NCBI GenBank assembly: GCA_036273715.1
Contig: DASUHB010000011.1
Span: 1-64,000, forward strand
DNA: 64,000 bases
Source of the DNA: Gemmatimonadaceae bacterium
GTDB lineage: Bacteria > Gemmatimonadota > Gemmatimonadetes > Gemmatimonadales > Gemmatimonadaceae
Direction of reading: 5' to 3'
This document shows, one piece after another, positions 1-64,000 of this stretch (its first letter is position 1; each line of letters starts with the position of its first letter). Position numbers and translations under genes: made by a program. The notes beneath the pieces are model-generated. The model was not told the origin of the DNA and searched no databases. It saw nothing but the letters and a program-made list of their open reading frames with translations.

Positions 1-2
1 AG

Positions 3-206
3 GCGGAGGCCGCGAAGCTCTTTCACGTCACCCAGCCGCGGATCTCTGACCTCACGCGGGGCAAAATCGAGCGGTTCAGCATCGATACTCTGGTCGAAAT
101 GCTCGCCCGGACAGGCGTCGACGTGCGAACTGGCCAACTACCATCAGTTAGGCGAAGAGAGCTCGTCCAGGTACACTTCCAAGGCCGCGAATTGTACCTG
201 TGGTAG
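3..206 (+). CDS. XRE/HigA-like antitoxin, C-terminal part (5' end outside window)
   Basis: The frame is open from the window edge to TAG at 204-206. Its first 40 or so residues read as the C-terminal half of a small helix-turn-helix antitoxin of the COG5606/HigA-like type, with a KLFHVTQPRISDL segment followed by a RGKIERFSIDTL segment, which is typical of that family. The usual protein would end shortly after the MLARTGVDV segment. Here the frame runs on about 25 residues into the 3' end of the convergent lipoprotein gene, so the tail may be a readthrough or acquired extension. The toxin partner would lie left of the window. The family call is inferred from motif resemblance. Confidence 0.6.
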   Translation, partial: AEAAKLFHVTQPRISDLTRGKIERFSIDTLVEMLARTGVDVRTGQLPSVRRRELVQVHFQGRELYLW

Positions 207-1085
207 CGCGTCGAGCGCCTGCATTGCCGCAAACACTCCATTTTCCGAGGCGTCGTCGGGGACCTTCACGTAGTAGGTGCCGATGCTGCCATCACGGCTG
301 TGCATGCCCCCGACCACTACTCCGTTCACGAACGCGATCGCGAGCTGCCGCTCCGCGAGTGTCGCCGTTGGCCGAAACACCACAATGACGATCCGCTTCG
401 CGAAATGGCCTGGTGAGCTATCAGTGGGAGGGGCGATGTTCGTGTCGGCGCGGACCCACGACGGCACGGTATCGGGCGGCAGCAAGGCAACACTCTGCTC
501 GGCGGGGAAATCCGTCGTCACGAGGATGTCGAGACTCACGGTAGCCACCGTATTCGGCACGCGGAGCTCCCACCGCTTTGCGGTGCTGTGCGCGCCGGAC
601 GCCACGATCTGGTCGTAGGCGAAGCAGGGTTGATTCGGCGCGGTGACATGAGCCACGCCATCGGCGTTGATCACGCTGACGGCTCCTGTGCCCTGCGTTG
701 CACGGATCGCGGTCACCAAAATATCCGAGCCTGTTACGCTCGTGCCGTCGAGCGTGCCGATCGCTTGTCCTAACGAGTTGTGCAGGGATGCGTCGAACGA
801 CCACACCTGCCTGACGCTATCCTGCACAAGGTTGGTCGCCAGGAACTCCCCATACCGACCCGCCGGCGAGCGCGCCACGTGTGTGCTGTCATCCGTTCGA
901 GGGGCAGGAGCGGCGGGCACACACGATATCGCGCTCGCTCTCCGTGAGAGCGTGCAGGTTGCGGTCAGCAAAACCGGGCGTGCTCCGACCGCGCGCATGG
1001 CCATCGGTCTCGCCACCGGAGCAGGAACCGGGTCAACGCGATGGCAAGCGAACATGCTCAGGAGACAGGCGAGCATTGCGAGCAT
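144..1085 (-). CDS. Secreted lipoprotein with subtilase-propeptide-like C-terminus
   Basis: The chosen start is the ATG at 1085, which opens a hydrophobic leader (MLAMLACLLSMFAC) ending at a Cys. This gives a 313-residue protein with a lipoprotein-like signal, although the lipobox is weak. A longer frame to 1244 would run through the neighbouring module and is not used. The middle has no fold I recognise. The last 70 or so residues, from VVFRPTATLAERQ through GTYYVKVPDD to ALPQVQFAALE, resemble the inhibitor-like propeptide of subtilisin-type proteases (fervidolysin-like prodomain). No protease domain follows, so the protein may be a free-standing inhibitor or binding module. Its 3' end overlaps the convergent XRE frame. 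Function is unknown. Confidence 0.6.
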   Translation of the reverse strand: MLAMLACLLSMFACHRVDPVPAPVARPMAMRAVGARPVLLTATCTLSRRASAISCVPAAPAPRTDDSTHVARSPAGRYGEFLATNLVQDSVRQVWSFDASLHNSLGQAIGTLDGTSVTGSDILVTAIRATQGTGAVSVINADGVAHVTAPNQPCFAYDQIVASGAHSTAKRWELRVPNTVATVSLDILVTTDFPAEQSVALLPPDTVPSWVRADTNIAPPTDSSPGHFAKRIVIVVFRPTATLAERQLAIAFVNGVVVGGMHSRDGSIGTYYVKVPDDASENGVFAAMQALDALPQVQFAALEVYLDELSSPN

Positions 1086-1122
1086 GGTGTCCCTACCAAA
1101 CCATTGGTTGCACAGATGGAGA

Positions 1123-1320
1123 TCAGGTGCCTGCATCGAGGAACGCGCGTCGCACGCGCGCGTCGACGGCCTGACTATCGAGCTCGGGATGCTGGCGCGC
1201 AATCCACGCCGCCTTGAGCTGCCATGCCGTACGTCGCAACGCATCGCTCGCGAGCAGCTTACGTTCTGGGCTCATCTCCTTGAGTAACCGGTCCTGCATT
1301 TCGAGCACGGTGTGGGGCAT
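1123..1320 (-). CDS. Small helical protein of a nucleotidyltransferase-linked TA-like module, copy 1
   Basis: A 65-residue protein, about 85% identical by eye to the one at 16705-16902. They share LLKEMSPERKLL, ALRR, AWQLKAAW and ARQHPELD segments. The start at 1320 matches the paralogue, although the frame continues upstream to 1374. Small proteins with the core AWxLKAAWxxxxHPEL are usually encoded directly upstream of an AbiEii-like nucleotidyltransferase. Here the partner is gone: only about a dozen codons of its start (MQAPDL, from 1136) remain before the lipoprotein gene. It is therefore an orphan half of a TA-like or defence-like module. The pairing comes from family knowledge and the second copy in this window. 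Confidence 0.65.
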   Translation of the reverse strand: MPHTVLEMQDRLLKEMSPERKLLASDALRRTAWQLKAAWIARQHPELDSQAVDARVRRAFLDAGT

Positions 1321-1882
1321 TGCCGCTTTGGCCTCTCGTTCGCGCCACAATGTCTCTCGCCTTGACGGACGCATACGATCAAAGTACTACCGCAAGTGCA
1401 CGCGGGCGAAGCTCCCGGTAGATTGATGCGTCATGCAGTCAGCGGCCTGTTCCTGCTCGCGACCTGTTAGGACTCGGCTGCACGCAGGCGCACCAACACG
1501 AATTCGACCAGCGCCCCGAAAGGCACTTCCACTTCGTGAGCAAGACGTGCGTTGCGACGGCTCGCTGGGTTGGACGAGCTGGCAGCCCGCCGAGCGAGCA
1601 CGATGTCATGAATGGCCAGAGCGAACGGATCGTCAAGAAGCCCGGGAGAACACCATCTCTTTCCCGGTGTGCCATTCGTACGCATTCGCGTACGCGCAGG
1701 GACCCGCGAAGTCGGACTTCCCAACTTGACGTAATCGGGCCGGCCCACACCTGGGCCAGGACTCAGACCACCTTGCCGCAGGGCGAGAGACCGCCGTACA
1801 CTGGAGAAGTGCGCTGGCGAGGGAGTCGGACTGCTTGACGATGGCGGCATAGAACACGGGACAGAGGCGACAGGAGAACCTG
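1321..1882. other. 562-base stretch without a convincing gene
   Basis: The first 75 or so bases (1321-1400) are the upstream leader of the minus-strand gene at 1123-1320. They share CGTTCGCGCC and a TACTACCG(C/T)AAG block with the leader of the paralogue near 16.9 kb. The rest has overlapping frames on both strands with no family resemblance. A minus-strand frame at 1467-1850 contains a stretch that could be a relic, but I cannot identify it. Confidence 0.5.
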
Positions 1883-2107
1883 ATGCAAACGAACCAACTT
1901 CCTATCCACAGCGACCCGGATATCCTGGGGGGCACGCCCGTCTTCGTCGGCACGCGCGTGCCGGTGCAAACGCTGCTGGACTACTTGGAGGCCGGCGACC
2001 CGCTCGACGAGTTCCTACAGGACTTTCCGAGTGTGTCGCGCGAACAGGCCGTTGCAGTTCTCGAGCTCGCGAAGGAGATGCTCCTCGCGCGCGCTGCGGC
2101 GGCGTGA
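1883..2107 (+). CDS. DUF433 family antitoxin
   Basis: A 74-residue protein with the DUF433 signature: DPDILGGTPVFVGTRVPV, then LLDYLEAGDPLDEFL and a C-terminal EQAVAVLELAKE helix. DUF433 proteins are small DNA-binding antitoxins paired with DUF5615 PIN-like toxins. AGGAGA lies 6 bases before the ATG. The stop overlaps the GTG start of the toxin (GTGA), so the pair is translationally coupled. A second DUF433 gene at 10536 is about 70% identical by eye. This is the only complete, undamaged pair of this family in the window. Confidence 0.9.
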   Translation: MQTNQLPIHSDPDILGGTPVFVGTRVPVQTLLDYLEAGDPLDEFLQDFPSVSREQAVAVLELAKEMLLARAAAA

Positions 2108-2442
2108 CCTCACCGCCACGCCGCGTTCTCCTCGACGAGTGCGTGCCCCGACGGTTCGAGAGGGATCTCCACGGACTCGATGTCTCGCACGTAGTGAGCG
2201 AAGGATGGGCGGGCCGGCGCAACGGTGATCTCCTGCGTCTGATGCGCGAACGCGGCTTCGCAACACTCGTCACCGTTGATCGGAATCTCGCGTTCCAGCA
2301 GAACGTCGCTGCCACCGGGCTGGCCGTGGTCGTCGTACACGCCCGATCGAATCGCGTGGAGGACCTACGCCGGCTCGCGCCTGTCATCCTCGCAGCAATT
2401 GCCCGCACACCCGCCGGGCACGTGACGCGCGTTAGCGCCTAA
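2104..2442 (+). CDS. DUF5615 PIN-like toxin
   Basis: A 112-residue protein that starts at a GTG overlapping the antitoxin stop by 4 bases. It begins RRVLLDECVPRRFERDL and later has TLVTVDRNLAFQQN, the two acidic segments (LLDE and TxDRN) of the PIN-like DUF5615 fold. These proteins are predicted RNases acting as the toxin of DUF433/DUF5615 modules. Length is normal and no catalytic acid appears lost. The stop falls in a GCGCCTAACCG copy of the dispersed 7-mer. RNase activity is inferred from the family. Confidence 0.85.
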   Translation: MTSPPRRVLLDECVPRRFERDLHGLDVSHVVSEGWAGRRNGDLLRLMRERGFATLVTVDRNLAFQQNVAATGLAVVVVHARSNRVEDLRRLAPVILAAIARTPAGHVTRVSA

Positions 2443-2486
2443 CCGCTCGACGCCGGGCGCGTGATGTCGAATGTCGAGAGGTAGTC

Positions 2487-2632
2487 ATGCCGAGAGGTCG
2501 GCGATATGACAACGCATTCGAGGCCGTCGGCTTCGATCATGTCGAAGCGGAGCATCTTCGTATCCGCGCCGATCTGATGCTCGAGGCGTCGACGTGACAG
2601 TGAAAGTTCGCCGCGGCAAGCATGCCGCCTGA
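2487..2632 (+). pseudogene. Relic of an XRE/HigA-like antitoxin (internal deletion)
   Basis: From ATG 2487 the frame reads MPRGRRYDNAFEAVGFD then LRIRADLMLEAST and stops at 2597. This matches the N-terminus of small HTH antitoxins of the COG5606 type (xFExxGFDxxEAxxLRxRADLM). From 2594, in another frame, VTVKVRRGKHAA then a stop resembles the usual C-terminal tail of the same family. The helix-turn-helix between them is missing. It is therefore an internally deleted antitoxin, of the same family as the fragment at the window's left edge. No toxin gene is visible beside it. Confidence 0.55.
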
Positions 2633-2676
2633 CACCGGGCGTATCATGCATCACACGCAGGCCCTTTCAGCATCGC

Positions 2677-3135
2677 GTGGTGGTGCGATACACAGGCAAC
2701 GTCACCCTTCCCGTACGCCGCGTGGCACACGACACTCGATCGCTCTCTGACACGCTTGCCGACCGACGGATCAGCCACGTCGACGCTATCCCATCCGGCG
2801 GCATCGCCATTCACTTCATCGATGGAACGCGCCTAACGGTTAGCCCCGAGCCCGCGGGTTTCACGGTTAGGTTTCACGAGGCGGCGCGCCGCCCACGGGG
2901 GGCCGGCGATCCGTCGGTACGGCAGCGCCAATATCTCGAGTTCATCGTGCGCTACCTCGTGCGGTTCGGAATCGCGCCCGCGGAAAGCGACATTCAGGCC
3001 TACTTCCGGGTATCGGCTCCCTCGGTGCACGAGATGATCAAGACCTTGGAGCGTCGCGGTTTCATCGCTCGCGGCCGCGATTTCAACGGCCAGGCACTCC
3101 CGCGCTCGATTCGCGTTCTGATCGATCTCACGTAG
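2677..3135 (+). CDS. LexA-N-like winged-helix DNA-binding protein
   Basis: A 152-residue protein read from GTG 2677; the true start is uncertain because a run of GTG codons is present. The last 70 or so residues (RQRQYLEFIVRYL, then APAESDIQAYFRVSAPSVHEMIKTLERRGFI) form a winged helix like the LexA N-terminal DNA-binding domain. The LexA peptidase domain is absent. The N-terminal 75 residues, with a SHVDAIPSGGIAIHFIDG segment, are unassigned. Two copies of the dispersed 7-mer or a close variant lie in the middle (2831, 2866). It is probably a small local regulator; its target is unknown. Confidence 0.65.
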   Translation: MVVRYTGNVTLPVRRVAHDTRSLSDTLADRRISHVDAIPSGGIAIHFIDGTRLTVSPEPAGFTVRFHEAARRPRGAGDPSVRQRQYLEFIVRYLVRFGIAPAESDIQAYFRVSAPSVHEMIKTLERRGFIARGRDFNGQALPRSIRVLIDLT

Positions 3136-3186
3136 CATCACCGCGCATGCGTGCTCCCTCGACGCGGAACCAATGACATCGTGCCC

Positions 3187-3410
3187 GTGGCGGTCATTAC
3201 CCGTCTCGGCCGGATTTCAAACCCGGCGCCCAATTCGTCGTGCTCGGCGACCGAGACGTAGTGATCCTCAAGGTCCTACAGCAGCCGGACAAGCGAGAGT
3301 TCGCCATGCTCGTCGAGCAGGCTCGCCTTGCGGCTAAACAAAGCGGTATGCGGCGCGGGGACGTCGCACGAGCCGTCGCGAGCAGCCGCCGCGCGCGTGG
3401 TCGCAAGTAA
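3187..3410 (+). pseudogene. AbrB/MazE-like antitoxin, frameshifted N-terminus
   Basis: The frame ending at TAA 3408-3410 reads FKPGAQFVVLGDRDVVILK and ends with MRRGDVARAVASSRRARGRK. This is the C-terminal two thirds of an AbrB-fold antitoxin of the type that precedes COG1569 PIN toxins. Upstream, a GTG at 3187 gives VAVITRLGR, an AbrB-like beginning, but in a different frame, and the VTIP-type strand between them is missing. A small deletion therefore separates start and body. The toxin follows 17 bases later. Confidence 0.6.
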
Positions 3411-3427
3411 GACAGCCTCGACCGCCG

Positions 3428-3889
3428 GTGATTGCACCATCTTCGTGGCCCGCGCCTCTCCCCGTCATCTTCGACACGAACGTGCTCCTGTCGGGAATCT
3501 TCTTCGGTGGCGTGCCTGGACGCCTGCTCACCGCTTGGCAGGAAAGCCGGATGCAACTTGTGCTCTCGCCTGACATTCTCGCGGAGGACTACGAGGCCGC
3601 CGCAGTTCTCTCGACCCGCTACCCGGCGATCACCGGCCTCGATGCAATACTGGCGCTCGTGACGCAAACGGCAACCGTTGTCGATGCGCCCGCTCTTTCC
3701 TATGGTGTCTCGGCCGATCCGGAAGACGACAAGTTCCTGGCATGTGCGATTGCCGCACGTGTACCAACGATTGTGTCAGGTGATAAGCACTTGCTCCGCC
3801 TAAACGGCTGGGCCGGTCTCGCGATCGTCACACCACGCCAATTGCTGGAACGTTACCTCGAAACCCCCAAGCGGGAGGGTGACGGATAG
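3428..3889 (+). CDS. PIN-domain toxin (COG1569 / TIGR00305 type)
   Basis: A 153-residue protein. VIFDTNVLLSGIFFGG carries the first PIN acidic residue and the Asn. An E at the DILAEDYE segment, ADPEDDKFLACA and ivSGDKHLL supply the further conserved acids. Members are predicted Mg-dependent RNases. The GTG at 3428 is used, but homologues usually start nearer PVIFDTN, so a few N-terminal residues may be spurious. Its antitoxin upstream looks broken, which would leave an apparently complete toxin without its usual neutraliser. Either the shortened antitoxin is still made or the toxin is not active. Confidence 0.8.
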   Translation: MIAPSSWPAPLPVIFDTNVLLSGIFFGGVPGRLLTAWQESRMQLVLSPDILAEDYEAAAVLSTRYPAITGLDAILALVTQTATVVDAPALSYGVSADPEDDKFLACAIAARVPTIVSGDKHLLRLNGWAGLAIVTPRQLLERYLETPKREGDG

Positions 3890-3924
3890 TACCCACTCGT
3901 GCGGCTTACATTCGATCGATCACG

Positions 3925-4010
3925 GTGTTCACCACCAAGGCGTTGGTAAGGCCGCTCCGCCTGTCGCTCGCGCCACAGTCTCTCGACCCTCAGAGACTCA
4001 CACGTGAGAG
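3925..4010. promoter_or_regulatory. Orphan copy of a TA-module leader with a perfect 7-bp inverted repeat
   Basis: AGTCTCT (3977-3983) and AGAGACT (3992-3998) form a perfect inverted repeat with an 8-base spacer. It is preceded by CGCTCGCGCCAC. The same arrangement (CGCGCCGC, then GTCTCTC-GCTCTT-GAGAGAC) lies upstream of the small gene at 16705-16902, and a decayed version lies near 1350. No gene of that family follows here, so this is a leftover leader. Its likely role is an operator for module autoregulation, which is an inference. Confidence 0.5.
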
Positions 4011-4130
4011 GTGTGCCCAACACCCATACGGCCTAATACGCGCGCCGGGCCAACCCACCCCGCCTGCAACATGTCGGCGGCCCCTTTCCGCTCTTGCGCA
4101 CCGCTGGAGCACGCGCGCAAGCTGCATAAT

Positions 4131-4556
4131 ATGCGTGACGATCGCCCGCCCTTCCTCGACTCGCTGTTGGACGAACTCAAGACCCACCGACCGTACGTGT
4201 CCATGGCGCACGCGCAGCGCGTCGCCGATCGCCTTACGCGCGCCTATAACGACCGCCCCCAGGCAGACCTTGGCGGCCTCTCGCCTAACCAAATGCGCGA
4301 GCTCCTCGACGCGGATTGGAGCGCGCCCAACAGCGCGCTCATGCTCGACGACACGCTGTCGGTCGACGACGTGGCCCAGGCACCGATGGTTACCGACGCG
4401 CGCTTCATCCTCGACTATGTCGCCACCCATGGGCCGCTCCGGACGAGAGCCACCGTTACTGCGGTGCGCCTGACCGTCATTCACGGGAAGGCAGTCGTCG
4501 CTTACCTCGCACAAAAGCTACCGCGACATTGGCTGCCGGCCGCATGTCACTTCTGA
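4131..4556 (+). CDS. Hypothetical protein with a RPQxxLGGLSPxQ motif, shortened
   Basis: ATG 4131 gives 141 residues. The segment ADRLTRAYNDRPQADLGGLSPNQMRELLDADW resembles the start of a family of hypothetical proteins in which ARPQxxLGGLSPEQ is followed by LxxxLPxxxLADxxxxxNARxxL. The counterpart here is LSVDDVAQAPMVTDARFIL. In that family the protein continues well beyond this length. Here the frame leaves the pattern after THGPLRTRATVTA and ends 30 residues later, suggesting a truncated copy. Longer upstream frames lack support. I know no function for the family. Confidence 0.5.
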   Translation: MRDDRPPFLDSLLDELKTHRPYVSMAHAQRVADRLTRAYNDRPQADLGGLSPNQMRELLDADWSAPNSALMLDDTLSVDDVAQAPMVTDARFILDYVATHGPLRTRATVTAVRLTVIHGKAVVAYLAQKLPRHWLPAACHF

Positions 4557-4728
4557 CCTGACCGCGTGAGCCTTGATGCCGCATAGGCGAAGCGCGTGAT
4601 GCGAATTCCGACCTGGCATCGTCGACTCGCTGTCAGATGACAGTGATAGGTTCACCATTGCAAGAGGCCGTGGCACGCTGCCGTTCCATCGGCACGACAT
4701 TGCTGTCGGCGCCAACGAGAGTGACCCA

Positions 4729-4974
4729 ATGACTGACGCCGCGTCGAGTACGAGACATGGACCTCCAGAGATCGGCGACGATGTTGAGCTCGCCGACGCT
4801 CTCTCAGCTGGCGACATCGTGTACGTCGACCGAGTTGGACCCTCACGCGTGTTGGTTCATGCCGTGACGAAGGAAGTTCTCCAGGCGTTTAGCGGCCCGC
4901 TCTTCATACTCGAGTTAGGCAACTGTCCGAGCTCGGCCCGCTTCCGTCCCGTGAGCCGTGACGACCTGGAATAG
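4729..4974 (+). CDS. Small hypothetical protein
   Basis: An 81-residue frame starting at an ATG after GAGAGTGACCCA. The composition is acidic and plausible for a folded protein (VELADALSAGDIVYVDRVG, GPLFILELGNC). I do not recognise a family. It sits 60 bases upstream of the nuclease-like gene at 5034 in the same direction and may be co-transcribed with it. The stretch before it (4557-4728) contains no gene I can support. Confidence 0.4.
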   Translation: MTDAASSTRHGPPEIGDDVELADALSAGDIVYVDRVGPSRVLVHAVTKEVLQAFSGPLFILELGNCPSSARFRPVSRDDLE

Positions 4975-5033
4975 GAAAGTCGTCAGTCACGTAAGGCAAG
5001 TGCACACCTCACCAATCATTCCAGGCAACAGCC

Positions 5034-5711
5034 ATGAGCGCCAGCGACATCGCGGCGTGCTATCTCGAAGCATGGACCTCAGCAGCCGAACGGTTCTCGT
5101 CGGCATTCAGCGACTTGCAAAAGGCCGCGATCAATATCCCCGATGGCGAAGTCCACGACGTATTGGCCTGCGCTTATTGGGCGTCGTGGGAGTATCTACG
5201 AAGGATTTGCAAAAGCAGCCGAACGGATCTGCGAAAGACGTGCAGAATTCACGGACCGGCCGAAGATGAACCGAGCGCTGGATCAGCCACGGGGTTCTTT
5301 TTCGAGCACCTCGTCCCGGCGCTTGTGCTCCCGCGCATTCTGAGCGCCACGGGTGCCATTGAAGTGGAGTTCAACAGATGCGGCCATCGAAGGGGCGAGA
5401 CGATTCCACGCCGCCCGGACATCTACCTCAGGGGTCCAACAGGACGCGAAGTAGTGTTGGAACTCAAGCAGTCAGTGAGGCGCCCCACGTATCACAACCT
5501 ACAAGACATTCGCGCAAGACACAAAAAAGTCGGGATCTGCTATCTCGTCATCGGCGGTCACCTTTGTCTCGGTAGAGACGCGCTTAACCAGCTGCGGGAA
5601 GAGAAATGGGCCGCATTCGTCGACGCCAAGGATAAGGCGACGCTCGTCGGCTTGCCAACCGTGGACGACCACATTCGGACCGCCGTACAGCAGCTTCGAG
5701 GAGAGCCCTGA
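5034..5711 (+). CDS. Predicted PD-(D/E)XK nuclease, restriction-endonuclease-like
   Basis: A 225-residue protein. RRPDIYLRGPTGREVVLELK carries the PD ... (E)xK pattern: PD, about 14 residues, then ELK on the next strand. A GFFFEHLVPALVLPRI helix precedes it. This is the arrangement of the restriction-endonuclease-like fold. The N-terminal 90 residues (helical, with YWASWEYLRRICKSS) are unassigned. No methyltransferase is nearby, so if it is a restriction-type enzyme it is solitary; it could also be part of a small defence pair with the unknown protein at 4729. Base composition looks less GC-rich than the flanks, suggesting transfer. The nuclease call rests on motif spacing only. Confidence 0.55.
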   Translation: MSASDIAACYLEAWTSAAERFSSAFSDLQKAAINIPDGEVHDVLACAYWASWEYLRRICKSSRTDLRKTCRIHGPAEDEPSAGSATGFFFEHLVPALVLPRILSATGAIEVEFNRCGHRRGETIPRRPDIYLRGPTGREVVLELKQSVRRPTYHNLQDIRARHKKVGICYLVIGGHLCLGRDALNQLREEKWAAFVDAKDKATLVGLPTVDDHIRTAVQQLRGEP

Positions 5712-5947
5712 ATCAGCGAGCGCGTATGCGATGGCGTTAGGCCGCAACCCGCCTACAAGCGAAGCCAGGTTCGACAGCCACTAGCCTGCGTGATCGCCGG
5801 CTCGGTGGAGAGTCGCTCGAAGGCGTGCGTGTCGCCTTGAATGATGCCATCGAAAATCACAGCAGGCTGCTTCCAACAAAGCAATGGACCGCTCCGCGCC
5901 GGCGACATAGCGCAACAGCCCTGCGACTATGCAGCGTCGCTCCAGCG

Positions 5948-6925
<978 letters not shown>

Positions 6926-7115
6926 CGCGATGTGTCTCCGTTTGCAGAATGGTTTGTGCATTTCCGACCAGACGTTCATTTGCTCATTTCTGCTTTAGTG
7001 CGACGAACGGATGGTAGCGCTGTCCAGGCGGTGCGTCCCTGCCTGATCAAGGAGAACTCTTGCCTATTGCTCCACGTCTCTGGAGGAACGTTCCGCGGGG
7101 CGCTACCGTACAGAC

Positions 7116-8105
7116 ATGGCGAATAACGTGTCTACTCATCGGAAACGCGCAGCTACTCAATTCCATCGCAGTCGATCCGCATCGGCCGAACGCGAGGAGA
7201 CTGAGGTAGTTGCCGAAGCTCTACGGCGCGAGCTTGCGAAGGTGCTCGAGCGCCGGACGAATTCCGAAGGGCGGAACGAGACCGCGATCAGGGAGTTGAA
7301 GCTGTATCGGTATTCACAACCAACCGAATCGGCGAACGTCCTCATGGAGCCGGCGGTGTACGTTGTGGTGCAAGGGCGAAAGGAAGTGACGGTGGGCAAC
7401 GAGACGTACTTCTACGACCAGTCACAGTACCTCGCGGTCTCGGTGGATCTACCTGCCGTCGGGCGTGTCTTCGAAGCGAGCCCGGGTAGGCCGTACCTAT
7501 GTATGACTCTCAGTGTGGACCCGCGGGACCTCGCGGCACTGATCGTGGAAACGGGACGGCAGGCACCGCGAGACGATCACGACGGACGAGGCCTCTACGT
7601 GAGCGCGCTACGGGCTCCGCTGCTCGACGGGTTCCTTCGCCTGGTGCGGCTGCTCGATGCGCCGCAAGATCTCCCGGTGCTGGCACCGCTCATTCTGCGA
7701 GAGCTCCACTACAGACTTCTCCAGAGCGAACAGTTTGGACGCTTGGCTCAGATGGCGATCGGTGATGGGCGACTGCGCCGGGTGTCTGGGGCGATTGCGT
7801 GGATCAAGGAACACTTCTCGGAACCGCTCCGGATCGACGCACTCGCGAAGCGAGTCAACATGAGCCCGTCGGCACTCCATCACTACTTCAAGTCGGTTTG
7901 CGCAATGAGTCCGGTTCAATACCAGAAGCATCTGCGCCTGCAGGAGGCTCGTCGTCTCCTTCTTTCCGAAGCTACGAGTGCGGAAGCCGTTGCCTATGAG
8001 GTGGGTTACGCGAGCGCGTCGCAGTTCAATCGGGAGTACGTCCGGCTATTTGGTCAGCCGCCGCGTCGGGACGCCGAGCGTTTGCGCGCGGCAGCCTCTC
8101 GGTAA
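7116..8105 (+). CDS. AraC-family transcriptional regulator (AraC_N type)
   Basis: A 329-residue protein. The N-terminal half (LMEPAVYVVVQGRKEVTVG, then YLAVSVDLPAVGRV) is the AraC_N (PF06719) effector domain. The C-terminal 100 residues hold two helix-turn-helix motifs (RIDALAKRVNMSPSALHHYFK and AYEVGYASASQFNREY). It is divergent from the aldo/keto reductase, so it probably controls that gene and itself through the 6926-7115 intergenic region. The first 30 residues are basic and poorly conserved, so a later start is possible. Confidence 0.9.
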   Translation: MANNVSTHRKRAATQFHRSRSASAEREETEVVAEALRRELAKVLERRTNSEGRNETAIRELKLYRYSQPTESANVLMEPAVYVVVQGRKEVTVGNETYFYDQSQYLAVSVDLPAVGRVFEASPGRPYLCMTLSVDPRDLAALIVETGRQAPRDDHDGRGLYVSALRAPLLDGFLRLVRLLDAPQDLPVLAPLILRELHYRLLQSEQFGRLAQMAIGDGRLRRVSGAIAWIKEHFSEPLRIDALAKRVNMSPSALHHYFKSVCAMSPVQYQKHLRLQEARRLLLSEATSAEAVAYEVGYASASQFNREYVRLFGQPPRRDAERLRAAASR

Positions 8106-8207
8106 GGGTGTCGGCCATGGTGTCCGTTCACATGAGCAAGACGTTGGCGCAAGCACGTCATTGAGCGCGGCACGCCGCGGGATGTTGATGAAAGCCGATT
8201 CGGGAAG

Positions 8208-9074
8208 ATGCGTACTCTCAGTACAGTCGTGCTTGCAATCGGACTCGGAGTTGCTTCGGCTTTGCCTGTCGCCGCCCAGGTCGATTCGACGTGGGCCGAA
8301 CCTTTTCCACCGTTCCATATCGCCGGGAATCTCTACTACGTCGGCACGAAAGCCCTCGCCAGCTACCTCGTCACGACGCCTAACGGACTGATCCTGATCA
8401 ACAGCGACCTCGAGCAGAACGTCCCACAAATCAAAGCGAGCATCGAGCACCTCGGCTTCAAGTTCAGCGACGTCAAGATCCTCCTGATCAGCCACGCACA
8501 CTTTGACCACGACGCTGGAAGCGCCAGGATCAAGGCGCTCACCGGCGCCAAGTACATGGTGATGGACGCCGACGTGCCGGTCGTCGAGTCCGGCGGGAAA
8601 CTCGACTTTCAGTATGGCACCGACGCGTCATCGCTCTACCCCCCGACCACCGTCGATCGCGTCTTGCACGACAGCGACCACGTCACGCTCGGCGACGCCA
8701 CGCTCGTGGCGCATCTGACGCCCGGTCACACCAAGGGCTGCACGACGTGGACGATGACAGTCAGAGAGGGCGCGAAGACATACGACGTCGTCATCGTCGG
8801 CAGTCCGAACGTCAACCCCGGGTACAAGCTCGTCGGCAACGCGCAGTACCCGGCGATCGCACAGGATTTCGAGAAGACATTTCGTGTGCTGAAGGCGCTG
8901 CCATGCGACATCTTCCTCGGCGCGCATGGCGCGTACTTCGACATGGAGAAGAAGTACGAGAAGTTCAAAGCCGGCGACGCGACGGCGTTCGTGGACCCCG
9001 CGGGCTACAAGGCGTACGTCGCCGAACGCGAGGAGGCGTTTCGCACGGCGCTCAAGAAGCAAATGGGAAACTGA
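8208..9074 (+). CDS. Subclass B3 metallo-beta-lactamase
   Basis: A 288-residue protein with a signal peptide (VLAIGLGVASALPVAAQ), so probably periplasmic. Zinc ligands are all present: HAHFDH near residue 95 (both sites), the His of TPGHTKG near 172 and the His of GAHGAYF near 240. Overall layout, including the IAGNLYYVGTKALASYL start, fits subclass B3 beta-lactamases (L1/FEZ/THIN-B type), which hydrolyse beta-lactams. Related hydrolases exist, so actual resistance is not shown. A damaged second copy of its 3' half is at 22912-23117. A perfect 14-bp hairpin follows the gene. Confidence 0.88.
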   Translation: MRTLSTVVLAIGLGVASALPVAAQVDSTWAEPFPPFHIAGNLYYVGTKALASYLVTTPNGLILINSDLEQNVPQIKASIEHLGFKFSDVKILLISHAHFDHDAGSARIKALTGAKYMVMDADVPVVESGGKLDFQYGTDASSLYPPTTVDRVLHDSDHVTLGDATLVAHLTPGHTKGCTTWTMTVREGAKTYDVVIVGSPNVNPGYKLVGNAQYPAIAQDFEKTFRVLKALPCDIFLGAHGAYFDMEKKYEKFKAGDATAFVDPAGYKAYVAEREEAFRTALKKQMGN

Positions 9075-9139
9075 CGCCTGAACCCCAGACCTTCTTCGAT
9101 ACCTGCCATTCGGGGATCGGCGATTAGACAACGGAACAA

Positions 9140-9175
9140 AATGTCCTCTTCTGGCGTAAATCAGAAGAGGACATT
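9140..9175 (+). terminator. Perfect 14-bp hairpin downstream of the beta-lactamase
   Basis: AATGTCCTCTTCTG (9140-9153) pairs perfectly with CAGAAGAGGACATT (9162-9175) around an 8-base loop, followed by ATCTTTTCT. It sits 65 bases after the beta-lactamase stop and works as a rho-independent terminator candidate, although the U-run is short. The stem is AT-richer than usual here. Confidence 0.6.
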
Positions 9176-9306
9176 ATCTTTTCTGGCGGGGTGATCCATG
9201 AGACACCGGCCTGGCAACTGCATTCGAACTTCCGGAGCCGTGGCGGAAATCCTGGCGGCTCAAGATTCGCGACAGAGAGACGGTAGAACCGCCTCACGTA
9301 ACGCTA

Positions 9307-9504
9307 TTGCGCGGCACGAAGTCCTGGCGAATCAACCTCAGAACGGGCCAGTTTCTCGATCGCACACCGGCTCCCAGGGAGGTTCCACGGCAATTGCTAA
9401 GACACGTGCTCGGTCGCTTCGACGAGTTCATCTCCGTCTGGGGCGAACTGTATCCTCTGAATCCTGTGCAATCACTGGAGCGCGACTCCGATGATGAAGA
9501 CTAG
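9307..9504 (+). CDS. Small protein of an unrecognised two-gene module, probably 5'-truncated
   Basis: The frame is open from 9202, just after a stop, to TAG 9504, and reads FELPEPWRKSWRLKIRD then EPPHVTLLRGTKSWRINL. The similarity to itself and composition suggest the true protein began upstream of 9202, but only a TTG at 9307 is available as a start in frame. It therefore appears to have lost its N-terminus, or uses a non-standard start. It overlaps the XRE-fused gene at 9491 by 14 bases, which suggests a co-translated pair such as a TA module. The family is unknown to me. Confidence 0.5.
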   Translation: MRGTKSWRINLRTGQFLDRTPAPREVPRQLLRHVLGRFDEFISVWGELYPLNPVQSLERDSDDED

Positions 9505-10384
9505 CTCTGGCGTTACCAAGAGAAGCGCCTCCCGAAGCGAGCGATCGAAGCGCGAGATGAGATTCGGGAGTCATTGCGTGTACTTCGTTGATACGCAGAG
9601 GAAGCGGCGCCAGAAGAAGTCACAGCGCTTGTGGAAAGCGGTGTGCAGACATACCTGCTTGCTGGACAATGACGATGACTTGCTCTCGTCGTTCCAGCAT
9701 GCGAGTCCGAGATCGATTTGGCTATCGTTTGATTCAAGCGCGTTTAGTTCGCTTGCGAATCACATCTCCGTCTTTCAGAGCGAACATCGGCTGCTCGTCT
9801 TTAGCGAGGTGGCGGAGGCAACGCGGCATGTCCTGAACGTCTACTTTCGCCATGTACTCGCAGCAAAGGAAGCGATTAGCTATCTAGACGCGAAGGAACT
9901 TGCTGAGGTCTTGGTTGCTCCAAATCGAGCCGACTTGTTCATTGGCGGAACGGTCGACATGAAGGATGAAGCCGTTGTTCTGTACAAAGGAACGATCGAT
10001 CCGTTGGTTGTGCCGCTCGCATGGTTTGTTGGCCAGAGTAGCTCGAGTCCCAAAGCAGACCCGCAAAAATTCCAAGTCTCCGACTTCGGGCAAACAGTAA
10101 AACTCGGAGAGTTCGAGGCTGCTTCAGATGCGATCCTGTACGAATTCGATTCTGACTTCCGGCGTCGGCGCAAGAAAGAGCTGCTAAAGGAAGACAAATC
10201 GCTTGGAGCGTCGATTCGCCGACTACGTCTTCAAAAGAACCTTCGGCGCGATGACTTCCCTGGAATCTCCGCCAAGACGATCGCGAGAATCGAGCGGAAT
10301 GAGATCGGCGCGCCACAAGCACAGACCTTGGCTGCGATTGCGTCTCGCCTTGATGTAAAGGAATCGGATCTCGGGTCGTACTAA
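9491..10384 (+). CDS. XRE-family protein with a large N-terminal domain
   Basis: A 297-residue protein. The last 65 residues (SLGASIRRLRLQKNL, then FPGISAKTIARIERNE and TLAAIASRLDV) form a Cro/C1-type helix-turn-helix. The first 230 residues have no recognised domain and are rich in aromatic and acidic residues (FRHVLAAKEAISYLDAKEL, LFIGGTVDMKDEAVVLYKG). It starts inside the preceding small gene and is probably its regulatory or antitoxin partner. Base composition of 9.2-10.4 kb is clearly lower in GC than its surroundings and lacks the dispersed 7-mer, both pointing to recent acquisition. Confidence 0.7.
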   Translation: MMKTSSGVTKRSASRSERSKREMRFGSHCVYFVDTQRKRRQKKSQRLWKAVCRHTCLLDNDDDLLSSFQHASPRSIWLSFDSSAFSSLANHISVFQSEHRLLVFSEVAEATRHVLNVYFRHVLAAKEAISYLDAKELAEVLVAPNRADLFIGGTVDMKDEAVVLYKGTIDPLVVPLAWFVGQSSSSPKADPQKFQVSDFGQTVKLGEFEAASDAILYEFDSDFRRRRKKELLKEDKSLGASIRRLRLQKNLRRDDFPGISAKTIARIERNEIGAPQAQTLAAIASRLDVKESDLGSY

Positions 10385-10430
10385 CGCTCGCTGGATATGG
10401 CGCCTGGCGCCTTCCAACGCGCCCAAGCTC

Positions 10431-10519
10431 GCTGATCTTCGCCAAGCGGCCCTTGCGAACCCGCCGTCTTGCGGAACCCGCCTACTCACGCGACCTCTAG
10501 TTGGTCCTGCCGCCACCCC
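10431..10519 (+). repeat. About 88-bp interspersed repeat, copy A
   Basis: This stretch is about 85% identical to 13539-13626 in the same orientation. Shared blocks include TGCGAACCCGCCGTCT, CACGCGACCT and TGGTCCTGCCGCC. Each copy ends shortly before the start of a gene (DUF433 at 10536, kinase at 13665). A CCGCC ... GGCGG hairpin is present in copy B and weaker here. It has no sustained coding sense. Confidence 0.7.
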
Positions 10520-10535
10520 AAGCTCTGAGCTCAGA

Positions 10536-10757
10536 ATGTCGCCCCTACCAGACCCTTTGATCACGGCCTCGCCCGAGCGCTTGGGAGGCACGCCGGTATT
10601 CGCAGGCACTCGCGTCCCGGTGCAGTCATTGATCGACTACCTGGAAGCTGGCCATCCGCTCGACCAGTTCCTGGACGAATTTCCAGCTGTCACCCGCGAG
10701 CATGCGGTCGCTGTCTTGGAGCTCGCCAAGCAGGCGCTGATCACGCCAGCGGCATAG
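10536..10757 (+). CDS. DUF433 family antitoxin, orphan
   Basis: A 73-residue protein with LGGTPVFAGTRVPVQSL, IDYLEAGHPLDQFL and a REHAVAVLELAKQ helix, the same family as the gene at 1883. The ATG at 10536 lies 17 bases after repeat copy A. Its DUF5615 toxin, which should follow immediately, is reduced to a frameshifted fragment. The antitoxin therefore appears to have outlived its toxin. Confidence 0.88.
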   Translation: MSPLPDPLITASPERLGGTPVFAGTRVPVQSLIDYLEAGHPLDQFLDEFPAVTREHAVAVLELAKQALITPAA

Positions 10758-10890
10758 TCGTTCGCGCGCATCTTGCTCGATGGCAACTTGCCGCGAGCCT
10801 TCGGCACGTTGCGGCCCCGGGCACCGAGTTGACATCGTGCATCAACGACGCCGGTCGGATCTCGTCACGTGGCGCGCGGAGGACAAAATC
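10758..10890 (+). pseudogene. Broken DUF5615 PIN-like toxin
   Basis: Directly after the DUF433 stop the frame reads FARILLDGNLPRAFGTL, the start of a DUF5615 toxin with the second acid of LLDE replaced by Gly. It stops at about 10830. In another frame GHRVDIVHQR resembles the next strand of the family (GHxVxxVHxR). The rest, including the TxDRN segment, is absent. The gene has suffered at least one frameshift and a 3' loss. Confidence 0.6.
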
Positions 10891-10995
10891 GCTCATTTAC
10901 TGGATGCAGACATCGCCGGCACATATCGACAAACTGCCGGAAGTCTTCAGTGATATGATCCCAACGAGAGCGCTGACCAGCTCGAGGAGACACGT

Positions 10996-11460
10996 GTGAG
11001 AACGTGCTCGCTAGGTCCAGCCGGCAAAGTGTCGTTCCTATTCGCAGTGGCACTGACCGTTCCGGGCGCTACCGGTGCCAGTACAGGAATCGGCGAGCAA
11101 CAGTCCGGCTGTGAACCTTACGACTCGACATGGATCGGCGAGCTAAGCGAATACCAGGCGCTGGCATCTGATACTGATTCAATCACGGCTGTCGGCCGCA
11201 CACTTTTTCATCTGCCGCAACTCCCGAAGGATTCAGTCTCGCTCGTGAGCGACTCCGCGACATGCATGCGAGCAGTTCTGGCGTACATACGGCCGGAATC
11301 TCGACGTTCCGGATACGATAACTCCTCGCCGGGTCATTCTCGTTCGATTCGGACCTACGCGGTACGTCGTCGGCGACCCGCACGCCACCGCTGGGGATTC
11401 ACAATCGATATGGTCTTTGACAGCTCGTTTACCACTGTCCTCGCAACCTTCGCCAAGTAA
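10996..11460 (+). CDS. Small secreted protein, copy 1 of a tandem pair (possibly with compensating frameshifts)
   Basis: Read from GTG 10996: 154 residues with a signal peptide (FLFAVALTVPGATG). The core GCEPYDSTW, then LASDTDSITAVGRTLFHLPQLP and DSATCMRAVLAY, recurs in the relic at 11568. Residues about 98-130 become Arg/Ser-rich and unlike a folded protein, while the +2 frame over the same bases reads VILVRFGPTRYVVGDPHATAG, which looks native. The last 25 residues (FTIDMVFDSSFTTVLATF) look native again. This suggests two compensating frameshifts around 11290 and 11395. Function unknown. Confidence 0.5.
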   Translation: MRTCSLGPAGKVSFLFAVALTVPGATGASTGIGEQQSGCEPYDSTWIGELSEYQALASDTDSITAVGRTLFHLPQLPKDSVSLVSDSATCMRAVLAYIRPESRRSGYDNSSPGHSRSIRTYAVRRRRPARHRWGFTIDMVFDSSFTTVLATFAK

Positions 11461-11567
11461 CGATGTGACTTGTTTGACCGAAACTGCGGGGCGTTAAGAC
11501 ATGGACGAGGATGAACTGTCGCGTCATCCGATCGCATCATCCCAGACATGCTCCCCCGGGGGCAATC

Positions 11568-11894
11568 GTGACAGTTCGCGTGCTGGGTCGGAGCGGCGTG
11601 TTCTTTCTGATCGCGGTCACGGCTGTGGTGGAATCCTCCGGTACATCCGCAGGCGCCGTTGTGGGACAACTGCAGTCCGGCTGTATTGCCCTCGACTAGG
11701 CATGGAACGCATCCACGCGAGTCTACCAACGTCTCGTGTCGGACACTGATTCAGTCAGCGCCAACGATCGGATGCGCTGGAATCTGCCACAGCTACCAGC
11801 GGACTCTGTATCAGTTGTCACGGACTCTGCGACGTGCGCGCGCGCAGCGTTAGCATATGGGCCATCTGACGGCCGGCTGACACGACGCAATTGA
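11568..11894 (+). pseudogene. Small secreted protein, copy 2, with in-frame stop
   Basis: From GTG 11568 the frame encodes a leader (VFFLIAVTAVVESSG) and QSGCIALD, then TAG at 11697-11699. It continues in the same frame with VYQRLVSDTDSVSAND, WNLPQLPADSVSVVTDSAT and ARAALAY to TGA at 11894. It is collinear with the copy 570 bases upstream, including the two Cys, but ends about 50 residues early. One nonsense codon and a 3' truncation make it a pseudogene. Confidence 0.65.
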
Positions 11895-11920
11895 GGGAAG
11901 CTCCTTACCTTTGAATTGAC

Positions 11921-12232
11921 ATGCGGAAGGACTTGATACGCACCGCGCAACTACTCGACCGTGATGTCGAGCGGACACTCGGCGCGCGCCATCGCAAGAT
12001 CGTGCGCTTCGAAACCAGCGTCGTCGCGATTCTCGATGGGCCCGATATCGATGACGTCCTGGTCGAACACGTGCAGCAAACCGTTCATCACACGGTGAAT
12101 TCGACATGGCCGGCATGTCCGCTGCATTCGAAGCATCCCCTCTGGTACGAAGACGGTGCATGGTGGTGCACGCAGGACCACGTGCGCATCGCCGCCCTCG
12201 GCGAACTTTCCGCGCCGCCGGCTCAACGGTGA
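11921..12232 (+). CDS. Small protein with CPxHxxHPLWYxDGAWWC motif
   Basis: A 103-residue protein with no signal peptide. The C-terminal third carries CPLHSKHPLWYEDGAWWC: two Cys and two His spaced like a small metal site, with the conserved DGAWWC ending that I associate with uncharacterised small proteins. The N-terminal half is helical (EHVQQTVHHTVN). A T-run at 12240-12246 follows the stop. I cannot assign a function; zinc binding is an inference from the Cys/His spacing. Confidence 0.6.
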   Translation: MRKDLIRTAQLLDRDVERTLGARHRKIVRFETSVVAILDGPDIDDVLVEHVQQTVHHTVNSTWPACPLHSKHPLWYEDGAWWCTQDHVRIAALGELSAPPAQR

Positions 12233-12329
12233 CGGTTGGTTTTTTTCTGGATTCGGCCTGACCGATTCGCCTTCAGATCGACCTGAAGTAGTATGCCCAG
12301 GGCGGGTCGTCGCTCGGCGCAGTCTTGCC

Positions 12330-12770
12330 TCAGCCGCGCCGCGCCGACTTCCTCGGCCGTCCTCCCTTCGCACCATTCGCCCGCGCCGCGGCGGCCTTGA
12401 GACGACTCGTCGTCCGCCCCGCAAGACGGGCAAGTTCGCTTCGTTGCTGCGCGCGGCCGAGCGAGGACAGCAAAAGACCCGGCACGCTCAGATCAATGTC
12501 TAACGCTTCCCAATGGAGGCCGCTGCCACCGGGACTCACTTCCACGGCCGCGAGCTGCTCGGGTCGCGCCTTGGCCAGCGCCGGGATCGCATCGGTCGGG
12601 AAGCCGAAGACGTATCCCATGGTGAGCTCGATCATGACACGCCCCGTTGGGCGGTCGTAGCGCGCCGAGATGGCTCGACGCCCGGTGCGGCGCGCACGAG
12701 CCTCACGCGCACGCGCGGCCGGAATCTGAGCCAGGATCGCGGCCTTCGATGTCCGCCGTTCGTTAGTCAT
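12330..12770 (-). CDS. DUF2442 domain protein
   Basis: A 146-residue protein from ATG 12770. The segment ISARYDRPTGRVMIELTMGYVFGFP, ALAKARPEQLAAVEVSPGG and LHWEALDIDLSVPGLL is the DUF2442 pattern. These proteins typically pair with a DUF4160 partner in putative TA modules. The partner would lie upstream (12771-13022, minus strand), where I find no recognisable DUF4160 sequence. The C-terminal tail is basic (KAAAARANGAKGGRPRKSARRG-like), suggesting nucleic-acid contact. Confidence 0.75.
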   Translation of the reverse strand: MTNERRTSKAAILAQIPAARAREARARRTGRRAISARYDRPTGRVMIELTMGYVFGFPTDAIPALAKARPEQLAAVEVSPGGSGLHWEALDIDLSVPGLLLSSLGRAQQRSELARLAGRTTSRLKAAAARANGAKGGRPRKSARRG

Positions 12771-13022
12771 GGTACTTCCTCCAGCACTGCAGGAGATGAG
12801 CGGTGTGCCGCTCCACGAGATGGCATGCGGCCGTAATGTCCGCGCCTCGCGGAGCACTGTCGGCACTTTACATGATAACCCAACTGATAGGTTAGCGCAA
12901 AGGACCGCCTGGCCGCGCACGACGGTGATCTCCTTCGCCATGCCCTCATCGGCGCGCGCCGTAGAGTCGTCCGCGTCCGCGGCCACCTTGCTCTGTCTAC
13001 GCAACGTGGTCAAGTTCCGTAC
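12771..13022. other. 252 bases between divergent small genes, no gene found
   Basis: It carries the promoters of the DUF2442 gene (minus) and the antitoxin gene at 13023 (plus). A minus-strand frame is open through it, but its sequence has no family resemblance and it probably is not translated. The expected DUF4160 partner of the DUF2442 gene is not visible. Confidence 0.4.
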
Positions 13023-13238
13023 ATGGCCGCTCCCATTCTCGACTTCAGCCATTTGACTCCGGAAGAGCGTATCGAGCTCGCCGAGCAGCTATGGGACAGC
13101 TTGGATCCAGGAGATGTCGCGCCGACTACTGAGCAGGTCGCGGAGCTCAGGCGACGCCGAGCCGAGCTCCAAGCGGACGGCGACCTTGGCGAGCCGGGAG
13201 ACGAGACGCTGGACGAGATTGCCCAGCGCGGCGAGTGA
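13023..13238 (+). CDS. Addiction-module antitoxin of the CHP02574 / PF09720 type
   Basis: A 71-residue protein. LDFSHLTPEERIELAEQLWDSL and a C-terminal LRRRRAELQADGD are the hallmarks of this antitoxin family (helical, Glu-rich, L-W-D-S-L). Members neutralise RelE/ParE-type toxins encoded directly downstream. The stop overlaps the GTG of the following gene (GTGA). That toxin is frameshifted, so this antitoxin is probably an orphan. Confidence 0.88.
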   Translation: MAAPILDFSHLTPEERIELAEQLWDSLDPGDVAPTTEQVAELRRRRAELQADGDLGEPGDETLDEIAQRGE

Positions 13239-13438
13239 CGCCGCACTTTTTCGTTCGGCGAGCGGTCCGCGCCGATATTGCAGAAGCCTTCCGCTGGTAT
13301 GAACGCCGGAGCGCCGGTTAGGACACGAGTTTCTGCGCTCCGTTCGAGTGGCGTTCGTGGAGATCGGGACGCGCGCCAGAACAATATCCGATTGCCGTGG
13401 ATGATGTCCACGACATCGGTGACGATGTGCGCAGCTAA
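13235..13438 (+). pseudogene. Frameshifted RelE/ParE-type toxin
   Basis: Starting at a GTG overlapping the antitoxin stop, the frame reads DIAEAFRWYERRSAG and then TAG. Shifted by one base it continues LGHEFLRSVRVAFVEIGTR, and after a second shift PEQYPIAVDDVHDIGDDVRS and TAA. Together these spell the first two thirds of a ParE/RelE toxin. One missing base in GCCGGTTAGGAC and another near 13375 destroy the gene, and the C-terminal strands are also absent. Confidence 0.7.
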
Positions 13439-13538
13439 CGCAACTGAGCATGAGCGTCCTGCGACGAGAAGGTGAGCCGCCGATGCTCACGTGACCGCCA
13501 GGATGAGTTCACCGCCCGGAAGGCACGCGCGCAAACGT

Positions 13539-13626
13539 GCTGACCTTCGGCGAGGCGGCTCGTGCGAACCCGCCGTCTGGCGGAACTCGCCTCTTCACGC
13601 GACCTTTGACTGGTCCTGCCGCCGGC
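13539..13626 (+). repeat. About 88-bp interspersed repeat, copy B
   Basis: Second copy of the element at 10431-10519, same orientation. It contains CCGCC-GTCT-GGCGG, a perfect 5-bp hairpin. It ends 38 bases upstream of the kinase start codon, so it could form part of the leader of that gene. Confidence 0.7.
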
Positions 13627-13664
13627 CCGCCCTTGGCACGCCCGCCGTCTCCGATTCACCCCGC

Positions 13665-16322
13665 ATGAGCACAACCGACACGCTGAGCGAGTCGCTCGCC
13701 GGCCAGTACCGCATCGACCGCGAGATCGGCGCCGGTGGGATGGCGACCGTGTATCTGGCGCACGACCTCCGCCACGAACGCAAGGTCGCCATAAAAGTGC
13801 TGCGCCCCGAGCTCGCCGCCGTGATCGGCGCCGAGCGCTTTCTGCGCGAAATCAGAACCATCGCGACGCTGCAGCATCCCCACATTTTGGGCCTCATCGA
13901 CTCGGGCCAGGTGGGCGGCACGGCGTTCTACGTGATGCCGTTCGTCGACGGGGAATCGCTGCGCGACCGGCTCGCCCGCGAAAAGCAGCTGCCGGTGCCC
14001 GACGCCGTGCGCATCGCGCGCGAGGTGGCAGCCGCGCTCGACTACGCGCACCGACACGGCATCATCCATCGCGACATCAAGCCGGAGAACATCCTGCTGC
14101 ACGACGGCAGCGCGCTCGTCGCTGACTTCGGGATCGCGCTCGCGGTGAGCGAGGCCGGCGGCGCGCGGATGACCGAGACCGGCATGTCGTTGGGCACGCC
14201 GCACTACATGAGCCCCGAGCAGGCCATGGGCGAGCGCGACATCACCGCGCGCAGCGACATCTACGCGTTAGGCGCGACGACCTACGAGATGCTGGTGGGC
14301 GAGCCCCCGTTCACCGGCCCGACCGCGCAGTCGATCGTCGCCAAGGTGATGACGGCCGAGCCGGCGGCGCCGAGCAGCGTGCGGCGCACGGTGCCGCGTT
14401 CGGTCAACAGCGCGGTGCTGACCGCGCTCGAGAAGCTGCCGGCCGACCGGTTCGGGACCGCCGGCGAATTCGCGGCGGCGCTCTCGGATGAGCCCGGGAC
14501 CGCCGGCCGCGCCGCGAGCGCCGCCGCGCGCGCCGATGCTCCGTTAGGCGGGCCAAGCCCCGCGCCGTGGCGGCGGATCGCCGCGGGACTCTTCGGCGTC
14601 GTTGTGGCGCTGGCGGCCCTGGGCGCCTGGGCGGTGGCCACCCGCGCCACGCCCGGACCAACGGTGTACGACGCCGCGCTGCCCGACAGCGCGACCATGT
14701 CGGCGGAAGGCACGTCCTCCATGACCAGCTACGGGACGGCCATGCGGTCCCTCTCCGTTGCGCCTAACGGAGAGTTCGTGGTGTACGCCGCCCTCGAGGG
14801 CGACTCGACCACGCTCTGGTATCGGAGCCTGAAGAACGCGGCCGCCCGGCCGATCGCGGGCACGATGGGCGCCTTCGGACCGCGCGTCTCGCCCGACGGC
14901 AACCGCGTCGCCTTCATCAAGGCCGGTCGGGTGATGGTCGTGCCGGTCGCCGGCGGCCAGGCCCGGCCGGTGTTCGAGGGCACGACGGTCATGGACCTCA
15001 CGTGGCTCTCGGCCACGCAGTTGCTGGCGATGGACGAGGACGGATATCGCTACAACTGGCTCGACCCGGACCAGGGGCTGCTCCGCTCCAAGCGTGGCGC
15101 CCGGTGCGCGCACGGCGTGTGGGCATCGGCCATGCGGCGGCTGATCTGCTCCCTCGTGCCTAACGGAAGCGTCGTGGATCCCGACGCCGGGACCGGGTGG
15201 GCGCTGCGCGCGCCGCGCGCCGACGGCTCGCCCGGCGCCACGCTTCCCGGGTCCGACTACCGGCTCTTGGGCAAGCGCTATCTGCTCTACCTCTCGGTCG
15301 AGGGCGACGTGCGCGCCGCCAGCTACGACCCCGATCGCCATCTCGCCGGCCGCTCGGTCACGGTGCTCACGGGGGTCCGGAGCGATGCGGTGGGCGACGC
15401 GCAATACGACCTCACGGCTAACGGAACGCTGGTCTACGCGCCGGGCGCCGATGCCGGCATCGGCCGCATGGCCCGCTTGGCGCCGCGCGATACCGCGCGT
15501 CCGTTCGACATGCCGGCCGCGGCCTATCAACGATTCGACTTGAGCCCGGACGGCCGTTGGCTCGCCTTTGTCGTGCTAACGAACGAGGGCGACGAGCTAC
15601 ACGTTCGGGACCTGCGCACCGGGCAACAGCTCTCGTGGTTCCGCGCCGAGTACATCCGACAGCCGCTGTGGAGCCGTGATGGGACGCGTATTCTGGTGTG
15701 GGCGCGCGACTCCACCCGCGCCGCCATTGTCATGGGTTCGCCGAGCTCGGGGCTCCCGCCGGACACGCTGATGGCGGCGACGGCTCCCGCATCAGTGCCC
15801 CAACCGCTCGATTTTCAATCGGAGCACACGGCGCTCGCCCAGGATGTCGTCTCCTCGACCGTGTTCTCCTTCGACCCATCGGCCCATCCGCTGCGCTTCG
15901 AGGCGGTCGCGCGCGACGTTCCGTTCGCGACCCTTTCGCCTAACGGTCGGCACCTGGTCGTACAGACGGGCCAGACGGGGCGTATCATCGTGTCGCAGTT
16001 TCCCAAGGCAGCCAGACAGTGGCAGGTGGCCGACGGCGGTGTCGAGCCCATCTGGCTGTCCGACACGCAGCTGCTCTATCGGCAAGGCGTCTCGTGGTAC
16101 AGCGTCGCGATCGACTCCGTCACCGGTGCGCCCGAGGGATCGCCGGTGCTCTGGGCGCGCGACCCGCGGTTTTCGGACACGGCGGGTTGGTCCAATCGCG
16201 TGTCGCACGATGGCGGAATCATCTATATGCAGGAGCCGGCCCAGCGCAGCGCGTCGTACCTGCGCGTCGTGCCCAACTGGGTGGCGCAGGTGAAAGCGGC
16301 GGTCGACCGCGCGCAACGCTGA
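13665..16322 (+). CDS. Membrane Ser/Thr protein kinase with WD40-like beta-propeller sensor
   Basis: An 885-residue protein from ATG 13665. The kinase domain spans about residues 15-280: glycine loop GAGGMATVYLAHD, Lys in VAIKVL, HRDIKPENILL near 133, DFGIA near 154 and GTPHYMSPEQ in the activation segment. One transmembrane helix lies near 304-325 (GLFGVVVALAALGAWAV). The extracytoplasmic part has repeated SPDGxxxAF-type blades of a WD40/PD40 propeller. Its topology suggests sensing outside and phosphorylation inside. All key residues are present. It contains five or more copies of the 7-mer, each read as Leu-Gly or Pro-Asn. The longer frame to 13491 crosses repeat copy B and is not used. 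Confidence 0.93.
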   Translation: MSTTDTLSESLAGQYRIDREIGAGGMATVYLAHDLRHERKVAIKVLRPELAAVIGAERFLREIRTIATLQHPHILGLIDSGQVGGTAFYVMPFVDGESLRDRLAREKQLPVPDAVRIAREVAAALDYAHRHGIIHRDIKPENILLHDGSALVADFGIALAVSEAGGARMTETGMSLGTPHYMSPEQAMGERDITARSDIYALGATTYEMLVGEPPFTGPTAQSIVAKVMTAEPAAPSSVRRTVPRSVNSAVLTALEKLPADRFGTAGEFAAALSDEPGTAGRAASAAARADAPLGGPSPAPWRRIAAGLFGVVVALAALGAWAVATRATPGPTVYDAALPDSATMSAEGTSSMTSYGTAMRSLSVAPNGEFVVYAALEGDSTTLWYRSLKNAAARPIAGTMGAFGPRVSPDGNRVAFIKAGRVMVVPVAGGQARPVFEGTTVMDLTWLSATQLLAMDEDGYRYNWLDPDQGLLRSKRGARCAHGVWASAMRRLICSLVPNGSVVDPDAGTGWALRAPRADGSPGATLPGSDYRLLGKRYLLYLSVEGDVRAASYDPDRHLAGRSVTVLTGVRSDAVGDAQYDLTANGTLVYAPGADAGIGRMARLAPRDTARPFDMPAAAYQRFDLSPDGRWLAFVVLTNEGDELHVRDLRTGQQLSWFRAEYIRQPLWSRDGTRILVWARDSTRAAIVMGSPSSGLPPDTLMAATAPASVPQPLDFQSEHTALAQDVVSSTVFSFDPSAHPLRFEAVARDVPFATLSPNGRHLVVQTGQTGRIIVSQFPKAARQWQVADGGVEPIWLSDTQLLYRQGVSWYSVAIDSVTGAPEGSPVLWARDPRFSDTAGWSNRVSHDGGIIYMQEPAQRSASYLRVVPNWVAQVKAAVDRAQR

Positions 16323-16419
16323 GTGTCGATGGTTCGGCGGCGGCTCTCCCCGCGGCAGCCTTGAGGCGACTTGCCCAGCCGAGTGTCAGACCCGCTGCTG
16401 GATGTTAAACGCGTGGTCG

Positions 16420-16718
16420 TTAGTAGGTTCTTGCCCAAGTCCATTCGCTGCGCAGCGACAGACGCTCTAGCCACGACTCCAACGCTGCTTGATCGATCGC
16501 TTCACCACTGATCCGAAGCATCGCGGAAATGTCCCGCAGGTGTCGCTCCGAACCACCGTCACGAAAGTAGACGAGCTTCATCAAGATCACGTACTCGATC
16601 GGTGCCACCCATACCGTTTCGGCAGCCATAGGCGCTGCCCACCGCCGGTGACCATGTAGCGGATGCCAGTCGCGTTCAGGCGCTGTAGGAAGTGTGTGTA
16701 GAGGTCAGGCGCCGGCAT
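16420..16718 (-). pseudogene. Nucleotidyltransferase (AbiEii-like) with deleted middle
   Basis: From ATG 16718 the frame reads MPAPDLYTHFLQRLNATGIRYMVTGG, the N-terminus of AbiEii-like nucleotidyltransferases up to the first Gly-Gly. The catalytic middle is missing. After about 16640, in another frame, VWVAPIEYVILMKLVYFRDGGSERHLRDI and LESWLERLSL give the C-terminus ending at 16420. It overlaps the upstream small gene by 14 bases, as expected for a functional ancestor. Confidence 0.7.
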
Positions 16719-16902
16719 CGAGGAACGTGCGCCGCACGCGCGCGTCAATGGCCTCCGCGTCGAGCTCCGGATGCTGGCGCGCAACCCATGCGGCCTTGAG
16801 CTGCCACGCGCTGCGGCGCAGTGCATCGCTGACGAGCAGCTTGCGTTCCGGACTCATCTCCTTGAGCAAGCGGTCCTGAACTTCGAGCACCGAGGGAGGC
16901 AT
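16705..16902 (-). CDS. Small helical protein of a nucleotidyltransferase-linked TA-like module, copy 2
   Basis: A 65-residue paralogue of the gene at 1123-1320 (MPPSVLEVQDRLLKEMSPER, AWQLKAAWVARQHPELD). Its stop lies inside the start of the nucleotidyltransferase relic, showing the original operon order: small protein first, nucleotidyltransferase second. As in copy 1, the small protein is intact while the partner is destroyed. A conserved leader with an inverted repeat lies upstream. Confidence 0.7.
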   Translation of the reverse strand: MPPSVLEVQDRLLKEMSPERKLLVSDALRRSAWQLKAAWVARQHPELDAEAIDARVRRTFLDAGA

Positions 16903-16990
16903 GGACCACTCCGCGTGACGTTCGCGCCGCAGTCTCTCGCTCTTGAGAGACCAACACGTACGAAAGATACTACCGTAAGCCCGTGAAGGC
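16903..16990 (-). promoter_or_regulatory. Leader of the small TA-like gene with inverted repeat
   Basis: GTCTCTC (16932-16938) and GAGAGAC (16945-16951) form a perfect 7-bp inverted repeat with a 6-base spacer, 30-49 bases upstream of the start codon. CGCGAACG and CTTACGGTAGTA blocks on the minus strand are shared with the leader of copy 1 (1321-1400). A third copy of the inverted repeat sits at 3977-3998. It is the likely operator/promoter of the module. Confidence 0.5.
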
Positions 16991-17077
16991 TAATGCGCGT
17001 CGACCAGTAGTGGTTCAGTTTCGGCGGCAGAGAAGTCTTCGTGTACGGGTCCGACCTTTCTCAACGGTCCCCGATCC

Positions 17078-17548
17078 TTACGGCTTCCCCTCGTGCGCGC
17101 CTAACGCCGACAGCCGCTGCCGCGCCTGCGCCACCCGCGGCTGCAGATCGGGATCGGCGTTCGCCCAGAAGGCAATGAACCGCTGATCGTGCGCCGCCGC
17201 CCGCGCCACATCGCCGCGCGCCTCGTAGAGCTCGCCTAACCGCTCGGGCGCCAGCGCCAACGCCAACGGATCGGTCTCCACCAGCCGGTTGTAGTACGGC
17301 GTCGCGATGAACGCCTCGTACTGCGCGATCGCCGAGTCCGACTGCCCAGCGGCATCGAACGCACGCGCGAGCTCGAGCGGCAAGCACGGCGCGCACTCCG
17401 TGGCCGGACGATTGTCGTAGGCCGTGTCGCCCCGGCGAAACTCGGCCAGCGCCCGATCGGCATGGCGCTCGGCCAGCGCGATCTCGCCTAACGTCGTGTG
17501 CAGCGCCGCGCCCTGCACCCGCAAGAGCGCCGCGTCGGTCACCTGCAC
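17078..17548 (-). pseudogene. Orphan C-terminal fragment of a kinase (TPR region), duplicated
   Basis: The frame from GTG 17548 (156 residues) is more than 90% identical by eye to the C-terminus of the kinase gene at 27048-30233: LHTTLGEIALAERHADRAL, CAPCLPLELARAFDAAG, then ATPYYNRLVETDPLAL. It is a TPR-like helical segment with no kinase domain. Similarity ends sharply near 17544, where the bases change to unrelated sequence. The last 25 codons also diverge. It is therefore a duplicated fragment about 460 bases long, 10 kb from its source and in the same orientation. Confidence 0.8.
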
Positions 17549-17678
17549 TCGAAGATTGCGTCGGAGCGCACGGCGCAGTGCTGATGCCTAACGAATTGGG
17601 TTGGGCACACGCTCTATGACGCCCAACGCTCTCGATGCCCGAGCGACTCACCTCGAATGCATACGAAGACGGGGCGGC

Positions 17679-20184
<2,506 letters not shown>

Positions 20185-20440
20185 TCCGCGCGTGAGGCGT
20201 TCTTCCGAGGGGCGGCTCGCAGGCCGGCAGGGACATACCATGTTGGTGCGTCGGCGCCGATCTCGCAAGGTCGCGTGCGGGTGCGCGCGTTGCGCCTAAC
20301 GATAGGGGCGTTGGGCAGCCGCCCCGCGACTCATTTTGTGAGAGGTGCAGATTCGCTTTGTCGGGGCGCACGCCACGCGACCGAAACAATGTACGATAGA
20401 CCGCGCGTCGCAACAAAATAATGCGCGAAGCCGTGACGAT

Positions 20441-21220
20441 TCAGGCTCCAGATTCCAGCAGCCGGCGCAGACCAGCCTGATAGAACCGGCCCGTGATCAC
20501 CTTCGCGTCACTGCGGAGATGCACGACATAGGTGCCCTTTCCGTAGCGTTCGATCTTGACCACGCAACGCGTGTTGATGAGGGCTGTTCGCCGCACACGC
20601 AAGAAGGTATCGGCGGCCAGACGCCGCGCGACGCGATCCATGGTAGTCCGGATCACATACGCGCGACCGCCGCTATGCACGTGTACATAATTGCCTGCGC
20701 TCTCGATCCACTCGACTTGGCTGGAATCGAGCAAGCGGAGTCCCTCTCCATCTCGCACCGTGAGGCGTTGTGCCGGCACGGGCGCCACACTTGGCGCCAA
20801 GCCAGTCGGCAAATGCGCCAAAAGCCCTTCCAGCCGATCACCGAGTGAAGCCCCGCGCTGCAACGACAGAAAAGATGCGGCCCGGTCGAGCGCTTCCCGC
20901 AGACGGTCAGGATCAACGGGCTTGAGGACATAATCGAGCGCATGCACCTCGAACGCCTTGACTGCGTGCCGGTCATACGCTGTCACGAAGATCACCAGCG
21001 GCATTTCGTCGACGCCGATGTCTTCGATGATCTCGAATGCCGTCGTGCGCCCCAGCTGCACATCCAGTAACACGATGTCCGGCTTGCGCTCGAGAATCAT
21101 CGCAACCGCGTCGTCGCGCCGGCCGCACTCGCCAACACACGTCATGTCCGGCAAGCGGTCTAGCGCGCGCCGGAGCACGTGCCGCGCCAGAGGCTCATCG
21201 TCCACAACCAGCACCTTCAT
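20441..21220 (-). CDS. LytR/AlgR-family response regulator
   Basis: A 259-residue protein. The receiver domain has the acidic pair in VVDDEPLA, phospho-acceptor Asp in DIVLLDVQLG, Thr/Ala in VTAYDRHA and Lys in LKPVD. The C-terminal LytTR DNA-binding domain has VEWIESAGNYVHVH, FLRVRRTALIN and the R-F-Y ending. Its start overlaps the stop of the kinase gene upstream (21217-21220), so the two are co-translated. It forms a LytS/LytR-type two-component system; target genes are unknown. Confidence 0.93.
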   Translation of the reverse strand: MKVLVVDDEPLARHVLRRALDRLPDMTCVGECGRRDDAVAMILERKPDIVLLDVQLGRTTAFEIIEDIGVDEMPLVIFVTAYDRHAVKAFEVHALDYVLKPVDPDRLREALDRAASFLSLQRGASLGDRLEGLLAHLPTGLAPSVAPVPAQRLTVRDGEGLRLLDSSQVEWIESAGNYVHVHSGGRAYVIRTTMDRVARRLAADTFLRVRRTALINTRCVVKIERYGKGTYVVHLRSDAKVITGRFYQAGLRRLLESGA

Positions 21221-22287
21221 GGCGACCCGGCCCAGGGCAACCGAATCACAACGCTGGTGCCTTGCAGTCGCGAGCCGTCACGCTGCGCCGACAGCTCGAC
21301 CGTCGCTCGTGAGCCGTAGAGATGGTGCAGCCGCGCTCGGCTGTTTCCAAGTCCGACGCCTTCACGTACCGGACTCACACGTGCGACGCCAGGTCCAGCG
21401 TCTTCGACTCGAATGACCAATTGATCTGCCTCTCGGTGAGCGGACAGTCGAATCGTGGTATGGCCATCGTCGGACTCCCCGTACTCGATCGCGTTCTCCA
21501 GCAGCGGCTGCAAGAGGAACACAGGCACTCGCGCGCCTAACGCACCTGGCTCTATGTCGACATCGATGACCAATTGGTCTCCGAAACGCACGCGCTGGAT
21601 GTCCAGATAATCGTTGAGGAAGGTCAACTCGGTCTGAAGCGGAACCTCGTGCGAGTCTTCGTCGAGACTGCGCCTAAGGAGCGAGGACAGCCGCAACAAC
21701 ATCCGGTGAGCTTTGTCGCCCTGCGGTACGAGCGCCGAGATGGCGTTCAGTGTATTGAAGAGAAAGTGAGGCCGGAGCTGTGATCGTAAGGCATCGAGTT
21801 TCGACCGGTTGAGCTCCGACTCCAGTTCGGCGTAGAGACGTCGGAACCGCAGCGTCGAATCCACCGCTGCGACCAGCCAATAGAAGAACACACCAGTAAA
21901 CGCACCCCATGCCAACGCTGTCGGATTGGCGATGACTTTCAGTGCCACGTGCGACCCCCCCAAGCCGGACAGATACAACGAGAAAGACATGACGCCGAGC
22001 GTGAGCGCCGTCTGGACAACAGCGATCACGATCGAGATGGTGGCGTGAAGGAGAATCGGTCGATACATGGGCTTTGTGTCGAGTGGCCAACGACGCACGG
22101 CCAAGACGACGACTGGAGTTAGGAGAGCCCATAGCCCCCAGAAAAGCAGCGCGGCGATGACGGTCTGTCCGATGTCGACGGGCTGACCGGAATGGAGCTG
22201 CGTCAGCACCAGTTGCGCCGTGATCAGCGTGCCGACCAAGAGCACGAGCGCCACGATCGGGGTGATCCGCATTCTGTCCGCTGCCAT
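21217..22287 (-). CDS. LytS/YehU-type sensor histidine kinase
   Basis: A 356-residue protein with about four transmembrane helices in the first 150 residues. The His_kinase (PF06580) region carries LRSQLRPHFLFNTLNAISAL (phospho-acceptor His). The ATPase part has LLQPLLENAIEYG (N box) and VGLGNSRARLHHLYG (G box). It is the partner of the LytTR regulator downstream, with a 4-base overlap. The divergent DUF6632 membrane gene begins 180 bases away and may be a target. Confidence 0.92.
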   Translation of the reverse strand: MAADRMRITPIVALVLLVGTLITAQLVLTQLHSGQPVDIGQTVIAALLFWGLWALLTPVVVLAVRRWPLDTKPMYRPILLHATISIVIAVVQTALTLGVMSFSLYLSGLGGSHVALKVIANPTALAWGAFTGVFFYWLVAAVDSTLRFRRLYAELESELNRSKLDALRSQLRPHFLFNTLNAISALVPQGDKAHRMLLRLSSLLRRSLDEDSHEVPLQTELTFLNDYLDIQRVRFGDQLVIDVDIEPGALGARVPVFLLQPLLENAIEYGESDDGHTTIRLSAHREADQLVIRVEDAGPGVARVSPVREGVGLGNSRARLHHLYGSRATVELSAQRDGSRLQGTSVVIRLPWAGSP

Positions 22288-22466
22288 GCGACATCATGCG
22301 ACGATGATCCGACGGCGGCAACCGGTGCCGTTTGTCACCCGAGGAGATCAGTCGATCAGCGTGACGCCATCGTCCGTCCCACAAGGCTTGTCGACACCAC
22401 GGAGCGACCATTAGCCTGTCATCCGTCGTCAGCGGGCTGCAGACACGTCCCAAAACGGAGGACTGT

Positions 22467-22907
22467 ATGAAGCGCGAGCGCACCGTGCAGGTCGTCTTGG
22501 TCTTGGTGGGCCTGTTGTATTTGACCTGGGCCTATATCACGTTCGATAACCTGTGGCACCTCACTTGGCTTCAGAAGCATCAGGATTCCATGCCGATGTT
22601 CACGAGCCTAAACGCCGTGCTCGGGGTCTTTCTGTTACTGGCTGTGAAGGAGCCGGCAAAACATCGCTCGCTCATCGCCTATGGGGCGTGGTCAAGCCTT
22701 GCCCATGCGTTCACGATGGCAATCATGTCGGTCGAGGCCTGGTCCCACGGGATGCACAGGCAGGATGGCCCCTTTGACATTGTGTTCATTGGCGCTATTG
22801 GAGTCGTGCTCCTTGTAGTCCGTCCGGCAAAGGAGCCATCAACGGCCGGCACGGAGAAACTTCAATACGCCCGGGCGGCCGTGCAGCTTGATCCACCGGG
22901 GGCGTAG
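22467..22907 (+). CDS. DUF6632-like small membrane protein
   Basis: A 146-residue protein with four predicted membrane helices (VLVLVGLLYLTWAYI, LNAVLGVFLLLAV, SSLAHAFTMAIMSVEAW, IVFIGAIGVVLLVV). The pattern HLTWLQKHQDSMPMFTSLNAV followed by RSLIAYGAWSSLAHA resembles DUF6632 proteins of unknown function. AACGGAGGACTGT precedes the ATG. The stop is directly followed by the beta-lactamase relic. Confidence 0.7.
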   Translation: MKRERTVQVVLVLVGLLYLTWAYITFDNLWHLTWLQKHQDSMPMFTSLNAVLGVFLLLAVKEPAKHRSLIAYGAWSSLAHAFTMAIMSVEAWSHGMHRQDGPFDIVFIGAIGVVLLVVRPAKEPSTAGTEKLQYARAAVQLDPPGA

Positions 22908-22911
22908 GAGA

Positions 22912-23117
22912 CTGCACGACGTGGACAATGAGAGTCACAGAGGGGCGCGAAGATGTACGACGTCGTCATCGTCGGCAGTCCTAACGTGAACGCCGGCTAC
23001 ACGCTCGTCGGCAACGCGCAGTACCCGGCAATCGCGCAGGACGTTGAAAAGACATTTCGTTTGCTCAACGGGCTGCCATGCGACATCTTCCTCGGCGCCA
23101 TTCTGGCTTACGAGTGA
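22912..23117 (+). pseudogene. 3' fragment of a B3 metallo-beta-lactamase
   Basis: This stretch is about 88% identical at nucleotide level, by eye, to bases 8733-8925 of the intact gene. It starts within the CTTWTM segment and has an extra G near 22945 (frameshift). It continues YDVVIVGSPNVN, LVGNAQYPAIAQD and LPCDIFLGA, then ILAYE and a stop. The zinc-ligand His of GAHG is lost. In this copy CCGAACG has become CCTAACG. Confidence 0.8.
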
Positions 23118-23168
23118 ATCGCGACTGACTGCGCCCACGAGCACTTCCTAACCGAGAGCATCAGCCGC

Positions 23169-23531
23169 ATGGCGACACTCAACTACGAGATCACGATCAG
23201 CGGCGGCGTTCGCGCCGTCGACGCGGAGACGGGTGCCGAGGTCGCCACGTGTCCAGCGACCGGCACCATGGTCGTGCAACTGCTTCGACCCGCGTCGGGC
23301 GTGATCGTGCTGGAATCGTACTACCACTATCCGCGGGCGAGGTCGAATGTCTACTATCTCGACTCGCAGCTCAAAGAGGTCTGGCGGGCCGAACGTCCCT
23401 CGGCGTCCGATGCGTACGTGAGTGCAGGGTGGCTGGGCAACGGCGTGCTTCGCTGCGCCACGTGGGAGTGCTGGACCTGCGACATCGACTCTGCGTCGGG
23501 GCGCATCCTGCGGAAGGTGTTTACCAAGTAG
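23169..23531 (+). CDS. Hypothetical protein
   Basis: A 120-residue protein from ATG 23169 without signal peptide. Its content is beta-rich: ITISGGVRAVDAETGAEV, VIVLESYYHYPRARSNVYYL, LRCATWECWTCDID. The repeated 'value of X in a record' look (VYYLDSQLKEVWRAE, IDSASGRILRKVF) suggests a small beta-propeller-like or sandwich fold. I do not recognise a family and the neighbours give no clue. Confidence 0.55.
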   Translation: MATLNYEITISGGVRAVDAETGAEVATCPATGTMVVQLLRPASGVIVLESYYHYPRARSNVYYLDSQLKEVWRAERPSASDAYVSAGWLGNGVLRCATWECWTCDIDSASGRILRKVFTK

Positions 23532-23586
23532 GGATGATTCTCGACTGACGCGGCCTGTCGAAGACGTTGTCCCCTGCCGCCCACTA

Positions 23587-23722
23587 GAGATTCTGGATCA
23601 TCTTCCGGTAGCTGGGTCGGCTCAGCGCCACGATGCGCGGCACGTCGCGCGGATCGCTTCGCGCGAGAACGAGCCGCCCGCTTGGACGCGACGTCGGCTC
23701 CGGCACCGATCGCAATGCCGGC
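23587..23722 (-). pseudogene. Relic of a heavy-metal P-type ATPase
   Basis: On the minus strand GIAIGAGADVAS (23722 downwards), then after a frameshift RLVLARSDPRDVPRIVALSR and SYRKMIQNL with a stop, reproduces the hinge and following helix of CopB-like ATPases. The intact gene at 37754 has GIAIGAGTNVAVEAGDIVLV and DPRDVPRIFALSRATYRKM. Only about 45 codons survive. It overlaps, in antisense, the N-terminal codons of the gene at 23715. Confidence 0.75.
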
Positions 23723-24374
23723 CGTATCACTCGATGGCTCGCCTGGCACAGAGGACAACACGAGTGCATCGCCCACCGCACCGCGAACGCGATCGAGCAA
23801 ACGCGGCCCGAAGCAGCTCCTGACCCGAATCACGATGCGCGACATCGATCCGCCCATTTGGCGGCTCGTTACCGTTCCGGATGCCTTCACGCTTCACCAA
23901 TTTCATCGCGTCCTGCAAATCGTGTTCAGCCGCCTGGACTACCACCTCTTTGCCTTCGAGCTCGCTGCGCGGCGCTTCGAGATGCAGGATCCAGAAGCCG
24001 AATACGAAACGGAGGATGCTGCGTCGACCGCGCTTCGCCACCTCGACCTGCGCGCGGGTTCCGAATTCGTGTACATCTACGATTTCGGCGACGACTGGCA
24101 TCACGACATTCGCGTCGAGAAGGTTCTCCCGATGCCGTCGGAGCGAAGCCCCGATTGGTCGCCCCGTCTGTTAGGCGGTGCGCGAGCCGCGCCGCCGGAG
24201 GATGCGGGCGGGCCGCTCGGATACGCGAACATGCTCACGGCGCTGCGTGACCCGGGACACCCGGAACACACCGAGTATGTCAATTGGCTCCCGCGCCACT
24301 ACGACCCGGAGCGATTCGACGCGTGGTCACTGGATCACGCGCTCGCGCTCGTGGTCGCCTGGGGCGCGATTTAG
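23715..24374 (+). CDS. pRiA4b ORF-3-like protein (IS1096 TnpR-like family)
   Basis: From ATG 23715, 219 residues; a TTG at 23682 would add 11 residues. From KQLLTRITMRDIDPPIWRLV, then FHRVLQIVFSRLDYHLFAF and SEFVYIYDFGDDWHHDI to YANMLTALRDPGHPEH, it matches the plasmid pRiA4b ORF-3 / IS1096 TnpR-like family. That family is widespread near mobile DNA, with no established activity. Its first 40 residues are low-complexity and partly lie on the antisense of the ATPase relic, so the real start may be further in. No transposase is nearby. Confidence 0.8.
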   Translation: MPAVSLDGSPGTEDNTSASPTAPRTRSSKRGPKQLLTRITMRDIDPPIWRLVTVPDAFTLHQFHRVLQIVFSRLDYHLFAFELAARRFEMQDPEAEYETEDAASTALRHLDLRAGSEFVYIYDFGDDWHHDIRVEKVLPMPSERSPDWSPRLLGGARAAPPEDAGGPLGYANMLTALRDPGHPEHTEYVNWLPRHYDPERFDAWSLDHALALVVAWGAI

Positions 24375-24548
24375 GCACAGCTCGGCCGCCAGCCGAGCCA
24401 CGTACACCGTCGCACTCCAACCGTTGACAACGCGTCGGTAACGCCCGCTCGTCGCTGGAGGTAACGGCGCCTTGATACCATTGGCCCGTCACCGAGCACG
24501 GCTCCGCCATAAGATTAGCCGAGCGGCTCGGCCAACCGGAGAACATGG

Positions 24549-26315
24549 TTGACCATTGCCTCGTGCCGCCGCACCGTCGCGATCGCGCTCCTGGCTGCCG
24601 CCATCGCACCATCCGCGTGCAAGAAAAGTCCGGCGCCGCCGCCATCGCAGACTTCCGCGTCCCCGCCGGTTACGCCGGGACCGGCCCAACAACAGAGCGC
24701 CACCCAAGCACCCGAGTGGCTCGACCATCCACAGGCATCCCCGGGCACCACGGTGCTCACCGCCATCGATCCAAAAACGCTCACGAAGAGCGAAGTGCAG
24801 TTCGGCGTAGCGCCCAAGCGAAGTCCCGACGTCGAGTATCAACCCGGCGTGATCATCATGGAGCACGGCGATCAGGCGATCCGTGCCGTGGGCGGCGACG
24901 GGATGTCGTGGACCTTCGACGCCAACGCGCCCAACGTGAGCGATTTCCAGGAAGGAAAGATCGTGTTCGCCACCGGACGTGCGGTGGGCCGGATCCTGAA
25001 GCTCGAACGCAGCGGCTCGACGGTGACGGCCATCCTCGGACCGGTCCAGCTCACCGACCTGATCAAGAACGGCCGGTTCGTCATGGACCAGGCCGTGGAC
25101 GCCGACAAGATGATCACGTACGTCGCACGCGACTATCCGGGCCTCGACAACGACAGCGGGGCCGCGAAGTCCGCGAGCCTGGGCGCGCCTAACGCACAGT
25201 CGGGCGGTGAGGAAACGGTGGTCATCTCGCGCATCGACCGCGGCCGGTGGACGCCCGCCTCGATGTCGCGCACCGGCGCCGACGGGCGGCGTGTCACGTA
25301 CCGCCGCCGCGGCCGGCGGTGGGTCGGGGCGCAGACGTCCGACCTGAATCAGTGGTCCGGCGCCAGCGCCGCCGGCGGGCTGCGTACGTTAGGCGCCGTC
25401 CGGCAGATCGTTCCCCTGCCCTCGCCGCAGCAGGGGCTGGGCGCGATTCCGTCGCTGACGGCCGACGATCACAACACGGTGTTGAAGCCGGTGGCGAGCA
25501 ATTCCGGCGTCGGACTCCAGTACTACTACACGAACCCGGCGGGCCTGGCCGTGACCGCGTCGGGAACGGTGACGCTGAACAAGCCGCAGATCGAGTGCGT
25601 GCTCAGGTTCTTGAACGGCAAGGTGGACAGCGCCGGCATCAGCCTCAAAGGATCGGCAGGCGTGCACCTGATGCTCGATTCACACAGTCCGACGACCAAG
25701 TTCGTGAACATCCACATCAAGCACTGGGTGCCGGTCGACTTCAGCATTCCGTTAGGCGGGCCCGTTCCTTTTGCGCTCACGTTCGCGACGTTGTTCGACG
25801 TGAATTCCGGCATCAGCGCCCAGTCCACGATCCTCCGGGCGGAGGGACAATACGACTTCGGCGGCCGGATCTGGGCGGGACGCGCCGGCAGCACGTGGTC
25901 GATCTCGGCGCCGAGTGAGCCGAAGATCGTCACCGATCTCACGGAATCGCTGAGCAACATATCGGTGGGAATCAATTCGTTCGCGATGGCGTTCTCGATC
26001 CGCGCCCTGGTGGGCGTCGGCGCATTTGGATTCAACGCCGGTGTCTACGCGGCAATCCGATTCGGCGGAAGCATTCTCGGCTCGCCCACCGAAGCGTTCC
26101 CCTGCCGCCAGGCGACGCTCGGCGCGAATCTCGACTCCGGCATTGGCTGGCAAACGCCGGGCTGGGTCGCGGCGGCAATCAACGTGTTTCTCAAGCCGAT
26201 CACAGGAACTGCCCTCGATGCGGTAGGCAACGTATGGACGTGGCCATCGCAGTCGATTTTCAATTATGGAAGACAGATTCCCGACGGGTGTGCATCGGCG
26301 GCGAAAAAGACGTAG
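24549..26315 (+). CDS. Large secreted lipoprotein, unknown function
   Basis: A 588-residue protein from TTG 24549 with GGAG 7 bases before it. The leader VAIALLAAAIAPSAC ends in a lipobox Cys, followed by a Pro/Ala/Ser-rich linker. The rest is soluble: IDPKTLTKSEVQFGVAP, a basic YRRRGRRWVGAQTSDLNQW segment and a hydrophobic C-terminal third. No domain is recognised. The ATG four bases upstream opens a different frame and is not the start. No neighbour in the same operon suggests a role. Confidence 0.75.
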   Translation: MTIASCRRTVAIALLAAAIAPSACKKSPAPPPSQTSASPPVTPGPAQQQSATQAPEWLDHPQASPGTTVLTAIDPKTLTKSEVQFGVAPKRSPDVEYQPGVIIMEHGDQAIRAVGGDGMSWTFDANAPNVSDFQEGKIVFATGRAVGRILKLERSGSTVTAILGPVQLTDLIKNGRFVMDQAVDADKMITYVARDYPGLDNDSGAAKSASLGAPNAQSGGEETVVISRIDRGRWTPASMSRTGADGRRVTYRRRGRRWVGAQTSDLNQWSGASAAGGLRTLGAVRQIVPLPSPQQGLGAIPSLTADDHNTVLKPVASNSGVGLQYYYTNPAGLAVTASGTVTLNKPQIECVLRFLNGKVDSAGISLKGSAGVHLMLDSHSPTTKFVNIHIKHWVPVDFSIPLGGPVPFALTFATLFDVNSGISAQSTILRAEGQYDFGGRIWAGRAGSTWSISAPSEPKIVTDLTESLSNISVGINSFAMAFSIRALVGVGAFGFNAGVYAAIRFGGSILGSPTEAFPCRQATLGANLDSGIGWQTPGWVAAAINVFLKPITGTALDAVGNVWTWPSQSIFNYGRQIPDGCASAAKKT

Positions 26316-26394
26316 CGCGCGCGCTGTGCGATCACACTCGGACTCACGCCAGCTGCGCGACACGGCGTATCGGGCGCTGACGTACGAACTTTAG

Positions 26395-26502
26395 GTGCGC
26401 GAGTCGATCGATGCGGGGCTTGCAGATGTTGCCGCCGGCCGAACGGTCGCTCATGACCAAGTGAGAGCTCGCTTGCGCGGTATTTTGCGCAGAGCGTCGT
26501 GA
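26395..26502 (+). pseudogene. N-terminally truncated ParD/Phd-like antitoxin
   Basis: After an in-frame stop at 26392-26394, the GTG frame reads RESIDAGLADVAAGRTVAHD then QVRARLRGIL and stops. This is the C-terminal half of ParD-like antitoxins (xxGLADVAAGRxVxHDEVxxxLR). The ribbon-helix-helix or Phd N-terminus is missing. It overlaps the ParE-like gene by GTGA, the standard layout of the intact module. Confidence 0.6.
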
Positions 26503-26666
26503 GTCGGCCAATCCACTGGTCAGAAACTGCTCTTGAGCACCTGGCTGATATCGCGCGCCATGTCGCGCGCACATCTCCGCTTTACGCAGAGCGCATGGTC
26601 CAGCCATCGCGAATAGACATTCTCGCGGTGATTCATAGCCGTCGTGAAATCGAATGGCCGTGCTAG
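26499..26666 (+). pseudogene. ParE-like toxin with in-frame internal deletion
   Basis: A 55-residue frame from GTG 26499. SRPIHWSETALEHLADIARHV and RTSPLYAERM form the N-terminal helices of ParE. RIDILAVIHSRREIEW is the C-terminal strand. The 40 or so residues between them, which form the beta-sheet core, are missing without a frameshift. The product cannot fold as a normal ParE toxin. Antitoxin and toxin are therefore both reduced here. Confidence 0.6.
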
Positions 26667-26818
26667 CGACCCTGCATGCTCACGCCCTCGAATAACCGCT
26701 CGCCGTGGCCATACACTATCGGCGCAATGTGCAGCCACACCTCCGCCTGAACGTACTCGCCGACCTAGCGGTTGGGCACGCTACATGCTTGGATGCGTCC
26801 CATTCTCGAGGAGGCACC

Positions 26819-27040
26819 ATGCGACCACTCGGCATTCTCGGCTGGCTCCTGATCGTGGCCGGGATCGTTGTGCTGGCACTCGGCGGGTTCAGCTACGTGA
26901 AAGAACGGCACACTGCGCAGGTCGGTCCGATCGAGGTGGGCACGGTGAAAAAGGGATTCGTTTCGCCCGTCGCCGGCGGGATCGCCATCGTGCTCGGGAT
27001 CGTGCTCGTCGTGGCAGACGGACGGCGCACGCGCACGTAG
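26819..27040 (+). CDS. Small two-helix membrane protein
   Basis: A 73-residue protein with two transmembrane segments (ILGWLLIVAGIVVLALGGF and VAGGIAIVLGIVLVVAD) joined by a charged loop. GAGGAGG precedes the ATG by 4 bases, a strong ribosome site that fixes the start. It resembles DUF3185-like small membrane proteins. Function unknown. It is convergent with the kinase gene whose 3' end is 8 bases away. Confidence 0.7.
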   Translation: MRPLGILGWLLIVAGIVVLALGGFSYVKERHTAQVGPIEVGTVKKGFVSPVAGGIAIVLGIVLVVADGRRTRT

Positions 27041-27047
27041 TTTCCGC

Positions 27048-30000
27048 TCAGCGCTTCCCTTCTTCCGCGCCTAACCGGGCGAGCCGCTCCCGCGCCTGTG
27101 CCACCCGCGGCTGCAGCGCGGGATCGGCGTTCGCCCACAAGGCAATGAACCGCTGATCGTGCGCCGCCGCCCGCGCCGCATCGCCGCGCGCCTCGTAGAG
27201 CTCGCCTAACCGTTCGTGCGCCAGCGCCAACGCCAGCGGATCGGTCTCCACCAGCCGATTATAGTAGGGCGTCGCGATGAACGCTTCGTACTGCGCAATG
27301 GCCGAGTCCGACTGCCCAGCGGCATCGAACGCACGTGCGAGCTCGAGCGGCAAGCACGGCGCGCACTCCGTGGCCGGGCGATTGTCGTATGCCGTGTCGC
27401 CCCGCCGAAACTCGGCGAGCGCCCGATCGGCATGGCGCTCGGCCAGCGCGATTTCGCCTAACGTAGTGTGCAGCGCCGCGCTCTGTACCCGCAGCACCGC
27501 CGTGTCGGTCACCGCCGACCGATACGCCGCGATGATCGCTTCCGCCCGATCCGGCTTCCCGATGCGCGCCCACGCCGTGGCCACCGCGAAATAGGGCCGG
27601 TCGACCGGCGCCATCGCGCCGAACGGATAACGCGCGAGCGCCGCCGTTAGGCGCGCCGCCGGGCCTGCATTCGTGTTGCGGAACCACGTCGACGCCGTGA
27701 TCAGCGTGGCCGAATCGACCAGCGCGACCGGCGCGGCGCCGCCGGCCTGGGCGTACTCCTGCTCGGCGCGCGCGAGCTGGCCCTGGACGAGCGAGCGGCG
27801 GGCGCCGTACGCGAGACCGAACGACCGCGCCACATCGTTGCTCGTTCGCGCCAATGAATCGGCCAGGCGACGCGTAGCCGCCAGATCGCCGCGCGCGTAT
27901 GCGATGAGCGGAGATTGCACCTCGAGGATCGGACTGCCAGGTTGCCGGCGATGCCCGATGGCATACATTGCCGCGGCCGAGTCAGGGCTTCCGCGATCGA
28001 GCTCCAGCTCCATCACGTTGACCGCCCCGATCGTCATGCCAGAGTCTATTTGCAACTCGCGGACATCGAGCGACTCGGCGCGGGCATAGAGCCGCATGCT
28101 GCGGAGCACTTCACCCATGTTGCCCACTGTCGGAGCGACACGCGCGTCGGGCAGCCGGAGCTGTTGATTGTATGCGTCGAGGGCGCGCACGCGGTCACGG
28201 TGCGATGACACATCATAGTACGTCGCCTCAATGCTCAGGCGCTCGGGGTCCGTTAGGCGGAGCCTGAGCCGGTACGCATGATCCAGCGCCGAATCGACGG
28301 ACGCTTGCGGTGCGCCCATGTTGAGCAGGTCGATCGCCAGGTCGCCCCATGCCTGTGCAAAATTGGAGTCGACGGCCACCGCTTGCCGGGTCGGCCCCTC
28401 GGATTGCTGGACGTCCCCTGCCATGTTGGCGCTGCGGGTGGCGGCGCTGAACAAGCGCAGCGCTTCGAGGGACGAGGTCGTCTCACGCTCCAAGGGCGGC
28501 GTCGCCTGCACTTCGCGCAACGATTCGCCGATCTTTTCTCGGAGCGCGCGCGCGAGCTTGTCGGTGGCATCGATGAGCCCGCGCGGTCCGTCCGCGGTTT
28601 CCCGGAACGACGCGAGCTCGACGCCCGAGTCCGCGGTCACCAGGCGCAGCGTCAGGATGTACCCGCCGGGCACGCCGGTCACGTTGCCATCCACGATGGC
28701 CTGCACGCCCTCGCGTTGCGCCACCTCGCGCGCCACCGGCAGGTCGACGCGCGTCGTGGCCGGCCGGCCCATCAATCGGAGCGTCGAAGCGACCAGCGCC
28801 GGCGCCATCAGCGAAATGACCTTCGACGGCCCGAGCCCCGCCCGCACGGCATCGCTCACCACCGGGCCTAACGACGAGTCGGTATTGGCCGTGGCGAAGT
28901 CCGTGATCAGCACCGGCGCCCGGGCCGAGAACCTGCCGGCCGCCAGCAGCGAGCCCGCCGGCCCGATGCCTAACGCGCGCAGCAGCATGAAGCCGCCTAC
29001 CGGCACCACGAACACGGCCACGGCCCACACGCCGCCCAGCATCGTTTTGCGCCACGACACGTGCGGGCTCGCCTTGATCGCCAGCGCGGCCATCGTGCCG
29101 TGCGTCGGCAGGCTGGGCGTCCCGCCCGGCGTGAAACTCGGCGACTGGATCACCGTCCGGCGCAACACGCGCTGCGTGTACGCGGTGAACAGAATCACCG
29201 GCAGGCCTAACGCCATGACAATGAGCGCGCCCGGGAACACCCACCCCGGCAGCCCGATGCCGACGATCGCCGCTTGCGCCAGCACCGCCACGGCGATGAA
29301 CGCCACCGCGTACACCCCCAACGCCTTCCAGAACATGCGCGGTCCGCCTAACAGAACGGCCGGCATCGCCGCCCGCCCCGGATCGCTGGTCGACAACGCG
29401 TCGAGCGAGGCGAGAATCTCCGACGCCGACTGCGGACGCGCCGCCGCGTCCTTCTCGAGGCACCGCATCACGAGACCCGCGAGCGCCGGCAGCGTGTCGG
29501 GACGCAGCTCCTGCACGGCACGCGGCGCCTCGGCCATGTGCGCGGCCATGAGCCGCTGGGGCGTGCGGTTCGCGAACGGCGGTTGTCCGGCGAGCATCTC
29601 GTACGCCATGCAGCCGAACGAGTACAGATCGGCGCGGTGATCCACCGCGGGATCGCCGGCCGCCTGCTCGGGCGAGGTTTAGGCCGGCGTCCCGATCGCG
29701 GTGCCCAGTTGCGTGAGCGTGGCCGATTCCCCGTCGGTGCGCGCAGCGGAGATGGCTTTGGCGATGCCGAAGTCCGTGACCACCGCGGTGCCGCCCGAGA
29801 GCAGCACGTTGTCAGGCTTGATGTCGCGGTGCACGATGCCGCGATCGTGCGCGTAGGCGAGCGCGCGCGTCACGTCGCGGAGAATGCTCACCGTTTCGCC
29901 GGGCGAGAGCGGGCCGCGTTCGCGGAGCCGTGCGCGGAGACTTTCTCCCTCGACGAACGGCATCGTGAAGTACAGGACGCCCTTCGTGTCACCGGCGTTC

Positions 30001-30233
30001 AGCACCGGGACGATGTCGGCCTGCTGCAGCGACGCGGCGACCCTGATTTCGCGCTCGAATCGCTCGGCGCTGAGGCCGGCGGCGAGCTCCGTTGGAAGAA
30101 CTTTGATCACGACACGGCGGCCGAGTCGGCGCTCTTCGGCGACGAAGACGCGCGACATGCCGCCCCCGCCGAGCTCGCGGTCGAGGGTGTACGCGTCGCT
30201 TAAACTCGACTGGAGGTCGTCGCGGAGTGTCAT
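27048..30233 (-). pseudogene. Ser/Thr protein kinase with TolB-like/TPR region, interrupted by in-frame TAA
   Basis: From ATG 30233 the kinase domain reads GGGGMSRVFVAEE, VVIKVLP, HRDIKPDNVLL and DFGIA, then TAIGTPA followed by TAA (29679-29681). Without any frame change it continues TSPEQAAGDPAVDHRADLYSFG. In kinases this position is Tyr (GTPAYxSPEQ), so TAC or TAT has become TAA. The rest has four hydrophobic segments (29340-28980), a TolB-like region and a long TPR array to 27048. If the stop is real, translation yields a 184-residue N-lobe plus catalytic loop lacking the activation-segment end. Suppression, re-initiation or a base-call error are alternatives. Its last 460 bases are duplicated at 17078. 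Confidence 0.85.
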
Positions 30234-30412
30234 TCCGGAGGGGGGCGAGCGCGGGATGTGCCGGCGCTCTGGGATCGAAACAATCTACCGACTGCGCCGA
30301 CCTGGAGCTAGATGAGCATCTCGGCGGAGCTCGGGCGCGTCCCGACCCGACGGTGCAGCGCGCGACCACGGGCGTCCATTCGAGGCTCGAACGCAACCCG
30401 TCATCAGCACCA

Positions 30413-31405
30413 TCACCGTGGCGCGTCGCCAGCCATGATCCGAAGCACCGGTTTCCCGTTCACGTTCTCGAGCGGGAAATACACGAGATGCGTGCGCGGA
30501 TCGACGGACACCGTGTGCGCGTGCGGCATGACGATGTTGCCATCGCGATGCAGCGTGATTCCATTCGCGCCCGAACGCTCGGTGAATACCGCGACGGTGC
30601 CGGACTCCGAGGACACATACAACCGGCGCCATCCCGGATCGAAGGCCAACACATCGGGATCATCGCCCACGGCCTCGGTCGAGAGCACCTTCATCGTCGA
30701 GAGATCGACCACGGCCAGCCTCGCATTTCCCTCGCCGGCTACGAATGCGACCCGGCGCGCCGGATCGAGCGCGATGCCGTGCGGCGCTTCGATGCCCGGC
30801 AGATGAAACCGTGACGTGATCTTCGCGGTCGCCGGATCGAGCGCCGCCAACTCGTTCGACTCGTGCACCGCAACCAGGATGCGCTTCGCGGTGGGATCAT
30901 ATACGGTGTTGCCGGCCTCGCCGCCCAACGGCACCGATGTCACGAAGGCATTGGTCGCGGCGTCGATCACCACGTCCGCACGCCCACGCTCATCGGAGAC
31001 GAACACCCGCCTAACGCCAGGGACGTACGCGATGCCGTCCGGATAGTCGACGCCGCGCACGCGTGCCAGCACCGCCAGCGACCTGGCATCGACCACGGCC
31101 ACCTCGTGCTTTCCCGTCACCGACGCGTACACGCGGCCCACCTCGGGCACGGCCAACACGCCGTGCACACCATCGAATGGACCCAGGTTGGCCACCACGC
31201 GGCGCCCGGCGATGTCGAACACCACCAACCGGCCGGCGTTCATGTGCGCGATGTACAGCCGATTCGCGGCGGTATCGAGACTCTGGTAGTCGAAGCGCAC
31301 GGCGGGCCCGGGCATGGGCACGTCGGCCACGGTGCGAAGCACGGGCGCTTGCGCGGCGGCGGGCGCACACGCGGCGCAGAGCGCGAACAGATGCGTTAGG
31401 CGCAT
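30413..31405 (-). CDS. Secreted YncE-like seven-bladed beta-propeller protein
   Basis: A 330-residue protein with a signal peptide (FALCAACAPAAAQA). The repeats are typical of YncE-type propellers: RLYIAHMNAGRLVVFD, VGRVYASVTGKHEVAVVD, VRRVFVSDERGRADVVID, KRILVAVHESNELAALDP, RVAFVAGEGNARLAVVDL, RRLYVSSESGTVAVF. These proteins are periplasmic or secreted, and their ligands are mostly unknown. The stop of the upstream CBM9 gene is 12 bases from its start, so 33676-30413 is probably one operon. Confidence 0.88.
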   Translation of the reverse strand: MRLTHLFALCAACAPAAAQAPVLRTVADVPMPGPAVRFDYQSLDTAANRLYIAHMNAGRLVVFDIAGRRVVANLGPFDGVHGVLAVPEVGRVYASVTGKHEVAVVDARSLAVLARVRGVDYPDGIAYVPGVRRVFVSDERGRADVVIDAATNAFVTSVPLGGEAGNTVYDPTAKRILVAVHESNELAALDPATAKITSRFHLPGIEAPHGIALDPARRVAFVAGEGNARLAVVDLSTMKVLSTEAVGDDPDVLAFDPGWRRLYVSSESGTVAVFTERSGANGITLHRDGNIVMPHAHTVSVDPRTHLVYFPLENVNGKPVLRIMAGDAPR

Positions 31406-31417
31406 GGGGTCAGGGAG

Positions 31418-33676
31418 TCAGGGAGCGATGCGGTGGACGTACTTGATGGTGAACGTCGCGGTCAACGGCCGAGCGATGGCGCGGCTGTCCGGAAAGCGAA
31501 ACGGCGATCCCGGATCGTTGGTATAGCCGGAGTTCCACACCGCGTACAGATCATCGCCGATCACCGGCGTCCAGTGGAAGCGCAGGTCGAAGTCGGTGCG
31601 GTCGAGCGCGGTCTCGTACTGCGCAAATCCGATGAAGTCCATGCGCGTCGTGAACGCGTACTCCACCCGGCCGCTGGACTGCACGGCCACGAAGCGGCCG
31701 GCCGGGAGCGAAACGGCGGTACGCGAGAGACCGCCGCCGACAATGAGATGGCCGCCCGACCGCCACGTCAGGCCGCCGTCGGTTTCCGTGCTGCGGCCAT
31801 CGTAGAACCGGCCAGTCGAGAAGTGGCCGAACCCGCTCACCGCCCGGCCCGGCGAGGTCTGGAATTGCGCGCCCGACTGCGTCCACCAATACCGGCCGGC
31901 GGGAATCGACACGCCTCGCGCGATCAAGAACGGTTCGGCCGGCGCGTCCATGTCGCGAACGATCATGACCTGGACCTGATCGCCGCTCTCGAAGAGCGCG
32001 CCGATCGGGTGCCACTCGATCGACGCGCTCTGCCAGTCCCGCGCGCGAAGCACCGATCCATCGTGGTTCGCATAGATATCCCACGAAGGCAGCTCGAACA
32101 GCAGCTGCCTAACGCCGAGCACGTGCGGGCGCGGCGTGAAGTCCACGTGGCCGTAGGTCTCCCATGCATCGGTCCGGCTCACGAAGCCGAGCGCGGGTGA
32201 AAATCGCGCGTCGTACCGGGCAAGCCCGACGAAGTTGTCGAAGAGGTCGTTCGGGAAATCCGTGGCCAGCCGCCACGCGACCTGCGTGCCGGTCGCGTTA
32301 GGCGTTTGCGTGCCCGCCACCCAAATGGTTGGCTCGATGTTCTGCGTGCCGATGACCAACGGGAAATCGGCATCGAGCCCCTCCGCGGTCTCGGTCCCGC
32401 GCGCACTCGGCGCCGTACGCATGGTGGCCATCGCGCCGATGTAGGAGCGCTCGAATAGATCGTGCGTGACGCGCATCGCCACGTCGTTCGCGTCCTCGTC
32501 GCCGCCTGTCCGCGCATCGATGATACCGAGAGCCCACGGTCCGGCCCTCCCGTACACGCGCGCGCCGGCGACGATCGGCACGACGGTGCCGCTGTCTGTC
32601 AGGCCGATGCGGCGCGAATAGAAGAGCAGCGCCTTCTGGTTGAATCCGAACTGGAAGATGCTGCTGGACTCGAGGAAGAAGTCTCGCTTCTCGGGGAAGA
32701 ACGTCGGAAACCGCGTCAGGTTGATCACCTGGCTGTCGACTTCGACCTGCGCGAAATCCGTGTTCACGGTCAGATCGGCGGTCAACGTGGACGTCACCGC
32801 AAGTCTTGCATCGACCCCGACCTTGGCCGTGAGCCCCGCCCCGCCCGTCCGATCGAGCACCGAATCGTGCGGCGCCTGGTGGGCGTCGGCGAGCACGTAC
32901 GGTTTGATGTCGAGATCACGCGATCGGCTCACGCCGCCCAGACCCACGAGGTCGCCCGCGATGTCCAGGCGGTTGAGTCCCTCCGTTCGACGCCAGCCGC
33001 GCCACAGGTCGACTTCGTTTCGCCGGCGAATCTCCCGCCTAACGTTGAATCCAAACGCGGCGCCGCTTCCCGACCGGAATCGCAGTGTGCGAAACGGAAT
33101 TCGAAACACCGCCGTCCAGCCGGACGGGTCGCGGCTCGTGGCCACATACCAGATCCCGTTCCAATCGGCGTTCTCATCCTGGGTCGTGATCTGCGCATCC
33201 CAGCGAGAGCCGTTGGGGTTCGTCTCGAACAGGTACGCGCTTCGCCGGTCGTGAAAGCTGTCGATCAGAATCGTGACGTTGTCGTCGGACGAGAGGTCGG
33301 CGTCGCGGCGGAGTTGCGTGGCCACGATCCGGTTCGCTTCGCGATCCCACGAGCGCACGGCGACGTACAGATTCTCATGATCGTGCAGCACTTTCACCAC
33401 CGTGCGTTCGCTGCCCGCGGCGCCGATCGCAGGGTCCTGCTGGCGAAAATCGACGATCGAATCGGCGGTGCTCCACACACCGACATTCCATCCAGCCGTC
33501 ACCGGCGGCGGCGCGTTCACTGGTCGCGCGGTGATGGAGGCGCCCGACGCCGCGCCGCGGCTCGCGGTGTCCGCTTGCGCGCCGACAACCGACGCCGCGA
33601 TGAGCGACGCGACGGCGATGCAGCATCCCGCCCGCGTCAACCGCACGCACACCGCCCGCGCCGCCGGCCCGCACAC
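31418..33676 (-). CDS. CBM9-like / DUF5916 outer-membrane-type protein
   Basis: A 752-residue protein with a signal peptide (IAVASLIAASVVGAQA). The first 230 residues form a carbohydrate-binding family 9-like domain: VVKVLHDHENLYVAVRSWD, then ILIDSFHDRRSAYLFETNPNG. From VGVDARLAVTSTLTADLTVN and FPTFFPEKRDFFLE it is the DUF5916 beta-barrel region, ending in the alternating strands of a barrel. Such proteins are probable outer-membrane barrels with a periplasmic sugar-binding-like domain. The start (MCGPAARAV) is plausible but not fixed by a ribosome site. Confidence 0.88.
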   Translation of the reverse strand: MCGPAARAVCVRLTRAGCCIAVASLIAASVVGAQADTASRGAASGASITARPVNAPPPVTAGWNVGVWSTADSIVDFRQQDPAIGAAGSERTVVKVLHDHENLYVAVRSWDREANRIVATQLRRDADLSSDDNVTILIDSFHDRRSAYLFETNPNGSRWDAQITTQDENADWNGIWYVATSRDPSGWTAVFRIPFRTLRFRSGSGAAFGFNVRREIRRRNEVDLWRGWRRTEGLNRLDIAGDLVGLGGVSRSRDLDIKPYVLADAHQAPHDSVLDRTGGAGLTAKVGVDARLAVTSTLTADLTVNTDFAQVEVDSQVINLTRFPTFFPEKRDFFLESSSIFQFGFNQKALLFYSRRIGLTDSGTVVPIVAGARVYGRAGPWALGIIDARTGGDEDANDVAMRVTHDLFERSYIGAMATMRTAPSARGTETAEGLDADFPLVIGTQNIEPTIWVAGTQTPNATGTQVAWRLATDFPNDLFDNFVGLARYDARFSPALGFVSRTDAWETYGHVDFTPRPHVLGVRQLLFELPSWDIYANHDGSVLRARDWQSASIEWHPIGALFESGDQVQVMIVRDMDAPAEPFLIARGVSIPAGRYWWTQSGAQFQTSPGRAVSGFGHFSTGRFYDGRSTETDGGLTWRSGGHLIVGGGLSRTAVSLPAGRFVAVQSSGRVEYAFTTRMDFIGFAQYETALDRTDFDLRFHWTPVIGDDLYAVWNSGYTNDPGSPFRFPDSRAIARPLTATFTIKYVHRIAP

Positions 33677-33710
33677 GGCAGTTGGCGGCGCGTCGGACGC
33701 CGGCGCGGCC

Positions 33711-34628
33711 TCAGGATGCTGCGTTAGGCTTCACCGATTGCGTTTTGGCGAGCGCGGCCCCCATGGCCCGGGACAGCTTGATGGCGTCGTCGTTCGCCCA
33801 GTAGTGCATGAAATACAGATGCGGCATGTCGCCGATCATGTGGCTGTGCAGCGCCGTGATTTCGATGCCGTTATCGCGCAATACACGGATCACGGGGTTC
33901 ACCTCGTTGCCGGTGAGCACGAAGTCGCCGGTGATGACCGCCTTGCCGCCGCCCGACGACTGGAAATTGATCGATGTCGCCGTGCCCATCGACGAGGGCA
34001 CGTCCTCCGTGCCTTCCAGGATGCGTCCGGCCCGCGGGACGCCAACCTGGTACACGCCGCCGCTCGCATGCCCGTGGTAGCCGAGCGCCTTGGCGATGGC
34101 GGCGGTATCGAGGCCGAGCGCCGGCGGCGGCCCGGCGGCGGACGAGTCGAGCGGCGTCTTGCTGGCCTCGAGCGCGCGGCGAAGCGCCCGCGCGACGTCG
34201 ACGCCCGTCCCCCGCGCCGCGATGTGCAAATACATCGGGTTGGGCACTGCGCCTAACAGATGGTTATGCAACGCCGTTTGCTCGATGCCGCCTGCCTGCA
34301 GGGCCGAGATGACCGGGCCGACCTCGTCTTCCGTTAGGACGAGGTCGCCCATGGCCATCACCATGCCGTTGGCGAGCGGCTTGAACGCCACCCAGCCCCC
34401 GAGGGCGAGCGCCGGCCGCACGGGGACGCCGCCGACCACCACGTGCAGATCGCGCCGCGGGAAGGAGAACTTCATGACGCCGCCCGGTTGCAGCGCGCCG
34501 GTGCGACCGAGCGCCTGTTCGATGGCCGTCCATGATGCGCTCTGTTGCGCGGGCAACGCCGCGGCGGACGAAGCGAGCATCGCGATGAGAGCGAGGCGTC
34601 GCACTGCGCGCGACCAGACGCGAGCCAT
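33711..34628 (-). CDS. DUF1259 (LppY/LpqO-like) secreted protein
   Basis: A 305-residue protein with a signal peptide (LALIAMLASSAAALPAQ). Two tandem DUF1259 repeats are clear: DLVLTEDEVGPVISALQ with TALHNHLLGAVPNPMYLHI, and DFVLTGNEVNPVIRVLR with TALHSHMIGDMPHLYFMHY. Family members include LppY/LpqO of mycobacteria, of unknown function. The conserved ALHNH/ALHSH pairs suggest a metal or ligand site. It is the first gene of the minus-strand run 34628-30413 (gaps of 34 and 12 bases), which suggests a secreted-protein operon. Confidence 0.88.
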   Translation of the reverse strand: MARVWSRAVRRLALIAMLASSAAALPAQQSASWTAIEQALGRTGALQPGGVMKFSFPRRDLHVVVGGVPVRPALALGGWVAFKPLANGMVMAMGDLVLTEDEVGPVISALQAGGIEQTALHNHLLGAVPNPMYLHIAARGTGVDVARALRRALEASKTPLDSSAAGPPPALGLDTAAIAKALGYHGHASGGVYQVGVPRAGRILEGTEDVPSSMGTATSINFQSSGGGKAVITGDFVLTGNEVNPVIRVLRDNGIEITALHSHMIGDMPHLYFMHYWANDDAIKLSRAMGAALAKTQSVKPNAAS

Positions 34629-34806
34629 AGGAGTCCTGCCGGTGAAGGAGTGGCCAGGGTTGATTCAGTTGCGATAATAGCGTGGATTGCGGCCATGGCA
34701 AGGAGCCGTTGGCGGGCTCACCAGGGGATCGGTGCGGCCGTCCCGGGCGCCGGCGGCGGGCGCGGCGTTCGGCTGGGCGGAGTCCTATTGCGATGCTTCA
34801 ATTGTG

Positions 34807-34819
34807 ATATTAGCAATAT
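34807..34819. promoter_or_regulatory. AT-rich palindrome upstream of chrB
   Basis: ATATT-AGC-AATAT is a perfect 5-bp inverted repeat in a short AT-rich island (CAATTGTGATATTAGC), about 100 bases before the ChrB start, in otherwise GC-rich DNA. It could be a promoter or an operator for a chromate-responsive regulator. The assignment is tentative. Confidence 0.35.
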
Positions 34820-34920
34820 GGGCGTGACCCATCTTTCTGGCGTGCGAGCGCGGGCGAGCATCCGCACGTCGCGGCGCGGCCCACCTGCCCCGCTCCGCCC
34901 GTTAGACCAATAACCCCCGC

Positions 34921-35901
34921 ATGAAATCTCGTCGCGCCGATTCGGCGGCCCCGTGGCTCCTCCTCATCCACCAGATACCGCCCAAACCGGATTACCTGCG
35001 CGTCAAGATCGGGCGACGACTGCAGCGGTTAGGCGCGGTGCCGGTCAAGAAGTCGGTGTACGTGCTGCCCGGCCGGCCGCAATCCGTGGAGGACTTCCAA
35101 TGGGTCCGCGCCGAGATCATCGACGGCGGCGGCGATGCGTCGATCTGCAAGGCAGACTTCGTCGACGGGCTGACCAACGAGCAGATCGTCGCCCTCTTTC
35201 GCGGGGCCCGCGATGAGGACTACGCCGAGCTCGCGGCGGCGGCGCGCGACACGCTCGCCGCACTGCGCCGCCCCCGTCCCGACGCCGGACGCCGCAGCGC
35301 GGGCTCCGATGACGACCTGGTGCGACTCACGAAGCGGCTCGCGTCGATCACGGCCATCGACTTTTTCCGGGCGCCGGGCCGGGCGATGGCGGAGCAGTCC
35401 GTCCGCACGGTGTCGGACGCGTTGGAGCCCGCGCCGCCGGCGCCGCGGCCGCCGTTAGGCAGAGCGCAAGGCCGGCGCGTCCGCGGGCGCACCTGGGTCA
35501 CGCGCACCGGCATCTTCGTCGACCGCATCGCCAGCGCCTGGCTCATCCGCCGGTTCATCGATCGCGACGCCCGCTTCAAGTTCGTCGACCCGGCCGCGCA
35601 CCACGCCGCGCCCCGCGACCTCCGGTTCGACATGTTCGAGGGAGAGTTCACCCACGACGGCGACCGGTGCACCTTCGAGACCCTGCTCAGCCGGTTTGCG
35701 ATCCGCGATCCTGCGCTGCGGGCGATCGCCGAGATCGTCCACGACATCGATCTCAAGGATGCAAAGTTCGGCCGCGATGAGGCGCCGGGCATCGAACGCG
35801 TGCTGGCGGGCATCGCCGCCGACAACCGCGCCGACGAGGCCCGGCTCGAACGCGGGTCGCTCCTCTTCGACGAGCTCTATGCCGCGTACACGGCGCGGTG
35901 A
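34921..35901 (+). CDS. chrB: ChrB chromate-resistance protein
   Basis: A 326-residue protein. The N-terminal half (WLLLIHQIPPKPDYLRVKIGRRLQRL, KKSVYVLP) and C-terminal half (RTWVTRTGIFVDRIASAWLIRRFID, FDMFEGEFTHDGDRCTFE, IVHDIDLKD) together match ChrB. ChrB is a regulator or reductase associated with the chromate exporter ChrA. No chrA gene follows in this window. An AT-rich palindrome lies upstream. The four-base stretch after the stop carries a copy of the 7-mer. Confidence 0.88.
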   Translation: MKSRRADSAAPWLLLIHQIPPKPDYLRVKIGRRLQRLGAVPVKKSVYVLPGRPQSVEDFQWVRAEIIDGGGDASICKADFVDGLTNEQIVALFRGARDEDYAELAAAARDTLAALRRPRPDAGRRSAGSDDDLVRLTKRLASITAIDFFRAPGRAMAEQSVRTVSDALEPAPPAPRPPLGRAQGRRVRGRTWVTRTGIFVDRIASAWLIRRFIDRDARFKFVDPAAHHAAPRDLRFDMFEGEFTHDGDRCTFETLLSRFAIRDPALRAIAEIVHDIDLKDAKFGRDEAPGIERVLAGIAADNRADEARLERGSLLFDELYAAYTAR

Positions 35902-36387
35902 CGTCGTTAGGCGCGCCGGACTCGGCCAGCGCTTGACAAATTGTGCTTGCAGTACGCCTCGTCATCGACGAGGCCGCTTGCTCCGCGCGCGACGGCGTTC
36001 CGTTGCCGCAATCGCGTATGCTTGGCTCGACACTCGCGCCACCGAAGCAAGCCGCCCGGCTTTCGACCGCGATACGGACGGGTCGTCACGCCGATCATGC
36101 AACGACACCCGGTGACTCTTCAAGCCCTTTATGTGTCAATCCGTTTATGTTCCCCCGTCGAGCCGAAGGTGCCTGTCGCCGTGTAGGCGCGCGGAGTCCG
36201 AGGCAGTGCGATGCCGTGCGTCGCTTGTCGGCGATTTCTCCCGTGGCCAGCGCGTTAGGCAGATGCCCTGCGCGTCATCTGGACGGGGAGGCTGATGCAG
36301 TCATGGTCACGGAGGTCGTTAGGGATGAGTCTACGACATCGGTCACACGCCAATAGCGCGCCCGTGGCGCCGCTTTCCATACGGAGA
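35902..36387. other. 486-base stretch without a gene
   Basis: It contains 7-mer copies at 35907 and 36255 and a related CGTTAGG at 36322. A TTGACA at 35934 could be a -35 element, but I see no good -10 at the right distance. Overlapping short frames on both strands have no family resemblance. Confidence 0.45.
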
Positions 36388-37506
36388 ATGAGTTCCCGCC
36401 CGATCACACTCGATGACCTCCGGCGTTTTGCCATCGGCCGGAGCCTGTTTGCGCCGACGACGCTCGAGCGCGCCCTCACTCGCTTTGGGTACGTGCAGGC
36501 CGACCCGATTCGGGCACCCGCCCGCGCGCAGGATCTGATCCTCCGCCACCGCGTCACCGGCTACCGCACAGGCGATCTCGAACGGCTCTATCCCACCCTC
36601 GGCGTCGAGGAAGACTTCTTCCTCGCCTATGGTTTCGTGACCAGGTCCATCGAGTCGCTCATGCACCCGCGCTCGATTCGTGGTGTGCCTGTCACTCCCG
36701 GCGTGCCATGGTCCCGTGCCCGGCGAGCGCAAGCGGAGCGGCTGCTCGAGTTCGTCCGCGAGCGCGGGTGCGTCCATCCGCGGGAAGTGGCCGCGCACTT
36801 TTCGCCGCGTTCCGTTAGGAACTACTGGGGCGGGTCGTCCAACGCCACGACCGCCTTGCTCGCCGGCATGCACTACCGCGGCATGCTGCGCATCCAGCGC
36901 CGCGACGCGGGCATTCGCGTGTATGCGCCGCACGAGCATGGGGAAGAACCCGTGGCTGCGGGAGCGATTCGCGAGCGCGTGGACGCGCTGGCGCGAGCGG
37001 CGGTCGCGATCTATGCGCCGCTCACGACCAAAGGCCTAACGCAACTGGTGCGCCGGCTCCGGTATGCCGTCCCGCAGTGGCGCAACCAGTTGACGGGCGC
37101 CCTCGAACGCGCAACGCACCAGCTCGCGCACACGCGCGTGGACGGTGTCGAGTGGTACTGGCCGCCGGACGAGCATCCGGACCACCAGCCGGTGGCGGAC
37201 ACGGTGCGCGTGCTCGCGCCCTTCGATCCTGTGGTGTGGGACCGCGACCGGTTCGAGCTGTTATGGGGTTGGGCATACCGTTTCGAGGCCTACGTGCCGG
37301 CGCCCGAGCGGAAATTAGGCTACTATGCGTTGCCGCTGCAGTGGCGCGACCGGCTGATCGGCTGGGGCAATGTGTCGGTGCCTAACGGCATCCTCGAGTC
37401 GCAGATTCGCTTTGTGGGGGCGCGCGCGCCGCGCGACGCGGCATTCGCGCGGGAGCTCGACGCCGAGCTCGACCGCATGCGTGCGTTTCTCGGTGTCGCT
37501 GGATGA
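36388..37506 (+). CDS. YcaQ-like winged-helix protein (HTH_42)
   Basis: A 372-residue protein from ATG 36388 (GGAGA immediately before). It carries LDDLRRFAIGRSLFAPTTL, FGYVQADPIRAPARAQDLI and EEDFFLAYGFVTRSIESLMH near the start, and VRVLAPFDPVVWDRDRFELLWGWAYRFE with YALPLQWRDRLIGWGNVS near the end. These are signatures of the YcaQ/AlkX-like family, whose studied members are DNA glycosylases that unhook interstrand crosslinks. The FDPVVW catalytic-loop region resembles the QxD/FDP motif of the family. It is a probable DNA-repair enzyme. The longer frame to 36295 is not supported. Confidence 0.85.
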   Translation: MSSRPITLDDLRRFAIGRSLFAPTTLERALTRFGYVQADPIRAPARAQDLILRHRVTGYRTGDLERLYPTLGVEEDFFLAYGFVTRSIESLMHPRSIRGVPVTPGVPWSRARRAQAERLLEFVRERGCVHPREVAAHFSPRSVRNYWGGSSNATTALLAGMHYRGMLRIQRRDAGIRVYAPHEHGEEPVAAGAIRERVDALARAAVAIYAPLTTKGLTQLVRRLRYAVPQWRNQLTGALERATHQLAHTRVDGVEWYWPPDEHPDHQPVADTVRVLAPFDPVVWDRDRFELLWGWAYRFEAYVPAPERKLGYYALPLQWRDRLIGWGNVSVPNGILESQIRFVGARAPRDAAFARELDAELDRMRAFLGVAG

Positions 37507-37569
37507 CTGCCTGCACCTTGCAAACGTACCGCCGGCGTGTAATCAGAAACTCGGACGCGGTCTCCTGTC

Positions 37570-37631
37570 TTTTTCTTGTTGCCCTGTCCGTCGTGTCCGT
37601 GCTTTGTCCGCGTCTTCATGAGCGTAGATGC
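37570..37631 (-). repeat. Single arm of an interspersed palindromic repeat
   Basis: Bases 37593-37631 differ at 2 of 39 positions from the right arm of the palindrome at 59215-59253 (both end TGAGCGTAGATGC). The similarity continues leftwards (TTTTTCTTGTTGCCCTGTCC) into what is the loop at 59 kb. Only one arm is present here. It lies between the YcaQ-like and ATPase genes. Confidence 0.75.
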
Positions 37632-37753
37632 CGGCGTTGGCTCGGACGGATATCGCTCACCATCGGTCGCGTGCGCGCGCGGCCAATGTCAATCCTGAAA
37701 CGATCCGCTGTCTTGCAGCATTTCGCAGCCGATGCCCGCCGCGGCGCAGGGTG

Positions 37754-39760
37754 ATGCACGTGGATCCACACCATTCCGCCGCCCGAGCAGGCCATGACAC
37801 ACACGCCGGCCATTCGGTCGCGATGTTCCGGCGAAAATTCTGGATCGCCCTCATCCTCACGATCCCGGCCGCGATCTGGGGCGAGATGTTTGCGCACGCG
37901 TGGGGCGTCGCGCCGCCCGCGTTCCCGGGATCCCGTTTCATTCCGTTAGTCTTCGGCACCGCCGTGTTCGTCTACGGCGGTTGGGTGTTCCTCCAGGGCG
38001 CCTGGCGCGAGCTCGTGGACCGCCGCCCGGGCATGATGACGCTCATCTCGCTCGCTATCGTGGTGGCGTTCGCCTACAGTGTGGCCGTCACATTCGGAGC
38101 CCGCGGCGCGTCGCTCTGGTGGGAACTGTCGTCGCTCATCACGATCATGCTCCTCGGCCACTGGATGGAGATGCGTTCCATTTCGCGGGCCCAGGGCGCG
38201 CTCACCGAGCTGGTGAAGCTCCTGCCCAACACCGCGACGCGTCTCACGGATGCAGGCCTAACGGAAGACGTGCCGATCGGCGCACTGCGCGATGGCGATG
38301 TGGTCCTCGTGCGCCCCGGCGCGGCGATCCCCGCCGACGGCACGGTGCGCGAGGGACGAAGCTTCGTCAACGAATCGATGCTCACCGGCGAATCCAAACC
38401 GGTTGCCAAAAACCCCGGGAGCAGCGTGATCGCCGGTACCGTCAACGGCGATGGATCGCTTCGCGTTGACGTCACGCGCACGGGCGATCGCACGGCCCTC
38501 GCGGGTATCATGCGTCTCGTTGCCGACGCCCAGGCATCGCGCTCCCGCGCACAGGTGTTGGCCGACCGCGCCGCCCTCTGGCTCACAATCGGCGCGCTCG
38601 CGAGCGCGGCCATCACGGCCGCCGCGTGGGTCGCCGCGGGCGCGCCGGGCTCGTTCGTCGTCGAACGCGTGGTGACTGTGCTCGTGATCGCGTGTCCGCA
38701 CGCGCTCGGCCTCGCGGTGCCGCTCGTCGTCGCGCTCTCCACCACCGTCGCCGCGCGCAACGGACTCCTCGTGCGTGACCGGCGCGGCCTCGAGCAAGCC
38801 CGCCTGGTGACGACGGCGGTGTTCGACAAGACCGGAACGCTGACGCTGGGACAGCACCGCGTCGTGGGAGTTCAGACCGACGGGTTGACGGAAAACGACG
38901 CGCTCCGCCTCGCGGCGGCGGTCGAACAGGACTCGGAGCACCCGGTTGGGCGCGCCGTGCTGGCCACGGCGACGGACCGCGCGCTCGCCCTGCCCCGCGC
39001 GGCGGACTTCCGCGCGATTCCCGGGTTAGGCGTCGAAGCAACCGTGGATGGCCGCACGGTGACCGTGGGCGGGCCTAACCTGATCCGCGAACGCAGCCTG
39101 AAACCGGCACCGGAGATGCTCGCCTTTGCGTCTAACGCCGCCGCGCGCGGCCAGAGCGTGCTCTACCTGATCGACGGCCGGACCGTTCGCGCCGCGTTCA
39201 TCGTGTCCGATGCCGTGCGCCCGGAATCGCGCGAGGCCGTCCAACTGCTGCGCGACGCCGGCATCGACGTGGCGATGGTCACCGGCGACAGCCGCGCCGC
39301 CGCCGAGTCGGTTGCGCGCGACCTCGGGATCGACAGAGTGTTTGCCGAGGTGTTGCCCGCGCAGAAGGTCGCCGCGATTAAGCGACTCCAGCGCGATGGA
39401 AAGCGAGTGGCAATGGTCGGCGACGGCGTCAACGACGCACCGGCGCTTGCGACGGCCGACGTCGGCATTGCAATCGGCGCCGGCACCAACGTCGCCGTGG
39501 AGGCAGGAGACATCGTGCTGGTGCGCAACGATCCGCGCGACGTGCCGCGCATCTTTGCGTTGAGCCGCGCGACCTATCGGAAAATGGTGCAGAATCTGTG
39601 GTGGGCGGCAGGATACAACGTGGTGGCGATTCCGCTGGCAGCGGGCGCGCTGGCGTGGAAGGGTATCGTGCTCAGTCCAGCCGCGGGCGCCGTGCTCATG
39701 TCGCTGAGCACGATCATTGTCGCCGTCAATGCACAGCTGCTCCGCAGAGTGAAGCTCTAA
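37754..39760 (+). CDS. copB: CopB-type heavy-metal P1B ATPase
   Basis: A 668-residue protein from ATG 37754. A His-rich N-terminus (HVDPHHSAARAGHDTHAGH) replaces a Cys-type metal domain. It has about eight membrane helices, TGES in the actuator, CPH in helix 6 (VIACPHALGLAVPL), DKTGTLTLG, HPVG and GDGVNDAPAL. CPH plus the His-rich tail marks the CopB (P1B-3) group, which exports Cu or Ag. All catalytic residues are present. The longer frame to 37628 runs into the interspersed repeat and is not used. A 45-codon relic of a relative is at 23587. Confidence 0.92.
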   Translation: MHVDPHHSAARAGHDTHAGHSVAMFRRKFWIALILTIPAAIWGEMFAHAWGVAPPAFPGSRFIPLVFGTAVFVYGGWVFLQGAWRELVDRRPGMMTLISLAIVVAFAYSVAVTFGARGASLWWELSSLITIMLLGHWMEMRSISRAQGALTELVKLLPNTATRLTDAGLTEDVPIGALRDGDVVLVRPGAAIPADGTVREGRSFVNESMLTGESKPVAKNPGSSVIAGTVNGDGSLRVDVTRTGDRTALAGIMRLVADAQASRSRAQVLADRAALWLTIGALASAAITAAAWVAAGAPGSFVVERVVTVLVIACPHALGLAVPLVVALSTTVAARNGLLVRDRRGLEQARLVTTAVFDKTGTLTLGQHRVVGVQTDGLTENDALRLAAAVEQDSEHPVGRAVLATATDRALALPRAADFRAIPGLGVEATVDGRTVTVGGPNLIRERSLKPAPEMLAFASNAAARGQSVLYLIDGRTVRAAFIVSDAVRPESREAVQLLRDAGIDVAMVTGDSRAAAESVARDLGIDRVFAEVLPAQKVAAIKRLQRDGKRVAMVGDGVNDAPALATADVGIAIGAGTNVAVEAGDIVLVRNDPRDVPRIFALSRATYRKMVQNLWWAAGYNVVAIPLAAGALAWKGIVLSPAAGAVLMSLSTIIVAVNAQLLRRVKL

Positions 39761-39782
39761 CGGCAGCCGCGCTCGCCGAGAT

Positions 39783-40214
39783 TCATTTCGTCAGCGGCGT
39801 GGATACGCCGAGCTTGAACCCGTCGAGATCCTTGAAGTGGAACATGCGCACGCCCCACGGGCGATCGGCCGGCTCATCCAGGAGCGTCCCTGCCCCGGCA
39901 GCCTTGATCCGCGCCGCGGCAGCATCGACATCGGCGGGTCCGTTGACGTTGAGCTGGAGGTAGAGCCCCTGCCCCTTGATGCGGTCCCAGCCCAGCTTGC
40001 CGTCATCCTGGTTCAGGATGATCCGAATGTCGCCCGCACTCATGGCGGCGCCGGCGACTTTTCCATCGCGATCGAACGTCTGCGCCACGATGAAGCCTAA
40101 CACATCGCGGTACCAACGGATCGACGCCTCGACGTTCTTGCAAGTGAGCGAACAACCCATGCCGGTCGCATGAAGGGTCGGCGTGGAGGCGGGTGCTGGC
40201 GCAGTCGTGGTCAT
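39783..40214 (-). CDS. VOC-family (glyoxalase-like) protein
   Basis: A 143-residue protein from ATG 40214. GCSLTCKNVEASIRWYRDVLGF opens the first beta-alpha-beta unit, YLQLNVNGPADVDAAAARI the second, and MFHFKDLDGFKLGVSTP ends the fold. These are vicinal-oxygen-chelate features. Metal ligands are not certain; substrate unknown. It faces the ATPase tail to tail and is followed, on the same strand upstream, by the AHSA1 gene after 100 bases. Confidence 0.85.
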   Translation of the reverse strand: MTTTAPAPASTPTLHATGMGCSLTCKNVEASIRWYRDVLGFIVAQTFDRDGKVAGAAMSAGDIRIILNQDDGKLGWDRIKGQGLYLQLNVNGPADVDAAAARIKAAGAGTLLDEPADRPWGVRMFHFKDLDGFKLGVSTPLTK

Positions 40215-40314
40215 CGGGGTCCGGAGGTTGAGGTGTGTGGGGCCGGTCGAATGATAACAGCGAACGCGTGTCGCTGCCTTCGAGAAATGACTCCCGGCCC
40301 GATCACCCTCGCCG

Positions 40315-40830
40315 TTACTGTCCCGAGCTTTCACCCAGAGCGACGAGCAGCTCGTCCAGCTGGTCGAACGTCTCGACCATTGCATCGGCTGCTCCGGTGC
40401 CGGCAGCGTCGAGCGCTTCCTTCGAAGGATGGCTCTCGCGCAGGACCACGAGCGTCTTGCCGCCCTGCTCGTCGAAAGTCACCGTGGTGACAGGGCCGGC
40501 CTCGCCACCTTCCTCATTGGTCCACGCGAGGCGCGAATACGGCTTGACTTCGACATACGTGCCGAAGAACGCGACCGGCTCGGGGCTCGCGTCGAATACC
40601 AATCGGTACTTGCCTCCGACACGAGCATCCACCTCGCAGGACAGCAGCGTCATGCCGATCGACTTGGGCACCCACCACCGCTTGAGCAGCTCGGCCTTGG
40701 TAAATGCCTCGAACACGATGCGCGCCGGGCCATTGATGGTCCGCGTGACAACCACCTCGCGATCCGACGTCCGTTCTACGGTAGTGCGGTTCTTCACGGG
40801 GCCGGGCTTACGTTCGATTTTTGCGTTCAT
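40315..40830 (-). CDS. AHSA1/SRPBCC-family protein
   Basis: A 171-residue protein from ATG 40830. VVVTRTINGPARIVFEAFTKAELLKRWWVPK and VDARVGGKYRLVFDAS are the AHSA1 start-of-fold signature. Such helix-grip proteins bind hydrophobic ligands. The start lies inside the ArsR gene (overlap 23 bases), so the pair is translationally coupled. The ArsR/AHSA1 combination is very common; its physiological role is unresolved. Confidence 0.9.
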   Translation of the reverse strand: MNAKIERKPGPVKNRTTVERTSDREVVVTRTINGPARIVFEAFTKAELLKRWWVPKSIGMTLLSCEVDARVGGKYRLVFDASPEPVAFFGTYVEVKPYSRLAWTNEEGGEAGPVTTVTFDEQGGKTLVVLRESHPSKEALDAAGTGAADAMVETFDQLDELLVALGESSGQ

Positions 40831-41173
40831 CGCTCTTCTCCTTTCGTGAAAGTTCCTCGACAATCTTGTCCAACTCGTTGAAGCGTTCGTCCCAGCGCCG
40901 GCGATACCGCTCGAGCCAGGCCGTCTCGTCTTCCAGGCGGCGCGGGCCCAGCTGGCACTTCCGCACGCGCCCGGCCTTTTTCGTGGTGACGAGCCCCGCC
41001 TGCTCCAGCACGCCGACGTGCTTCTTCATGCCCGTGAGCGTCATGTGGAACTTCTCGGCGAGGTCCGTGATCGACGCGTCGGTTCGTCCGAGCTGCTCGA
41101 GCACGCCGCGCCGCGTGGCGTCCGAGAGCGCCGCGAACGAGGCATCAAGGCGGGTGGTCGTATACTGAACCAT
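40808..41173 (-). CDS. ArsR-family regulator of the AHSA1 operon, copy 1
   Basis: A 121-residue winged-helix protein: FAALSDATRRGVLEQLG, SITDLAEKFHMTLTGMKKHVGVLEQAGLV and RVRKCQLGPRRLEDETAWLERYRRRWDERFN. It begins MVQYTT, as many ArsR regulators of AHSA1 genes do. No Cys-based metal site is visible, so it may sense something other than metal. Its start codon sits inside a perfect inverted repeat (41162-41185), suggesting a leaderless transcript and tight autoregulation. Confidence 0.93.
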   Translation of the reverse strand: MVQYTTTRLDASFAALSDATRRGVLEQLGRTDASITDLAEKFHMTLTGMKKHVGVLEQAGLVTTKKAGRVRKCQLGPRRLEDETAWLERYRRRWDERFNELDKIVEELSRKEKSDERKNRT

Positions 41174-41185
41174 ACGGTTCAGTAT
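41162..41185 (-). promoter_or_regulatory. Operator overlapping the ArsR start codon, copy 1
   Basis: ATACTGAACC (41162-41171), spacer ATAC, and GGTTCAGTAT (41176-41185) form a perfect 10-bp inverted repeat. The ATG is the centre-proximal triplet (41171-41173, minus strand), and TTAAATACTGAACC reading into it looks like a -10 region. A related operator of identical architecture lies at 45782-45805. Confidence 0.75.
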
Positions 41186-41371
41186 TTAACGCACGCGGTC
41201 GCGGCGCGCAAGGGGTGGCCGCGAAGGACTCGTGAGGCTCGCCGTGGGCATTGACGCCTAACGGGTCAAAATCCGTTGTGTCGGTGTTCGGCGGCCGATG
41301 GACCGGCTCGCGCCTTTGGAGGCGCGCAGCTTATGCCACAGCGTTAGCCACCTACAACATCACTCTTGGTC

Positions 41372-41631
41372 ATGAGCGCTGAACATTCGGGTTCGGCTCT
41401 GGTGGACGCGTTCGTGCGGCCCGAACGTAAAGCGCGGCTCCGCAGCCTCCTGGCGAGCGCGAAAGGGCGCGCGAAGCTCCGAGTCGGCCTCGCGCACTTC
41501 CGCTCGAGGAGGCGCTCGCGTTGGTCGTGGGGCGCGGCATCGGTACATTCCTCTCCTGCATTCCCGGACGGCTGGCGTACTTCGAGGGCGAGGATGCCGG
41601 TGCGCGTTTCATTCTCGACCACGCTGGCTAA
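41372..41631 (+). pseudogene. Relic of a hypothetical protein (internal deletion)
   Basis: From ATG 41372 the frame reads MSAEHSGSALVDAFVRPERK and LRSLLASAKGRAKLRVGLAHF. In a second frame, from about 41505, EEALALVVGRGIGTFLSCIP, GRLAYFEGEDAGARF and ILDHAG end at TAA 41631. Both halves look native and would fit one gene whose middle has been deleted with a frame change. I do not know the family's function. The rest of 41186-41717 holds a 7-mer copy at 41258 and nothing else. Confidence 0.55.
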
Positions 41632-41717
41632 CGAATTCTTCCACCGGACAAGCGCGAGCGGCCTACCATATGGGAGCTCGCCCTGGCAAGCCCTGCTCGG
41701 ATCAGCGATCATTGCGC

Positions 41718-42089
41718 ATGGCGAGCCGCCGCTGTCTCCTGTCTGCGCTCACGTTTTGGTGCGTCTTGCTCGCGTGGGCGATATGGATCACGCGCGAACC
41801 CAAGCATGCTATCGCGTTCGGGTTCGGCGGGGGATGGTTGTTTACCCTGTTCGCCACGCTACTCCAGGACCTTGGGCGCCGGCGGTTTCAGCCGCCGATC
41901 GAGCAGCGCGCAATTCGGAGCATCGTTGCCCTGCAAGTCCTTGCTGGCGGAATCACGGCTGCAGGATGGTGGGCGTCCTGGTTTTGCGAGCCGGTCACGT
42001 ACGTGCTCGCACGACTGGGCTTCTACACGCTGCTGGCGGCGCCGCTCGTCCTCGCGTGGCTATCGGGATTCGTTCACGGCGTGCGTTGA
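41718..42089 (+). CDS. Membrane protein, unknown function
   Basis: A 123-residue protein from ATG 41718 with four membrane helices (LSALTFWCVLLAWAIWI, AFGFGGGWLFTLFATLL, SIVALQVLAGGITAAGWW, GFYTLLAAPLVLAWLSGF). No recognised family; no informative neighbour. It is the first of four small plus-strand genes up to 43207. Confidence 0.65.
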   Translation: MASRRCLLSALTFWCVLLAWAIWITREPKHAIAFGFGGGWLFTLFATLLQDLGRRRFQPPIEQRAIRSIVALQVLAGGITAAGWWASWFCEPVTYVLARLGFYTLLAAPLVLAWLSGFVHGVR

Positions 42090-42152
42090 ACCGGCGTCCC
42101 CGGACTTGACGGTTCCTCGCCCGGAACGAACGCTTCGTTATCTTGCGTGGCC

Positions 42153-42512
42153 ATGAACCCAGACCAACCGCGCATCGTCCGTGCTCCGATCTCACGTTCG
42201 GAACTGACGACCCTTGCCGCATCTCGCTTCGGCGACCTCGTCAAGGCGGTCGTCGACATCGCGCGCGGCATCATGGCTGTCAGCGGCGAGTTGCACTCGG
42301 ATGAAGAAGCCCTCCTGTTGGACGATGGCTCGCAGCAGCACGACCTGTGGGGAATAAACCTCTACCCTGCTGAAGCCGGCGAGGATTGGATCGAGTTTGA
42401 CTCCGTGATCAACGTGCGCCCCTCACAAAACAATCGCAGCCGATCCGTCGAGGACGAAAACACGCGCGCGACCATCCGGCGTGTCGTCCACACACTGGTG
42501 CCGGACGCATGA
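42153..42512 (+). CDS. DUF5674 family protein
   Basis: From ATG 42153, 119 residues. IVRAPISRSELTTLAASRFGDLVKAVVDIARGIMAV, GELHSDEEALLLDDGS, QHDLWGINLYP and EDWIEFDSVINVRPSQNNRS are the diagnostic DUF5674 segments. The next gene overlaps by ATGA. DUF5674 genes are commonly followed by the same small helical partner, which suggests a TA-like pair. The role is unproven. Confidence 0.85.
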   Translation: MNPDQPRIVRAPISRSELTTLAASRFGDLVKAVVDIARGIMAVSGELHSDEEALLLDDGSQQHDLWGINLYPAEAGEDWIEFDSVINVRPSQNNRSRSVEDENTRATIRRVVHTLVPDA

Positions 42513-42853
42513 GCGCCAACACGATGCTCCATGCCGACGCGGCGCGGCGCTGGAACACGCTGGAACTCGTGGAGCAGCTCGCACACGTCGGGAGCGAGGT
42601 CGACCGGGCGATCCGAGCGTACAACGCGGGGAATCGTAACCGTTTCGACGGTGCGCTCGCGCGCGCGCTCGAACTGTTCGACTTGACGGCAGCGGACAAC
42701 CGCTGGCGAGGTGCGCGTCGGCGCGAGATCCTGCGAGCACGATCCGAGTTCTGCCGCCTGTTCTTCGACGAATCGGTCTCTCCGGATTCAGCCGCTGGTC
42801 TGTCCCGCTACTTCTTGCACTTCGCGATCGCGGCGCGACGGCACGCACCGTAG
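42509..42853 (+). CDS. Helical partner of the DUF5674 protein
   Basis: A 114-residue all-helical protein. RWNTLELVEQLAHVGSEVDRAI, AYNAGNRNRFDGALARALELF, DNRWRGARRREILRARSEFC and YFLHFAIAARR resemble proteins found directly after DUF5674 genes. The 4-base overlap (ATGA) shows translational coupling. Both genes look complete, unlike most modules in this window. Confidence 0.75.
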   Translation: MSANTMLHADAARRWNTLELVEQLAHVGSEVDRAIRAYNAGNRNRFDGALARALELFDLTAADNRWRGARRREILRARSEFCRLFFDESVSPDSAAGLSRYFLHFAIAARRHAP

Positions 42854-42886
42854 TTGGCCCGCTGACACTCACTTCGCGCTCCGACC

Positions 42887-43207
42887 ATGAGACCAAGTGA
42901 CGCTGTCCTGGTCGCGATTCTGGCCCTGTACTTTCTGGTTGTCCTGCCCGTCGACGCTGTCCTCCTGCGCCGGGCCGGCGCTCGCATCCGCGAACGCCAT
43001 CCCGCCACGTGGGATGCATTGCGGGTGAAGTCCGTCCACTCGATTGCCTTCGTGCAGTTCGTCCGCGGCAAGCGATACCTGGCACTCGACGACCCTGAAC
43101 TCACGGCGCTCCTCACGCGGAAACGGCGCTTTGATGTGCTGACGGCGGTCGCGTTCGTTGCCGCGGTCGGCGTGGTCCTCGTCATGCAACGAGCGACGAG
43201 GTCGTGA
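42887..43207 (+). CDS. Small membrane protein
   Basis: A 106-residue protein with a hydrophobic N-terminus (VLVAILALYFLVVLPVDAVLL) and a C-terminal helix (TAVAFVAAVGVVLVM). Between them is a soluble basic segment (RERHPATWDALRVKSVHSIAF). Family unknown to me. It follows the DUF5674 pair after 33 bases and may share its transcript. A long hairpin lies 27 bases downstream. Confidence 0.6.
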   Translation: MRPSDAVLVAILALYFLVVLPVDAVLLRRAGARIRERHPATWDALRVKSVHSIAFVQFVRGKRYLALDDPELTALLTRKRRFDVLTAVAFVAAVGVVLVMQRATRS

Positions 43208-43233
43208 GTACGTGTCGGCGTGGTCACGCGCTT

Positions 43234-43278
43234 CATCACAGAGTTTCTACCTACTTTGTAGGCAAAAACTCGGTGATG
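43234..43278 (+). terminator. Long imperfect hairpin in the gap after 43207
   Basis: CATCAC-A-GAGTTT pairs with AAACTC-G-GTGATG (43234-43246 with 43266-43278), with an inner CCTAC-TTT-GTAGG stem (43250-43262) and a 3+3 internal loop. In total 17 base pairs form a 45-base hairpin. There is no U-run, so termination would need Rho or another factor; it could also be a structured RNA or operator. The gap 43208-43560 holds a 7-mer pair (43341, 43473) and no gene. Confidence 0.5.
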
Positions 43279-43560
43279 CGCTTGCGGCAGGCAGGTAGGC
43301 GCGCAACTGCCAGTCTTTCCTGTCCCTCAGCGCCGAGCCGTTAGGCGAGAGAGTCGGTCTAATGCGCACCGTCCGCGACGGGGGTCTGCGCATTCGCATT
43401 CCGACCATACTATAGTAGGGAGCTCCATTTGTTTCTGTCCGGCGATGATTGCCGATGGGCGCCTGAGGCTCGCCTAACGACGTGTCGCCGCGTGGTCGCG
43501 GCGAGGTACGGTTTTCGCGGGCTCGCTCCCGACCAGACCGACCAGCGAATCCGAGCGACC

Positions 43561-43950
43561 ATGAAACCTCATCTCGACGTGATCACCTTGGCGGTGCGCG
43601 ACCTCGAACGGGCCGTCGCGTTCTACCGCGACGGCCTCGGCCTTCCGACGAAGGGCATCGTCGCTACTGAATTCGAGGCAACGGCCGAGGACGCGGCCGG
43701 CGCGGCGGCGTTCTTTGAAATGGAGAGCGGCCTCCTGCTCGCGCTCTATCCACGTACGGAGCTCGCCAAAGGAATAGGTGAACGTGCGATACGGGATCGC
43801 TCTCTCAGATGGTACGTCCGTCGCCTGTATCGTCAGTTCCAGCATGCTCGGGCCGATCCTGGAGCATCAGGTTGCGCGCCTGTCGTCTCGACACCATTAT
43901 CGAGGGCCCGACGCCGACCGCTGCGACCGCCGCCGCTGGTTGGGCGTTAG
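43561..43950 (+). CDS. VOC-family protein, C-terminally damaged
   Basis: From ATG 43561: MKPHLDVITLAVRDLERAVAFYRDGLGLP, then AAAFFEMESGLLLALYPRTELAKGIG is a standard first VOC unit. After that the frame becomes Arg-rich with no VOC pattern (the VxSxEEV and GYFADPDGH segments are absent) and ends at 43950 in a 7-mer. The second half of the fold is missing, so this is probably a truncated gene. Confidence 0.6.
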   Translation: MKPHLDVITLAVRDLERAVAFYRDGLGLPTKGIVATEFEATAEDAAGAAAFFEMESGLLLALYPRTELAKGIGERAIRDRSLRWYVRRLYRQFQHARADPGASGCAPVVSTPLSRARRRPLRPPPLVGR

Positions 43951-43967
43951 GCGGATGCCACCTTTCG

Positions 43968-44325
43968 ATGAAGATTCGGCCATATGACGACGGCGACTGG
44001 ACGGAGTGGCTCCGCTTGAGTGTGGCACTCTTCCCTGAGTACTCGGCGGCCACTCATCGAAGCGTGGTATGTCGACCCGGATGCGAGACGCCAGGGGCAC
44101 GGTCGCACGCTGATAGCGGCAGCTGAAGCGTGGGCGGTGGCCCGTGGCTACAGCGAGATGGCCTCGGACGCGCTGCTGGACAATTCGGTGAGCCACGCCG
44201 CGCACAACCAACTGGGCTACGAAGAGGTCGGTCGCGTGGTGCAGTTTCGGAAAGTGCTGCTGGGGTCGCAGCGGGCTGCGCCGTCTAACCAGTACCTGTT
44301 CTTCATCTCTAACCACGGGAGCTGA
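43968..44325 (+). pseudogene. Aminoglycoside 6'-N-acetyltransferase (AAC(6')-I-like) relic
   Basis: The frame from ATG 43968 reads MKIRPYDDGDWTEWLRLSVAL. In another frame, from about 44055, PLIEAWYVDPDARRQGHGRTLI, AEAWAVARGYSEMASDALLD and SHAAHNQLGYEEVGRVVQFR give the C-terminal half of AAC(6')-I enzymes, including the acetyl-CoA loop (RRQGHGRTL). About 60 codons between them are gone and the frame changes. This is a GNAT enzyme now broken. Confidence 0.75.
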
Positions 44326-44327
44326 TT

Positions 44328-45299
44328 TTGGACTTGATCGCAAGCACGGCGCTCACCGCGAGCCTCACGCTCGCTGCCGCGGGTTTTCTGCAGGCGCAGG
44401 ACACGGCCGCCGCGTCCAGCGAAGCCGTCACGCTTCCGTTAGCGCACGGTGAGCTCGCCGGCACGCTCCTCATTCCGCGGCCGACCGGCCCGATGCCTGT
44501 CGTGCTCCTGGTCGCCGGATCGGGCCCAACGGACCGCGATGGAAACCAACGAGGCGTTGGCCCGTCGTCGCTCCGGCAGCTTGCCGAAGCACTGGCGACG
44601 AAACACATCGCGACGCTGCGCGTCGACAAGCGCGGGGTGGGTGGCAGCGTCTCTGCGGCGCCTTCCGAGGCGGAGCTCCGGTTCGAGATGTTTGCCGATG
44701 ACGTCGCGGCTTGGCTGCGTTTCCTCTCGAACGACCACCGCTTCTCGAGTGTCATCGTCGCCGGTCACAGCGAGGGCGCCTTACTCGCGCTGCTGGCGCT
44801 CCACACCGCTCCCGCGGCCGCCTACATCTCCCTCGAGGGCCCGGCGCGTCCGGCGAACGAAGTGCTCCACGATCAGCTTGTGCCGCGGCTGCCGGCGCCG
44901 CTCATGGCGGAAAGCGACACGATACTGGACCGCCTAACGCGCGGCCTCGTCACCGACTCGACGCCACCCGCGCTGGCCGCGCTGTTCCGCCCGAGCGTCC
45001 AGCCGTACTTGATTTCCTGGTTTCGATACTCCGGGCAGTCCGAAATTGCTCGGCTTGAGATCCCGTGCCTCATCGTGCAGGGCTCGCATGATCTACAAGT
45101 TGCGCCCTCGGAGGCCGATCTGCTCGAGCGCGCCAACCCGCGCTGTCAGATGGCGCGCATCGATGGCATGAACCACGTGCTCAAGCAAACGCCTGCAGAC
45201 ATGGCCGGTCAGATGGCGAGCTACCAGGGACCCGATGTTCCGCTCGCGACAGGACTCGTAGACGCAATTGCGTCGTTCGTGGCCGGACTGCACAAATGA
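44328..45299 (+). CDS. Secreted alpha/beta hydrolase
   Basis: A 323-residue protein from TTG 44328 (GGGAG 8 bases before). The signal peptide is LTASLTLAAAGFLQAQ. PVVLLVAGSGPTDRDGNQ (oxyanion region), RVDKRGVGGS and nucleophile elbow VAGHSEGALLALL (Ser) are clear. Asp (QGSHDLQV) and His (DGMNHVLK) complete the triad. Family members hydrolyse esters or peptides; the substrate is unknown. The stop overlaps the next lipoprotein gene by ATGA. Confidence 0.88.
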   Translation: MDLIASTALTASLTLAAAGFLQAQDTAAASSEAVTLPLAHGELAGTLLIPRPTGPMPVVLLVAGSGPTDRDGNQRGVGPSSLRQLAEALATKHIATLRVDKRGVGGSVSAAPSEAELRFEMFADDVAAWLRFLSNDHRFSSVIVAGHSEGALLALLALHTAPAAAYISLEGPARPANEVLHDQLVPRLPAPLMAESDTILDRLTRGLVTDSTPPALAALFRPSVQPYLISWFRYSGQSEIARLEIPCLIVQGSHDLQVAPSEADLLERANPRCQMARIDGMNHVLKQTPADMAGQMASYQGPDVPLATGLVDAIASFVAGLHK

Positions 45300-45733
45300 A
45301 GGTCCGGCGAAGGCCGCCACTTTCACGTTTCGCTGTCGCCGCACTCGCCCTCGTCGCCTGTAAGAACGACGCCCGCTCTCCGCTCCAGCTGGCCGAGCTC
45401 GCCGGAACGTGGACGATGACAGCCACCAATGCCGCGAACGACTCGACACTCGTGACGTACGAGATGACGGCGACCGCCGACACCGCCGGCTGGTCCATTC
45501 TGTATCCAAACCACACGACGCCGATCGCACTGCGCGTTCGCACCGATGCCGACAGCATCATCATGGATGCAGGGCCATACGCCAGCACTGCCCGCCAGGA
45601 CGCGACGGTCACGATTCATGGTGTGCTATACCTGCGCGACGCGAAGCTCGTCGGCACCGAGTCGGCGTACTACAAGGTTGGGTCGACCGAGTCGGTGGTG
45701 CACATCAAATTGGCAGGAACGAAGGCCAGGTAG
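45296..45733 (+). CDS. Small lipoprotein
   Basis: A 145-residue protein with a lipoprotein leader (FAVAALALVAC) and mature part starting KNDARSPLQLAELAGTWTMT. The beta-rich remainder (STLVTYEMTATADTAGW, LRVRTDADSIIMDAG, LRDAKLVGTESAYY) suggests a lipocalin-like or sandwich fold. It overlaps the hydrolase gene by 4 bases and is probably translated with it. Confidence 0.75.
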   Translation: MKVRRRPPLSRFAVAALALVACKNDARSPLQLAELAGTWTMTATNAANDSTLVTYEMTATADTAGWSILYPNHTTPIALRVRTDADSIIMDAGPYASTARQDATVTIHGVLYLRDAKLVGTESAYYKVGSTESVVHIKLAGTKAR

Positions 45734-45781
45734 TCATCGCGCCACCACACGCCGCTCGATAGTCTTGATTCATGTCCACAA

Positions 45782-45805
45782 ATACTTAGGTATTGACCTT
45801 AGTAT
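45782..45805 (+). promoter_or_regulatory. Operator upstream of ArsR copy 2
   Basis: ATACTTAGGT (45782-45791), spacer ATTG, and ACCTTAGTAT (45796-45805) form a 10-bp inverted repeat with one mismatched pair. Arm length, spacer and the ATAC...GTAT ends match the operator at 41162-41185. It lies 60 bases upstream of the ArsR start and overlaps a TTGACC that could be a -35. Confidence 0.65.
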
Positions 45806-45864
45806 GGCCTCGTGATACCTTCCCTCCGTACGACCACGCCACCCAACCAGCCAGCGGTGTCGCA

Positions 45865-46206
45865 ATGATGCAATCCGCAGTCGCCGACGATGTGTTCTAT
45901 GCCCTGTCCAACTCGACTCGGCGGAAAGTCCTCGAGCACCTGTCATCGGGACCAGCCACGGTCAGCGAGCTGGCAGCGCCGTTCGACATGAAGCTGCCCT
46001 CGTTCGTGCAGCACCTGTCGGTGCTCGAGCGGAGCCGGCTGGTGAAATCGACGAAGCGCGGACGGGTCCGGACGTACGAGATCACCCCCGAACGATTCAA
46101 GGTCGCCGAGCACTGGCTAACGGAGCGGAGGAAAACGTGGGAAGCCCGGTTAGACCGGTTCGACAGATACGTCAAACACCTCAAGGAACGGGAGTCGACA
46201 CGATGA
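45865..46206 (+). CDS. ArsR-family regulator of the AHSA1 operon, copy 2
   Basis: A 113-residue winged-helix protein from ATG 45865 (a second ATG follows at 45868). It has VFYALSNSTRRKVLEHLSSG, VSELAAPFDMKLPSFVQHLSVLERSRLV and RVRTYEITPERFKVAEHWL. It lacks obvious metal ligands. Its stop overlaps the AHSA1 start (ATGA). It is paralogous in layout to 41173-40315, with a matching operator upstream. Confidence 0.92.
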   Translation: MMQSAVADDVFYALSNSTRRKVLEHLSSGPATVSELAAPFDMKLPSFVQHLSVLERSRLVKSTKRGRVRTYEITPERFKVAEHWLTERRKTWEARLDRFDRYVKHLKERESTR

Positions 46207-46691
46207 GCGCCCAAGCCACGATCGATCCGAAACGTGATTTCGTCATCGAACGCTTCATCGACGCGCCCAAGCGCCTGGTGTGGGAAGCGTTGACCAAGCC
46301 GGAACACCTCAAGGAGTGGTACATGCCCAAGCCGTGGGGCACCGTATCGAAGTGTGAAATGGACCTGCGACCGGGCGGCAAATTCAGCATCGACATCCGA
46401 ACGGCAGACGGACGCGAGGCCCCGAACCTCGGCTGCTTCCTGGAAGTCATTCCGACGGAGCGGCTCAGTTGGACGTCCATGTTGTTCCCCGGCTATCGCC
46501 CAGCGATCTTCGACGACGTTCCGATCACGGCCATCATGACGATGGAAACCGTGGGAACCGGAACGCGCTACGTGTTCACGGCCCTGCACCGGGACGAAGC
46601 CGACTTCGAGAAAAACAAAGCGTCGGGTTGGCGGCGAGGGACGGAGATCGCGCTCGAGCAGTTCGTGGCGCACGTGCAGTCCATGAAATAA
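46203..46691 (+). CDS. AHSA1/SRPBCC-family protein, copy 2
   Basis: A 162-residue protein from ATG 46203. FVIERFIDAPKRLVWEALTKPEHLKEWYMPK and MDLRPGGKFSIDIRTADG open the helix-grip fold; the C-terminal helix is ALEQFVAHVQSMK. Translationally coupled to ArsR. The ligand is unknown. It ends 170 bases from the convergent ADOP gene. Confidence 0.9.
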   Translation: MSAQATIDPKRDFVIERFIDAPKRLVWEALTKPEHLKEWYMPKPWGTVSKCEMDLRPGGKFSIDIRTADGREAPNLGCFLEVIPTERLSWTSMLFPGYRPAIFDDVPITAIMTMETVGTGTRYVFTALHRDEADFEKNKASGWRRGTEIALEQFVAHVQSMK

Positions 46692-46861
46692 CCGCGTGCC
46701 TCACGCGCGCCCCGTACGACCGGGGCGCGTGCGGGCTGCCGCGGGCTCCGACGCGTTCCGGCGGAACGGATAACCGCGCGCGGTGAGCGGCGCCGGCGGG
46801 CGATGACAAGCCCGACCGTTCGGCTATGGCCGCGGCGGCGCCGCCTTTCGTTAGGCGTGCG

Positions 46862-49339
46862 TCAGTCCCCGCGCATCGCCTCGATCGGGTTCACCCGCGC
46901 CGCCCGCCGGGCCGGAATCCAGCTCGCCGCGAGCGCAAAGAACACGAGCACCGCCGTCGCGCCGCCCAACGTCACCGGGTCGGTCGGCCCGATCTCGAAG
47001 AGGAATGACCTGAGGAACCGCGCGACGATGGCGACGAGCACGAGTCCCACCGCCACGCCGCCGACACCGAGCGCCAGTCCCTGCCTCGTCACCATCGCCG
47101 CCACCGATGCCGGTTGCGCGCCTAACGCAATGCGGACGCCGAGCTCGCGGCGCCGGAGCGTCACGATATAGGCGATCACGCCGTACAGGCCGATCACGCC
47201 CAGGATCAGCGTCACCGCCGCCGCCACGCCGAGGATGATCATCGTGAACGTGAGGCGCGCCATCGATTTGTCCATCAGTTGGCGCATCGTCGCGACGTCG
47301 AACGTCGGCAGCGTGGGATCGATGTCGTGGACCACCGCTTCCATGGCCCGAGTCGTTGTCACCACGTTTTCGTGCGTGCGGACCACGAGCGCCATCGTCT
47401 GTTGCACGCCGCCGAACGTGGTGTCGCTCCCAACCGACTCGGATTGGTAGATCTCGGGTGCCGGCGGTGCGGCCAACGACGTATCGCGAACATCCCCCAC
47501 CACGCCGATCACCCGCAGCGGTACGCTCGTCGGCAGCTCGCGGACGGTCTTGTCGAGCGCGTTCGCGCCGGTCGAGTCGTGGAAGTACACGCGCGCCGCC
47601 GTGCGGCTGATGACCACTTCGCCGGGGCTCTGGCGCCGGATGTCACCGAAGCCGTGTCCGGCGAGGATCGGCATGTGCATCGTCGAGAAATAGCCGCTGT
47701 CGACCATGCTGTAGATCGCGAGCGGGGGAATCTTCGTTCGATCGGCGACATTGCCTTCGGCGTAGGTCGGATCCCAGTTCATGCCGTTGCCGGCGAGCGG
47801 GAGATGTGCCGTTAGGCCAACGGATGTCACGCCCGGGATCTCGGCGGCCCGCTGTGCGACCTGGGAATAGAACTGGACGATGGCGGTGTCGTTGGGATAG
47901 CGTTGGTGCGGCGCGGTGATCCAGAGCGTGGCGAGGCCGCCGGCATCGAAGCCCGGACGCACCGTGATGAGGCGCTCGAAGCTCCTGAGCAGGAGTCCCG
48001 AGGTCGCGAGGACGACGAGGGCGAACGCGATCTGCGCGCCGACGAGCAGGCTGCGGGCCCGCTGGCGCGCGCGGCCGGTGGTGCCGCCGCGATCGCCTTC
48101 GCGCAGTCCGGAGTAGACGGGGCCCCGGAGGAATCGCACGGCGGGCACGAGGCTGCAGGCGAACGCGACGAGCACCGTCGTGACGACCGTGAAGGCGACC
48201 ACCTGCCATCCGACGTGGATCTCGCTCAGGCGCGGGATCCCGGTCGGTCCGCCGGCGACGAGCACCCGGACGCCGGCCCATGCGCCGCCTAACCCCAACA
48301 CGGCGGCCACCGACGCCAGCACGATGGCTTCGGCAAAGAACTGTCCGACCACGCGGCGGCGGCCGGCGCCTAACGCGGCCCGCACCGCGAATTCGCGATG
48401 CCGGGCGTCGGCGCGGACGAGCATCAGGTTGGCGACGTTGGTACACGTCACGAGCAGCACCAGCAGGGCCGTGGCCGCGATCATCCAGAGCGTGCGAGAG
48501 ACATCGCCGACCACATCCTGCCGCAGCGGCGTGAGAAACGGCACGGGCTTGGCCTGGTTCAGCACCATCTGCGTCGTGACCCCCTGCACCATCATCGGGG
48601 TGACGTCGGCGAACCGCGGCAGCACGGCCTTGAAGTCGCGCTCGGCCTGCTCGATGGTGACGCCGGGCTTGAGCCGCGCGACCGCGTTGTAGTTGAAGCC
48701 GCCGCTCTGGGGATCGGTCGGATCGAGGCGCAGCGGCACCCAGAGCTTCGTCGTGTTGTCGGGGAACCGGAACGACGCGGGCATGACGCCGATGATTTCG
48801 GTGCTGCGGCCAAACATCAGGACGGTCTTCCCGATCACCTTGGGGTCGGCGCCGTAGCGCGACCGCCAGAGCCCATCGCTCAGCACGGCAACGCGGGCTC
48901 CGTTAGGCAGATCCTCCTCGGCTGAGAACCAGCGTCCGAGCTCGGGCGGCACCTCGAGCACCTGCGCCAGGTTCGCGGTCGCCTGCGCGTCGTCGAGGTG
49001 CGCGGGCTCAGCGCTCCCCTGCGGATCGACGAGATCGACCGAGTTCGACTGGTAGGCAGCGATGCCCGAAATCGTGTGGGCGTAGCGCTGGAACGTGAAA
49101 AAGGTGCCCTTCGTCTGCTGTGCCTGATTGAGTCCAACGGACGGGATGTGAAACCAGGCGCCGACCAGCTGTCCGGGATCGCCATACGGAAGCGGCCGCA
49201 AGAGCACGGCGTCGACGACCGCGAAGATGGCGGTCGCCGCTCCGATCCCGATGGCGAGCGTGAGGATGACGGACGCGCTGAATCCGGGCGCGCGGCGAAG
49301 CGAGCGCCAGGAGTGCCTGAGCGACGAGGGCAGGCCCAT
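46862..49339 (-). CDS. ADOP-type ABC transporter permease (MacB-like), 1
   Basis: An 825-residue protein from ATG 49339 (a GTG at 49366 is an alternative). LRHSWRSLRRAPGFSASVIL, AIGIGAATAIFAVVDAVLLRPL is the ADOP/MacB N-terminal helix. A large periplasmic MacB_PCD domain follows, then two FtsX blocks (three helices each) with RADARHREFAVRAALGAGRR and VTLRRRELGVRIALGAQPA. These orphan permeases lack their own ATPase gene nearby. Seven or so 7-mer copies lie inside. Confidence 0.93.
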   Translation of the reverse strand: MGLPSSLRHSWRSLRRAPGFSASVILTLAIGIGAATAIFAVVDAVLLRPLPYGDPGQLVGAWFHIPSVGLNQAQQTKGTFFTFQRYAHTISGIAAYQSNSVDLVDPQGSAEPAHLDDAQATANLAQVLEVPPELGRWFSAEEDLPNGARVAVLSDGLWRSRYGADPKVIGKTVLMFGRSTEIIGVMPASFRFPDNTTKLWVPLRLDPTDPQSGGFNYNAVARLKPGVTIEQAERDFKAVLPRFADVTPMMVQGVTTQMVLNQAKPVPFLTPLRQDVVGDVSRTLWMIAATALLVLLVTCTNVANLMLVRADARHREFAVRAALGAGRRRVVGQFFAEAIVLASVAAVLGLGGAWAGVRVLVAGGPTGIPRLSEIHVGWQVVAFTVVTTVLVAFACSLVPAVRFLRGPVYSGLREGDRGGTTGRARQRARSLLVGAQIAFALVVLATSGLLLRSFERLITVRPGFDAGGLATLWITAPHQRYPNDTAIVQFYSQVAQRAAEIPGVTSVGLTAHLPLAGNGMNWDPTYAEGNVADRTKIPPLAIYSMVDSGYFSTMHMPILAGHGFGDIRRQSPGEVVISRTAARVYFHDSTGANALDKTVRELPTSVPLRVIGVVGDVRDTSLAAPPAPEIYQSESVGSDTTFGGVQQTMALVVRTHENVVTTTRAMEAVVHDIDPTLPTFDVATMRQLMDKSMARLTFTMIILGVAAAVTLILGVIGLYGVIAYIVTLRRRELGVRIALGAQPASVAAMVTRQGLALGVGGVAVGLVLVAIVARFLRSFLFEIGPTDPVTLGGATAVLVFFALAASWIPARRAARVNPIEAMRGD

Positions 49340-49405
49340 GGAAGAGTCTCGGGTGTGTGAAGACACCCGGACTACGAGTGCCGGCGGTCGCGTGTTTCAC
49401 GTGCG

Positions 49406-49945
49406 TCACCCGATCGCCCGATCCGCCAGCGCGCGGGCGAGATCCATCGTGCTGACGATGCCTTCCAGCTTTCCGCCGTCGAGAACGAGGACGCGATGGA
49501 CGCCGCGGCGCCGCATCACATCCGCGGCCGTGACCACGCTGTCGTTAGGCGCAACGCCGATCGGGTTGCGCGACATCGCTTCCTCGACCACGTGCTCGTC
49601 GTACAAGCGCCGCTCGACGAACTCCGGGTCGCGCATCCGATCGTCGACGTCGGCATCGTCGTCGGCCAGATCCATGTAGAACGACGCCGCAGCGCGATCC
49701 TGGCGTTCCGAGGCGTCGCCGCCGTCGGTCGGCGACGTGCCGGCGTCCGCAACCACCTCGTCGGGCGCGCTGGTGGTGAAGTCGATGATGTCGCCCAACG
49801 AGATGACGCCGACCACCTTGTTCCCCCGGCACACCGGCGCGCCGCCGATGTGCTTCGCCGAAAAGAGCTCGGCCGCGTCGCGGAGCGTGGTCTCGGGCTC
49901 CACCGTGAGCACCGTTCTGGTCATGATGTCGGACACCTTCAGCAT
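49406..49945 (-). CDS. Two-CBS-domain protein
   Basis: A 179-residue protein. The first CBS motif is VSDIMTRTVLTVEPETTLRDAAELFSAKHIGGAPV and the second VVEEAMSRNPIGVAPNDSVVTAADVMRRRGVHRVLV. A 60-residue acidic insertion (SERQDRAAASFYMDLADDDAD) separates the halves. Such stand-alone CBS pairs bind adenosyl ligands (AMP, ATP, SAM). The partner protein is unknown. It ends 67 bases from the ADOP start. Confidence 0.92.
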   Translation of the reverse strand: MLKVSDIMTRTVLTVEPETTLRDAAELFSAKHIGGAPVCRGNKVVGVISLGDIIDFTTSAPDEVVADAGTSPTDGGDASERQDRAAASFYMDLADDDADVDDRMRDPEFVERRLYDEHVVEEAMSRNPIGVAPNDSVVTAADVMRRRGVHRVLVLDGGKLEGIVSTMDLARALADRAIG

Positions 49946-50098
49946 GGGACACCGCCTTGTTGTCGCGTGGATTACAGCACAGCGTGCGGGACATCAGCGT
50001 CGCAAGCTCCGTGCGCGGCTACACGCGGCCCATCGGTGCGGCTCGATCTGCCTCAGGCCGACGGCAGGTCGAGCCACGGTGTCCAGGCCCGCGGCTGA

Positions 50099-51955
50099 TC
50101 AGCCGCCGTCGTGCCCCAGGCGCGCAGCCGTGTCACGCTGCGCTCGCGCTGCATCGGTTAGACCGGCGGCGTCCAGGGCGCGCGCGAACACCATGCGTAT
50201 CGACGCGTTCCTCGGCGCTTGCTCCACGCCGGCGCCGTACGCGGCGACTGCCGAGTCGGCGAGGCCTAACTCTTCGTAGGCATTGCCGAGCACGACGAAC
50301 CGCAGCGGGCCGCCCCCAGCTTCCGCGACGCCATTGTGCGCGGTGACTTCGTCCACGACCGCGCGCGGGCCCCGCACCGTGAGCAGCGTCGTGAGATACG
50401 TGAGGCGAAGCCGGGTCGACGTGTCGTTGGCCGCGCTCGCCTGCGCCAGCACCGGTAGTGCCGTTGCGGCGCGATGGTCCGCGAGCAGATGCGTGGCATA
50501 CTCGAAGGCCAGGTCTTCCTTGTTAGGCGCGAGCCGGACGGCGGTATCCATCTCCGCCAGCGCCAGCGCTTCCTGCCCGTGGCGCCCATACCAGCGCGCC
50601 AGCTGGATTCGCGGATGGAAGGCGCGCGGGTCGGCGGCGATGCCCGACGCGAACAACGCGTCTTCGCTGCGCCACACGCCCGCGTCGCCGGTCGTGCGAA
50701 CGAGGCCGGCGATCGTGACAAGTGCGACGGCGGCCGCCGCCAGCCTGGGCGCGCGGCGGATGGCGCGCCGCGCCAGTTGGTCGGTGAGGGCGCCGAGCAT
50801 CCAGGCAAGCAGCATCACGGCGCCGACCGACGGCAGGTACAATGTGCGCTCGGCAAGCAGCTGGCCGGTGGGTACGAGCAGGTTCGATGCCGGCAAGTAG
50901 CCTAACAGAATGAACGCCAGCGCCGCCGCGGGCCGCCGGTCGGTTCGTCGCACGGCGGCGGCGACACCGCACAGAATCACCAGGACTAACGACGCGCCGG
51001 CGCGCAGCGTCGGCGCATGCTGCGTCGGGATGGCCGACGGGCCGTAGTGCATCATGAGATGCGCCGGCCAGAACAGCAGCGCGGCGACGGTGGGCCACGC
51101 CGATGTCATCGTCCAGAATCGCGCCGCGGTGGACACGCCGGCGATGCCGTCGGCGATCATGCCGGCCGGCGGCGACCATTCGCCCAGCACCGCGCCGCGC
51201 GCAATCGTCATCACGGCGAGCGCCGCCGCGCAGGCCAGCCACACGCGCCAGCCGCGACGCAGCGCGTCCGCCATGCAACGGGACGCGCCGTCCGCGGCCG
51301 GGCGCCACGCCCAGAGCGCGACGAGTCCTAACGCAGGTGTCGCGGCCGCGCTTTCTTTCGCTCCGATGGCCAGCGCATAGAGGACGCCGAGCAGCACCGC
51401 CGTCCGCCAACCCAACGGCTCGTCGGGCGCGCCGCGATCTCGTGCGCCTAACAGAATGAGGACGAACCCGAGCGCCAGCAGCGTTGCCAGTACGTCGGCC
51501 GAGCCGACGAGGCTCGCCACCGCTTCGACGTGCACCGGGTGCACCGCGAACAGCAGCGCGCCGCAGAGCGCCACCCTCGGCGCCAGCGCGAACGCCAGCA
51601 GCGCGAACACCGCCAGCGCCGCGGCGATGTGCACGCCAACGGCCCACACATGGAACGCGAGCGGCCGTCCGCCACCGACGTTCCAGAGCGCCGCGTAGAT
51701 GAATTGCGCCACCGGCCGATACAGGCCCGCCGGTCCGGATACCGCCGGCGGCCAGTACGGCAGCGCCCATGCCTTGATCAATCCCGCGGGCGTGTGCAAC
51801 GCCGTATTCGCGACGATGATCGAGCCGTCGTCGTACACGAACGGGTAGGCGAGCGTGCTCAGATACGGCAATGCCGCCACAGTACCGACGAGGATTGCCA
51901 TCCAGCGAGTGGGCCGGGTCACCAGTAAGGCGGGTTGGGCTTCGACGCTCTCCAT
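50099..51955 (-). CDS. TMTC-like multi-span membrane protein with TPR tail
   Basis: A 618-residue protein with about ten membrane helices, then a soluble TPR-like C-terminus (LARWYGRHGQEALALAEMD, AYEELGLADSAVAAYGAGV). YPFVYDDGSIIVANTALHTP and FAVHPVHVEAVASLVGSADVL are the TMTC/DUF1736 signature (loop residues DD and the HPVHVEAV segment), as in eukaryotic O-mannosyltransferases. Bacterial members are predicted glycosyltransferases of the GT-C fold. The catalytic activity is inferred. Confidence 0.85.
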   Translation of the reverse strand: MESVEAQPALLVTRPTRWMAILVGTVAALPYLSTLAYPFVYDDGSIIVANTALHTPAGLIKAWALPYWPPAVSGPAGLYRPVAQFIYAALWNVGGGRPLAFHVWAVGVHIAAALAVFALLAFALAPRVALCGALLFAVHPVHVEAVASLVGSADVLATLLALGFVLILLGARDRGAPDEPLGWRTAVLLGVLYALAIGAKESAAATPALGLVALWAWRPAADGASRCMADALRRGWRVWLACAAALAVMTIARGAVLGEWSPPAGMIADGIAGVSTAARFWTMTSAWPTVAALLFWPAHLMMHYGPSAIPTQHAPTLRAGASLVLVILCGVAAAVRRTDRRPAAALAFILLGYLPASNLLVPTGQLLAERTLYLPSVGAVMLLAWMLGALTDQLARRAIRRAPRLAAAAVALVTIAGLVRTTGDAGVWRSEDALFASGIAADPRAFHPRIQLARWYGRHGQEALALAEMDTAVRLAPNKEDLAFEYATHLLADHRAATALPVLAQASAANDTSTRLRLTYLTTLLTVRGPRAVVDEVTAHNGVAEAGGGPLRFVVLGNAYEELGLADSAVAAYGAGVEQAPRNASIRMVFARALDAAGLTDAARAQRDTAARLGHDGG

Positions 51956-52188
51956 ACGTCAGACAGACTCCCCGCCAAAACGCCCGTAACCCGCAGGCAA
52001 CGGATTACTTCCGCGGAGACACACACGCCTTCGTGAGCACCGTTGGCACGCGGAGCATAGTAACACCAGCAATAAGAGGACGACCGCCCCATAGAAATAC
52101 CGCCGGCCGCGAAACACTCCCCTTCCCGTTCCGTAGGAGTGGTCGTACTGGCGCGCGTCGCGCCCCCCACCTGGCGCCGGAGACTCCG

Positions 52189-54639
52189 ATGAGCGGACTC
52201 GTTCGCGACCTGCAGTATGCCTTCCGCCGGCTTCGCACGCGGATCGGTTTCACCATGATCGCAGTCGTTTCGCTCGGCCTGGGCATCGGCGTCAACACCG
52301 CCGCGTTCAGCTTGATCGACGCGGTGATCCTCCGAAAAACGCCGACCGTCCATTCGGAACGGGTAGCGGAGCTGGATCTCACCGATCACGGACAGATCTC
52401 GGGACCACTTTCGTATCCGGACCTGCGCGACTTGCGCGAGGCAGGAGCCGGCGTCTTCAGCCAGCTGGCGATCGAGCAGTTCAGCATGTTCCCGCGGGAC
52501 GCCGGCGACCACGTCGAATCGCTCACCGGGGAGCTCGTCAACGGCGACTACTTCCCGCTGATCGGTCTCGAGCCCGCGGTTGGGCGGCTCCTCGGACCGC
52601 AGGACGACATCGCGCGCGGCGCGCACCCGGTCCTGGTGCTCGGCTACACGTACTGGATGAGCGACTTCGGCGGGCATCGCGACGTCGTTGGGCGGGAGAT
52701 GCGGTTAGGCGGCCGCGCGTACACGATCGTCGGCGTCGCACCGAAGGCCGTCGAGGGGTTGCTCCCCGGCCTGCTGCCCAAGGTGTACGTCCCCATCCAG
52801 ATGATCAATCAGCTCGAACCCTCGCCCGACGACCAGCTCGCCGAGCGCGGCAATCATTCGTTCTTTGTGAAGGTGCGGCTGGCCGATGGGCAGTCGTTCG
52901 CCGCGGCCAATGCGGTGATCGAGCGCTACGTGCGGGACATGCAGCGCGAGTACCCGAATTCGTGGCCGTCGGGCATGGGCGTGCGCGTCATTCCGCTCTC
53001 GCACATCGCGGTGAATCCGATCGTCGACGACATCGTGGTGCCCGCGGCGGCGGCGCTGATGGTCGTCGTGGGTCTGGTGCTGATCATCGCGTGCGCGAAC
53101 CTGGCGAGTTTTCTGCTGGCGCAGGCGCGGGACCGGCGACGCGAGATCGCGATCCGGCTGGCCATCGGCGCGACGCGGCGCGCGCTGATGCAGCAGCTGC
53201 TGGTCGAGTCGCTGGCGGTGGCGGCGGCGGGCGGAGCGTTAGGCATTGTGCTCTCGCGCCTCGCGCTGCACGTGCTCCTCACGGCCAACCTGCCCATTCC
53301 GCTGCCGATCAACCTCGACGTCGGCATCGACGGCCGCGTGCTGGCGTTCGTGATCGCGACGACGGTCGCGGCGGGGGTGCTGTTCGGGTTGTTGCCGGCG
53401 CTGCAAGCCACGCGGCCCGACGTGGTGGAGACGCTCAAGAGCGAAAACACGGGCGGCAACGGCGGCCGCCGGTTCACGATGCGGAGCGGACTCGTGGTGG
53501 CGCAGACGGCCGGCTCCCTGGTGCTGCTCATCACCGCGGCGCTGTTTCTCCGCAGCTTCGCCGCGCAATCGAAGGTGGACGCCGGGTTCGGCGCGGCGCC
53601 GGGCGGTCTGGTCTGGATGGCGCTGCCCAGCGAGCAATATCCTGCCGCGCGCCGGGCCCAGGCCGTGGCGGAGATCGAGCGGCGGGTACGGGCGCTGGAC
53701 GACGTGAGCGGCGCCGGCGTGATCAGCGACATGCTGCTCAATTCGTTAGGCAACAACTCCGAGCGCATCCGCGTCGACGGCGTCCAGCCGCCGCCCGGCC
53801 ACACGGCGTTCGACATCGACTACACGAGCGCCGATTCCGGCTTCTTCGACGCCGCCGGCCTCACACTGGTGCGCGGGCGGGTGTTCAATTCGTCGGACAC
53901 GCCGGCGCGCGAGCGGGTGGCGCTGGTGAATCAGGCGATGGCGGACAAATTCTGGTCCGGCGGCGACGCGATCGGCCGGACCTTCCGCAGCGACTCTCTC
54001 GAGTATCACATCATCGGCATCGTCAAGACGACCAAGGTCCGTTCGTTAGGCGAAGCGCCGAGGCCGCTCATCATCGCCGCGTACACGCAGGACGTGACGC
54101 CGTTCCTGAACGTCGTCGTGCGCTCGCGCGGCGACGCGGCCGCCGCGACGACGCGCGTACTCGCCGTGCTGCGGGCGCTCGATCCGTCCTTCATCATCTA
54201 TCAGGCGAAAACGATGGCACAGCTGCTCGGGACGCAGCTGCTGCCGGCCCGGTTAGGCGCGGTGGCGTTCGCCCTCTTCGCCGCGCTGGCGCTCATCCTG
54301 GCGATGATCGGCGTCTACGGCGTGGTGCGCTACGCGGTCGCGCGGCGCTCGCGCGAGGTCGCCATCCGGCTGGCGATCGGCGCGCGGCCCGACAGCGTCG
54401 TGCGGCTGCTCATGCGCGACGGCGTGATGCTGGTAGGGATCGGCGCCGCGATCGGCCTCCTCGTGGCGGCGGCAGCGGCCCGCGCACTCCAGTCGCTGTT
54501 GTTCGGGGTGGCGGCGTTCGATCCGGCGGCGTTCCTGATCGCGCCGGCGCTGCTGCTGGCGATCGGCGCACTCGCGGCCTTCCTGCCCGCGCGACGCGCA
54601 AGCCGCATCGATCCAGCGAGGGCGTTCCGCGCCGAGTGA
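52189..54639 (+). CDS. ADOP-type ABC transporter permease (MacB-like), 2
   Basis: An 816-residue protein from ATG 52189 (GGAG 7 bases before). LVRDLQYAFRRLRTRIGFT, VVSLGLGIGVNTAAFSLIDAVIL opens it. MacB_PCD follows, then two FtsX blocks (QARDRRREIAIRLAIGATRR and VARRSREVAIRLAIGARPD). Same architecture as the gene at 46862 but not closely similar. The frame is open to 51871, but that part is not expected by family. A hairpin terminator follows between this gene and the convergent lipoprotein gene. Confidence 0.94.
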   Translation: MSGLVRDLQYAFRRLRTRIGFTMIAVVSLGLGIGVNTAAFSLIDAVILRKTPTVHSERVAELDLTDHGQISGPLSYPDLRDLREAGAGVFSQLAIEQFSMFPRDAGDHVESLTGELVNGDYFPLIGLEPAVGRLLGPQDDIARGAHPVLVLGYTYWMSDFGGHRDVVGREMRLGGRAYTIVGVAPKAVEGLLPGLLPKVYVPIQMINQLEPSPDDQLAERGNHSFFVKVRLADGQSFAAANAVIERYVRDMQREYPNSWPSGMGVRVIPLSHIAVNPIVDDIVVPAAAALMVVVGLVLIIACANLASFLLAQARDRRREIAIRLAIGATRRALMQQLLVESLAVAAAGGALGIVLSRLALHVLLTANLPIPLPINLDVGIDGRVLAFVIATTVAAGVLFGLLPALQATRPDVVETLKSENTGGNGGRRFTMRSGLVVAQTAGSLVLLITAALFLRSFAAQSKVDAGFGAAPGGLVWMALPSEQYPAARRAQAVAEIERRVRALDDVSGAGVISDMLLNSLGNNSERIRVDGVQPPPGHTAFDIDYTSADSGFFDAAGLTLVRGRVFNSSDTPARERVALVNQAMADKFWSGGDAIGRTFRSDSLEYHIIGIVKTTKVRSLGEAPRPLIIAAYTQDVTPFLNVVVRSRGDAAAATTRVLAVLRALDPSFIIYQAKTMAQLLGTQLLPARLGAVAFALFAALALILAMIGVYGVVRYAVARRSREVAIRLAIGARPDSVVRLLMRDGVMLVGIGAAIGLLVAAAAARALQSLLFGVAAFDPAAFLIAPALLLAIGALAAFLPARRASRIDPARAFRAE

Positions 54640-54657
54640 TGGGTAGCAGAGCGTCGA

Positions 54658-54685
54658 GAGGGAAATCGCACACGCGATCTCCCTC
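54658..54685. terminator. Bidirectional hairpin between convergent genes
   Basis: GAGGGAAATCGC (54658-54669) pairs with GCGATCTCCCTC (54674-54685) around ACAC; 11 of 12 positions match. It lies in the 64-base gap between the ADOP stop and the stop of the lipoprotein gene, the expected place for a shared terminator. No clear U-run. Confidence 0.55.
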
Positions 54686-54703
54686 CCGACCGGTGAGGCT
54701 CGT

Positions 54704-56014
54704 CTACTTGTTCTGGATGTTGAAGGAGTTCGATGCAACGGGCGCGCCCGCTACACCGTCGAAGCTTCCCGCTATGCTGAGCTGATATCCGCCGGCTTTC
54801 GTCAACGAGACGCCGGTGAAGGTGGCAATCCCATCGGCGCCGGTGGTCCGCGTTACCGTCGCGCTCGGTGTGCTCGTGCCATCGGCGAAGAACGCGATCG
54901 AGCTGCTGTTGCCGACGATGCTCAGCGTCACCACCACGTTTGGTAGTGGGGTGCCGTTGAGCGTCGTGACCGCGACCTGAATCGGGTTGCCGTTGGCATC
55001 GGCCAGGGGCGCGCTGTTGGTGCCATTGGCAATTCCCTTCACGAACGACAGCGTCACCCGCTGCATGTCGATCACCACACTGGGACTGAGCTCGCTGGCG
55101 CCTCCGCCGATTGCGCCGAGCTTGAACGCGGCTTCGGCGGTGTTAGGCGTAACCAGGTTCGCGGCCTGCCGGGCGAGCGCAGCCAGAAACCGCGTGCTCC
55201 GCGTGGCGGCGGCGGCAAACGCCGGCGGCGCGCTGCAGGTGAGCGGCCGGAGCGGCAGAATCGCGTCGACGTGCTGTACGCGCAGCGTCGGCGTGACGTC
55301 GATGTTGCACACTCCGATGGTGAGCGGCGACGAGAACGCAAGCACGCCCGACGCAATGGTGGGGATCGTGCGCAGCTCGAACGAGCTGCCGACCTCCGGA
55401 TCGTTGGTCAGGAAGTCCGTGATCTGCGACCCGTAAACGAGGAACCGCTTCGCCTGCGAGGCGGCGCTGATCGACGCGCCCCAGCCTGCCGGCGCCTCGG
55501 CGGCCCAGTCGGGCGTCGTGCCGCGCTCGTACGCGCCTAACGAACCATCCGAGGCGTCCTTGCCGCGCACCTCGTACAGCCAGCCCGGTCCCAGGGCGCC
55601 GGCCACCGTGAAGTCGCCCGGTATCGTCGCGGTGATGTAGCTCTCCATGCAGCCCAGGAACCCGGTCGTCAGCGCGTTGAACACGGCGCCCGTCGCGCCG
55701 CTCGCCTGTGCGCTCGTGCCGCGCATGGCCGCGAGACGCGACAGTCCGTCGAACGCCCTGTCCGTGGCCGCCGCGTTCGGACCGCTCTTCGACAACGACT
55801 GCAGGTCGCCGATGATGGTGAACAGCGCATCCTTGTTCGATGCGGCATACGAGCGGGCGTTCTGCTTGAGCGTCGTGAAGTTGCAGCTGACGGCGAGCGG
55901 GCCCGTGACGTCGGCCCGTGGTGCGGCGGTCGCGGAAGGCCGGGCCGTGTCGCCGCAGGCCGTGAGGGCCAACACCGATGCAGCGACGAACCCAACCGTA
56001 GTGAGGTAGCGCAT
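54704..56014 (-). CDS. Lipoprotein with C-terminal immunoglobulin-like domain
   Basis: A 436-residue protein with a lipoprotein leader (GFVAASVLALTAC). The middle is alpha/beta with no assigned family (CNFTTLKQNARSYAASNKDA, DFTVAGALGPGWLYEVRGKD). The last 110 residues (ADANGNPIQVAVTTLNGTPL PNVVVTLSIVG..., TTGADGIATFTGVSLTKAGG) are a bacterial Ig-like (Big-1 type) domain. Surface-exposed adhesive or scaffolding roles are typical of such domains, but not shown here. Confidence 0.78.
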   Translation of the reverse strand: MRYLTTVGFVAASVLALTACGDTARPSATAAPRADVTGPLAVSCNFTTLKQNARSYAASNKDALFTIIGDLQSLSKSGPNAAATDRAFDGLSRLAAMRGTSAQASGATGAVFNALTTGFLGCMESYITATIPGDFTVAGALGPGWLYEVRGKDASDGSLGAYERGTTPDWAAEAPAGWGASISAASQAKRFLVYGSQITDFLTNDPEVGSSFELRTIPTIASGVLAFSSPLTIGVCNIDVTPTLRVQHVDAILPLRPLTCSAPPAFAAAATRSTRFLAALARQAANLVTPNTAEAAFKLGAIGGGASELSPSVVIDMQRVTLSFVKGIANGTNSAPLADANGNPIQVAVTTLNGTPLPNVVVTLSIVGNSSSIAFFADGTSTPSATVTRTTGADGIATFTGVSLTKAGGYQLSIAGSFDGVAGAPVASNSFNIQNK

Positions 56015-56121
56015 GAGTTAAAAAGTCTCCGGAACTGCGGGAATAACGTGCTGGTGCAACGCACGTCCTGGTGAAAAAAACTACTCCGTTAGGCGGTATC
56101 GGACGGGGCCGCGCAGGACGA

Positions 56122-58677
56122 TCAGTTGGCTCCCTTGAGCAGGGCCTGGTAGCGCGGATCCGAACGAAGGTCCTTGAGCCACCACGATTCATCCTTGGCG
56201 GCAAACGCACGCTGCTGCGGGTTCGCCGCCAGGAACCGGGCAACGAGCGCGATCGCGGCATCCTTGTGACCGCTCTGCGCAAACACGATCGATGCGTAGT
56301 TCGTCAGCTCGCCGGTGGGATCGATCTGCGGGTCGCCCTCCGATGCCTTGGCCAGCGAGGCAGCACTATCCATCTGTCCGGCGCGAACGAGCGCCAGGGC
56401 GACCATCATTTTCCCTTTCAACTTGTCGAACTCCTGCACGTTCGCCGGACTCGCCGCCACGTACTCGTCGTAGGTCTTCCAGACCTCGGCCATGTTGGGC
56501 GGCGTGGGCGCGGGCAGCGCATAGAGCCAGAGCTTGCATTCGGTGAAGCGATAGCTCTGCGGGAATCGCGTCCGGCCTTCCGTGCACCAGCGCTCGGCCT
56601 CCGGTCTAATGCCGAGGTCGAGCGACGCGAGGAAGAGCCGCAGGATGGTCTTGTCGACATCAGTCAGATACGGGTCAGCCTTGTACGCGTTCTCGGCGGC
56701 GAGCTTGGCTTCGGCGAGCTGTCCCTTGTTGATGAGCAGGTGGCTCAGCGTGTTCCACGCCGAGGCCCGCTGGTCGTTGGCCTGCGTCACGGTGCGCAGA
56801 TCGCGCTCGGCCGACGCCATCAACGCGTCGGCTGCCGCCGGGTTAGGCGCAAGGTTGTACAGCCACTGCAGGTAGTGCAGCGTGCCGCGCGCCTCGGTCG
56901 CGTCGATGTTGTTAGGCGCCCGCGAAAGCGCCCGCGCGGCATCGGCGAGTCCGGCGTCGATCCATCTGGTGAAATTCGAGTCGGACGGGCCCACCAGCCG
57001 CGCCGCCTTGAAGCCGAGCCACGCCCGGTCGACGCTCGGCGTGGGCCAGCTCTTGTCAATGGACTCGACTGCCGCCAGGGCCGTGTCCGCCGCCGAGAGC
57101 TTGGCCACGGCCGCCGGCACGTCGTGCGCACGTACCAGCGCATCCACCTCGGATTCCGTTTGCCGCGCATGCTCAAGCGCGTCCCACGCCGCCTCGTTGC
57201 GTGTGCCTACGCGGGAGACCAATTCCTGCACTTCCTGCCCCAGGCGTTTGCGGAGAAACAGCGACACTGTGTGCGCCACCGAATCTTGCAGGTCGAGCGA
57301 GCTGCCCATGGGGTGCTCGATGACCGTCTTGTCGATTTGCGTGCCGCTGAGCGCGTCGACGAGCCGCACGGTGACGCGCACTCGCCCCGGCTCTGCAAGC
57401 TCGACCGTGCCGTTCACCACCGTGCCTACTTTGAGCGCGCGCGCGATGCTGTCGGTCGGAATCGCATCCTTGCCCTTGAACGCCGCCGATCCGTTGCGCG
57501 ACGTGACCTTGAGCTGCGGGACGGCGCTCAACTCGTCAATGAGCGCTTCCGTTAGGCCGTCGGCGAGGTAGCGCAGCGATCCGCCGCGGCTCCGATCGTC
57601 GAAGTACATCACCGCGATGTTCTGCTTCGCGTAGTCCCCCGAGAGCCCTGCCGGTACGGCGGCGGCGCGGATGTGCGGCCAGGCGAACCATCCCGCCACG
57701 ATGAGCACGATCATGGTCGCCAACGCGCCCAGCATCCATCGCCTGCGGCGCGGCAGCGCCGCCGGCGGCGCGAACTCGGGTGCCGCTACCGCTGCCGCCG
57801 CTGCGCGCCGGCGGCGCGCTGCGCCCTCGTCGTCGGTGAGCGCCGTGGCGAAGTCGCGGCCCGAACGGAACCGGTCCGCCGGGACCTTCGCCAGCGCTTG
57901 GATGATCGCGTCTTCCACCGCGTCGGGCACCGTGCCGCGGACGATTCGGAGGCTCGGAATATTGTCGAGCGAGTGGCGCGCAAAGATCGCCATCGCCGTG
58001 GGCCCGGTGAACGGCGGCTGCCCGGCGAGCATCTCGTACATGACGCACCCCAGGCTGTAAATGTCGGCCTCCGGGGTGACGTCGCGGCTTCCCATCGCCT
58101 GCTCTGGCGCCATGTAGGTTGGCGTACCGACCGTCATTCCGGTGCGCGTGATCGTGTCTCCGCCGGCCACGGACACCGCGCGGGCGACGCCGAAATCCGC
58201 GACCATGGCGCCATGGTCGGGGCTCAGCAGGATGTTCTCGGGCTTGATGTCGCGATGGATCACGCCTTTCGAGTGCGCGTAGTCCAGCGCATCGGCCACT
58301 TGACGCGCGATCGTGATCGCATCCGAAATCGGGAGCTGCTTCTCGCGTTGCAGCCGCTCGCGCAGCGATAACCCGTCCACGAAGGGCATCGTGTAGTACA
58401 GCGTGCCCTCGAGCTGGCCGGAGTCGAGTACGCCGACGATGTGCGGGTGCTGGAGCAGGGTGCCGACTTCGATCTCACGAAGGAACCGATCGATGCCGAG
58501 ATTCACGGCCAGTTCCGGCAGGAGCACCTTCACGGCTACGAGCTGATCGCGCTCGGCATCGTGGGCGAGGTAGACCGTCGCCATGCCGCCGCGACCCAGC
58601 TCACGTCGAACGGCGTACCGTCCGCGGAGTGAAGACTCCAAGGTCGTGAAAGGGCTGCTGCTGACGGACTGCTCCAC
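56122..58677 (-). CDS. Ser/Thr protein kinase with TolB-like and TPR domains
   Basis: An 851-residue protein from GTG 58677, preceded by AAGGAG 5 bases upstream, which decides this start over the frame to 58734. Kinase motifs are intact: GRGGMATVYLAHD, VAVKVL, HRDIKPENILL, DFGVA, GTPTYMAPEQ. A membrane helix (LGALATMIVLIVAGWFAW) is followed by a TolB-like region (YLADGLTEALIDELSAVPQ) and TPR helices. It is the intact homologue that reveals the frameshift in the kinase at 17679. An outward-facing TolB/TPR sensor with cytoplasmic kinase is the likely topology. Confidence 0.93.
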   Translation of the reverse strand: MEQSVSSSPFTTLESSLRGRYAVRRELGRGGMATVYLAHDAERDQLVAVKVLLPELAVNLGIDRFLREIEVGTLLQHPHIVGVLDSGQLEGTLYYTMPFVDGLSLRERLQREKQLPISDAITIARQVADALDYAHSKGVIHRDIKPENILLSPDHGAMVADFGVARAVSVAGGDTITRTGMTVGTPTYMAPEQAMGSRDVTPEADIYSLGCVMYEMLAGQPPFTGPTAMAIFARHSLDNIPSLRIVRGTVPDAVEDAIIQALAKVPADRFRSGRDFATALTDDEGAARRRRAAAAAVAAPEFAPPAALPRRRRWMLGALATMIVLIVAGWFAWPHIRAAAVPAGLSGDYAKQNIAVMYFDDRSRGGSLRYLADGLTEALIDELSAVPQLKVTSRNGSAAFKGKDAIPTDSIARALKVGTVVNGTVELAEPGRVRVTVRLVDALSGTQIDKTVIEHPMGSSLDLQDSVAHTVSLFLRKRLGQEVQELVSRVGTRNEAAWDALEHARQTESEVDALVRAHDVPAAVAKLSAADTALAAVESIDKSWPTPSVDRAWLGFKAARLVGPSDSNFTRWIDAGLADAARALSRAPNNIDATEARGTLHYLQWLYNLAPNPAAADALMASAERDLRTVTQANDQRASAWNTLSHLLINKGQLAEAKLAAENAYKADPYLTDVDKTILRLFLASLDLGIRPEAERWCTEGRTRFPQSYRFTECKLWLYALPAPTPPNMAEVWKTYDEYVAASPANVQEFDKLKGKMMVALALVRAGQMDSAASLAKASEGDPQIDPTGELTNYASIVFAQSGHKDAAIALVARFLAANPQQRAFAAKDESWWLKDLRSDPRYQALLKGAN

Positions 58678-59120
58678 GCGTGCTCCTTCGAGGAAGCATT
58701 GACGGCCAGGCGGCCGGACCGGAGCGGCCGCCACGCCGTGCGAACTGCGGATATCGTCGAGGTTGAACGTCGATTCAGAGGAGACGCGAGCCAGGCGCGG
58801 GCGTCCGGTTCATCACTGCGATTTAGCAGGAAAATCTCATCTCTACAGTAAGTGTTTTTAATGGAAATGTGCAACCCGCGCCGGGGGTCAAATCGGACGC
58901 TGAGCTGCTGGGCCCTTCGGCTGTGCTGATGGGTGGTTGCCATCGCGGCCTGCTGGCAGCACCGAACCGGGCAGAGATTCGCGCGAAATGGCGAGGCTTC
59001 TACTGGGCGGCCGGTGCCGCACCGGTCGATCGGTGCATCTCATCCCGGAATCCGGCTGAGGGCAAACTCGAACGAGGGCGACGTCTGGACTCGTTTCGCG
59101 CGCACCAGGAGACCACGGAA
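58678..59120. other. 443 bases upstream of the kinase without a gene
   Basis: It contains the leader of the kinase gene (minus strand) and an AT-rich stretch near 58825-58862 (AAGTGTTTTTAATGG) that could be its promoter. Frames through 58869-59120 show no family resemblance. With the repeat that follows, this is a 600-base gene-free interval. Confidence 0.45.
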
Positions 59121-59253
59121 GCATCTACGCTCATGAGGACGCGGACAAGGCACGGACACGACGGACAGAGCAACAACAAAAAAGACTCTTGGTTATTGTC
59201 CTGTCGTGTCACTTGTGTCCGTGCCGTGTCCGCGTCTTCATGAGCGTAGATGC
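59121..59253. repeat. Palindromic interspersed repeat, 39-bp arms
   Basis: The left arm 59121-59159 (starts GCATCTACGCTCATGAGG) and right arm 59215-59253 (ends TGAGCGTAGATGC) are inverted copies with 37 of 39 positions matching. The 55-base loop is itself partly complementary (GACGGACAG against CCTGTCGTGTC). A single arm plus loop recurs at 37570-37631. The structure could fold as a long hairpin in DNA or RNA. Confidence 0.85.
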
Positions 59254-59277
59254 CGGCTTTCCCACGTTAGGCGTGAG

Positions 59278-60873
<1,596 letters not shown>

Positions 60874-60898
60874 GGGGAAGGCCTGCGACCTAACTCAG

Positions 60899-61921
60899 TT
60901 AGACGGCGCTGGCCACGCCCCCCAGCATCTCGCTCGCCAGCTCGACTTCCTCGCGGCTCCCCATGTACAACGGCGATCGCTGGTGCAGCTCGCTCGGCGA
61001 GATGTCCATGATGCGCGTCGTGCCGTCCGTCGCCGCCCCGCCCGCCTGCTCGGCCACGAACGCCAGCGGATTGCACTCGTAGAGCAGCCGCAGCTTGCCC
61101 CGCGGACTCCGCGCGTTGGCCGGATAACAGAACACGCCGCCGCCTAACAGATTGCGGTGGAAGTCGGCTACCAGACTCCCCACGTAGCGGACGTTGAGCG
61201 CCTTGTGCTCCCCGTCGAGACCGCGGTAGCGGCGCATCAGCGCGCGCACGTGGTCGTCCCAGTGCTGCTCGTACGAATCGTTCACGGACAGATATCGCGG
61301 CGTCTTCGGGATGCGAATGTTGGGATGCGACAGCAGGAACTCGCCGATCGAAGGATCGAGCGTGAAGCCGTGCACGCCCTGCCCCGTGGTGTACACCAGC
61401 ATCGTGCTCGAGCCGTAAATCACGTAGCCCGCCGCCACCTGACGACGACCCGGCTGCAGCAAATCTTCCATCTCCGCGCGCGTGCCGCGCGTGATCTTCC
61501 GAACCACCGAAAAGATGGTGCCGACGGGAACGTTCACGTCGATGTTCGACGAACCGTCGAGCGGGTCGAAGAGCAGCACATACTTGCCACACTTGAACCC
61601 TTCCGGAATCTGAATGATGTCCGGCTCCTCCTCCGATGCCATGCCGCACAACCGGCCGCCATGGTCCATCGCCTTCACGATGATCTCGTTGGCCAGCACA
61701 TCCAGCTTCTGCTGGACCTCGCCCTGGACGTTCGTCATGTCCGTTGCGCCGAGGATGTCCGCCAACCCGGCCATGCGGACCTTCGTCGCGATCATCTTGG
61801 CCGCGAGCGCCAGGTCGTACAGGATCCCCGACAACTCACCCGTCGCTTCCGGGTGCAGTCGCTCCTGTTCGATGATGAACCGCTCGATCGTGACGACCGA
61901 CGTCGGAGTGTGTTGAACCAC
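60899..61921 (-). CDS. fbp: Fructose-1,6-bisphosphatase, class I
   Basis: From GTG 61921, 340 residues, the normal class I length; the longer frame to 62245 overlaps the protease gene and is not used. Metal-site motif [23 protein letters not shown], and active-site segments [24 protein letters not shown] and [17 protein letters not shown] are present. It hydrolyses fructose 1,6-bisphosphate in gluconeogenesis. It follows the small HExxH protease directly (1 base gap) and is probably co-transcribed with it and comEC. Confidence 0.95.
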
Positions 61922-61922
61922 G

Positions 61923-62330
61923 TTACACCTCTCCCCCACCCCTCGGCGGGTCAAAGCGGGAATCGCGAACGCGCTGCGACGCGAATGTGCGGGCTCGAGC
62001 CTCGTACAGGTTGTCGTGATACCCGCGACGGAGACTCTCCCAGAGGTACAGAATTGGGAACGCGGTACTGCCTTGAAACTGGTGCACATGCGCCAGTTCG
62101 TGCAAGAGTAGTTCCGCATCCAGCGGGACGTCTGGCGCAGCGAAAACCGTGTCCCAGAGCGTGATTGCAGAGACGCTGCGACGCCCGAGAAACCAGCCCG
62201 CCACACGTGGCGGCAGACCGCCCGTCCGCAAGCGAATCGCCGCAAGCTCCGGAAAGCGTTCGACGAGCGCGGCCGGCAGCGGCTGCGGCCTGCCGACGAG
62301 CACAGTCAACGCCTGCTCGACAACGCCCAA
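61923..62330 (-). CDS. Small DUF4157-like zinc metalloprotease
   Basis: A 135-residue protein. [13 protein letters not shown] carries HExxH; the third zinc ligand is probably E or H in [19 protein letters not shown]4157-like proteases of this size are common and poorly characterised. Start 62330 overlaps comEC by 25 bases. The context with comEC and fbp does not suggest a substrate. Confidence 0.8.
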
Positions 62331-64000
62331 CGATCACCTCCTTCCTCGACTTCGATCGACGACCCGTCGGTATGAAGCACAATGCTACCCTCTCGATCCG
62401 TCCGCAGCACTACCGCACGTCGCTCGGCCAAGGCGAGCATCACGTTGGCGCTCGGATGTCCGTAGGCGTTGCCGGCGCCGACCGACACGAGCGCGAGGCG
62501 CGGCGAAACGGCGTCGAGAAACTCGGCGGTGCTGCTCGTGCCGCTCCCGTGATGACCAACCTTGAGCACGTCCGCTTGCAATGAATCGACGTGCTGGAGC
62601 AGCCAATGCTCCTCGCCGCGCTCGGCGTCGCCCATGAGCAGAAAGCGCACGGCTCCGTAACGAACGAATGCGACCACGCTCGCTTCGTTCGGCGCATCCA
62701 GGTGGGACATCCATGTGGAGTCCGGCGCGAGCACGGTGATCACGACATCGTCGACGACCAACGAATCGCCCGGGCGAGCGCGATGCCAGCGCACGCCGGC
62801 GTCGCGCGCGGCGGTGAGGGACTCGCGGTAAGTCTCGCTCGTGCCGACGTACGCGCCGTCCCAGTAGCGTTCGGGATGTAGCGCCCGCATCACGCTCGCG
62901 GCGCCGCCGGCATGATCCGAATGCGGATGCGACAGCACGAACACGCTCACGCCGCCACCTCGTCGTCGCAGATACGGCACCACCGTGGACCGCCCTTCGT
63001 CGCCGCCAAGCCAGGAGCGGCCTGCGTCGAAGAGCAGCCAGTGATTGTGCGGCGTTCGGATGGCGATGGCGTCGCCCTGACCGACGTCGATCATGTGCAT
63101 CTCGACATCGCGCGCCGCACTCGGCGTGAGCGGCATCCAGATCGAACACGCGACCGCGGCAAGCGACGCGATGATCGGCCGCACCGGATAGCGGCTCACG
63201 CAGGCGACGAGAAGAGTGATCGACGCGACTCCCGCGCACGCGGCGCCGACAGCCGTGGGGGCAACCGTGATCGCGGCATACGGGAGACTCGCGCCGACAC
63301 TCGCGACGCCATTGAACGCGACGAGCATGGGATGCGCGGCATCGGCGAGAAATCGGGCGACCGTCAGTAGCGGCGCGAACAGTGTGGCCAGGAAGAGCGT
63401 CGGCTGCAGCACGGCGATCACCGGAGCGGCGGCAAGATTGGCGAGCGGCGCGACGAGGCTCACGCGTCCGAACGTCCAGGCGACGATGGGGCCGGTGACG
63501 ATACACGCGACCACCGACGTGAGCGCTCCGGCGGCCAGGTTGGCGCGCCAGCCGTCCCAGCGGGGCGCGATCCAGCGCCGGGTGAGCCGCGCGCTGGCGA
63601 TGAGGCTGGCGATGCCCAGCACGGACAGCTGCCAGCCGACGTCGAGCACCGTGCGCGCGCTGCCTAACGGGACGGCGGCGCCGATGGCGAGCGACGCCCA
63701 CGGCGAGGTGGGGCGCTCGAACAATCGGGACGCCGTGACGACGCCGAGCATCGCGCCGGACCGTACCGCGGCCGGCGGCGCGCCGATCAAGGCGACGTAG
63801 AACGCGGTGATGGCGACCGTCGCGATCAGTGCGGCGCCGCGCGGCAGGCGGAGCGCGACAAAGACCACCTCGAGCATGGCGGCGATGATCGCGACGTGGA
63901 GTCCCGAGATGGCGAGCATGTGCACGATGCCCGCGGCCGCGAATCGATCGCGAACGGCGGGATCGAGCGACCGCGTGTCGTTGATCACGAGCGCCCGCAC
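62306..64000 (-). CDS. comEC: ComEC/Rec2 DNA-internalisation protein, 5' part outside window
   Basis: 564 residues are visible, open at the right edge. VHMLAISGLHVAIIAAML begins the competence channel domain with about ten membrane helices. The C-terminal metallo-beta-lactamase-like domain has MHMIDVGQGDAIAIRTP, VFVLSHPHSDHAGG and VLKVGHHGSGTSST. The ComEC N-terminal DUF4131-type domain must lie right of the window. The full set of zinc-ligand motifs (HPHSDH, GHHGS) suggests an active nuclease-like domain. ComEC conducts single-stranded DNA across the inner membrane during transformation. Confidence 0.95.
   Translation of the reverse strand: MRALVINDTRSLDPAVRDRFAAAGIVHMLAISGLHVAIIAAMLEVVFVALRLPRGAALIATVAITAFYVALIGAPPAAVRSGAMLGVVTASRLFERPTSPWASLAIGAAVPLGSARTVLDVGWQLSVLGIASLIASARLTRRWIAPRWDGWRANLAAGALTSVVACIVTGPIVAWTFGRVSLVAPLANLAAAPVIAVLQPTLFLATLFAPLLTVARFLADAAHPMLVAFNGVASVGASLPYAAITVAPTAVGAACAGVASITLLVACVSRYPVRPIIASLAAVACSIWMPLTPSAARDVEMHMIDVGQGDAIAIRTPHNHWLLFDAGRSWLGGDEGRSTVVPYLRRRGGGVSVFVLSHPHSDHAGGAASVMRALHPERYWDGAYVGTSETYRESLTAARDAGVRWHRARPGDSLVVDDVVITVLAPDSTWMSHLDAPNEASVVAFVRYGAVRFLLMGDAERGEEHWLLQHVDSLQADVLKVGHHGSGTSSTAEFLDAVSPRLALVSVGAGNAYGHPSANVMLALAERRAVVLRTDREGSIVLHTDGSSIEVEEGGDRWALSSRR

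Follow-up and report, generated by a model that had tools for sequence, protein, structure and literature searches.

The window, meaning the whole stretch of 64,000 nucleotides analysed here, comes from a Gemmatimonadaceae bacterium (GenBank assembly GCA_036273715.1, contig DASUHB010000011.1, positions 1 to 64,000), and a long palindrome with ends GCATCTACGCTCATG... occupies positions 59121-59253. A left arm of 39 bp (59121-59159, plus strand) and a right arm of 39 bp (59215-59253, minus strand), which differ by 2 mismatches, enclose a loop of 55 bases (59160-59214) that is partly paired in the predicted fold. This geometry, proposed in the initial annotation, was read directly from the sequence, and the proposed rank as the largest palindrome of the window agreed with a survey of inverted repeats (arms of at least 20 nt, spacing up to 400 nt), in which it was the longest of 29 (25 of the 29 listed); the repeat finder drew its arms as 47 nt, 89% complementary and 39 nt apart. 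Folded alone, the minus strand reached -93.6 kcal/mol, compared with -42.0 ± 3.8 kcal/mol in 200 shuffles (z = -13.6). A half copy, with a single arm and some of the loop, was found on the minus strand at 37570-37631, with 94% identity to bases 7-68 of the query (62 bases). Both copies are intergenic and lie beside 3' gene ends, as had been annotated. A gene for methylmalonyl-CoA mutase (59278-60873, minus strand; PF01642, 5.3e-217) has its stop codon 24 bp from the palindrome, and one for an AlkZ-like DNA glycosylase (36295-37506, plus strand; PF06224, 6.8e-38) has its own 63 bp before the half copy, which at its far end runs 4 bases into the next gene, predicted to start at 37628.

The initial annotation would have regarded its reading as refuted had these been the only two copies in the genome and its relatives. 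Results showed that the genome containing the window (G000; 4.34 Mb, 81 contigs, 98.7% complete) holds copies at 44 places at least, and that further copies are present in a sister genome (G100), which is about 94-97% identical to it over aligned regions. BLAST with a 146-bp copy returned at least 89 matches on both strands (best 40 of 78 candidates scored), which merged at gaps of up to 20 bp into those 44 or more places. A pattern search gave 47 matches and none for the reversed control, raising the count to 49 places, and a covariance model built from 24 copies (best 150 of 2599 candidates scored) raised it to 56, or to 50 across 24 contigs when arms up to 340 bp apart were joined. Two places on contig C44 and one at C73:32863, added by the covariance model, are distant relatives with other arms. 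The matched stretches are mostly 50-230 bp long (longest 432 bp), so the 44-56 places are short, dispersed and without a transposase gene, as expected of miniature inverted-repeat transposable elements (MITEs). A simple gene finder based on codon usage placed 40 of 46 examined copies clear of any predicted gene, against a coding fraction of 0.85 in the window; the neighbouring genes are in mixed orientation, with many copies at 3' gene ends and 7 of the 46 between divergent genes.

Matches were found only within the genus, among 179 genomes of the family and six of the genus. At E <= 1e-5 (best four candidates at most scored per genome), BLAST across the family was positive for G000, G100 and G099, the last with a single weak match. 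The covariance model returned 80 matches in G000 (both strands), 21 in G100 and 10 in the congener G097, and none at E <= 0.001 in G096, G098 or G099. Searched against all GTDB contigs, a set that may not cover the window's own records, a 19-base arm pattern hit nine contigs, all from Gemmatimonadetes bacterium isolate clean1656 (G100).

Several unusual arrangements were observed among the copies. At L074 (G000 C50:48983-49186) and L075 (G000 C67:38142-38476), two palindromes or halves stand tail to tail with a similar spacer of about 75 bp. The 432-bp form at L071 (G000 C18:37683-38114) is nested: between its core arms lies a further hairpin that has a GCTCATGATTGAAAGAC stretch of its own. 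Long hairpins of another kind, with GGCGGACA words and other ends, were detected by the covariance model at L161 (G000 C44), L160 (G000 C73), and L167 and L168 (G100). Short tandem repeats CCTTGTCCCG / CCTTGTCCGC adjoin a copy in the right flank of L022 (G000 C64, about 2330-2400).

Alignment of the copies showed a core common to all, and many copies are also alike beyond it. In these composite copies the core lies within an element of 300-345 bp bounded by terminal inverted repeats GGTTCTTCNGGAATTTCCGGGAA, which were found at both ends in L060, C31 and L005. A 17-base stretch of the terminal repeat (up to 2 mismatches) matched G000 at 14 sites, each beside an element copy, and the control gave 0. 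The composite copy L060 of the sister genome (305 nt folded) forms one end-to-end hairpin (-179 versus -101 kcal/mol, z = -13.9) and C31 in G000 folds largely as one hairpin (z = -10.0); in L005 and some other composite copies the outer arms are unlike.

L060 provided an empty site. Its two flanks match G000 at 95% and 96%, and 302 bp are absent there; the element is also missing at this locus in G097 and G099. The junction in G100 reads CACACAAAAAAAA | GGTTCTTCC ... GAAGAACC | CAAAAAAAAAGAGCCCGGCCTTCGCCGGGCTC, and its G000 counterpart reads CACACAAAAAAAGAGCCCGGCCTTCGCCGGGCTC. The left flank is CAAAAAAAA, the right flank CAAAAAAAAAGAGCCCGGCC... and the empty site CAAAAAAAGAGCCCGGCC..., so that the element stands between CAAAAAAAA repeats in the A-tract (i.e. 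the U-tract) of an intrinsic terminator. The target duplication measures 8 or 9 bp within the A-tract, with one base of slippage possible. At C31, CGAAAAAA was read by eye on either side, next to a terminator hairpin. A duplication with an empty site was thus obtained at one locus and a duplication by eye at another; the initial annotation had suggested aligning the flanks for such duplications, and at the window copies neither a terminal repeat nor a duplication was seen. Seven contigs of G100 were placed on G000 (L062 and L063 were not placed), and on the six besides L060 (L057, L058, L059, L061, L064 and L065) the element occupies the same locus in both genomes, with a rearrangement at the element in L064. 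It follows that most of the shared copies predate the divergence of the two genomes.

The composite ends resemble those of ISL3-type insertion sequences (ISs). Among 395 genomes of the phylum, seven matched the end pattern and no control did; five of the seven belong to other genera. Two such ends enclose 2.6 kb in G153, where the right one stands at the 3' terminus of an ORF with a PF01610 match, and in G118 a PF01610 match adjoins the end pattern. The pattern occurs in G007 and G013 with no ISL3 match beside it, and the match in G373 looks like chance. PF01610 was detected in 25 of 179 family genomes. We examined 22 of 30 returned ISL3 loci: seven gave an end pair under our rule (ends beginning GGNTCNTC) and 15 did not; the pair of L123 is weak, and L127 and L147 represent a single element. 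When the first 30 bases were compared ungapped with the MITE end (L123 omitted), both ends of three ISs from the same bacterial family scored as follows: 26 and 22 identities in G111, 17 and 25 in G044, and 22 and 21 in G140, the best end of the last being barely above the 21 of 30 reached by the best chance 30-mer anywhere in the window. The terminal repeats of these ISs are thus alike to those of the MITE, their best ends reaching 26/30, 25/30 and 22/30, respectively; those of L127, L147 and L125 are unlike it (14/13, 14/13 and 11/11 of 30). The ISs have AT-rich 8-bp flanking repeats, perfect in G111 and with 1 mismatch in G140 and 2 in G044; the 8-bp duplications of L127 and L147 are perfect too. 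The G111 element, which encodes a 428-aa transposase (PF01610, 6e-67), sits with a perfect 8-bp ATTTTTTC duplication in a T-tract after a GC-rich hairpin (by eye), so that it also shares the terminator T-tract as a target. Unlike these ISs, the element encodes no transposase, and the homology between them is restricted to the terminal 35 bp or so. An ISL3-type MITE is the best reading of the composite copies.

Two other routes had been considered. A mutator-type ORF (our own reading) just inside one of the matching G153 ends had suggested an IS256-type partner; PF00872 matches occur in four of six genus genomes, a matching end was found at none of five loci scanned (of six), and this candidate was dropped for ISL3. 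Terminator targeting in the manner of group IIC introns, suggested by the T-tracts, was dropped because the ends are ISL3-type inverted repeats.

A run of six A or of six T (A6/T6) lies within 14 nt outside 8 of 25 element ends (up to 5 mismatches, from G000 and G100 loci), compared with 28 of 9344 intergenic 14-mers of the window. The binomial probability of 7e-15 is indicative only, because two of the eight ends belong to one copy. The other 17 ends have no such run nearby, and five of them have a run of five.

The genome carries about 50 dispersed copies, composite copies have terminal repeats, one locus has an empty site, and ISL3 ends occur in related genera. We consider it probable that the palindrome forms the core of a non-autonomous mobile element that is present in many copies and whose composite copies are moved by an ISL3-type transposase in trans, the window copy being core-only. 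The transposase would recognise the composite ends in trans, the ends on a matching intact ISL3 partner presumably reading GGTTCTTCNGGAATTTCC, and the composite copies would enter AT-rich targets some 8 bp long, in many cases an intrinsic terminator's U-tract, which the target duplication may leave whole. If insertion into terminator U-tracts is general, such an IS would spare its host harm and add hairpins at transcript ends. Against this model stand the single clean empty site and the genus itself, in which no intact ISL3 transposase was found: PF01610 is present in one of six genomes, as a C-terminal remnant in G000. The 35-bp limit of the homology, the six shared loci, the examined ISL3 loci that lack a matching end pair and the 17 element ends without an A6/T6 run also count against it. 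The initial annotation had left a choice between a non-autonomous mobile element and a structured RNA; the former is supported by the terminal repeats, the target duplication, the empty site and the autonomous relatives that bear these ends too.

At the remnant locus (L029, G000 C10:3599-4042), a decayed IS200-like Y1 transposase fragment is fused to the ISL3 transposase C-terminus, and this locus adjoins RHS-like ORFs (our own reading) on a contig of 5.9 kb.

For the window copies we claim solely membership of the same repeat family. No ISL3-type terminal repeat (up to 6 mismatches) lies close to them, the sole match in the window being at 28585. The palindrome at 59121-59253 is therefore immobile by the ISL3 route, since it is core-only and without those ends. 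It may descend from a composite copy by trimming, or belong to an older class of cores that was later nested in an ISL3-type MITE; we infer the greater age of the core from the core-only class described below. The window copy occupies the same place in G100 (99% over 146 bp) and so predates the G000/G100 split. G099 and G098 have the mutase gene, and no copy was found there by the covariance model. Their sequences begin to match at the 3' end of the mutase gene (or 31 bp within the gene); the window copy has no clean empty site because the flank on the other side of the element fails to match.

A compatible reading, which refines the ISL3 model for the window copy, takes the core as an independent mobile palindrome with ends of its own, about GGCTGGCATCTACGCTCATGA (by eye), moved by a putative other enzyme, with the ISL3 arms as a later host. 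Several G000 copies without ISL3 arms keep ends near GGCTGGCATCTACGCTCATG at lengths that vary from 77 to 432 bp, and several composite copies carry GGCTTGCATCTACG outside one arm, one base from the core-only end. In the congener G097 (75% complete), five places resemble these copies in their outermost bases and differ in their arms, and a search with up to 2 mismatches for the ISL3 end pattern gave 0 matches. Against it, none of the core-only copies yielded an empty site and no enzyme candidate was identified; nor was a target duplication visible by eye at core-only copies, because complementarity continues outwards in several of them. On balance we regard the independent palindrome as tenable, if somewhat doubtful. 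It is rather unlikely, in our estimate, that the core is a separate palindrome which spreads itself by a putative enzyme, one lineage having acquired an additional route when it became nested in an ISL3-type MITE; similarly speculative is the corollary that the outermost bases were kept and arms and loop rewritten between congeners, with terminator tails as harmless landing sites.

That selection maintains the hairpin as a structured RNA or as a terminator of transcription appears considerably less probable than either. Its great stability, the many copies at 3' gene ends and the retention of the window locus in G100 agree with such a role, and among 24 copies 96.5% of cells are paired, compared with 24-49% with slid partners. 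However, copies also lie between divergent genes, and presence differs between the sister genomes at L060. None of 33 pairs carries a change on both sides among the 24 copies, and shuffles reached the observed values in at least 426 of 500 cases. Pairing without such double changes is consistent with recent descent and does not speak for selection on the pairs; the RNA alternative raised in the initial annotation finds no support in covariation, and a search of Rfam at the gathering score gave no match in the window.

A REPIN-like element moved by a RAYT (Y1 transposase) is very improbable: the dispersed intergenic inverted pairs with CTAC/GTAG near their ends would suit it, but the single Y1_Tnp match in a 98.7% complete genome is decayed, covering 72 of 121 profile positions with an internal stop, and composite copies bear ISL3-type ends and a target duplication. 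The latter features are not known from REPINs. REP/REPIN sequences are likewise dispersed extragenic palindromes, and differ in that here no intact RAYT was found in G000 and the ends are of ISL3 type with a duplication. Of the REP or MITE likeness seen in the initial annotation, the MITE part held and the REP part did not, with no intact Y1 transposase in G000 and no Rfam match in the window at the gathering score.

The nearest described parallel found is QMITE2 of Coxiella burnetii, which has terminal repeats of 23-29 bp, a core of 113-145 bp, duplications of 7-9 bp and a very stable hairpin, and truncated copies of which, their ends lost, resemble REPs (PMC10969869). The likeness in design, stable hairpin and end-less, REP-like copies is one of description; QMITE2 belongs to another organism, whereas in the present family a congener also has the core without the ends, and the composites measure about 300-345 bp and have ISL3-type ends. 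SPRITE, RUP and BOX of Streptococcus pneumoniae, in another host, are also intergenic, clustered and mutually nested, and SPRITE contains terminator-like sequences (PMC10969869). No report of an ISL3 MITE in this phylum, or of ISL3 insertion in terminators, was found among titles and abstract beginnings in the open-licence PMC literature. For Gemmatimonadota, a little-studied phylum, these results describe a MITE family that has an empty site, ends assigned to a transposon family, and a landing rule open to testing.

A different motif is repeated in the same window. GCCTAAC/GTTAGGC is its most over-represented 7-mer among words with at least 25 occurrences, with 85 sites (45 + 40 by strand) versus 2.9 expected from trinucleotides. 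The sites, with core CGCCTAACG, are spread across the window at a median spacing of 573 bp. Nothing on this motif was found in the open-licence PMC literature. Seven other sampled genomes showed no enrichment (0-2 each), and the motif is also enriched in the sampled loci of the congeners G097, G098 and G099 and, in another genus, of G013; it is possibly an uptake-like or maintenance motif.
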